Below the pieces are notes generated by a model, which ran no database searches, had not been told where the DNA came from, and saw only the letters and a program-made list of their open reading frames with translations. This document shows positions 1 through 32,028 of a stretch of DNA of 32,028 nucleotides, one piece after another. Within the stretch, counting starts at the first letter, position 1, and each line of letters opens with the position of its first letter. Source of the stretch: a virus. A program made the position numbers and the translations under genes. The stretch covers positions 1 to 32,028 of the IMG/VR virus record IMGVR_UViG_3300020193_000085; one strand, written 5' to 3'.

Positions 1-3000
1 GGGGACGCAGAACGCTCGTGTCGCCAGTCGTGAGTGCGTCGTCGGCCCTTCGTTCGTCCAGCATCAATTCGTAGAATTCCCGTTCGCGGGACTCGACGTC
101 TGTCTTCCCGACGAATCGGCGCGAGTCCGGGTCGCTCATTCCGGCTTCCGGAATGTCACCGTCCCACAGGTCTCTGACGTCGCCGCGCGTGGCGTCGTGG
201 GCGTCGCGAATTCTGTCCAGAATTTCCTCTGGCGTATCCCCGGCCGCCTCTCCTTCTTTTATTATCCTGACGGTCTCGGGGGTGTCCATGTCCCAGCCTC
301 CGTACTGATTCCTTGTTGCGTTTGTGAGGTCTTCCATGCCGTAACGGGCGTCAAAATCTCCGCTTGTTATGACATCTAGCTGTTGTCTCCACATTTTTTC
401 GAAGAGCATTATTTCTTTCGGATCCGTCGGGCGCCTAAGCTCCGGATCGTATGTGAGGAACCCGGTGGACCTCTGGCCCCTCCACCTGTCCTTTTTGTAA
501 TGCTCTTCGAGCCATGCCTCGTATTCTTCTTCTGACATTCCCGGCAACGGCCTCGACATGCCGGCCTCCGCTCCGTGGCGTTCCTCGTAGATATCCGCGG
601 CCTGCTCGAAAAGTCCGGCCGCTTCTTCGTCGTTGTAGTACTCCCTCATGTGTCCGGCTTGCCAACGCATGGCGTTAATGTTGTCTCGGTGGCTGTACTC
701 GTACCCGTCGATTGCGTTGGTCCTCGGAACGAATGCTCCGCGCAACGATTCTTCTGCCTGGAGGAACATGGCCACCGTGTCGTCATCCATACCCCTCTTG
801 CCCGGTCCATCTCTCTCGTCCAAGGCCTGACGGAGTTTGTCGGCTAGGGCTAGTTCGCGTACGATTCGGCGATGGCGATCATCGTCGCGCGAGGAATCCC
901 GACCGCTCATCCCGGCTTCCGCTCCGTCGAGAAGCATCAGTCTCCGCATTTGGTCGATTCCCTCGTCCCTCAGGCGGCGCCGCCTCGTCTGCTTGCTCGG
1001 GCGATCGAACGAATCCGACTGGGCCAGCTCGTCGGCCAAATCCTTGGGTGTCCTCTTCTTGCCCCCCACGGCGGCGATGGCGAAATTGTCGCTCTCGTCC
1101 CTGCCGACAGGGACTGGCGGCCTCACCGGCGCCGGCGGCCTCACCGGCGTGGGCGGCCTCACCGGCGCGGGCGGCCTCACCGGCGCGGGCGGCCTCACCG
1201 GGGGTTTTGTCGGTTGCGGGGTCTTTGGTCTTGTCGGCTTCCGTGGCGGCCTCTCCGGCAGGGGTACGGGTTTCGGCTCACGGATCGGTTCGGGAATCTC
1301 GCCCGGCTTGGGGACCGCCGGCATCATTCGCGGGACGCCCGCCCGACGGCGACCCGGGACTGCCCTGTCGGTGACGCTCGGGATGTTCGGATCCCCGAAG
1401 CCGGGGACGTCTGGCAATCCGAAGGGGGTCGGATCCGGGATCCCCCGTCCCAGGTTGACTAACGGGTTGCCCTCGAGCACGAGCTTGTCCAGGTCGGCGT
1501 CCCTCGCCGTGAACGGGTTCATGTCCACGTTGAGCGTCGCCCTCGGGTTCGGGAACCCGATTGTCCTTCGGGCAAGATGCCCGACCTGATTCAAGGCCTT
1601 TGCGCTCAGGCCGTCATCTATCTTGTCCACGACGTATCTCTGCGCCTGCTCGGTCAGCAGGCCGAAGCCCCCGAGGACGAAGCCTCCCGACACCGGCAAC
1701 ACCTTGAAATCGAGTTGATCGCCGAGCGACTTGAGTTTCAGGAACGCGATTCTCGGGTTCTCCCCGTCGGTCAGGGCGACCGAGGCGTCGCAACTTCCCC
1801 CATGCCCGCATCCGGGACAACAGTGCCCCTCATGGGACACCTGCATCGGGGCGATGCCGGTGACGACCCCGCTCGAAGTTTGCCCCGAACTGGTGTCGTT
1901 GACGGGGATGTAGACGGTCTCCGGTTTCACCTTTTGCGCGGTGCCGATCATGAATTCGTCCCCGTCGAAATGGTACGCGACCCTCAGCATCTCGGTGGAC
2001 TGGCCCGCGCCCATCTCGAACACCGCTATGTCGTTGTCCGCGGTCACCAACCTGACGGGCCCGCCGAAGCGCGCGGCGAGGGCCCTCGTGAGTTGCGACG
2101 CCCTCCCGAAAGTTTCGTTCTGCGGGGCCGACATCGCCGCGTAAATGGCGTCGACATGATTTTTGTTCCTCACCGAGTCGGAATCGTCCTTCTCTTTTTT
2201 CTTGGAATTTTCGTATCTCTCCAACAAGCCACGACCCTTGACGGCCAATTTCGCGGCGTCGGAGGCGTTCTGGGGGATCGGTTCGCCCCACGCGGCGGCG
2301 GAGAGGGCGAGCCTCGTCGGTTTGCCGTCGGGCTTTTTCATCGGGCCGCCCGGGTTGGTGAAGAAGCGCGTGAGGAACGATCCCTTCCTGCGCATCTTCT
2401 TTGGCGTGTTGGCGGCACCCTTGACCCCGGGCTTCAGGTTCGCACCCTCCGTTCTCTTGAAATGTGCCCTTCCGGCGGCCGTCAACCCTCCCTTGGGATC
2501 GCGCAGGACGGGCTTGTCGGCGGCCTTCCCCCACGGATCCTGCTCGTCCTTGGTTTCCGTGTCCGCCTCGTCGGCCTTGATCGATATCGTCCCGGTCAAC
2601 TGGTTGGCTCCGTGCAGCACCGGCGACACCTCGTAGAGCTCCACTTCCTTCAGCAGGTTCGCGGTCTGCACCGGGTCGAACACGGCATCCAGGGTTTTGT
2701 ACCCGATGGACCATTCCTGTTCCATGCCGAAGAACGAGACGTTGGCGAATGCCTCGCGTCCTTTCTCCGCCTTGAGGTTGAACTGAACCTTTGCGTAGAG
2801 GGCGCCTACGCCCGCCTTGCGCATCTTTGCCGGCAGGCGGGGATCGTTGGGTCCGACCTCGTATATTTCGAGCACTTTGCCGATCGGGGAGTTCCAGTCG
2901 TGGCCCCAAACGACGCGGGGCTTCCTGCGCTTCAGCGACGAAGTGAAGCACCCCGGCAGGCAAATGTCGCCCACGGAGTCCTTGTTGCCGACGCCGGCGA

Positions 3001-3100
3001 CGAAGGCCTCGACTATGCCCTGCGCCTCGTCAACGTTGATCTGGCCGTTGAGTGACTTGTAGAGGTAATCGGCCTCTTGGGAAACCATTTCATTCGTCAT
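1..3100 (-). CDS. Prohead protease-led multidomain head protein (partial, runs off left edge)
   Basis: An open frame starts at the ATG at 3098-3100 and stays open to the window edge, giving at least 1033 residues. Residues 1-165 match HK97-type prohead serine protease: H67 in VVWGHDWNSPIGKV, S131 in EWSIGYKTL and E157 in LYEVSPV fit the His/Ser/Glu pattern. Residues about 189-302 look like the phage DUF6321 domain (GGLTAAGRAHFKRTEG, MRRKGSFLTRFFTNPGG). Next come a Cys/His cluster at 426-437 (HCCPGCGHGGSC), a proline-rich linker of RPPAPV repeats, and an acidic and basic C-terminal part with the pentapeptide EAGMS three times (Met at 731, 848 and 988). A prohead protease is normally about 200 residues, so this is a large fusion or polyprotein. 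It lies downstream of the portal, 85 bases away. The protease call is firm; the function of everything after residue 302 is unknown. Confidence 0.82.
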   Translation of the reverse strand, partial: MTNEMVSQEADYLYKSLNGQINVDEAQGIVEAFVAGVGNKDSVGDICLPGCFTSSLKRRKPRVVWGHDWNSPIGKVLEIYEVGPNDPRLPAKMRKAGVGALYAKVQFNLKAEKGREAFANVSFFGMEQEWSIGYKTLDAVFDPVQTANLLKEVELYEVSPVLHGANQLTGTISIKADEADTETKDEQDPWGKAADKPVLRDPKGGLTAAGRAHFKRTEGANLKPGVKGAANTPKKMRRKGSFLTRFFTNPGGPMKKPDGKPTRLALSAAAWGEPIPQNASDAAKLAVKGRGLLERYENSKKKEKDDSDSVRNKNHVDAIYAAMSAPQNETFGRASQLTRALAARFGGPVRLVTADNDIAVFEMGAGQSTEMLRVAYHFDGDEFMIGTAQKVKPETVYIPVNDTSSGQTSSGVVTGIAPMQVSHEGHCCPGCGHGGSCDASVALTDGENPRIAFLKLKSLGDQLDFKVLPVSGGFVLGGFGLLTEQAQRYVVDKIDDGLSAKALNQVGHLARRTIGFPNPRATLNVDMNPFTARDADLDKLVLEGNPLVNLGRGIPDPTPFGLPDVPGFGDPNIPSVTDRAVPGRRRAGVPRMMPAVPKPGEIPEPIREPKPVPLPERPPRKPTRPKTPQPTKPPVRPPAPVRPPAPVRPPTPVRPPAPVRPPVPVGRDESDNFAIAAVGGKKRTPKDLADELAQSDSFDRPSKQTRRRRLRDEGIDQMRRLMLLDGAEAGMSGRDSSRDDDRHRRIVRELALADKLRQALDERDGPGKRGMDDDTVAMFLQAEESLRGAFVPRTNAIDGYEYSHRDNINAMRWQAGHMREYYNDEEAAGLFEQAADIYEERHGAEAGMSRPLPGMSEEEYEAWLEEHYKKDRWRGQRSTGFLTYDPELRRPTDPKEIMLFEKMWRQQLDVITSGDFDARYGMEDLTNATRNQYGGWDMDTPETVRIIKEGEAAGDTPEEILDRIRDAHDATRGDVRDLWDGDIPEAGMSDPDSRRFVGKTDVESREREFYELMLDERRADDALTTGDTSVLRP
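1116..1205. repeat. Five 18-bp tandem repeats encoding a Pro-rich linker
   Basis: The plus strand shows five consecutive 18-bp units beginning GGCGGCCTCACCGG, at 1116, 1134, 1152, 1170 and 1188. The fifth is degenerate at its end. Read on the minus strand inside the protease-led protein they encode (RPP[A/T]PV) repeats. The period is a multiple of three, so copy-number change would keep the frame. This is a coding linker repeat; there are no spacers as in a CRISPR array. Confidence 0.9.
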
Positions 3101-3153
3101 GTCTCGTTACATAATAAACGACGGCTGGAAGTTGTGGCGTAACGTTTCTTAAT

Positions 3154-3169
3154 TCGTTTAAGTAAACGA
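3154..3169. promoter_or_regulatory. Perfect palindrome TCGTTTAAGTAAACGA between portal and protease genes
   Basis: Two 7-base arms, TCGTTTA and TAAACGA, are separated by AG in the 85-bp gap downstream of the portal stop and upstream of the protease start. A further direct copy of TAAACGA lies at 3115-3121. The symmetry and AT-rich content suggest an operator or a small RNA hairpin, but no cognate protein is known. Confidence 0.35.
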
Positions 3170-3185
3170 TCGGAGATTTACGAAA

Positions 3186-5423
3186 TCAGAATCCGAATCT
3201 CACCTTGCAGCGACAGTTCATGGTCAGATTTATCGGCGCCGTCGGGTCGCCCGGATACATTATGTCTTGCCCGTTGACGACGAACGGTTCGTGCATCGCC
3301 ACGGTGTTCCCGTGCAGAAAGGAATGCTCGGGTCTCACTTTTGCGTCCTTCTCCGAAACCCAGGTTTTCGTCGCCGCCCCGACCGAGCGACCTGCGTAGA
3401 AGGAGCCCGCGTTGAAGGCGGCGTGGGATTCGTGTTCGGCGATCGTCCTCTTCCGCTTGGACAGCAGGTTGACGAATATGGCCAGCAGCGCCGCCTTGAG
3501 CATCCCCATTTTGTCCTCTTCTTCGCCTAGCGAGAGGGAGATCAGCACGGCCCCCTCTATCTCCTTGGCGGTCGTCGCGTTGATCTGCTGGAACCTCTCG
3601 ACCTGCTCCTTGAGGTGCTCGGCGGCCTCCTTCTCGTCTATCTCGGCCTGCATGCCGACCTCCTGGGAGACGATCGTGGCGGCATCGCTCATTATTCCGC
3701 TCAGGATCGGACGCATGTCCTCGGCGAGTTGCTTGTCCCAGATCCGCTGGTCGAATATGTTCTCGTAATCGAGGCTCCCGGAATCGAGGGCCTTCCTCGA
3801 CTTGGAACCCACGGCCTTCTCCATGATCACTCGTTGCTGGCGCTCGGCGAAGCGCTCCAGGGCCGTGTCGAGTATCTCCGTCCATCTGTCGAGGGAGCTC
3901 TCGGCTTTTTCGTCCCACTCGTCCCACAGGGATTTCGTGGTGATCTGGTCGCCGAACGCCGACGCCCGCGCCATCTGGCCGGCCTGGGCCGCGGCGACGT
4001 CCTCCGCCTGGAGTGCGGCGGTCATGCCCTCCTTCGGGGCGGGAGCCACCCCCTCGATCGCCGGCATCCCGGGGATCGCCGGCATCCCGGGGATCGGCGG
4101 GACGGGGCCCATCCCGGGTATCATCGGTCCGCCCGGGGTGCCGGCCGGCGGGACCGCCCCGCCCATGCCGGGGACGCCCATCTGCTGCTGCACGAACTTC
4201 TTGTTCGTGTAGCCGATCGGGGTCAGGTTCGGGTTGGCGAGCATGGCGTTCATCAGCTCGGAGTCGACCACCTTGCGCCCTGCGCCCTCCCTGTACTCGT
4301 TGCCGCTGATGAGACCCGTCTGGTACTCGCTCATCAGGTACCTGTCCCTCTCCTGCTTGTAGAGAACGAGGACCGGCACGTCGGTCACGTCGAAGTCGAT
4401 GTAGTACAGGTCGTCCAGTTCGTCCAGCGCCCTCGCGATCGTCTCGAGGTGGGGGAGCATCGTCTCGTTCCAGAACACCTTGTGCTCCTCAGCGGCGTTG
4501 GCGAACGTCCTGCCGGCGGCGTTCCCGATCACGGACTCGGGCACCCCGAAGGCGGCGAGGATTTCCTCCTTCTGTATCTGGCGCATCTGGACGTAGTTCG
4601 CGTCCCTCGGGCTCTGGCCCGTGTCCACGAAATCCACTCCCTCGTCCGAGGAGAGGACGGTCACGGCCCCGGCCCTGTTCACGTTCCCCCTGAAGCGACT
4701 GCGCAGCTCGTCCTTGTCGTCGTCGTCGATCTCGCCCCTCACGACCAGGAGGCCGCCCGGCCTGCCGTCGTTCAGAAGGAAGTTCCGGTTGTAGAGCTTG
4801 GAGAGATTCTCTATCTCGATGGCGATCCCCGCCGATTCCATCGGGGTGAGCGAGAGGTACGGGTCCAGCGGGTGCGGCTTCCTTATCCACACGACGTCGT
4901 CGGGCTTGAGGGTGACCTTCGTTCCGTTGCGCATGTCCACCTCGAAACCCGAGACGAACTTCTTGGGGTCGGGGATCGGCGCCGTGTGCTGCGGTGGGAG
5001 CAGCTGGAGGGCGATCAGCTCCCCGTCTCGTCCCCTGATTTTCTCTATGAATGCGCCCCGCGACGACATCAGCAATTGCGACGAGAGCCTGTACCTGAAC
5101 ACGAAGGAGTTCTCGCCCATGTTCGCCTTCGTGTTGAACAGATCGAGGATCTTCCTGTCGGTCTTGTGGACCACCCTGCCCGAGGGGCTGTTGCCCTCCC
5201 TGAGGATCACCGGGAGGCGAGACTGGTTTCCCGCTATCGCGTCGATGCACCGGTTCACCCAGGTGACCTTCTGGAACCCCTCGCGGTAGGCGCGCTCTAT
5301 GTCCCACGAGTCGCGGTACGGTTTCCCGACCTGGGACGGGTTGTAGGCGACCGGGGCGCCCGGGTTCAGCGCCTTAAACTTGTCGGCGTTGGAGCTCTTG
5401 TTGAATCGGGAATTCCAGGCCAT
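3186..5423 (-). CDS. Portal protein fused to a MuF-like head protein
   Basis: A 745-residue protein. Residues about 35-410 match HK97-family phage portals: an N-terminal block with WVNRCIDAIAG, then HPLDPYLSLTPMESAG, LLNDGRPGGLLV, and the motif region QIQKEEILAAFGVPESVIG. Residues about 415-465 form a Pro/Gly/Met linker with repeated IPGMPA. Residues about 490-745 are MuF/SPP1 gp7-like, ending in TWVSEKDAKVRPEHSFLHG, YPGDP and the hallmark NCRC at 736-739. The portal ring is the DNA-entry vertex, and MuF proteins are minor head proteins often encoded next to it. Here the two are one chain. The ATG is preceded by AAGGAG on the minus strand, overlapping the end of the upstream membrane-protein gene. 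The gene is transcribed away from the terminase, which is unusual. Confidence 0.93.
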   Translation of the reverse strand: MAWNSRFNKSSNADKFKALNPGAPVAYNPSQVGKPYRDSWDIERAYREGFQKVTWVNRCIDAIAGNQSRLPVILREGNSPSGRVVHKTDRKILDLFNTKANMGENSFVFRYRLSSQLLMSSRGAFIEKIRGRDGELIALQLLPPQHTAPIPDPKKFVSGFEVDMRNGTKVTLKPDDVVWIRKPHPLDPYLSLTPMESAGIAIEIENLSKLYNRNFLLNDGRPGGLLVVRGEIDDDDKDELRSRFRGNVNRAGAVTVLSSDEGVDFVDTGQSPRDANYVQMRQIQKEEILAAFGVPESVIGNAAGRTFANAAEEHKVFWNETMLPHLETIARALDELDDLYYIDFDVTDVPVLVLYKQERDRYLMSEYQTGLISGNEYREGAGRKVVDSELMNAMLANPNLTPIGYTNKKFVQQQMGVPGMGGAVPPAGTPGGPMIPGMGPVPPIPGMPAIPGMPAIEGVAPAPKEGMTAALQAEDVAAAQAGQMARASAFGDQITTKSLWDEWDEKAESSLDRWTEILDTALERFAERQQRVIMEKAVGSKSRKALDSGSLDYENIFDQRIWDKQLAEDMRPILSGIMSDAATIVSQEVGMQAEIDEKEAAEHLKEQVERFQQINATTAKEIEGAVLISLSLGEEEDKMGMLKAALLAIFVNLLSKRKRTIAEHESHAAFNAGSFYAGRSVGAATKTWVSEKDAKVRPEHSFLHGNTVAMHEPFVVNGQDIMYPGDPTAPINLTMNCRCKVRFGF
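4056..4091. repeat. Tandem 18-bp duplication in the portal linker
   Basis: The plus strand carries GATCGCCGGCATCCCGGG twice in a row, at 4056-4073 and 4074-4091. On the minus strand it encodes the repeated PGMPAI in the flexible linker between the portal core and the MuF-like domain. The 18-bp period resembles the one in the next gene's proline-rich linker, though the sequences differ. Confidence 0.8.
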
Positions 5424-5432
5424 TTTCTAGAT

Positions 5433-5612
5433 CTACTCCTTACCGAGCAAATAGCCGACCGCCCCTGCGGTCAAACCGAAGACGATGAAGCCGAGCGCGG
5501 GGTTGATCAAAAAAGTTCCTACTGCCGTAAACAGTATAAATGAAGACATCAACAAGTTAGCGACTGTCTGCCTTTTGGCTAATTTGGCTATGGCTATTTT
5601 GAGTTTGTTCAT
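5433..5612 (-). CDS. Small two-helix membrane protein, unknown function
   Basis: A 59-residue protein starting MNKLKIAIAKLAKRQTV. The chosen ATG (5610-5612) has AGGA about ten bases upstream on the minus strand; a longer 75-residue reading from 5660 is possible but would cover the divergent promoter gap. A basic N-terminal helix is followed by two hydrophobic segments, about residues 20-36 (LLMSSFILFTAVGTFLI) and 39-56 (ALGFIVFGLTAGAVGYLL). The stop lies 9 bases before the portal start, so it is probably the first gene of the minus-strand head operon. The gene is more AT-rich than its neighbours. Its small size and paired helices could fit a holin or an inner-membrane accessory protein, but a better holin candidate is at 30684. 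I do not recognise it. Confidence 0.6.
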   Translation of the reverse strand: MNKLKIAIAKLAKRQTVANLLMSSFILFTAVGTFLINPALGFIVFGLTAGAVGYLLGKE

Positions 5613-5679
5613 GCGAATTTGTTCCTGGTAAATTTTGGCAACACATATAATGTAGTTCAAGAGGTAGCTCGGAGTCGAG
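5613..5679. promoter_or_regulatory. Divergent promoter region between head operon and terminase
   Basis: Only 67 bases separate the divergent starts of the membrane-protein gene and the terminase gene, so promoters for both directions should sit here or inside the genes. A perfect TATAAT lies at 5646-5651 on the plus strand, about 28 bases before the terminase ATG, but no good -35 is visible at the usual spacing. GGAG just before the terminase ATG is its ribosome binding site. The location is strong evidence; the exact boxes are a guess. Confidence 0.45.
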
Positions 5680-6990
5680 ATGGAAGAGACAAACTGGGAA
5701 AAGGTGCTTGAGTGGCTTCAACCCAAGAAACCCATGTATTGCCCCGAGGAACCCTCGCTGACGCAGAAGGTGTTCCTCAGGACGCACTGTCTCGAGGGCC
5801 TGTTCGGGGGCGCCGCCGGCGGTGGAAAATCGTCCGCCCTGCTCATGGCGGCCATGCAGTACCTCGATGTACCCGGCTATTCGGCAATCCTGTTCAGGCG
5901 CACCTTCGCCGACCTGGCGTTGCCCGGGGCGCTCATGGACAGGTTCCGGACCTGGATAGCGATTTACGAAGAGATCCACTGGAACAACAACACGTACGTC
6001 GCCACATTCCCGTCGGGGGCGAGGATCTCCTTCGGGTACCTGAACAACCAGAACGACTACCTCCGATACAAGGGCTCGGAATTCCAGTTCGTCGGCATGG
6101 ACGAGGTCACGGAAATCAGGGAGAACGACTACCGCTACCTGTTCTCGCGGCTCAGGCGACCAGCGACGGGCCCGCTCTCCGTCGTCCCCCTCAGGATGAG
6201 GGCGGCGTCCAACCCCGCCCCGAACTGGGTCAGGCAGAGGTTCATAGTGGAGGGGTCGAGCACGGGGAGGGTCTTCGTGCCCTCGAAATTGACGGACAAC
6301 CCCGGCATCGACGTCGAGTCCTACCGGATAGCGCTCGCCTCGCTGGACCCCCTCGAGCGAAGAAGGCTCGAGGAGGGCGACTGGTGGGCGACGACGCTCG
6401 GAACCATGTTCGACAGGACCTCGTTCGTGGTGATCGACCCGAGCGAGGTGCCGACCATGGGTCCCACCGCACGGGCCGTGCGATTTTGGGACCTCGCCGC
6501 TACGGAATCGAGCAGCTCGAATCCCGATCCCGACTGGACCGTGGGAACCCTGATGCTGTTCGAGAACGGCGTCGCTTACGTGCTCGACGTGAAGAGGGCG
6601 AGAGTCAAGAGCGACAAAGTCGAGCAACTCGTGGCCCAGACCGCGGCCGAGGACGGACCGACGGTGGCCGTGAGAATGGAGCAGGAACCGGGCTCGTCGG
6701 GCAAGGCCCTGATAGATCAGTACTCACGGTACGTGGTGCCCGGTTACGATTTCATAGGCATAAGGTCCACCGGGGACAAGGTGACGAGGGCCCGGCCGTT
6801 CGCCGCCGCCGTGGCCAACGGAAACGTGAAGATCATAAGGACCCCATGGATGTCGGAATGGCTGGACGAACTGTCCTCGTTTCCCGAGGCCAAGGTCCAC
6901 GACGACCAGGTTGACTCCGCCGTCGGCGCCTACATGTTCCTTGCTGGTTTGGGGTTGCCTTTCAGGAGGCCGTCTACTATCCTCGTCTGA
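5680..6990 (+). CDS. Terminase large subunit (DNA packaging ATPase/nuclease)
   Basis: The 436-residue packaging motor translocates DNA into the prohead through the portal and cuts the concatemer. The ATPase part has a Walker A loop GGAAGGGKSS (43-52) and a Walker B strand FVGMDE (138-143) followed by TEI. The RNase H-like nuclease part has acidic residues in RFWDLAATE (D272), MEQEPGSSG (about 334-342) and VHDDQVDSA (D409, D410). The length is typical of the family. The ATG has GGAG upstream. No small terminase gene is evident next to it; it may be elsewhere. It opens the long plus-strand operon and is divergent from the portal. By hand count 19 of 34 arginines use AGG and 7 of 16 isoleucines use ATA. 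Confidence 0.95.
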   Translation: MEETNWEKVLEWLQPKKPMYCPEEPSLTQKVFLRTHCLEGLFGGAAGGGKSSALLMAAMQYLDVPGYSAILFRRTFADLALPGALMDRFRTWIAIYEEIHWNNNTYVATFPSGARISFGYLNNQNDYLRYKGSEFQFVGMDEVTEIRENDYRYLFSRLRRPATGPLSVVPLRMRAASNPAPNWVRQRFIVEGSSTGRVFVPSKLTDNPGIDVESYRIALASLDPLERRRLEEGDWWATTLGTMFDRTSFVVIDPSEVPTMGPTARAVRFWDLAATESSSSNPDPDWTVGTLMLFENGVAYVLDVKRARVKSDKVEQLVAQTAAEDGPTVAVRMEQEPGSSGKALIDQYSRYVVPGYDFIGIRSTGDKVTRARPFAAAVANGNVKIIRTPWMSEWLDELSSFPEAKVHDDQVDSAVGAYMFLAGLGLPFRRPSTILV

Positions 6991-7017
6991 AATAGCCTAC
7001 GGGGAGTAAGTTAGAAC

Positions 7018-7530
7018 ATGCCCAGCGAGACCAGCAAGATTGCGTCAATCATCAACGACATCGTAAGAAAACTGATGGAGATAGACGCAGAGACGAAGAA
7101 CCTGGCGTCCGACTCCGTCACCGTCGAGTCGGCTTGCTCGGACCTGTCCGAACTGAACCGACTCAAGCTCGAGGTCTCGGTGGTCTACGACTCGGCGATA
7201 GCGATCGTGGCCGAGAAGATGGCCGACATCCCCGAGGTCGTCCTCGTCGACGGAACGAAACTTGAGAAAAAGACCTCCTACGACAGGAAATCCTGGAAGC
7301 ACGAAGAATTGGCCGACGTCGTGTCACGCCGCATTGTTCAGCTCTCCACGAATCTCGACACCGGCGAGGTCGGCGCAACGCCAGAGACGGTCGGCAGGGA
7401 GATGCTCAAGTACCTTCAGCCCTCGTACTGGAGGGTCAAGGCGCTGTCCGGGATCGGCGTGACCGCCGACGAATACTGCGAGGTGTCCGAGGAAAGCAAA
7501 ACGAGCATCATAGTCAGGAGGCTGAAATAA
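7018..7530 (+). CDS. Unknown protein upstream of the annealing protein
   Basis: A 170-residue protein with a mainly helical N-terminal half (IINDIVRKLMEIDAETKNL, LSELNRLKLEVSVVYDSAI) and a more mixed C-terminal half. No catalytic motif, signal peptide or membrane segment is visible. GGGGAG lies upstream of the ATG, and its stop overlaps the next start as TAATG, so it is translationally coupled to the Rad52-like gene. Small helical proteins often precede the annealing protein in phage recombination operons, so a helper or DNA-binding role is possible, but this rests on position only. The function is not recognised. Confidence 0.75.
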   Translation: MPSETSKIASIINDIVRKLMEIDAETKNLASDSVTVESACSDLSELNRLKLEVSVVYDSAIAIVAEKMADIPEVVLVDGTKLEKKTSYDRKSWKHEELADVVSRRIVQLSTNLDTGEVGATPETVGREMLKYLQPSYWRVKALSGIGVTADEYCEVSEESKTSIIVRRLK

Positions 7531-8171
7531 TGAACGGACCAACCAACAACATCTACAACGCCCTCGCCGAGAATTTCCCGCAGGAAATGGAGCGAACGGT
7601 GAACAAGGGCGGAACGCTCCTCACCTACATCCCCGTGAGCGAGGTCATCAACAGGCTGAACAGGGTGCTCGGCGTTGACAAGTGGTCCTTCACGATCATT
7701 CGTTGCGAGCGCGACAGCGCCGACCCGGAGTTCGTCGTGGCCCATGTCCGCATCGAGTATCTCGTGACCGATTACCAAACGATCTGCCGCGACGGATTCG
7801 GCGGGCAAAAAATCAAGCGGACCAAGCAGGGGGCGATCGTCGACCTCGGCGACGAGTTCAAGGGCGCGATCTCCGACGCCCTCAAGAAGGCGGCCCAGAC
7901 CCTCGGCGTGGGCCTGTACCTCGCCCGCAGCGACGACGCCATCGAGGCCGAGCAGTACCTCGAGGCCGAGTCGGTGCAGGACAACAAGGTTTCCCTGTGG
8001 AACGCGTTCGTGTCCCTCGCGAAGGGGCTCGACACTAACCAGAAGAACGCGATGCGGGAACGCTGGAACGAACGAACCCAGGGCGAGCCGGTTCCGAAAT
8101 CGATCGACTCCGTCTCCGTGGACGACCTTGAGTTCATCGTCGCCGAGGTAAACAGAATTAAATCCGAGTAA
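7530..8171 (+). CDS. Rad52-like single-strand annealing protein
   Basis: A 213-residue protein whose first 135 residues resemble the Rad52/Rad22 recombinase fold. There is a conserved substrate-binding region with VINRLNRVLGVDKWSF, a beta strand block (EFVVAHVRIEYLV), then RTKQGAIVDLGDEFKGAISDALKKAAQTLGVGLYL, where the 'A..DALK+A...LG..LY' signature is typical of the family. Such proteins coat resected single-stranded DNA and anneal it to homologous strands during phage replication. The C-terminal tail is probably a species-specific extension. A GGAGG ribosome site precedes the ATG. The nuclease gene that follows after 10 bases would supply the resected ends, making a classic exonuclease plus annealing-protein pair. 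Confidence 0.82.
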   Translation: MNGPTNNIYNALAENFPQEMERTVNKGGTLLTYIPVSEVINRLNRVLGVDKWSFTIIRCERDSADPEFVVAHVRIEYLVTDYQTICRDGFGGQKIKRTKQGAIVDLGDEFKGAISDALKKAAQTLGVGLYLARSDDAIEAEQYLEAESVQDNKVSLWNAFVSLAKGLDTNQKNAMRERWNERTQGEPVPKSIDSVSVDDLEFIVAEVNRIKSE

Positions 8172-8181
8172 CGGGCCCCGA

Positions 8182-8967
8182 ATGGACCAGTTACCGTACG
8201 AACTTCCCGAGTATGTCTCGCCGAGTTCCCTAGCGACATATGCGCAGTGCCCGCTGAAGTACAAGTACTCGCGGGTCAACAAAATCCATGAACCCCCGAC
8301 GCAGGCGACCCTGCTGGGCAACTTCGTCCACGACGTCCTTGAGTCCTTCTACGGAACGCTCGACCCGCGCGAAAGGACCCCCCTCTCGTTAAGGTCCCTC
8401 AGCACTTCGATTTGGTCCGACGGGGACTGGGCTGGCCGGATAAAGGGGACGGTGCCCGACAAAGATGCGCAGAAGTTCAGGTGGTCCGCCTGGTGGTGCC
8501 TGGAGAACATTTTCCGGGTCGAGGATCCGTCGACGATAACGATCGGCGGCGTGGAGACCGAGATGGACGGAACCGTGAGGAACGTGAGGGTGAAGGGTTT
8601 CATCGACAGGTGGTTCGTCGACGAGGGAATGGTTCGCATATCCGACTACAAGACCGGCAGGACGCCGCGCGAGCCGTACGTTGACGACAAGTTCATACAG
8701 CTGATGATCTACGCAACGCTCCTGTCGGAGGTGTCCGAACACCCGATCGGGTCCGTGGAGCTCCTGTACCTGAAAGACGGCAAGCGCTTCATCAGGCTCG
8801 TGCACCAATCGGGGATGGACGAAGTCTGCGAACTCATAACCGAGACGTACGACGCCATAGTCGCGTCGTTCAACGACAACAACTGGCCCGCCAAGCCAAC
8901 GAAACTCTGCAACTGGTGCTACTTTAAGGATACGATATGCGAATATTGGAAGAAGGATAAAAGATGA
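8182..8967 (+). CDS. RecB/Cas4-like PD-(D/E)XK nuclease with Fe-S cluster
   Basis: A 261-residue nuclease of the PDDEXK superfamily. It opens with SPSSLATYAQCPLKYKY, typical of the RecB/AddB nuclease domain. It then shows H50 in GNFVHDVLE, D142 in GFIDRW, D155 and K157 in SDYKTGR, and Q173 in QLMIYA, in the usual order. C23 together with C243, C246 and C253 (CNWCYFKDTIC) forms the four-cysteine pattern of the Fe-S nucleases (AddB, Cas4). It should degrade one DNA strand from ends, feeding the Rad52-like annealing protein just upstream. No CRISPR array or cas1/cas2 accompanies it, so this is a recombination nuclease. The stop overlaps the next start as ATGA. Confidence 0.88.
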   Translation: MDQLPYELPEYVSPSSLATYAQCPLKYKYSRVNKIHEPPTQATLLGNFVHDVLESFYGTLDPRERTPLSLRSLSTSIWSDGDWAGRIKGTVPDKDAQKFRWSAWWCLENIFRVEDPSTITIGGVETEMDGTVRNVRVKGFIDRWFVDEGMVRISDYKTGRTPREPYVDDKFIQLMIYATLLSEVSEHPIGSVELLYLKDGKRFIRLVHQSGMDEVCELITETYDAIVASFNDNNWPAKPTKLCNWCYFKDTICEYWKKDKR

Positions 8968-9518
8968 ACCATTACATAAGCGATGACGCCTTCGCGCATA
9001 TGGTGGCGCAGGAAGTGAAGAACAAGGCGTCCGACGAGCACAGGCTGTTCCTGAGCCAGCCGGAGAACCTAGACAGGTGGATGAGGGCGCTGAACGCCCT
9101 GATGAACAACCTGAATCGACAAATAGATGGCTCGACTGACGACATGATCGCCGACGACAAGAGGTACGCGGACCTCGGCGAGGACGGAGTTGGGCTCGGG
9201 GTTGAGTCGAGGATGTACTACGAGAGCAAGATCAGCAAGGCCGAGCGCTTCAAGTTCTACGTCGTCAAAAGAATTTCCGACGTAGCGACGATGATTTCGC
9301 TGCAGAAAGCGACCAACGCAGACCACGAGAAAACCAACGAGCTTTGCCGTGACGCCATAGAAGCCCACAGGACGTATCTTTTGTCCTATGACATCGAGGC
9401 GACGCCGGCCGATAGGGCGCTCTACGAATCGCTCAAAGGGATCTGGGCCTTCGAGAAACTCCCCGCCCCCGAAGAGGAAGAGCAGAATCAGGAGTCGCTC
9501 CAAAAAAACGGAATCTAA
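8964..9518 (+). CDS. Unknown helical protein, possible frameshift partner of the HNH nuclease
   Basis: A 184-residue protein, largely helical and charged, beginning MNHYISDDAFAHMVAQEV. It has a conserved-looking core (LDRWMRALNALMNNLNRQ, YYESKISKAERFKFYVVKRI) and a Glu-rich linker-like end (PAPEEEEQNQESLQKNGI). No known domain is recognised. Its start overlaps the nuclease stop by four bases (ATGA), so it belongs to the recombination operon. Seven adenines at 9502-9508 lie just before its stop. Losing one base there, or a +1 slip, would fuse it to the HNH domain and give about 275 residues. Whether it ends at 9518 or continues is undecided. Confidence 0.72.
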   Translation: MNHYISDDAFAHMVAQEVKNKASDEHRLFLSQPENLDRWMRALNALMNNLNRQIDGSTDDMIADDKRYADLGEDGVGLGVESRMYYESKISKAERFKFYVVKRISDVATMISLQKATNADHEKTNELCRDAIEAHRTYLLSYDIEATPADRALYESLKGIWAFEKLPAPEEEEQNQESLQKNGI

Positions 9519-9792
9519 GTACGTCGCCCGAAGGGCTATCGTAAAAAAAATCCTCGGAGAAAGAAAGTGGTGCGAGGCCTGCCCCGTGTTCGCGTCCGAC
9601 GACGGGGCGGTGACGTACGTTCGAAAGCCATCGCAGGACGTGCACGAACTGCTTCGGAGATCGCAGGGCGGGTCGGTGCTCGACGAAAAAAATCTTCTCG
9701 CCGTGTGCAGGTCGTGCCACGACAGAATAGGCAAATACCCGCAAAAGGCCTTTGAATTAGGTCTTTCAATACAAAGCTGGAAAAAAAGGTAA
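9388..9792 (+). CDS. HNH endonuclease (start uncertain; may be made by frameshift)
   Basis: The C-terminal 80 residues are a clear HNH fold: C62 and C65 in KWCEAC, H86 in DVHELLRRSQGGS, N102 in DEKNLL, C107, C110 and H111 in VCRSCHDRI. The four cysteines should bind zinc, and H86, N102 and H111 are the catalytic set. The only in-frame ATG, at 9388, lies 131 bases inside the previous gene, lacks a convincing ribosome site, and would add an arginine-rich stretch that looks like out-of-frame translation. No ATG, GTG or TTG lies between it and the conserved part. The domain may instead be produced by slippage at the seven-A run (9502-9508). HNH nucleases assist packaging in HK97-like phages; others are homing enzymes. 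Confidence 0.75.
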   Translation: MTSRRRRPIGRSTNRSKGSGPSRNSPPPKRKSRIRSRSKKTESKYVARRAIVKKILGERKWCEACPVFASDDGAVTYVRKPSQDVHELLRRSQGGSVLDEKNLLAVCRSCHDRIGKYPQKAFELGLSIQSWKKR

Positions 9793-9976
9793 TCGTACAA
9801 CCATTACCCTTTTCAGTATTAGCTACGAGGATACAATCGTGGCAGGTAACTCGACGAGGGAGGGGGTGATCCGGTCAGGCGGTTAAACCCGCGACGGGTG
9901 CGGTCCGATTCGGGCGCTCAGTCCCCGGGGTTTACGGGCTCCGGGGACTACCCGTCAGGCGCGGTAGTTTTCGCCT
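9793..9976 (+). other. Structured 184-base intergenic region
   Basis: This is the largest gap in the window and has no plausible gene. It holds several exact inverted repeats: ACCCG-CGA-CGGGT at 9887-9899, a 9-bp stem AGTCCCCGG/CCGGGGACT at 9920-9928 and 9941-9949 with a 12-base loop, and CAGGCG/CGCCTG at 9957-9962 and 9973-9978. The last stem ends inside the GTG start codon of the resolvase gene, so it could hide that start. No cloverleaf fits, so it is not a tRNA. A leader RNA, a small RNA or a replication site are all possible. Confidence 0.5.
9832..9837 (+). promoter_or_regulatory. Possible -10 element upstream of the structured gap
   Basis: TACAAT follows the HNH gene and precedes about 140 untranslated bases. 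The -35 is poor (TTTTCA-like sequence near the expected spacing). It is offered only because a long leader after it would make sense of the hairpins at 9887-9976. Confidence 0.2.
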
Positions 9977-10537
9977 GTGGAAAAAACGAAGATTTTCATG
10001 GGTTTGGATTTGTCCCTATCGTCCACGGGCTGGTCGGTGCAGGACGCGAGGGGGGCGATAACCCCAAAAAGCAAAGGGACCCAGAGGCTCATCGACGTGT
10101 CGGCGCAAGTGATGGAGCTCGTTGGATTTCACCGCGTAGAGGCGGTGGTGATGGAGGGCTACGCTTTCGCGGCGCGGTCCGGGCAGGCCTTCTCGATCGG
10201 GGAACTCGGCGGCGTCGTCAGGTACGTGCTGTGCGGCGCCGGGATTCCCTTCGCCGAGATAGCGCCGACGGCCAGGGCGAAATTCGCCACGGGCAGGGGC
10301 AACTCGTCCAAGAGCGAGGTCGTGTCGGCCGTGTCGGCGAGAACGGGGATAATTTGGTCGGGGCCCGGGGCGGACGATATCTGCGACGCCTGGATACTGG
10401 AAGAAATGGCATTGATTAGATGGGGCAAGCCGAGATACGATTGGCCCGAGGCAAGTCGCGCCGTCGCCGACGGAGTCGACTGGTCCCCTATAGAAAAATA
10501 TAAAGGAAAATGCAGTGACTCGCAGTACGCCGATTAG
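9977..10537 (+). CDS. RuvC-like Holliday junction resolvase
   Basis: A 186-residue protein of the RNase H-like RuvC family. The catalytic acids are visible: D11 in FMGLDLSLSSTGWSV, E60 in AVVMEGYAF, and the C-terminal pair in GPGADDICDAWIL (D133/D134, D137). Such enzymes cut branched DNA before packaging. The ORF begins with GTG at 9977; ATG at 9998 (MGLDLS) is an alternative start but would leave almost nothing before the first strand. The start codon lies in a predicted hairpin arm. The gene is the first of a run of overlapping genes: its last 23 bases are shared with the next gene. It fits with the annealing protein and nuclease upstream as the resolution step of recombination. Confidence 0.9.
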   Translation: MEKTKIFMGLDLSLSSTGWSVQDARGAITPKSKGTQRLIDVSAQVMELVGFHRVEAVVMEGYAFAARSGQAFSIGELGGVVRYVLCGAGIPFAEIAPTARAKFATGRGNSSKSEVVSAVSARTGIIWSGPGADDICDAWILEEMALIRWGKPRYDWPEASRAVADGVDWSPIEKYKGKCSDSQYAD

Positions 10538-10853
10538 CCAAGTCGAGGTTGAGGAAGAATTGTTGCGCCTCATGGATTTGCTCGAGAACGAGACCGAGGC
10601 CTTCGAGACCCTCTCCACCGACGCCGCCAAAAAAGAGGCCAAATACAAAGCCAATTGGGCCAAGTCGTATCTGGCCGCCAAGGGCTCCATAAAGGAGCGC
10701 GAGGCGTGGGCCGACTACCAGATGAACGACGAAAACTACGACTACAAAATTTCCGAAGCCCTCGTCAAGGCCAAGAGGGAGAAGCTCCTACTGCTGAGAA
10801 CATCAATTGACGCCCTGAGGACGCTGAACGCCAACGTTAGGGCCCAGGTGTGA
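10515..10853 (+). CDS. Small coiled-coil protein, unknown function
   Basis: A 112-residue, highly charged protein predicted almost wholly helical (EVEEELLRLMDLLENETEAF, ISEALVKAKREKLLLLRTSI), probably a coiled coil or helical bundle. GTG at 10515 is chosen because AAAGGAAAA sits just upstream and no better start exists. It overlaps the resolvase by 23 bases, and its stop overlaps the next start as GTGA. No catalytic motif is visible. It lies between the resolvase and the ParB-like gene, so a DNA-binding or adaptor role is conceivable, but nothing in the sequence proves it. Confidence 0.78.
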   Translation: MTRSTPISQVEVEEELLRLMDLLENETEAFETLSTDAAKKEAKYKANWAKSYLAAKGSIKEREAWADYQMNDENYDYKISEALVKAKREKLLLLRTSIDALRTLNANVRAQV

Positions 10854-11635
10854 GCGACGTCGCCAACATCCACCCTTCGATACTGAGCCTGGCCATCGAC
10901 ATAGACCTCCTGAAACCGATGGAGAAGAATCCGCGCATCGGGAACGTCGAGTCAATAATCGCCTCGTACAGCGAGTTCGGACAGATAAAACCCATCGTGG
11001 TTATGCCGTCCGACGACGGAAAGTTCTCCGTCATAGCGGGCAACCATCAACTGATCGCCGCGAAAAAACTCGGGTGGGAGAAGATCGCCGCGATCGTGTA
11101 CGAAGTCGACGAGAACCGCGGCCACGCCTTCGCGCTGGCCGACAACAGAACCACCGAGTTAGGGAACACCGACCAGGGGATGGTGCTCGATCTGATGTCC
11201 GAAATCTCGTCCGAGTACCAGGACCTGCTGCTGGGACTCGGCTGGGACGAGTTCGAGGTGGCATCGCTGACCACCGACATACTGGTCAACGAGAGAAACG
11301 ACAACAGGGGCGGCTACACGCCGGCGGTCATCATCAACCCGTTCGAGCCGCTCGGCGAGGATCAGATAGTCGAGAACAGGAACGAAAACGACGAGATTGA
11401 CTACCTCGCCACGGACAAGATTGACAAAGAGGAGGCGATCACGAGGGGGAGCGTGGCGGTGGGGGTCAAGGGCGGCGAGAGGGCGATAGTCCAGTACACC
11501 CTCGTGTTCGACGACGCCGACCAGCAGAAACGATGGTACGACTTCATCAGGTACATCCGGAACGACCCTGCCTACGCCGGCGAGACAACCGCGTCAAAGC
11601 TGATCAACTTCATAAACACGAACGCCGACTTCTGA
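10850..11635 (+). CDS. ParB-like nuclease-domain protein (first of two)
   Basis: A 261-residue protein. Residues about 15-105 are a ParB/sulfiredoxin-like domain: IDIDLLKPMEKNPRIGN, IIASYSEFGQIKPIVV, then the nucleotide-binding loop VIAGNHQLIAAKKLGW in place of the usual G-HR, and FALADNRTTELG. The rest is not recognised. ParB-family domains bind or hydrolyse nucleotides; stand-alone ParB-like proteins occur beside PP-loop enzymes in phages and in the E. coli ibrAB pair. Its GTG overlaps the previous stop (GTGA) and its stop overlaps the next ATG (TGATG). The usual Arg of the GxHR motif appears to be replaced by Gln, so activity may differ from canonical ParB. No parS-like sites or ParA are nearby, so DNA segregation is unlikely. 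Confidence 0.85.
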   Translation: MSDVANIHPSILSLAIDIDLLKPMEKNPRIGNVESIIASYSEFGQIKPIVVMPSDDGKFSVIAGNHQLIAAKKLGWEKIAAIVYEVDENRGHAFALADNRTTELGNTDQGMVLDLMSEISSEYQDLLLGLGWDEFEVASLTTDILVNERNDNRGGYTPAVIINPFEPLGEDQIVENRNENDEIDYLATDKIDKEEAITRGSVAVGVKGGERAIVQYTLVFDDADQQKRWYDFIRYIRNDPAYAGETTASKLINFINTNADF

Positions 11636-12765
11636 TGCCGCGCAAGCGACTTTACCTCGACACCACCTGCGTCGACGCCGCGAGGAAGAGGATCAGGCAC
11701 GTCTACGACACGTTCGACACGGTCTGCGTCCAGTTCTCCGGCGGCAAAGACTCGACAGCGGTCCTGTATCTCGCCAAAGAGTTGCACGAAGAGCGCGGGC
11801 TCGGCCCGGTGAGGGCAATCTTCAGGGACGAGGAGATGGTCAGCCCGATGGTCATAAATTTCGTGGAGAAAGTGCGGAACTACGACTGGGTCGACATGGA
11901 GTGGTACTGCCTGTCGGTCGGCGTGGAGGTCTGGTCAATGGGCAAGAGAACCACCGAGATGACCTGGTCGAAGGAACGCGAAAGGCAGGGTCGCCTCGTC
12001 AGGCCCATGCCGGAGTTCGCCATCAACGCCGAGTCCTTCGGCATGAGCAGGGAGGAGGACATGGGCGACACGGACTACTACACGATGCAGGGCAAAAAGG
12101 GCAGGACGGCGTTCCTGACGGGCGTGCGGGCGAACGAGTCGATGATCAGGTACAGATCCTGCGTCCAGAAACTGCACGAAAACTACATCGTCGCCCCATA
12201 CAAGGCGCCCAGAAATCTCCCCCTCCGTTTCGCGAAGATAATATACGACTGGACGACCGACGACGCGCTGAAGTTCGTCACGGAGGAACATGGAGCAGAG
12301 TACTGCGAGTACTACGACGTTGCGGCGATGACGGGGTCGAACACGAGAGTCGGCATACCTCTCTATTGCGTTGCCGCGAGGAGGATGGGCGACCTGATGG
12401 CCACCGAGCCGGCTTTCTTCGACCAGCTCCAGAGAGTCTGGCCGATGATTGACGCGCAACGGAGGTTGTGGGCCGACTACGACATCGAGAAGCTGATCAT
12501 GGGGTACGCGCGCTACGGATGGGACGGGGTCAGGGCGTGCATCGACGACCACATGATGAGCGACTCGGACATATTCTACGCAAAGGCGTTCTGCGCGAAG
12601 TTCAGGATGAAGATGCGCAACGATCCGAAGAGCTACCCGATCCATTGGCTGATACGCACGCTGCTGCTCAACGAGTTCACCGCGGCGTCACCCATGCCAA
12701 TGGGGCCCGGGACGAAGGCGTACGGAATCGCAAAGAGAGAAAACGCGGAGGCAAGCGATGAGTGA
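11635..12765 (+). CDS. PAPS reductase/DndC/IbrA-like PP-loop protein
   Basis: A 376-residue protein of the adenine-nucleotide alpha-hydrolase superfamily. The PP-loop SGGKDST (35-41) follows a hydrophobic strand (VCVQF). TGVRANES (162-169) with downstream Arg, and IYDWTTDDALKF (about 203-214), match the PAPS reductase family layout. Cysteines at 12, 31, 92, 176, 224 and 245 could bind a metal or carry sulfur, but no CxxC is seen. I place the start at 11635, where ATG overlaps the upstream stop as TGATG; a longer frame to 11533 lies inside the ParB-like gene. Family members reduce PAPS, or activate a target with ATP for sulfur transfer (DndC, tRNA thiolases). It is flanked by two ParB-like genes, as with IbrA/IbrB. 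The substrate is unknown. Confidence 0.88.
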   Translation: MPRKRLYLDTTCVDAARKRIRHVYDTFDTVCVQFSGGKDSTAVLYLAKELHEERGLGPVRAIFRDEEMVSPMVINFVEKVRNYDWVDMEWYCLSVGVEVWSMGKRTTEMTWSKERERQGRLVRPMPEFAINAESFGMSREEDMGDTDYYTMQGKKGRTAFLTGVRANESMIRYRSCVQKLHENYIVAPYKAPRNLPLRFAKIIYDWTTDDALKFVTEEHGAEYCEYYDVAAMTGSNTRVGIPLYCVAARRMGDLMATEPAFFDQLQRVWPMIDAQRRLWADYDIEKLIMGYARYGWDGVRACIDDHMMSDSDIFYAKAFCAKFRMKMRNDPKSYPIHWLIRTLLLNEFTAASPMPMGPGTKAYGIAKRENAEASDE

Positions 12766-13318
12766 TGGCAGGCACGAAAAGGTCGAGGCCGACGCGCTCA
12801 GGAGCGCACCCTGGCGAGCTACCTACATCGTCAAACCCGACCTCAGTCTCCTCGCGACGTCGCTGGTCGCGTACGGCTGGGTGTCCCCGATCGTCGCCTA
12901 CGACAGGCAGGACGGCGACGGGCTCACCGTCGTGGACGGCCACGAAAGGTTGGCCTTGACCAAGGCCATGCCGCAGCTACTTATCGACCAACGGTTCGTC
13001 CCAGCGGTCGTGTTCCCCGACATGTCCGACACGGAGGCGATGATCATGCACGTGACGCTCAACAGGGCGAAAGGTCAGGTCATGAACGAGAGACTCTCAA
13101 AGATAATAAGGACGATAATCAAATCGGGCGCCCACGACCCGGAATCGTTGATGCGCACCCTCAGCATGACCGCAGAGGAGTTCCAGGTGCTCCTCGACGG
13201 ATCGCTGCTGAAAATGAGAAAGGTCTCGGAGCACGTGTATTCCAAGGCCTGGGTTCCAATAGAAGCCAACCAGGACGAAAGACCGCAGTTCGAGAGACCC
13301 CCGAACCCCGACAGGTGA
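12758..13318 (+). CDS. ParB-like protein (second of two)
   Basis: A 186-residue protein with a divergent ParB-like domain: residues about 24-110 include LLATSLVAYGWVSPIVAY, the loop VVDGHERLALTKAM (an almost canonical DGxxR/GHxR motif), and MHVTLNRAKGQ. The C-terminal part is helical (LSKIIRTIIKSGAHDPESLM, LSMTAEEFQVLLDGSLLKM), possibly DNA-binding. The ATG is preceded by GGAGG and overlaps the previous gene by 8 bases. Its nucleotide loop is closer to the classical form than that of the first ParB-like protein, which suggests the two are not interchangeable and could form a heteromer with the PP-loop protein. It ends the overlapping gene run that began with the resolvase. Confidence 0.8.
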   Translation: MSDGRHEKVEADALRSAPWRATYIVKPDLSLLATSLVAYGWVSPIVAYDRQDGDGLTVVDGHERLALTKAMPQLLIDQRFVPAVVFPDMSDTEAMIMHVTLNRAKGQVMNERLSKIIRTIIKSGAHDPESLMRTLSMTAEEFQVLLDGSLLKMRKVSEHVYSKAWVPIEANQDERPQFERPPNPDR

Positions 13319-13347
13319 CCGTTTCAACGACGAAGTCGCCGATGCTG

Positions 13348-13353
13348 TAAAAT
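13348..13353 (+). promoter_or_regulatory. Possible -10 element at the start of the virion operon
   Basis: TAAAAT, preceded by TG, lies 30 bases before the ATG at 13383, in a 64-base gap after the overlapping gene run ends. The ribosome site GGGAGGG follows. The position suits a late promoter for neck and tail genes, but no convincing -35 is seen (TTTCAA is 20 bases away). Confidence 0.25.
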
Positions 13354-13382
13354 TTGCGTAGTCATACCGACGGGAGGGCTTA

Positions 13383-13721
13383 ATGCCGTCAAAGAAAATT
13401 GTGATACATCCAAGCTCTCCCATGATGCAGGCGGCGCTCGCAAGGGAGCTCAGGAAAGTCCTGACCAGACTCCGGCAGCAGGGGACGATACTTCCGTCCA
13501 CCCTCCCCCCGATAACCCTCCCGCCGGTGAGGCCGGGCGACACGACGACGACGACGATTTCAAGGGCCGTGCAGAACGCCCTGCCCCCGGCGAGGACCCC
13601 TGCGGAGCAAACGGCTAGGCCGGGTTTGATAAGAAGGGCGATCAGGGCGATTACCAACAGGTTGGCGCGTTTCCTGAGCGGGGGAGGCAGAAGAGGCCAA
13701 GGCGCAACCGGAAGAGAGTAA
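13383..13721 (+). CDS. Small basic Pro/Thr-rich protein, unknown function
   Basis: A 112-residue protein in three parts: a helical start (MMQAALARELRKVLTRLRQQ), a Pro/Thr-rich middle (TLPPITLPPVRPGDTTTTT) and a strongly basic C-terminal helix (GLIRRAIRAITNRLARFL) followed by a Gly/Arg tail. A good GGGAGGG ribosome site precedes the ATG. It directly precedes the neck gene (9-base gap) and starts the structural run, so it may be a minor virion or head-decoration protein with a nucleic-acid-binding or membrane-active tail. No family is recognised. Confidence 0.65.
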   Translation: MPSKKIVIHPSSPMMQAALARELRKVLTRLRQQGTILPSTLPPITLPPVRPGDTTTTTISRAVQNALPPARTPAEQTARPGLIRRAIRAITNRLARFLSGGGRRGQGATGRE

Positions 13722-13730
13722 GAGGCGAAC

Positions 13731-14591
13731 ATGTTGGTAACTGTCGCCGACCTGAAAACGTACATGGACATCAGCCTGAGCAACAGGCAGACGGACGCCG
13801 CCGAGATGATTCTCGAGGGCCTGCAAAGCGAGCTCGAGGCATATCTCGGACGCCCGGTGACGGTGGACGAGTTCGTGGAGGACCACGTGATACCGTCCTA
13901 CGATTTCGGGGTTCCGCACATTGGCCACATGCACGACAAGAGCCTCGACACGACCAACGACCCTTTGCGGTATTTCGTGCAGTCCCCGATCATGGTTCCC
14001 CTCCGCAACACCCCCGTCGCATCGGTTGATGGAGTGTCCGTCAGGAACAGCGCGATGGCATCCAAGCAGCTGGCCGAGGCCATGAGGCGAGACGCGACAA
14101 TAACTGGCGCGGTCCAGTCGGGCGCGAACGTCGTGTTCACGGCGACGAACGAATTCGTGCTCGGCCAGTACGCCCGGATATCGGGCGTCACCCCGAACAA
14201 CTTCAACGCCCAGAACAAGCAGATCGTCGCCGTCACGGAAACGACCTTCACGATCAAGCACGACCTCGGCGGCCAGACCTACGCGAGCGGCGGATTGGCG
14301 GAAGCCACGGGGTCAGACTACAAGGTTTTCCCTTGGGGCCTGGAGCTTTACGCCGCCATGCCGAACGACGTGATCACCGTGAACTACTCGGGCGGACTCG
14401 ACGGAACGCAGCTGAAGGTCATGAAGCTGATGATCCTCAGGGCGGCCACCAGGGAAATGCAGAACATGCACGACGACACCGTCGGGGTCAAGGACCTCAC
14501 AACCCGCGGCGTCACGGTGATGGAGACGGGATTCTTGGAGAAGGAGCTGCTGGCGCTCAAGCTCTACAAGCGTAGAAGGATCGCGAGATAA
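13731..14591 (+). CDS. Head-tail connector (neck adaptor) with inserted beta domain
   Basis: A 286-residue protein. The N-terminal part (VTVADLKTYMDISLSNRQTD, LQSELEAYLGRPV) and C-terminal part (LKVMKLMILRAATREMQ) resemble helical phage head-tail connector proteins that dock under the portal. They are usually 100-200 residues, so this one is long. The extra length is an inserted domain at about 123-193 with FVLGQYARISGVTPNNFN and TTFTIKHDLGG, a small beta module that also appears in the baseplate J-like protein of this window. GAGG lies before the ATG, and its stop overlaps the next ATG by one base. The connector role is inferred from family likeness and from its place ahead of the tail-completion genes. 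Confidence 0.75.
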   Translation: MLVTVADLKTYMDISLSNRQTDAAEMILEGLQSELEAYLGRPVTVDEFVEDHVIPSYDFGVPHIGHMHDKSLDTTNDPLRYFVQSPIMVPLRNTPVASVDGVSVRNSAMASKQLAEAMRRDATITGAVQSGANVVFTATNEFVLGQYARISGVTPNNFNAQNKQIVAVTETTFTIKHDLGGQTYASGGLAEATGSDYKVFPWGLELYAAMPNDVITVNYSGGLDGTQLKVMKLMILRAATREMQNMHDDTVGVKDLTTRGVTVMETGFLEKELLALKLYKRRRIAR

Positions 14592-15307
14592 TGCAGCGCG
14601 AACTGTTCCCGCGAAAAAGGACGCAGCTAAACCGGAGCCGCAAGAGCACCGGAGACAAGGTCAGGAACGCGGCGCCGATCGACACCACCGGGCGCGACTT
14701 CGTCTCGACCTCCGGCGTCAGGGGGAAGGGCGTAAGCCTCGGCATCGACGTCAAGGTCAACCACAAGAGCTTCGCCAGCACGATCAAGCAGATAAAATCC
14801 TTTGAGAAACTAATCCATAGGATGGGGGACCGCGACGACAGCGCGACCCCGGGCTTGACGCACTTCGCGGGCGTCTACCTCATGATAGGGAAGATTTACG
14901 GGCGCGCGCAGGTGTGCGTCCCCCCCGCCGTCACGGTATTGAAGCCCATGGTGGCGATGATGTTCGCAGAGAACTTCGCCACCAACGGCCTGCCTTCCGG
15001 CGGCTGGGCCCCGCTCAGCCCGGCCTACGGAGCCTGGAAGCTGCTCAAGTACCCGGGCAGACCCACGATGCAGGCGACGGGGAGGTTGTTCCAGAGCCTG
15101 ACAATCGGACTGAGCACGGACAAGATAAAGAACGACTCGGTGGAGTTCGGCAACAAGGTCAGGTACTCAACCTGGCACCAGTACGGCACCACCCGGATGC
15201 CGATGCGCAGGCTCGTGTTTGAGCGACCGGGTTTCGCCAAGGCGGCCGGGAACGTCTTCGCCAAGATAGCTGTTGGGCGTCCGTCGGGCAGGATAGACCT
15301 GAGATGA
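14591..15307 (+). CDS. Virion morphogenesis / tail-completion protein (Mu gpG-like)
   Basis: A 238-residue protein whose C-terminal half fits the phage virion morphogenesis family (Mu gpG, P2 gpS): MFAENFATNGLPSGGWAPLS, LKYPGRPTMQATGRLFQSL, then YSTWHQYGTTRMPMRRLVF, where a W/H-Q-x-G...(I/M)PxRxF ending is characteristic. These proteins sit at the neck and help finish the tail or join it to the head. The N-terminal 80 residues are basic and unrecognised. The ATG overlaps the connector stop (TAATG), and its stop overlaps the following ATG as ATGA. The family call is fairly secure because of the ordered motifs and gene order. Confidence 0.85.
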   Translation: MQRELFPRKRTQLNRSRKSTGDKVRNAAPIDTTGRDFVSTSGVRGKGVSLGIDVKVNHKSFASTIKQIKSFEKLIHRMGDRDDSATPGLTHFAGVYLMIGKIYGRAQVCVPPAVTVLKPMVAMMFAENFATNGLPSGGWAPLSPAYGAWKLLKYPGRPTMQATGRLFQSLTIGLSTDKIKNDSVEFGNKVRYSTWHQYGTTRMPMRRLVFERPGFAKAAGNVFAKIAVGRPSGRIDLR

Positions 15308-15930
15308 GCGATGTCGGTGCGCACGAATTCGAGGCGATGTACGGACCGCAATTTGCGAAGCAGTTCGTCAACGACTACCTGAAGCTCGAGGTGCCGAAGA
15401 GGCTCGTGAAGTACAGGAACTACTGGAATGTGTCCAACGACGACATGCCCGATCCCGCCGAATACCTCGACTACGAACCGGCGACGATGGACGTCTGGCC
15501 CACCCTGATCACCGTGTCGCTCTCGGCCCGCGGATTCACGAGGGTCGGGCACATGCGCTACGGCGATCCGGAGTACGAGGTCTCCTACAACATGCGCACC
15601 TACGTCTGGGCGAGGACCGAAGGCGAGAAGTCCGTGACGACCATGCGGGACAGGCTGATAGTGGTGGCCAGGTCGGCGCTGATGGATCACCCGTGCCTCA
15701 GGAGGAGGAACCCCGAGAGACAGGCGAGGATAGAGGAGTCGTCCGTCACCGAGGAGTACTCCGAGCTGACGCTCCTGAAGGGCGACAGATATCTAGCGGG
15801 GGCCTACGTCGGCTACGAGCTGAAGATAGAGGAACCGATAGTCAGAGAGAAGCTCGCCGACTTCGATGACATAGACCTGGTGGTGCAGGGTGTAAAATTG
15901 ATGGACGGAATCCCCGATCCGGAGGAATAA
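15304..15930 (+). CDS. Putative tail terminator / neck protein
   Basis: A 208-residue protein starting MSDVGAHEFEAMYG. The central part (MDVWPTLITVSLSARGFTR, YEVSYNMRTYVWARTEGEK, TMRDRLIVVARSALMDHPCL) has the layout of small alpha/beta phage tail-terminator or neck proteins: an N-terminal helix, then strands with a Y.v...Rvyvwv-like motif and a helix before a long loop. It sits between the gpG-like gene and the sheath, which is where tail terminators lie. The ATG overlaps the previous stop by four bases. The role is inferred more from position than from sequence. Confidence 0.65.
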   Translation: MSDVGAHEFEAMYGPQFAKQFVNDYLKLEVPKRLVKYRNYWNVSNDDMPDPAEYLDYEPATMDVWPTLITVSLSARGFTRVGHMRYGDPEYEVSYNMRTYVWARTEGEKSVTTMRDRLIVVARSALMDHPCLRRRNPERQARIEESSVTEEYSELTLLKGDRYLAGAYVGYELKIEEPIVREKLADFDDIDLVVQGVKLMDGIPDPEE

Positions 15931-16353
15931 ATGCAGCAATTCATCCCAGTATCCGAGGTCGGCAATGACCAGGAATCGTCCGTCGCCTCGTCCCACATGA
16001 AGATCCTGAACGTCTCGACGATAATGGCCAAGGTGACTGACGAGGGACACAAACTCATGCCCGGTGAGCAGGCGTACGTCCTGGCCGGTTCCAGGAACCT
16101 TGAAGAGGCCCTCGCAAGACGAAGCGTCATTCTGCTTGGGGACAACCAAACATCCACGGAGAGCGACAAGCAACCCAAAAAAAAGCCGATCCCAAAAGCC
16201 CAGGCCTCGGCAGAGGCTACTGCTGTCCCCGTCGCTTCTGACAGTGGGCCCGAGGCCCCGGCCGCCAAGAAGTCCGAAACGGGCACGGCCGAGGCGAGCA
16301 AACCGGGTGCCGAAGGTGACGGTGCAAAAAACGGCCCCGGTGACCGCGGGTAA
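15931..16353 (+). CDS. Small pre-sheath protein with disordered Ala/Pro/Lys tail
   Basis: A 140-residue protein. The first 65 residues look folded (MKILNVSTIMAKVTDEGHKL, PGEQAYVLAGSRNLEEALAR), and the rest (about 72-140) is low-complexity Ala, Pro, Lys, Ser and Glu with no hydrophobic core. GGAGG precedes the ATG, immediately after the previous stop. The position just upstream of the sheath suggests a small tail or sheath accessory. No family is recognised; the folded part resembles short beta-rich phage modules only in general terms. Confidence 0.7.
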   Translation: MQQFIPVSEVGNDQESSVASSHMKILNVSTIMAKVTDEGHKLMPGEQAYVLAGSRNLEEALARRSVILLGDNQTSTESDKQPKKKPIPKAQASAEATAVPVASDSGPEAPAAKKSETGTAEASKPGAEGDGAKNGPGDRG

Positions 16354-16354
16354 A

Positions 16355-16441
16355 ATGGCTAATTTCAAAACGTGTAATTCTGAAAGCAGTCGGAATGCTA
16401 TTATTCCTACTGAGCAAATCCACGACATCGGAGGATCATAA
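16355..16441 (+). other. AT-rich sheath leader with 28-codon ORF and hairpin
   Basis: The gap before the sheath is visibly AT-richer than its surroundings. It contains an exact ATG-to-TAA frame of 28 codons (MANFKTCNSESSRNAIIP...) whose stop touches the sheath ATG, and a stem CAGTcGGAAT/ATTCCtACTG at 16387-16412 (nine pairs, one mismatch, loop GCTATT). TAAAAT at 16351-16356 could be a -10. The sheath ribosome site GGAGG is inside the short ORF. The peptide has no ribosome site of its own, so a regulatory leader is more likely than a protein. Confidence 0.45.
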
Positions 16442-17905
16442 ATGCCTGGAATAGTCTTAACGACATCGGTGGTAACTGGTCCCTCAACGGTCACCATTTC
16501 GCCAACCTCAACATTGTTTATCGCCGGGGTTACGACTCGCGGCCCAGAGGGCAACGCTTTCTTGGTTCAGAGCTTGGCAAATTTCGAAGACATCTACGGT
16601 GGCTACACGTCCTCGGGGTACGTCCATCAAACCCTTCAGGCCTTCTTCGAGGAAGGCGGCTCTAGGGCCTACGTCTCGCGTGCCATCGGCACAGGCGCGG
16701 CACTCGCAAGCGCCGCTCTCCCGAACAGCGCTTCTCCAGCCGTAACCGTCCTGACACTCAAGGCCTCGGGCGAAGGCACGTGGCCTCACTCCGGAGCCAT
16801 GAAGGCGGAGATCACCCACCCGACCGCAGGCTCAAGCTTCAGGATCAGGATCATCCTCAACGACGAAGTCGTGTACTCAACCCCCGTCCTCACATCCAAG
16901 GAGGACGCGGTCGAGGAGATCAACAACAGCGCGGTGGCGTCGTTGTACGTCATCGCCGAAGTGGGCGCGGGTGCCGGAATCCCGGCCGTCAGCACGGGCA
17001 TCAACTTCACGGGCGGCAACAACGGCTCGGTCCCGACAGACGCCCAGATGGCTTCCGCTCTCGACTCGTTCATCAAGACGCTCGGTTCCGGTGCGGTGTG
17101 CATTCCCGGGGAATTCGGAAACACGATCTGGGAAGCCCTGATGGAGCACGCCGCGGAGAACAACAGGACCGCGATCCTCGGTTTCGACCGCGACCAGACG
17201 GTGGAGCAAGTGATCGCAAGTGCGGGTGGCCTGGCGGAGCACGATGGTGCAGAGACTTCCGCGTGGTACTACCCGTGGGTCAAGGTGGAGAGGAACGGCC
17301 TCACGATCTCCACGCCGTGCGAGGGTTACGTCGCCGCCAAGAGGGCCAAGCTTCACAACGATATCGGCCCTTGGTCGGCGTACGCCGGCATCGGCACCAA
17401 CTCGGATTTCGTCAAGGGCACCTTCGTGGCCATCACGAACGACCAGGCCAACACCCTGAACGACGGATACGTCAACCCGATCAGGGTCATCAACGGCGAC
17501 ACGAGGATCTACGGCGCGAGGTCGGCTTCGTCCGACACGGACAACTACAGGTTCATCACGGCCAAGGAAGTGGTCAACTACGTCGTCGCTCAGGCCGAAA
17601 TCAGGCTCGAGCGCCTGGTCTTCAGCGTCATCGACGGAAGGGGAACCTTGTTCGGCGAGGTCAAGTCGGTTCTGACCGGAATTCTTGACCCGCTGGCCCA
17701 GGCCGGAGCCCTGTACCCGTTGTTCGCCGAGAACGGCAAGATGATTGACCCGGGATACAAGGTGACGGTCAACGAGCAGCTCAACCCGGTCACGCAGTTG
17801 GCCACGGGGACGGTTAAGGCGCGTGTCGGTCTCAGGGTCTCTTCGCTCGGAGAAACGATCGAAGTGGAGATCAGCAAGTCAAATCTCACCGCATCTCTAG
17901 CCTAA
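16442..17905 (+). CDS. Contractile tail sheath protein
   Basis: A 487-residue protein whose N-terminal part (LFIAGVTTRGPEGNAFLVQS, FEDIYGGYTSSGYVHQTL, FFEEGGSRAYVSRA) and C-terminal part (RLVFSVIDGRGTLFGEVK, VGLRVSSLGETIEVEIS) match phage tail sheath subunits; the 'FF..GG.r.YV.R' signature is diagnostic. The middle (residues about 90-190) is a variable domain of the sort that decorates the sheath surface. The sheath contracts to drive the tube into the host cell, so the phage is a myovirus. A GGAGG ribosome site lies in the leader, and the tail tube gene follows after 15 bases. Confidence 0.95.
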   Translation: MPGIVLTTSVVTGPSTVTISPTSTLFIAGVTTRGPEGNAFLVQSLANFEDIYGGYTSSGYVHQTLQAFFEEGGSRAYVSRAIGTGAALASAALPNSASPAVTVLTLKASGEGTWPHSGAMKAEITHPTAGSSFRIRIILNDEVVYSTPVLTSKEDAVEEINNSAVASLYVIAEVGAGAGIPAVSTGINFTGGNNGSVPTDAQMASALDSFIKTLGSGAVCIPGEFGNTIWEALMEHAAENNRTAILGFDRDQTVEQVIASAGGLAEHDGAETSAWYYPWVKVERNGLTISTPCEGYVAAKRAKLHNDIGPWSAYAGIGTNSDFVKGTFVAITNDQANTLNDGYVNPIRVINGDTRIYGARSASSDTDNYRFITAKEVVNYVVAQAEIRLERLVFSVIDGRGTLFGEVKSVLTGILDPLAQAGALYPLFAENGKMIDPGYKVTVNEQLNPVTQLATGTVKARVGLRVSSLGETIEVEISKSNLTASLA

Positions 17906-17920
17906 TCGGAGGAATAAACC

Positions 17921-18364
17921 ATGGCAAATTCCAAATACACTCAACGACAAATTCTCGCAAAGCTCGAGCCGATCGGCACAGTCGCCCCCGATTTCGATCA
18001 CTTCTTTGCGCAGGTGTCGGGCGGTGAGATTACGGCTGCGGTGGAGAAGATCTACACGGGCGGGTCGAAGTTCCCGGAACTCCTCTGCGCCCCATCCGAG
18101 GTCGGCGACGTCACCCTCACGAGGCACTACTCCGACGACGACAAGACCTCGCTCAACACGGCCCGCCAGCACGTAGGCAGGATCTACTACAACATCACGA
18201 TCTACCGGACCAACTGCGACCTCGCCGATTCGGTGCCCGACAGGCAGTACAACAACGCCCTCCTGGTCGGCCTCACCGAGCCGGACGGGGACGCATCCTC
18301 GGGCGCACCCGCCACCTACGCGATGACCTTCTCAATAAACGGCGCACCAGCACCAAATCCGTAA
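17921..18364 (+). CDS. Tail tube protein
   Basis: A 147-residue protein that follows the sheath directly with a GGAGG ribosome site. It fits the small beta-barrel tube family by size and position: a helical start (KYTQRQILAKLEPIG), alternating strands (DVTLTRHYSDDD, GRIYYNITIYRTNCDL) and a C-terminal strand (YAMTFSINGAPAPNP). In contractile phages the tube gene always follows the sheath gene, and the tube forms the DNA channel inside it. The sequence alone would give only moderate confidence; gene order raises it. Confidence 0.85.
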   Translation: MANSKYTQRQILAKLEPIGTVAPDFDHFFAQVSGGEITAAVEKIYTGGSKFPELLCAPSEVGDVTLTRHYSDDDKTSLNTARQHVGRIYYNITIYRTNCDLADSVPDRQYNNALLVGLTEPDGDASSGAPATYAMTFSINGAPAPNP

Positions 18365-18372
18365 GCCAAAAA

Positions 18373-18391
18373 CCGTCAGATTCCCTGACGG
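18373..18391. terminator. Perfect 7-bp hairpin after the tail tube gene
   Basis: CCGTCAG and CTGACGG are separated by ATTCC. On the plus strand the stem is followed by GGAGGG, so it is not a classic terminator for the tail operon. Read on the minus strand it is followed by five Ts, which is a Rho-independent shape for antisense transcripts. On the plus strand it could lower read-through or protect the abundant tube mRNA end. Confidence 0.45.
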
Positions 18392-18434
18392 GAGGGTTGC
18401 ACAACGGAGCGTGACTGCGCGCTAGGTTCAGCAC

Positions 18435-18926
18435 ATGGAAGAAAACACCGTGAAAACACAACCCACCACACCCGAACCGACCCTCCTCGACCAGCTCAAG
18501 GCCGTGATCGCCAAGAAGGTCGAGAGACCGAACGTCTTCATCGAGGTCCCCGAGAGGCCCGGAGTGAAGCTGCTCGTCAGCCCGAACCTCACCCAGGCGC
18601 AGATCCGCGGCTGGCAGAAGCAGTGCGGAAGCGAGACACAAAGGGGCCTCGACTCCACGAGGTTCGCCTGCACCGTCGTGGGCCACGCCACGAAGGGCGT
18701 GTACCTGCAGGGGGACGAGGTGCTGCAGGACGGCCAGTGGCCGGTCAACTTCGCCTCGAAGCCGATCCTCGAAATGACGCACTGCGACAAGGCGATCCCC
18801 GACGCCGTCCAGAAATTCTTCGGCATCGACGCCCACGTTGAGGCCGCGGCGCTGGCGATCATCGACGCCTGCGGATTCGGCGACACCATCCAGGCCGAGG
18901 CAACGGAAAACCCTACGAAGAACTAA
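18435..18926 (+). CDS. Tail assembly chaperone (short, gpG-type form)
   Basis: A 163-residue protein just ahead of the tape measure gene, the standard place for the tail assembly chaperone. It has a core with KLLVSPNLTQAQIRGWQKQC and a C-terminal helical part (ILEMTHCDKAIPDAVQKFFG). Such chaperones bind the tape measure so that the tube polymerises along it and are absent from the finished virion. The zero frame stops at TAA 18924-18926; just before it a GGAAAAC sequence permits a shift to the -1 frame, which is open to 19108. The ratio of the two products is usually fixed by the shift. Confidence 0.85.
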   Translation: MEENTVKTQPTTPEPTLLDQLKAVIAKKVERPNVFIEVPERPGVKLLVSPNLTQAQIRGWQKQCGSETQRGLDSTRFACTVVGHATKGVYLQGDEVLQDGQWPVNFASKPILEMTHCDKAIPDAVQKFFGIDAHVEAAALAIIDACGFGDTIQAEATENPTKN

Positions 18927-19108
18927 TCGAGGAGTTGTCGCAAGACAACCGCGTAATAGCCGCCGCTCGATTAGGCGAGCTATGGGGAACCGATCCGGTC
19001 AGGCTGCTCGACTCGGGCCTCGATGAATGGGTCGTCAGATACGCCTGTGCTAAAGTTATATCGGCGGACCGCGAGAGGGAACGACGCGAATCGGAGAACT
19101 CTGGCTAG
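18435..19108 (+). CDS. Tail assembly chaperone, -1 frameshift product (gpGT-type form)
   Basis: If the ribosome slips back one base at GGAAAAC (18905-18911), translation continues in the -1 frame with GKPYEELIEELSQDNRVIA, then LGELWGTDPVRLLDSGLDEW, and stops at TAG 19106-19108, giving about 224 residues. The extension has no start codon or ribosome site of its own, fills the gap up to the tape measure, and looks like protein (helical, charged, with a conserved-type LDEW motif). This matches the G/GT arrangement of many tailed phages, where the longer form links the chaperone to the tape measure and tube. The extension is firm; the exact shift site is inferred. Confidence 0.85.
18905..18949 (+). 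promoter_or_regulatory. Programmed -1 frameshift site with downstream stem-loop
   Basis: The zero frame reads ACG GAA AAC; slipping back gives GGA AAA C. The A-site re-pairs well (AAC to AAA), while the P-site tRNA for GAA must pair with GGA, which is weaker than the textbook GGGAAAC. A perfect stem GTTGTC/GACAAC with a GCAA tetraloop lies at 18934-18949, 22 bases downstream. That is farther than the usual 5-9 bases but may still help. Confidence 0.75.
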
Positions 19109-19138
19109 TCCGATAACCCCGACTCCTGGGAGCCAATC

Positions 19139-22100
19139 TTGCCCGACGAGATAGTCACTATACGCATTGATTTCGAGGCCAATCAGCGCGACATGGCGCG
19201 GGTGCTCGCCGAGATCGAGGGCTTCACCGAGGCGGTCGACGCCGCCAACGACTCGTCCGACAGGTTCTCGCGGACGACGAACAGAATGAACCGCACCGTC
19301 AGACACGCGGACGAGCCCCTCGCCGCGATGAAAAAGAGGTACCACGACCTCGAGAAATCCGGCAAAAGTCTCGGAAGACGCATGGTCGATAACAACAAGT
19401 TGATGATGGGTTTTAGGAGGCTCGCGCGCCTCCTCTTCTTCCAGCTGATCGCCCTGGCCGCCGAGTTCGTGATCACGGCGGCGACGCTGGCGTCGGTGAA
19501 CCTGCTCTTCAAGACTGGGCGGATAGTGGCCAAGGGCTACAACCTCACCCTCGGCGCCGTCGGAGCGGCCCTGGCGACTGTCGCCGTGGCGGCGACCTCC
19601 GCCGTCGCCGCCTTCAAGGAGTTCAACGCCGCGGCGGCGGCGTGGCAGTACAAGGGGGCGAACATCTACGGCTCCGCCACCGGCGCGGCGGCGGCGGCGA
19701 TGAGGGGCCTGTACTCGGACACGAACCTCGCCACCATGGGCGTCGTGAACCTGACGCAGGCCTACAAGTCGATGTCGCAGCAGGGCAGGGTGACGAGCGC
19801 CCAGACCAAGGCGCTGTCCGGCGCAATGGACTTCACCGCGAGGTCGCAGGACCAGACCAAGTCGTTCCAGGCGATGGCCAACTTCGTGGCCATACTCCAG
19901 AAGGAGGGCAAGGTCACGGGCAAGGCGAGCACGGCCGCGTCGGGGGTCAGCAAGGAGTTCGCGGAGGCGATCAAGAAGTCCAAGGGCAAGGACGCAAAGA
20001 GCATCATGGCGTCCATGGCGACCGGCAAGCTCGCGCAGCAGGCGGGCGTCAGCGGCGAGTTCGGGTCAATCAAGGGGACCCTCGTCGCGCAGTTCAAGCA
20101 GATAACCGTCGCCCTCGCCCAGGACATGGCCGACTTCGGAGACCGGTTCCTCAACGACGCGCGAAGGGTGCTGGACGGGCTGTTCAAGAACGTGCGCAAC
20201 ATGTTCGCGAGACTGGCGCCCGAGTTCACCTTCTTCGGGAAGAACAAGCTCTTCCCGGCGATCACGACGATAGGCAACGCACTCGAGAGGTTCTCCGTGA
20301 CCCTCATGAGGAAGTACCTCCCGATGCTGTTCGGAGCGTCGCAGTGGTTCAAGAGGACGTCGGCCTCGTTCATGAAGTCGTTCAACCAGTTCAAGAACTC
20401 CCTCGAGAAGTTCCGCGAGGGGTCGCGGATAATCACCGAGACGTTCAAGGGTCCGCTGCTCGCCATATTCAGGATCTTCGGCAGGAACGCCGAGCAGCTC
20501 GGCTACCTCGCCGAGGACAACGAGGAGCAGTTCATCGCCTGGGGCAGCGCCCTCGAGAGGCTGATCTTCGCCATAGGCGACTGGTTCGCCGCGCTCAAGG
20601 TCGCCTTCACCGAGGCCCTGCCCGTGCTGACCGGGATCGTGAACATCCTGACCAAGCTCATCGACACTATGTCCGGCGTGATCAGGGGGATCGGGACGTT
20701 CAGGCTCGGCGGCGGGGAGGGGTTCCTCGGGATGGGCGGAAGGGGAGAAGGCCCGAGCGGAACCGTCGGGGGCGGGCTCGGACCCGGCATCGGTTCGCTG
20801 GTGACCCTCGGCCTGCTCTTCGGCGGGCTCAAGGGCTCCAGGACGGCCTACAGGATAAGGAGGGCCGGCCGCGGAACCGTCGGGGACTTGATGAACCCCG
20901 CCTCGAAATACGCGGCGGCACAGACCCCGCGGGGCATTCTCGGCGGGATCCCCGCGATATTCAGCCGGAAGAGGTACAGCCGCAACGCCGGGAACCAGAG
21001 GCTGACGCCGGCGGAGGTGGCGGCCAACCTCGCGTACCAGCACACGATGGTGACCCAGGGGAGAAGCCACTTCGACCCCTTCACGACGAGGCCGCGCCCC
21101 ATGACCTTGGTCAGGGGCGCCGAGATGATGGGGACCGGCAAACATGCCCAGGCATATGCTCGGGACGACTCAGCGAAGATAGGTTTCGCGGACCTGGGCG
21201 CGTTCAGAACCCACATGGGGGTCATCGACCAGGGCCTGGCGTCGCCGGTGGCCGGAGGGTTCCTCCAAAGCACGATCGCGAGCCAGAGGCTAAGGGCGGA
21301 CTACGAGGCTTCGGACGCCGCCGTGCGGGCCGATCCCCTTTGGGGCAGATGGAGCGACAAGAAACGATTGCAAGCGCTCACGCAGGGGCGGGAGGATGTC
21401 TCCGCCAAGCACATGCGAATGGAGAACTTGAGAAGGGATCTCATGTTCGGCGGCAGCGGCTTCAAGAACATCTTCGGGAGCGCGATAGTGACCGCCGAGG
21501 GCCCTGGCGGCTCGCTATCAGCGCGGAGGGAGGGGCTAGTCCAGTCCCTCGGCCGCGCCATCACGGGGAGGGGAATGCTGAGGGAGATAAAAGCAACCGA
21601 AGCGTACGGAACCGCAATGGCGCAGCCGAGGACCGGGTGGCAGGGCCTGCCGAATGCGATCGCGTTGGCGGGGATGCCAGTTCCCTCCGAACTGCAGATC
21701 GCCAGGGAAAAGTCGTTCAAGGAGTTCCTCGAGAGGGACCGCACCTCCGGCGGCAGGAAATTCGTCGACGAGACGGGGAAACTGGATGACAAGCGAGCCC
21801 GAGCGGCGGCCCGAGCGTTCGCAATGGAGCAGTTCAAGACCCGCAGAAGGGCGACGTTCATGGGAATGGGCGAGGCCGGGCAGGCGAGCCTGCGAAAAAC
21901 CTTCAACCCGATGATGGGCATGATGGGCGGCATGGTCCTCTCGACGGGGGTCACCAACAAGATACGCGACGAGGAGATGCGTAAGGCCGCAAACAACGCC
22001 CTCGGCGTCGGCGCGATGTTCGGCGGCAGGGGGATGGCCGTGGCCGCTGGGCTCACCCTTTTGAAATCGACCAGCACCGGCAAGGCGATGGCGGGAGGCG

Positions 22101-24241
22101 CCCTCGCGGGCGCCGCGGTGGGCAAGACCGTCTCCGACATGCTGACACCGATGCTCGGTCCCGCGGGCCCGCTCGCCAAGTCGCTGATCATCGGCGGCAG
22201 CGCCCTGGTCGGCGGCGTTGTCGGCTTTTTCAAAGCGCAGGGCAACCGCGAGAAGGCGGCCAGAAAGACGGGGAGAGACATAGCCGACAGGCTGAGCTTT
22301 TTGGGCGTGGCGGCAATGCTCGGGACAACCGTCGACCCAACGACGGGCAGGGTAATCCAGTCAAAGGAGGGTCCGTCCTACCAGAGGGGATTCGCCAGCA
22401 CGGCTCGAAGAAACAAGTTGCTCACGGATGTGTTCAGCCAGAGATCGAGGCGCAGGCAAATCTCGGACCTGCGAAATGCGGGGTTAATGACCAAAGCCGA
22501 ATACGACTCGCAACTGGCCTACATAGAACAGATAGAGGGGGGCGGGGTTGGCGCCGGGGATGCGAGTAAAACCTACGCCAGCTTCATAATCGAGCTCCAG
22601 AAAAAGTCCCTCGGTTCGCAATTCGGAGTCAGAAACATGACCGCGAGGACGGCCGAGGACTTCTTCGGCAAAGACCAGGCAGGCCGGCCGGTGAGGGGTG
22701 GACTCTTCCTGCCCAAAACTGGTCTCGGAAGGTTGGAGGCCGAGGACATAATGTTCAAGCGAGGCAACTTCGTCTTGCGCCACCTGACGAGGATCACGGG
22801 CATGACGGAGCGACAGATCATGGAGCTCGCCTCGAAGATGAACGTCGACCTCCACGACCCGACCAAGTCGCTCACGCAGCTGATGGGCGGGCTCGGACTG
22901 GCCATGAGGAAAACGGTGCAGGAGATGAGGGTGGCGATCAGGGACCTGAGCCTCGCGTCGCTGAACGTCTTCGACGAGGCGATAGCGAAACGGGCCGAGG
23001 TCCAGGCGTTCACGGCGAGCCAAAACAGGCTGATGGGGCTCGGCGGATCCGCCACGATGGAGGACTTCAGGGACTACGCCCGCCTGCTGATCACCGCGAC
23101 CGATAGGTACAACCCGGACGACCCGTTCGCCATACTCGCCGCCATAAGTGATTTCGCCCAGGGGAATCTCGGCCTCTTCGGCAAGATGGAGCCGGGCCTA
23201 CTCAAGGCCTTCGCAGGGGGAGGCCAAGGGGAAGCCAGGGAGGCGTACCAAACCCAGCTTTCAGGCATTGCGGGTCTCGCCACCCAGCAAACCCTCGGGG
23301 GTCTCGCCGAAAAGAACCTCGTTCTGAAGGACCCGAATATGGCCCTCAAGCTCCGGGAGAAGTTCGGAGAGATATTCGGCAGGGAGGACATAGAAAGATC
23401 CGACAAGTCGGCGTTGCTCAATTTCCTGTCCACCGGGCAGCTCACCGACTCGAAGGGCCAGTTCAGGTTCGACGCGCTGAGGAGACTCGGTAAGGCCGGC
23501 CAGGCTCTCGCCCAGACACTCGGCCTGAAGGGACCAGGCCAAAGCGAAAGTATTTTCGCAACCGAGCCGTCCAAGGTCTACCAGATAGAGGGCATTGTCG
23601 GGTTCGACCAAGAAACGAAAAAGATCTTCACGGATATAAGCAACGCCATCGGGGTCGCGTTCGACCCAAAGTCGGAGATCTGGGAGAAGGATGCCCCGCA
23701 GTGGTGGACTCAGATGAAGCAGTTCCAGTGGAAGGCCGAGGGCAACACCCTGAAGCTCGTGGATATGTCCCCCGACACGAGGACGCCGAGGAGGGGCCGA
23801 GTCGGGGACACACCGACCTCGAGGGCGCTGAGGGGGACGATGGCCGCGCACGCGAGGTTCAACTCGCTGCTCACGGGGAGGCGAAGCGTGACCAGCTCGC
23901 TGCGCTTCGACAACCTCGGCTCGCCGAGCTCCGACCACGCGGCCGGGCGGGCGTACGACCTCGTCGGCCAGAACCTCGGCCAGTACCAGAAGCTAATCGC
24001 CGGCGCGGGGGGTTTCGCCGAGTTCCACGGGTGGGGCTCGAGCCGGCACCTGCACGTCGTGCCGCCGATCGGCACCACGTCCTCGCCGCGCTCAACGCGC
24101 CTCGCCGGCGCCGCCGGGACCATGAACCAGAACGTGACGCTGAACGTCTACGCCGCCCCGGGGCAGTCCGAGACCGCGATCGCCAAGCAGGTGGTCGCAG
24201 CCCTCGAGGCGCAGCAGCGCGCCTACAGGGAGAGGACCTAA
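19139..24241 (+). CDS. Tape measure protein with C-terminal M15-like peptidase domain
   Basis: A 1700-residue protein, the longest gene seen in full, directly after the chaperones. TTG is the start, with GGGAG six bases before it. It is rich in helices and Ala/Lys, with hydrophobic segments (about 100-120 LLFFQLIALAAEFVITAATL, 137-160, and Gly/Ala-rich runs near 945-1025). It sets tail length and may help DNA pass the membrane. Near the C-terminus is a zinc-peptidase pattern: H1600 and D1607 in SSDHAAGRAYDL, then E/W in FAEFHGWGSS and H1637/H1639 in RHLHVV. This is the SxHxxGxAxD...HxH signature of M15/VanY-type peptidoglycan peptidases, so the protein probably also opens the cell wall during injection. 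Confidence 0.92.
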   Translation: MPDEIVTIRIDFEANQRDMARVLAEIEGFTEAVDAANDSSDRFSRTTNRMNRTVRHADEPLAAMKKRYHDLEKSGKSLGRRMVDNNKLMMGFRRLARLLFFQLIALAAEFVITAATLASVNLLFKTGRIVAKGYNLTLGAVGAALATVAVAATSAVAAFKEFNAAAAAWQYKGANIYGSATGAAAAAMRGLYSDTNLATMGVVNLTQAYKSMSQQGRVTSAQTKALSGAMDFTARSQDQTKSFQAMANFVAILQKEGKVTGKASTAASGVSKEFAEAIKKSKGKDAKSIMASMATGKLAQQAGVSGEFGSIKGTLVAQFKQITVALAQDMADFGDRFLNDARRVLDGLFKNVRNMFARLAPEFTFFGKNKLFPAITTIGNALERFSVTLMRKYLPMLFGASQWFKRTSASFMKSFNQFKNSLEKFREGSRIITETFKGPLLAIFRIFGRNAEQLGYLAEDNEEQFIAWGSALERLIFAIGDWFAALKVAFTEALPVLTGIVNILTKLIDTMSGVIRGIGTFRLGGGEGFLGMGGRGEGPSGTVGGGLGPGIGSLVTLGLLFGGLKGSRTAYRIRRAGRGTVGDLMNPASKYAAAQTPRGILGGIPAIFSRKRYSRNAGNQRLTPAEVAANLAYQHTMVTQGRSHFDPFTTRPRPMTLVRGAEMMGTGKHAQAYARDDSAKIGFADLGAFRTHMGVIDQGLASPVAGGFLQSTIASQRLRADYEASDAAVRADPLWGRWSDKKRLQALTQGREDVSAKHMRMENLRRDLMFGGSGFKNIFGSAIVTAEGPGGSLSARREGLVQSLGRAITGRGMLREIKATEAYGTAMAQPRTGWQGLPNAIALAGMPVPSELQIAREKSFKEFLERDRTSGGRKFVDETGKLDDKRARAAARAFAMEQFKTRRRATFMGMGEAGQASLRKTFNPMMGMMGGMVLSTGVTNKIRDEEMRKAANNALGVGAMFGGRGMAVAAGLTLLKSTSTGKAMAGGALAGAAVGKTVSDMLTPMLGPAGPLAKSLIIGGSALVGGVVGFFKAQGNREKAARKTGRDIADRLSFLGVAAMLGTTVDPTTGRVIQSKEGPSYQRGFASTARRNKLLTDVFSQRSRRRQISDLRNAGLMTKAEYDSQLAYIEQIEGGGVGAGDASKTYASFIIELQKKSLGSQFGVRNMTARTAEDFFGKDQAGRPVRGGLFLPKTGLGRLEAEDIMFKRGNFVLRHLTRITGMTERQIMELASKMNVDLHDPTKSLTQLMGGLGLAMRKTVQEMRVAIRDLSLASLNVFDEAIAKRAEVQAFTASQNRLMGLGGSATMEDFRDYARLLITATDRYNPDDPFAILAAISDFAQGNLGLFGKMEPGLLKAFAGGGQGEAREAYQTQLSGIAGLATQQTLGGLAEKNLVLKDPNMALKLREKFGEIFGREDIERSDKSALLNFLSTGQLTDSKGQFRFDALRRLGKAGQALAQTLGLKGPGQSESIFATEPSKVYQIEGIVGFDQETKKIFTDISNAIGVAFDPKSEIWEKDAPQWWTQMKQFQWKAEGNTLKLVDMSPDTRTPRRGRVGDTPTSRALRGTMAAHARFNSLLTGRRSVTSSLRFDNLGSPSSDHAAGRAYDLVGQNLGQYQKLIAGAGGFAEFHGWGSSRHLHVVPPIGTTSSPRSTRLAGAAGTMNQNVTLNVYAAPGQSETAIAKQVVAALEAQQRAYRERT

Positions 24242-25102
24242 ATGGCGCTCATAGGACGAACGACCCGCTTCACGGCGACGACGAAGATCGTGACGTCGGC
24301 CCCCAACCGCACGCTGTCCACGGCTACCCGGGGCGGAGAGATCCTGCGACCCAAGATGGTCCAGGTCGCGGGCGACCTCGAGTTCGAGTTCCCTTTCGGC
24401 CTGAGCAACTTCTCGCACGACGTCGGGGCGGTGCAGTTCGACGAGCTCACGAGACCGCTGCAACTCCCGCTCCTCCAGACCACGGCGGGGACGCTCCAGA
24501 AGGTGTCGTTCGACTTCATCGTCGCGCGGCGCGGCGACGGCGTGGGCGCGACCATAGACGACGAGCTCGCGACCCTGCAGAACTTCGCCGCCGAGGACAA
24601 CTCGGTGATATTCGTCGGCGTGCACCAGATGATGGCCACGTCGGTCACCGCTTGGAAGATACAGTCGATGTCCGTCCAGGTGACGAGGGTGAACGAGACC
24701 GGCCAGTCGGTGTCGGCGCAGGTCAACATGTCCTGCACGGAGGCGACGGACCAGCTGGAGAGGTTCCTGACCCTCCCGAAATTCACCTACAAAAACCCGA
24801 GGGGGACCGGCAAGGGCAACGATGACAAGCCACCCGGGGACAACGCCAGCCTGCTCATCTATAATTTTTGGCTAAGACTCACGGTTGATGCGAAAGACGA
24901 CCTTAACGAAAAGGGGAAAGAAAACACATTAAGGGAAGGCCTGAACCGGCTGGCGACGCAATACGGGGGCGAATCAAACGTGTTGGACATTCTGGTAAAA
25001 GCTACACGGGGGCAGTACGGAGCAGACAAATTGTTCAACCTGCTTGAGACAGCCTTAAAGAACAACCCTACCACCTCCGTCAGAGCCGGATCCGGCAAAT
25101 AA
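24242..25102 (+). CDS. Baseplate-proximal tail protein (LysM/gp53/XkdP position)
   Basis: A 286-residue protein whose ATG immediately follows the tape measure stop. The first 180 residues are beta-rich (VQVAGDLEFEFPFGLSNFSH, FDELTRPLQLPLLQTTAGTL, QSVSAQVNMSCTEATDQ) and include a repeated strand-turn pattern seen in tail proteins that cap the tube at the baseplate. In contractile phages the gene between tape measure and hub is usually a LysM-bearing adaptor (gp53, XkdP, P2 gpX), so I assign it that position, but no LysM motif is clear. From about residue 196 the codons become AT-richer and the protein turns helical (KENTLREGLNRLATQYGG), suggesting a separately acquired domain. Confidence 0.6.
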   Translation: MALIGRTTRFTATTKIVTSAPNRTLSTATRGGEILRPKMVQVAGDLEFEFPFGLSNFSHDVGAVQFDELTRPLQLPLLQTTAGTLQKVSFDFIVARRGDGVGATIDDELATLQNFAAEDNSVIFVGVHQMMATSVTAWKIQSMSVQVTRVNETGQSVSAQVNMSCTEATDQLERFLTLPKFTYKNPRGTGKGNDDKPPGDNASLLIYNFWLRLTVDAKDDLNEKGKENTLREGLNRLATQYGGESNVLDILVKATRGQYGADKLFNLLETALKNNPTTSVRAGSGK

Positions 25103-25119
25103 CAGAGAAGAAGGGATAG

Positions 25120-26727
25120 ATGCCCACACCGATTTTCATCGGATACCCGACCCCACCCCAGGTCGTCAAGGACCGGGACTCCGGGGCCGAGGTCAACATC
25201 CCGGAGCCGCTCGAGTACGGAACGATAAACCTCCATGGCAGGAGACCCGTGAAGCTGAGCCTCGACGGGAAGCGCATAGTTCCCCTCGCGAAGAAGCGTG
25301 GCGTGGACTTCGAGTACGGAACCGTGCTCTCCCTGACCATCGGCCCGCTCCAGATCGAGAGGTTCCCGGGCCAGAAGGTCATGGTCATCCTCCCGTCCCT
25401 CGACATAGAGAAGCAGCTCGTGCTCACAGAGAAGCAGGCGACGGACAAGTTCCTCCACGACGGCCTGCACCTCGGGATATTCACAGACGAATCGATCACC
25501 GTGAGGCTACCCAACGACAAGACGAGACGCGTGTTCCTCGCCGACGCCTACGCGTATGCGCTGCACCTCCTCGAGGAGAAGAGACTGGAGCAGTTCCTCG
25601 CCGACGACCCGACGCTGAAGCCCTGGTCGACGCAGAACTACTCCAACGAGCCGGCCCTGGTAATGCCATCCGACTCGGGGTTCATCACCGAGGTGTTCGC
25701 GATCGCCGGGGTCAAGAGGGAGGACCAGGACTTCCTGTCGGGCCGACTCCTGAGTCTCAGCGTCAGCTACTCCATGACGTTGACGACCCAGCTGACCGCG
25801 ACCTACGACGACAAGAACTACGACCTGACGAGGAACGGGTACTTCGACCCGAGGAGGGAGTACAAGTACCGGGGCCTGCTGTTCGAGGTCGTGTCCTGCG
25901 ACTCGGGGGCCGGCACGGCCGGGTACCCGCAGGCGACCGTGGAGTTCGCGCCGAAGTGCGTGCAGGAGCTCAAGAGGGACAAGAGACCCGAGTCCATCAC
26001 CGCCTCAACCGGATTCGAGTACGCGAGGCGCGCCGCGGCACGGTGCGGGATGAACTTCGTCGGGGAGAAGAACAGCAAGCAACAATCGGTGTTCAAGGGC
26101 AGGGGCCAGAACACTGACGAGTCCGTGTGGACCGTGCTGACCCAGACCGGGTCGGAAGGACAGTTCTTCGTGTTCGAGGTGGACAACACGCTCGTCTACG
26201 GGTCGGGGCAGTGGTTGATGTGGAAATTCGGTCTGTCCGAGAAAAAGAGCAAGAAGGGAAAGATGCAGAGATTTCTGGACCTGCGGTTCGACCCCACGCT
26301 CCCGCACTCTGGAGCGCTACCCGTGCGGAGGGTCCTGAAGGGCGAGTTCATCTACGTCGACCTGGACGTGACGTCCGGTCTGCCGTTGCAGAACGTTTAC
26401 GACTCCCCGGCGACGGGGATACCGAGCGTCGACGACCCGTACATGACGGTCGGGGACAACGGAATCTTCGAGCTCGCAACCTGGCCGAGCGTCAGGGTCA
26501 GCGAGAACGACGGCCTGGAGGGAACGGGTTCCTGTGCCATACTTTCCCCGATTGGTAGAATAGTCAGGCCGGGTCACACGATCTACCTGACGAGCGTGCC
26601 AGACAGGTTCGTGGCGGGGTACCTCGTCCAGGACGTGAACTTCTCGGAATTTACGAACGACCCCGTGGACCTGAGCCTGGTGATGGTCCAGAAGCCGAAG
26701 AACCAGAGCAAACCGGACAAGGATTAG
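25120..26727 (+). CDS. Baseplate hub protein (gp27/gpD-like)
   Basis: A 535-residue protein in the hub position, between the tape-measure-adjacent protein and the spike. It has a beta-rich N-terminal half (FGYRLTNDK-like strands such as ESITVRLPNDKTRRVFLADA, LLSLSVSYSMTLTTQLTATY) and a central block (FEYARRAAARCGMNFVGE, WTVLTQTGSEGQFFVFEVDN), which resembles the hub of phage late-control-D/XkdQ proteins. A C-terminal strand region follows (IGRIVRPGHTIYLTSVPDRF). The hub trimer joins the tail tube to the spike. A GGGATAG-like ribosome site lies before the ATG, and the spike gene begins 2 bases after its stop. Family membership rests on motif layout and gene order. Confidence 0.75.
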   Translation: MPTPIFIGYPTPPQVVKDRDSGAEVNIPEPLEYGTINLHGRRPVKLSLDGKRIVPLAKKRGVDFEYGTVLSLTIGPLQIERFPGQKVMVILPSLDIEKQLVLTEKQATDKFLHDGLHLGIFTDESITVRLPNDKTRRVFLADAYAYALHLLEEKRLEQFLADDPTLKPWSTQNYSNEPALVMPSDSGFITEVFAIAGVKREDQDFLSGRLLSLSVSYSMTLTTQLTATYDDKNYDLTRNGYFDPRREYKYRGLLFEVVSCDSGAGTAGYPQATVEFAPKCVQELKRDKRPESITASTGFEYARRAAARCGMNFVGEKNSKQQSVFKGRGQNTDESVWTVLTQTGSEGQFFVFEVDNTLVYGSGQWLMWKFGLSEKKSKKGKMQRFLDLRFDPTLPHSGALPVRRVLKGEFIYVDLDVTSGLPLQNVYDSPATGIPSVDDPYMTVGDNGIFELATWPSVRVSENDGLEGTGSCAILSPIGRIVRPGHTIYLTSVPDRFVAGYLVQDVNFSEFTNDPVDLSLVMVQKPKNQSKPDKD

Positions 26728-26729
26728 GC

Positions 26730-27146
26730 ATGACGTTCAAGACGAGACCGAATTTCGAGGTGACCAACCAGTCGAAGGGCTCGCAGGTCCCGGTGAACGC
26801 CAACTCCGTCTTCATCGGGAAAGTCGTCCGCTCGGACGCGACCGGGGTCTACGTCTCGGTGCCGAATCTCGCGCCCAACCAGATCTTCGGACCGTGCCAG
26901 GTCTTCAGTCAGAAACCGAAAAACGGGAGATCGGTCATCGTGGGCTTCACCGAGGGCAGGCGGCAAAAGATGGTGGTCCTCGGCACCGAGAACAGGAACT
27001 TCAAGCTCGTGGACGTCGCCACCCCCGTCGAGAACGAGGACGCGGCGAACAAGAAGTACGTCGACGACAAGGTCGCCGACCTGCTCGCCAAGCTGATAGC
27101 AAAAGCTCCCGGGTACGTCCTCCCCTACGCCCCCCCGTCGCCCTGA
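26730..27146 (+). CDS. Baseplate spike-like OB-fold protein (gpV/gp5-like)
   Basis: A 138-residue protein with an OB-fold pattern typical of phage spike or baseplate V proteins: SVFIGKVVRSDATGVYVSVP, then GPCQVF, KNGRSVIVGFTEGRRQKMVV. It lacks the long beta-helix needle of T4 gp5, so it may be the short spike base with the tip supplied elsewhere. Residues about 96-117 (VATPVENEDAANKKYVDDKV) match the ATPxxxxDAANKxYVD motif common in tail fibres and spikes, and a Pro-rich end follows. It sits between hub and wedge genes, as expected for contractile tails. Confidence 0.78.
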   Translation: MTFKTRPNFEVTNQSKGSQVPVNANSVFIGKVVRSDATGVYVSVPNLAPNQIFGPCQVFSQKPKNGRSVIVGFTEGRRQKMVVLGTENRNFKLVDVATPVENEDAANKKYVDDKVADLLAKLIAKAPGYVLPYAPPSP

Positions 27147-27152
27147 TCGTGA

Positions 27153-27158
27153 GATAAT
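27153..27158 (+). promoter_or_regulatory. Possible extended -10 with leaderless start
   Basis: GATAAT preceded by TGA (TGnGATAAT, 27150-27158) ends 6 bases before the GTG start at 27165. Transcription from it would start at or very near the GTG, and no ribosome site is seen before it. A leaderless mRNA is possible. A -35 is not clear. Confidence 0.3.
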
Positions 27159-27164
27159 CGTACC

Positions 27165-27467
27165 GTGTCCACCTTCAGAGTGCCCCTTAGTTTCGCGAGG
27201 AAAGGCGGCTCGGCGTTCAAACTGCCCGACGGCAATCGCGAGTACTACGACCAAATCATCGGCGCCGTGATCAAAACCGAACCCGGGGAGCTGCTGCTGG
27301 ACCCGTCCTTCGGAACCAAGGACCCGATATTCAGCAAGGGTGAACCATCGGGGTTCAGGTCGACGATCGTCGGCTACTGGCCGGAGATAATCATCACGAA
27401 GTTCGAGATCGGCGACGCCACCTCGTTGGGCGCGGCCGAGATCAGCGTTGACTACGAGGTCCAATAA
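27165..27467 (+). CDS. Baseplate wedge protein, gp25/W-like
   Basis: A 100-residue protein matching the gp25-like baseplate wedge family in size, position and layout. A strand and helix near the start (FRVPLSFARKGGSAFK, EYYDQIIGAVIKTEPGELLL) lead into DPSFGTKDPIF, the GxR/xFGxxl-like block, and a C-terminal beta strand (AAEISVDYEVQ). Such proteins start sheath assembly at the baseplate. GTG at 27165 is the best start because upstream is the spike stop and a -10-like box. Its last base overlaps the ATG of the J-like gene (TAATG). Confidence 0.85.
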   Translation: MSTFRVPLSFARKGGSAFKLPDGNREYYDQIIGAVIKTEPGELLLDPSFGTKDPIFSKGEPSGFRSTIVGYWPEIIITKFEIGDATSLGAAEISVDYEVQ

Positions 27468-29197
27468 TGCCGTCCCCCGATTTCAGCGAGTACATAGACC
27501 TCACGGGGTACGACGTCCAGCCGCAGAAACTCTACACCGAGGCGGTCACGTACGCGAGAACTGCCCTCCCCGAGTTCAACCCGAGACCCGGGACCCTCGA
27601 GGACGCAATCCTGCAGGCGGGGGCCCTGATCGGGGCCAGCGCGATGGGCGCCATCAACCGGATGCCGGACGAACTGATGGAGGGGATCCTGAGGGTGATG
27701 GGCGTGGAGAGGTCCGAGGCGACGCAGTCGACCGTGAACGTGCTCCTCACGCTGTTCAACGAGGGGGACACCGTCCCCGAGGAAACGGTCTTCGCGTTCG
27801 ACTACTACAACGGAATCGAGACGATCCAGTATCCGTTCGTGCTCGACGATCCCGTCACGGCCGCGACCGGGTCATTGACCGTCGCCGCGACCCTCAAATC
27901 GCTCATCCTCGGACAGATCCCGAGCTTCTCGGTGGGCACGCAGCTGATGGCGAACACCCCCAGCACCGTGGTGTTCTCCTGCGAGACGACTTCGGAGGTC
28001 GAGCAGGGGAGCAACCCCGAGACCGGGACGCAATTCCTCAACCGAGCGACCACCTTCCTCCAGTCGCTCAGCGCCACCCTGAACACCGCCACGCAAATCG
28101 AAAACTACATACTCAGGGCGTACCCCGACGTGAAGAGAGTGAAGGTCTACGACCTGACGAAAGCCGTGGAGCACAGGGCGGTGTCGGCGTCGGTCGGGGG
28201 AGCGACGACGGCGACGAGCGGAAACGGAACGACGGCGACGATCACGACCACGTCAGCCCACGGTCTGGCCGCGGGCGCGGTCGTGACCGTGTCGGGCGTC
28301 GTCCCAACGGGCTACAACGGCACCCACCTCGTAGCCACCACCCCGGCGGCCAACCAGATCACCTTTGCCAGCGCGGCGACGGGCGCGCAGACGACCGCGG
28401 GCACCGTGACGTTCGTCGGCAACAGCTCGCACGCCGCGAGCGTGGCGACCGTCAGGACCTCCTCGTCGTTCAGGGACGAAACCAACGACTACCCGGGGAC
28501 GATCTACAGGATCATCACCCCCCAGTTCTACGGCGACGACACCTTCGACGACACGTTCCCGTCGGGGACGTTCACCACCACGGACAACTCCTTGTCCATA
28601 AACACCTCGGGCGTCATCACCTACAACGACTCGGTGTCCGACACGGACGCGACCGGCCCGCTGGTCGACGTGGTCCTACTCGACCCGCTCCTGCTCTCCT
28701 ACATAGGGAACGAGGAGGAGCCCGGGTCCTTCGTCGTGTTCGTGTGCGGAGACGACGGCGCGCCGCTCGGCAAGAGCTCGAGAAAAATCATCGAGGACGA
28801 CGTGGCCGAGAGGGTGCCGGCTGGCCTCAAGTTCAAGGTCCTCGACGCTTGGACCTACGACCTCAACATAGGGATAACCGTCGGCGTGTCGCCCGGTTTC
28901 AGCGCCCTGACGGTCGGACAGGCCGTGAAGGACGCCGTGGAGAAGCTGGTATCCCCGGACGAGTGGCTGAACTTCGAGAGCGTGGTGAGGGTCTACGAGG
29001 TCGTGGCGGTGGCGTCCAACGTCAAGGGCGTTGACTACGTCTCATCCTTCGAGGTGGAGATCCCCGAGTACCCCGACAGCCACCAGGGGAACGAGAAATT
29101 GGTGCAGGAGATATCCGTCGGACCGCAGGTCACGGGGTACGCGGCGCTCTACGCCGGACTCCTGCCGAGGGGCAACGTCGAGGTGGTGACGCTGTGA
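27467..29197 (+). CDS. Baseplate J-like wedge protein with inserted beta domain
   Basis: A 576-residue protein of the baseplate J/gp47 family: the N-terminal half (LPEFNPRPGTLEDAILQAGA, GVERSEATQSTVNVLLTLFN, EGDTVPEETVFAF) and the C-terminal part (KSSRKIIEDDVAERVPAG, YDLNIGITVGVSPGFS) carry the family's pattern. At about residues 246-317 an extra domain interrupts it: TITTTSAHGLAAGAVVTVSG, VPTGYNGTHLV, ITFASAATGAQTTAGTVTF. This is the 'HGL..G..V.VsGv.P.gyNGt' module often labelled FCCH-like in phage proteins, and it resembles the insertion in the neck connector at 13731. It forms the baseplate wedge ring. The stop overlaps the next GTG (GTGA). Confidence 0.88.
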   Translation: MPSPDFSEYIDLTGYDVQPQKLYTEAVTYARTALPEFNPRPGTLEDAILQAGALIGASAMGAINRMPDELMEGILRVMGVERSEATQSTVNVLLTLFNEGDTVPEETVFAFDYYNGIETIQYPFVLDDPVTAATGSLTVAATLKSLILGQIPSFSVGTQLMANTPSTVVFSCETTSEVEQGSNPETGTQFLNRATTFLQSLSATLNTATQIENYILRAYPDVKRVKVYDLTKAVEHRAVSASVGGATTATSGNGTTATITTTSAHGLAAGAVVTVSGVVPTGYNGTHLVATTPAANQITFASAATGAQTTAGTVTFVGNSSHAASVATVRTSSSFRDETNDYPGTIYRIITPQFYGDDTFDDTFPSGTFTTTDNSLSINTSGVITYNDSVSDTDATGPLVDVVLLDPLLLSYIGNEEEPGSFVVFVCGDDGAPLGKSSRKIIEDDVAERVPAGLKFKVLDAWTYDLNIGITVGVSPGFSALTVGQAVKDAVEKLVSPDEWLNFESVVRVYEVVAVASNVKGVDYVSSFEVEIPEYPDSHQGNEKLVQEISVGPQVTGYAALYAGLLPRGNVEVVTL

Positions 29198-30414
29198 ATC
29201 CCGCGAAGGCGGTGAGAAACCGCCTCCCCGAGGCGGCGATAAAGTTCAGCGCGCTGAACGTTTCCGGCGCCTGGTTCGCCAACAACGCGAACGTCCAGAC
29301 CGAGGAATCGGAATTCTGGCCGGACGACCCGTCCTACAAGCAGATCGCATTCACGGGAGGGGTCGTCCTCACGATTTCCGCGGTGAACCTCAACGCGGAG
29401 GACGACCTCGAACCGATCGAGCTGGCTTTCGCGGCGAAGATGCAATCGGGAGGGACCATCACGGTCGCCCTGACGGACTCGGCGTCGATCGGCGCGAGCA
29501 CAGTGACGAACAACTTCGTCGTGGACCCCCAACCCGAGTCATCGGTCGCGAACGCGTTGAGCGATCTCTCCTGGGCCGTCTACAGGACCGACCCGATCAC
29601 GGTCAACAAGCTGAACCTGTCCGTCCCGCGGATGGACATCCAGGTATCCCTCGCCCCCACGGACGCATCCGACACCGTGTACTTCGCCAACCCAGTCCTG
29701 TCGGGAACGCTCGACCATGGACGCTACTCCGAGGCGGCGAGGCAGATGGTCCCGGCCATACCGAGATTCTTCATCGAGACCAACGGAACCGAGAACCCCC
29801 CGTCCGCGGTGACGAGGTTCATAGACGTGGCGTTCGTCGGACTGGACGCCGCGGTGAAGGCCTTCCGCGACTACAGGTTCTTCACCGTGGCCGACGGGCG
29901 GGACGAGACGCACCCCGAGACCCTCAGCGACCTGGTCTGGCCCAGCGACGCCGGCCTCGACGAGGCGAAGTGGCTGACGCAGTTCTCGGGCACCGAGCCC
30001 GTGTCGAAGTTGAGCTCGACGCTGGACCCGTCGGACCCTTTCATCCTCAACACGTCGAACCTGAACGGGCCGAACACCCTGAGATTCTCCACGACGGGAA
30101 TCAACGACCCACCGATGGCAACGGTGGAGATCACGCGGGACTTCCTGAGATGGCAGGCCGAGCACGGCTACTACGGCATGAACGCCGGGAGCATCGCCGC
30201 GGTGAGGGAATCCGTGAAGCGCGTGATGTTGGGGGCCAAGGAAGTCACGATCACGCTGCAGGACGACGGGCCGTTCACCGTGCTCATCGAGACCCCGTGG
30301 GAGCAGACCTACGGAGCAAGCGAGGAGGAGGTCGGGAACGCCTCGTCGGTCGTGATCGAGGCCTTGTCCCGCGCGAGGCCCATCGGCGTGAAGATCATCC
30401 ACCAACTTACCTGA
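29194..30414 (+). CDS. Baseplate/tail protein (gpI position)
   Basis: A 406-residue protein with a GTG start overlapping the J-like stop. It is beta-rich (TGGVVLTISAVNLNAEDDLE, GGTITVALTDSASIGAST, DTVYFANPVLSGTLDHG) with a mixed C-terminal part (RDFLRWQAEHGYYGMNAG, VTITLQDDGPFTVLIE, RPIGVKIIHQL). It follows gpJ, where P2-like phages keep gpI, the wedge tip that carries fibres. Length and sequence differ from gpI, so I give only a positional name. The ending, with a GxxxxYG...ASSVVIEALSRARP motif, resembles baseplate wedge tips that end in a trimerising beta strand. No enzyme motif is visible. Confidence 0.65.
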   Translation: MNPAKAVRNRLPEAAIKFSALNVSGAWFANNANVQTEESEFWPDDPSYKQIAFTGGVVLTISAVNLNAEDDLEPIELAFAAKMQSGGTITVALTDSASIGASTVTNNFVVDPQPESSVANALSDLSWAVYRTDPITVNKLNLSVPRMDIQVSLAPTDASDTVYFANPVLSGTLDHGRYSEAARQMVPAIPRFFIETNGTENPPSAVTRFIDVAFVGLDAAVKAFRDYRFFTVADGRDETHPETLSDLVWPSDAGLDEAKWLTQFSGTEPVSKLSSTLDPSDPFILNTSNLNGPNTLRFSTTGINDPPMATVEITRDFLRWQAEHGYYGMNAGSIAAVRESVKRVMLGAKEVTITLQDDGPFTVLIETPWEQTYGASEEEVGNASSVVIEALSRARPIGVKIIHQLT

Positions 30415-30419
30415 CACCG

Positions 30420-30638
30420 ATGGACGACGAATTCAACGCCTTCGTTCGCAAGTCGTTCGAGGAGATGACCCGGGACATGGGGAAGAACGCGATAATCGCC
30501 AATTTCATCGTCGTAGCCGAGGTCGTCAACGGGGAGTCCTCGGACATAGCGATATCCGTTTCGGACGGGATGACGCCCTGGTTGGCCGACGGGATGCTGA
30601 AGACCGCCACAAACATGATTTCCCATTACCCGCGGTAA
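30420..30638 (+). CDS. Small unknown protein between baseplate and holin
   Basis: A 72-residue protein beginning at an ATG 5 bases after the previous stop: MDDEFNAFVRKSFEEMTRDM, then a beta pair (AIIANFIVVAEVVNGESSDI) and a helix near the end. No membrane segment or catalytic motif is visible. Its stop is inside the right arm of the strong hairpin at 30617-30648. A longer frame reading back to 29970 lies inside the previous gene and looks non-coding. The function is not recognised; the position suggests a tail or lysis accessory. Confidence 0.65.
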   Translation: MDDEFNAFVRKSFEEMTRDMGKNAIIANFIVVAEVVNGESSDIAISVSDGMTPWLADGMLKTATNMISHYPR

Positions 30639-30648
30639 ATGGGAAATC
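30617..30648. terminator. Long hairpin across the stop codon of the 72-residue gene
   Basis: GATTTCCCATTACC and GGTAAATGGGAAATC flank CGC: 14 pairs with one extra A bulged on the right. No T-run follows on either strand, so it is a structural or attenuation hairpin, or a weak bidirectional terminator. It sits just before an extended -10 (30649-30657) and could insulate the holin unit from baseplate transcription. Confidence 0.5.
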
Positions 30649-30657
30649 TGCGATAAT
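30649..30657 (+). promoter_or_regulatory. Extended -10 promoter upstream of the holin
   Basis: TGCGATAAT fits the extended -10 consensus TGnTATAAT with one change (G for T at the first position). It follows the hairpin and lies 26 bases before the holin ATG, with the ribosome site GGGGAGG between. No clear -35 is needed for an extended -10. A matching promoter form occurs at 27150-27158. Confidence 0.45.
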
Positions 30658-30683
30658 AGGAACGAAGGGGAGGTATAAACCCT

Positions 30684-30896
30684 ATGTCAAACCACCTAAA
30701 GCAATCAGTAGAAAGAGCAGTCAAGACTTTCGTGCAGGCCTGGCTCGGAGCCTGGGTCGTCGCGGGATCGGACTTCGACGCCATCACCAACCAGGAAAAC
30801 CTGAAGATCGCAGTAGTTGCGGTCGTGGCCTCGCTCGCCATGAGCTTCGGCCTCAAGAAGGTGGGACCGGACAAGAATTCGCCAAGCGTCGTCTGA
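30684..30896 (+). CDS. Holin, r1t-like
   Basis: A 70-residue membrane protein with the pattern of the phage r1t holin family: a short amphipathic start (LKQSVERAVKTFVQAWLGAW), a first hydrophobic stretch (about 14-29), the linker SDFDAITNQENLKIA, and a second membrane helix (about 40-58, LKIAVVAVVASLAMSFGL), then a charged tail. Holins make lesions in the inner membrane so that the lysin reaches the wall at the end of infection. The ATG has a strong GGGGAGG site. No lysin gene lies next to it in this window. Confidence 0.85.
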   Translation: MSNHLKQSVERAVKTFVQAWLGAWVVAGSDFDAITNQENLKIAVVAVVASLAMSFGLKKVGPDKNSPSVV

Positions 30897-30925
30897 TTCT
30901 TGCCGCAAAAAACGCCGTCTTAATC

Positions 30926-30931
30926 TACAAT
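30926..30931 (+). promoter_or_regulatory. Possible -10 element before the fibre-adaptor gene
   Basis: TACAAT lies 31 bases before the ATG at 30962, in a 65-base gap after the holin. GAGGAAGG follows as ribosome site. TTGCCG 20 bases upstream is a poor -35. Weak evidence. Confidence 0.2.
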
Positions 30932-30961
30932 CTCCTCTAGACGTTTTGAGGAAGGTTTCGG

Positions 30962-31348
30962 ATGAGGGCTGGCGTTTACAACATGATCTGCGAGCAGGGG
31001 ACGACCTTCGTGAGGTTGCTCGAGCTCGAGTACCCAGACCCGGGCGACCCCACGGGCGGCACCTTCCTGCCGTTTGACCTGACGGGCTACACGGGCAGGA
31101 TGCAGGTCCGCAGGACCGTGGAGAGCTCGTCCACGATGCTCAATCTCTCGGGTTCCGTGGTGAACGGTAGCCAGGTCGAGATGCGGCCGGCGGGGGACGC
31201 CAACGCCATAAGGATCTACATATCCGACGAGGCGACCGCCAGCCTCAACAGCAGCGGAGTGTACGATCTCGAGATAGAGAACAGCAACGGCGAGGTGTCA
31301 CGCGTGATCGAGGGCGATTTTACGGTGCTGCCGGAGGTGACCAGATGA
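30962..31348 (+). CDS. LtfC-like beta-sandwich protein (fibre adaptor?)
   Basis: A 128-residue protein with the layout of LtfC/Gp6-like phage modules: an N-terminal strand with CEQGTTFVRLLELEY, then FDLTGYTGRMQVRRTV, IRIYISDEATASLNS and GVYDLEIENSNGEVSRVIEG, ending VLPEVTR. The 'DLTGYtaRMQvR' and 'YDLEi...G.v.RvieG.ftV.pevTR' signatures are typical. Such proteins occur near tail-fibre genes and may link fibres to the baseplate. GAGGAAGG precedes the ATG, and its stop overlaps the next gene as ATGA. The role is inferred from family and context. Confidence 0.7.
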   Translation: MRAGVYNMICEQGTTFVRLLELEYPDPGDPTGGTFLPFDLTGYTGRMQVRRTVESSSTMLNLSGSVVNGSQVEMRPAGDANAIRIYISDEATASLNSSGVYDLEIENSNGEVSRVIEGDFTVLPEVTR

Positions 31349-31620
31349 CCGTTGCGAACCAGGTGATCGTAAGCGAGGACCAACCGAACCAGGTAATCAT
31401 CAGGACGGGGCAAGCCTCATCCAACACCAGGAGGCACGTGCACAATCAGGGACTGGCATCGGCGACCTGGACCATTGCCCATTCTCTCGGTGGCAAACCC
31501 TCGGTGACCGTGGTTGATTCTGCAGGCACGGTAGTCGTCGGTGAAGTACAATATAGCAGTGACCTGCAGGTGGTCGTGCAATTTTCGGCCCCCTTCTCGG
31601 GTTATGCCTATCTGACGTGA
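31345..31620 (+). CDS. Small tail-fibre-like protein
   Basis: A 91-residue protein starting at the ATGA overlap. After a short Asn/Gln-rich head (NQVIVSEDQPNQVIIRTGQA) it has a beta module: WTIAHSLGGKPSVTVVDSAG, VGEVQYSSDLQVVVQFSAPF and SGYAYLT. The 'W...H.LG..PsV.vvDs.G..v.gev.y....vvv.F..p.sGyAyLt' pattern is a common end domain of phage tail-fibre and receptor-binding proteins. Here it stands alone, so it may co-assemble with the fibre that starts 8 bases later. Codon use is slightly less GC-rich than in the tail genes. Confidence 0.75.
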   Translation: MTVANQVIVSEDQPNQVIIRTGQASSNTRRHVHNQGLASATWTIAHSLGGKPSVTVVDSAGTVVVGEVQYSSDLQVVVQFSAPFSGYAYLT

Positions 31621-31628
31621 GGTAAATA

Positions 31629-32028
31629 ATGGCACAAAAGTTCTTGACGAATATAAATCTCAACCAAAACGAACTGATCAATGCCACCTTCCAGAAGGTC
31701 GGGGCGGACCCGGGTTCTGCCTTCGAGGGTCAGTTAATTTACAACACGACCACCCGCACGATCAAGGTCTACGCGAACGGTGCGTGGCGCTCGCTACCCC
31801 ACAGCATCGTTTCCGGTGGCGGGGCCGGCATCGCCGAGGCCCTAACGGTCTCCGAGTCCAACGGCACGTTCACCCTCACGCTCAATGTTGCCGACACGGA
31901 TAGCGCGGGCTTGCTGCCCGCCTCCTTCTGGAACATGCTCAATGACGCGACCGATGACGCAACGGCGAGCAAGCTCGTAAAACGCGACGCGAGCGGGAGG
32001 GCGAAGATCGCGACGCCGACGGACGCGG
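31629..32028 (+). CDS. Tail fibre protein, N-terminal part (partial, runs off right edge)
   Basis: The frame opens at ATG 31629 behind GAGGTAAATA and stays open to the window end, giving 133 codons. The start MAQKFLTNINLNQNELINAT followed by GQLIYNTTTRTIKVYANGAW is the usual N-terminus of phage tail fibres that attach to the baseplate ('iyynt.t.tik.Y.ngaW'). The sequence then enters a beta-rich stalk with SESNGTFTLTLNVADTDSAG and SGRAKIATPTDA, which leads into the DAANK-type repeats commonly seen further on. The receptor-binding end lies beyond the window. Confidence 0.85.
   Translation, partial: MAQKFLTNINLNQNELINATFQKVGADPGSAFEGQLIYNTTTRTIKVYANGAWRSLPHSIVSGGGAGIAEALTVSESNGTFTLTLNVADTDSAGLLPASFWNMLNDATDDATASKLVKRDASGRAKIATPTDA

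Follow-up and report, generated by a model that had tools for sequence, protein, structure and literature searches.

An IbrA/IbrB-type phage cassette with a second ParB-like protein, a possible module for marking phage DNA

Introduction

IbrA and IbrB of E. coli have been described as activators of prophage genes rather than as a modification system, and their activating role is said to have been proposed for the eib genes. Pairs of this type, found in hundreds of phage contigs and in many bacteria, have been named without a tested biochemical activity; the names in current use are PAPS reductase, partition protein and co-activator of prophage genes. Phage IbrA/IbrB are mentioned in the literature searched, in which no mechanism was found. 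The amide ligase CmoY, an ATP-dependent relative of asparagine synthetase, has 5cxmC in phage DNA as the base it modifies, and its genomic context includes ParBc genes (PMC12783734); DpdA has the ParB-like ATPase DpdB as a working partner (PMC12839542). The cassette described here is a common viral module of the IbrA/IbrB type, already known as a pair.

Layout of the cassette

The window, i.e., the whole stretch of DNA analyzed, is an IMG/VR record of 32,028 bases that belongs to a contractile-tailed phage and may be only a fragment; a megablast search of the whole window against phages returned no match. The cassette is composed of the following features, with the motifs read from the sequence.

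10515..10853, + strand: small helical protein, 112 aa, GTG start; phrog_1389 (function unknown)
10850..11635, + strand: ParB-A, 261 aa, GTG start; PF02195, phrog_723
11039..11053, + strand: GNHQL motif of ParB-A, residues 64-68
11635..12765, + strand: PAPS-reductase-like PP-loop ATP pyrophosphatase, IbrA-like, 376 aa; PF01507, phrog_2302
11737..11757, + strand: SGGKDST PP-loop, residues 35-41
12758..13318, + strand: ParB-B, IbrB-like, 186 aa; phrog_2159
12935..12949, + strand: DGHER NTP-binding motif of ParB-B, residues 60-64

A sequence-only reading had proposed an overlapping ParB-like/PP-loop/ParB-like trio, and the open reading frames and motifs at these positions bear it out: the overlaps are 4 bases between the small protein and ParB-A, 1 base between ParB-A and the PP-loop gene, and 8 bases between the PP-loop gene and ParB-B. 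The phrog_1389 gene accompanies the cassette at 61 of 146 viral loci, and on contig G181 it has remained beside RuvC and ParB-B while the genes for ParB-A and the PP-loop enzyme are located elsewhere. The small helical protein is a syntenic neighbor and probably does not belong to the functional unit.

The PP-loop enzyme

The PP-loop protein matches PF01507 above the curated cut-off (4.6e-7) and phrog_2302 (5.9e-70). DUF3440 (PF11922) is not matched by the window protein and is matched by 6 of 17 aligned members, so the enzyme is termed IbrA-like and not a DUF3440 member. The SGGKDS motif is invariant in alignments A1 and A2, and 22 residues are invariant across the 67 relatives in A2, none of them cysteine; D65.E67, W111 and R123 are specific to the enzyme family and set it apart from CysH, CysD and the FAD synthase PAPS domain. 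The sequence alone found no match in the PDB, where relatives were reached only by profile search. The AF2 model (pLDDT 89.4) has as its top PDB match the PAPS domain of FAD synthase, an adenylyltransferase (Z 16.6), compared with Z 13-15 for CysH/APS reductases. DndC and SspD are missing from the structural matches listed, to which no weight is given. The protein is likely an ATP pyrophosphatase or adenylyltransferase.

Its name, Pfam family and fold are what speak for an assimilatory PAPS reductase, which would make sulfite as the product of an auxiliary metabolic gene. The ECGLH catalytic cysteine of CysH is, however, absent from the C-terminus in an alignment with two sulfonucleotide reductases, and ParB partners have no known role in that pathway; auxiliary sulfur metabolism was dismissed on the missing cysteine and is extremely improbable. 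The PP-loop enzymes TilS, TtuA and NcsA are also among the fold matches, which is consistent with modification of tRNA or mRNA, but they score well under FAD synthase and CysH. No RNA-binding domain was recognized, and the ParB partners, together with the SNF2-type helicase found in cellular loci, point to DNA; a role on RNA is very unlikely.

Sulfur transfer to DNA or RNA, either as a reduced Dnd/Ssp phosphorothioation system or as thio-base formation, is another rival reading. The nearest defense-library (PADLOC) models to the enzyme are DndC, BrxP and SspD, and the DndC model matches all 67 A2 sequences, albeit weakly, in line with the kinship to DndC suggested by the sequence-only reading. 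This match is nevertheless limited to the N-terminal PP-loop (residues 13-80), and the DndC cysteine cluster is absent from the protein in an alignment with four DndC proteins. Since the window may be a fragment, the absence of a cysteine desulfurase (DndA/IscS, PF00266) was also checked on other records: none of 24 cassette records carried one, compared with 14 of 14 positive control genomes. DndD, DndE and SspB/SspC had no PADLOC match among the 14 proteins scanned in the possibly fragmentary window. A desulfurase gene (iscS) can sit far from the modification genes in known systems (PMC12707154), and a host desulfurase could stand in for a phage-encoded one. Because the DndC match is N-terminal only, no cysteine is invariant and no phage-encoded desulfurase was found in the 24 records, "reduced Dnd system" is probably the wrong frame, and sulfur transfer by means of a host enzyme is quite unlikely. 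The thio-modification part of the earlier proposal is thus not supported, lacking the DndC cluster, ECGLH, an invariant cysteine and, in the 24 records, a desulfurase.

The two ParB-like proteins

ParB-A matches PF02195 (2.1e-10) and phrog_723 (4.7e-36), and also the DNA methyltransferase family phrog_498 (1.3e-20) and the PADLOC model MTase_II (6.9e-12). Its ParB-N domain, at approximately residues 16-147, resembles the ParB part of ParB-methyltransferase models and is followed by a conserved C-terminal region (alignment A4). GNHQ replaces the NTP-binding G..R motif, and the P-motif arginine of ParB-superfamily NTPases is missing from the window protein, which has glutamine at this position, as do 66 of 96 relatives, compared with arginine in 13 of 96. 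Other proteins of the ParB fold no longer bind NTP when this arginine is exchanged for alanine (PMC12704722). The Rhizobium phage RHph_I4 protein EVC24_114 is annotated as a DNA methyltransferase, and only a ParB domain was detected in it.

ParB-B matches phrog_2159 (1.1e-24) and on its own falls below PF02195 detection, although 25 members of its 36-sequence alignment do match that family. Its motif is strongly conserved, with G61 and R64 present in 190 of 190 aligned sequences and D60 in 189. The protein comprises a ParB NTPase domain (approximately residues 5-105), a helical region (approximately 108-156) and a conserved C-terminal tail. The AF2 model (pLDDT 86.3) aligned with ParB (7bnr, VIA Z 13.8 over 93 residues) and with KorB (8qa9, VIA Z 13.1 over 153 residues); ParB-B thus has the ParB/Srx fold, with the P-motif arginine and Z values of 13-14 to ParB N-domains. 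Plain chromosome or plasmid partition was rejected: no ParA was found among ten proteins scanned near the cassette, and the ParB proteins are paired with an enzyme.

The alignment with the KorB repressor could also indicate a transcriptional switch, in which ParB-A and ParB-B would act as DNA-binding NTP switches and the PP-loop protein as a nucleotide sensor that activates late genes. This fits the homology and the public records, which label such proteins IbrA/IbrB co-activators, as well as the position of the cassette, which adjoins late genes in the window. The enzyme, however, is the most conserved cassette member (median identity 67% vs 44-49%), and its full set of catalytic motifs would exceed the needs of a sensor, which makes a switch an unlikely explanation.

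Distribution and conservation

Hundreds of virus contigs carry the cassette, an IbrA/IbrB pair with a second ParB, and so do phages of Mycobacterium, Arthrobacter (among them Laroye), Bacillus and Rhizobium, in some of which the genes already bear the IbrA/IbrB annotation. IbrA/IbrB, which the sequence-only reading had cited, is the nearest named pair, and gp4 and gp5 of Mycobacterium phage Phlyer are annotated as such. Identical gene order recurs in unrelated phages, so the arrangement is not due to chance. Where 1.5 kb of sequence flanked the enzyme gene on both sides (101 viral loci), a ParB gene lies directly downstream in 66 (48 overlapping, median -4 bases), and the same holds for 56 of 70 cellular loci. 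A ParB gene upstream of the enzyme is rare in cells (2/70).

Of 18 enzyme-bearing contigs of 65-174 kb, all 18 contain ParB-B and 17 contain ParB-A. Contigs G181 and G186 carry one copy each of the enzyme, ParB-A and ParB-B genes, spaced approximately 20-50 kb apart, and in G166 ParB-A is approximately 85 kb away. As the three genes are retained though unlinked, the PP-loop enzyme, ParB-A and ParB-B very probably work together. As a lineage control, loci were collected with the neck protein as seed: 37 of these 52 have the enzyme and ParB-B, and in the remaining 15 the neck gene lies within approximately 1.4 kb of the contig start. The enzyme gene was not seen on ten ParB-B contigs of 14-47 kb, which are probably fragments and were not counted as evidence. 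Co-divergence was rejected as proof of coevolution, being uninformative (r 0.76-0.82 among the trio vs 0.75-0.80 with the neck protein). Conservation as a unit, set beforehand as a test, was found, and the trio is kept even where its genes are split.

Genomic neighbors

Packaging genes lie near the cassette in Phlyer, Salgado, Kovu, prophi79-1 and PJN03; in Bacillus 022DV001 they do so across the record ends. An SNF2-type helicase is often encoded just upstream of IbrA in cellular and Streptococcus/Flavobacterium loci. Methyltransferase and acetyltransferase neighbors were identified mostly by PHROG names: a phrog_11826 methyltransferase lies within three phage cassettes, and in the Hendrix record one end has the genes for a glucosyltransferase, a GNAT protein and the enzyme, and the opposite end has three ParB genes with the terminase. 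PF00145 (C5 cytosine methyltransferase) was detected in 6 of 18 long contigs and none of seven isolates, and PF01555 in 2 of 18, which rules out a constant tie of the cassette to these common DNA methyltransferases. They accompany it optionally, and co-occurrence with known modification enzymes is therefore weak.

Anti-defense or host takeover by consuming or altering nucleotides, with an ATP pyrophosphatase and a ParB NTPase, would have a precedent in the ParB-superfamily effectors proposed to act on nucleotides (PMC10853773). The cassette is, however, present wherever testable in one phage lineage, and the packaging-gene proximity in several phages would be odd for an accessory anti-defense gene; such a role is very improbable.

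A possible function in marking phage DNA

The best explanation, which we advance tentatively, is that this IbrA/IbrB-type module serves to mark the DNA of the phage; action on nucleic acid, as the sequence-only reading had proposed, is graded the most likely role. The enzyme would use ATP to adenylate a substrate group, as FAD synthase, CysD, TilS and asparagine-synthetase-type enzymes do, with no sulfur moved. ParB-B (IbrB) would bind NTP via DG..R, bind DNA, and gate or position the enzyme. ParB-A would direct the complex to DNA; its ParB domain is similar to the one that phage DNA methyltransferases carry as a fusion. The product may be modified phage DNA, again a tentative assignment, with the modified base probably installed late, around packaging, so as to evade host restriction. 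In favor are the fixed gene neighborhood, the retention of the unlinked trio, the enzyme and ParB-B motifs and folds, the ParB-methyltransferase matches of ParB-A, the SNF2-type helicase and modification-type neighbors, the nearness to packaging genes, and CmoY and DpdB as precedents. Against it stand the weak co-occurrence with known modification enzymes, the description of E. coli IbrA/IbrB as activators, the uninformative co-divergence and the ten ParB-B contigs that showed no enzyme gene, and the literature searched holds no report of a modified base in any cassette-bearing phage. It is possible, though doubtful, that the trio is an undescribed widespread machine for non-sulfur base modification before packaging, combining a PAPS-reductase-like adenylating enzyme that has no conserved cysteines, an NTP-binding ParB and a ParB with an altered NTP site.

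The question is sharpened by a trio kept even when unlinked and an enzyme that has an ATP site and lacks a conserved sulfur-handling cysteine. If DNA modification is true, this would account for a common class of phage modification, and many "PAPS reductase" or "sulfur auxiliary metabolic gene" annotations would be wrong and would denote DNA-modification genes.

Comparison with known systems

CysH, CysD and the FAD synthase PAPS domain share the fold (VIA Z 13-17) and a related nucleotide-binding loop with the cassette enzyme, which differs in lacking the ECGLH cysteine, in its own family residues and in an unrelated gene context. DndC/DndB likewise places a PP-loop enzyme beside a ParB-superfamily protein, with the PP-loop and G.R..ES..R motifs in common, but the cassette enzyme lacks the DndC cysteine cluster, the 24 records contain no DndA-like gene, and neither DndD nor DndE was found among the window proteins scanned. 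The CmoX-CmoA-CmoY system resembles the proposed module in that phage DNA is the target of an adenylating, ATP-dependent ligase and in that ParBc genes lie nearby (PMC12783734); CmoY, however, is an asparagine-synthetase homologue, whereas the cassette enzyme belongs to the PAPS-reductase family, and the PF00145 C5-methyltransferases were not found on most cassette contigs. IbrA/IbrB combines a PAPS-reductase-like/DUF3440 enzyme with a ParB-like protein, whereas the window enzyme is without DUF3440 and is preceded by an extra ParB-A, which cellular IbrA/IbrB loci rarely have, often carrying an SNF2-type helicase. Known pairs such as Phlyer gp4/gp5 and that of RHph_I4 belong to the same enzyme superfamily with the same invariant residues, and their ParB gene lies directly downstream and overlaps, as does ParB-B in the window.

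Gene order and conservation of the cassette

All four gene positions given by the sequence-only reading were confirmed, with successive overlaps of 4, 1 and 8 bases:

10515-10853, plus strand: small protein in front of the trio (phrog_1389)
10850-11635, plus strand: ParB-A, with GNHQL at residues 64-68 (PF02195, phrog_723)
11635-12765, plus strand: IbrA-like PP-loop enzyme, 376 aa (PF01507, phrog_2302)
12758-13318, plus strand: IbrB-like ParB-B, with DGHER at residues 60-64 (phrog_2159)

The window, an IMG/VR record of 32,028 bases, also has genes for portal, terminase, tail sheath and tail tube proteins. The cassette region reads terminase, one gene, Rad52-like protein, PD-(D/E)XK nuclease, one gene, HNH and RuvC, and continues with phrog_1389, ParB-A, the PP-loop enzyme, ParB-B, a small gene, and head-tail and neck genes. 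The portal gene (3186-5423) lies on the minus strand, the terminase and other recognised genes on the plus strand. The tail assembly chaperone gene (18435-19108) contains a candidate -1 programmed frameshift: the frame from GGA AAA C (about 18905) stays open until TAG near 19108, beyond the stop of ORF 18435-18926, an arrangement also known from other phage tail chaperones.

Relatives of the enzyme were detected in 130 phage records, every one below 60% identity, and in at least 598 stretches of virus contigs. The trio is present in Arthrobacter phage Salgado (gp5-6-7), Mycobacterium phage Phlyer (gp1, gp4 and gp5, the latter two already annotated as IbrA and IbrB), Bacillus phage 022DV001, Mycobacterium prophage prophi79-1 and Rhizobium phage RHph_I4. 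Among 101 viral loci extending 1.5 kb or more to both sides of the enzyme, a ParB gene follows immediately 3' in 66, overlapping it in 48; a ParB gene likewise follows in 56 of 70 cellular loci. The cassette is conserved as a unit, recurring in several phages and being kept even when its genes are unlinked.

This retention was seen in a contig group whose enzyme has no neighbouring ParB of either family. Two long members, G181 (105.7 kb) and G186 (137.8 kb), carry strong ParB-A and ParB-B matches elsewhere; on G181, ParB-B lies at 22.2 kb, ParB-A at 72.6 kb and the enzyme at 92.0 kb, with ParB-B in its syntenic spot between a phrog_1389-like gene and a head-tail gene. Enzyme-bearing contigs of 65-174 kb encode ParB-B in 18/18 cases and ParB-A in 17/18, and isolates with the trio have both ParBs in 5/5. 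As a lineage control, 52 loci, which are related and not independent, were seeded with the neck protein in place of the enzyme: 37 contain enzyme and ParB-B, and in the other 15 the neck gene lies at most about 1.4 kb from the contig start, which leaves too little sequence for them to be seen. No enzyme gene was detected on ten ParB-B contigs of 14-47 kb, which are probably fragments and decide nothing. Four actinophage-type contigs (L035, L046, L018 and L039; small WhiB-like proteins by eye) have the enzyme without adjoining ParB-A or ParB-B, and some encode nearby a 345-aa protein with NGQHRL (phrog_5931), possibly a divergent DndB/ParB relative.

Conserved residues and fold of the enzyme

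Alignment revealed 23 invariant columns in 17 diverse members and 22 in 67 members, the latter being R19, F27, SGGKDS, D65, E67, W111, R123, R165, E168, S169, R172, Y204, D205, W206, D210, Y227 and R238. The structure was predicted with good confidence (pLDDT 89.4); its top match is the FAD synthase PAPS domain, aligned over 172 residues at 3.3 A (Z 16.6), the best matches also include FMN adenylyltransferases and sulfonucleotide reductases (Z 13-15), and TilS, TtuA, LarE and GMP synthetase come next (Z about 10-12). Most of this fold performs ATP pyrophosphatase or adenylyl-transfer chemistry, and sulfur handling among its members is generally cysteine-dependent.

The earlier proposal of a reduced, Dnd-like thio-modification system is not supported. 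Neither alignment has a cysteine among its invariant columns; C92 is near-invariant among the 67 members, though not among the 17 diverse ones. In an alignment with genuine DndC, CysD and sulfonucleotide reductase sequences, the PP-loop and G.R..ES..R are shared, whereas the family has neither the cysteine cluster of DndC nor the ECGLH of CysH. Judged from these alignments, the cysteines for sulfur handling are not kept by the family. A search that was positive in all 14 controls detected no cysteine desulfurase in any of 24 cassette records; a host enzyme could still serve in that role.

The two ParB proteins

In ParB-B, G61 and R64 are conserved in 190/190 aligned sequences and D60 in 189/190. 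Its model (pLDDT 86.3) matches ParB N-domains (Z 13-14) and KorB (Z 13.1 over 153 residues); residues 108-156 match helix-turn-helix fragments weakly (Z about 4-5, alone not significant). The final 30 residues combine conserved sequence with low-confidence prediction, and our guess is a binding tail.

The ParB domain of ParB-A matches models of ParB-containing DNA methyltransferases (phrog_498, PADLOC MTase_II), and in its lineage glutamine usually replaces the arginine of the P-motif. Changing this arginine to alanine eliminates NTP binding in other proteins with the ParB fold (PMC12704722). A targeting role is therefore more probable for ParB-A than NTPase activity.

DNA-linked neighbours

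In cellular loci, as in Streptococcus and Flavobacterium phages, the IbrA-like or IbrB-like gene is often closely preceded by one encoding an SNF2-family helicase. Of 80 cellular loci, 18 contain a member of the helicase BLAST cluster, which in 16 immediately precedes the enzyme gene; Pfam confirmed SNF2 in the two phage proteins and in one relative of actinophage type. The order SNF2-type helicase, IbrA-like enzyme, IbrB-like ParB is repeated in bacterial genomes and Streptococcus phages, and may represent a fuller version of the system; Flavobacterium phage 23T has helicase, IbrB, IbrA. Helicase trio loci are L087 and L091, and genome loci L096, L102-L106, L108, L110, L114, L118, L124, L125, L155 and L162.

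A phrog_11826 methyltransferase lies in or beside the cassettes of Salgado, 022DV001 and prophi79-1, replaced in Kovu by an acetyltransferase. On most long contigs, searches for PF00145 and PF01555 methyltransferases gave no match, and the module therefore seems able to do without these enzymes. In RHph_I4, Pfam gave only a ParB N-domain for a putative DNA methyltransferase (L086 5241-5939), a likely misannotation. The terminase is close to the cassette in Phlyer, Salgado, Kovu, prophi79-1 and PJN03.

In Microbacterium phage Hendrix (L089 2613-6161 and L394 1-4307), genes for a glucosyltransferase, a GNAT protein, a putative methyltransferase and the enzyme occupy one end of the record, and three ParB genes and the terminase the opposite end; if circularly permuted, the record would have the two sets side by side. 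This gene set resembles a DNA hypermodification cluster. Deoxycytidylate-deaminase-like genes were recognised by eye between the phrog_1389 gene and ParB-A (L075 6204-6671) and near another cassette (L194 2472-2933). In Fusobacterium phage phiFN37, the IbrA/IbrB pair is followed after about 3 kb by another ParB gene, which adjoins a gene annotated as queuine tRNA-ribosyltransferase (L093 9736-10780); this phage may carry out DpdA-type 7-deazaguanine modification of DNA.

Proposed function and relation to known systems

The best reading of the trio is a putative ATP-driven base modification of phage DNA, in which the enzyme would activate a carbonyl or carboxyl group through adenylation and the two ParBs would act as its partners in DNA targeting and NTP gating. 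The strongest rival is that the trio forms a transcription switch. The IbrA/IbrB-type pair is already known and annotated, and the second ParB is widespread as well; what is new here is the retention of three parts when unlinked and the lack of conserved sulfur-handling residues in the enzyme. For the putative pairing of enzyme and ParB in DNA modification, precedents are CmoY, which is found with ParBc genes and is proposed to adenylate 5-carboxymethylcytosine in phage DNA (PMC12783734), and DpdA, which is paired with the ParB-like DpdB (PMC12839542).
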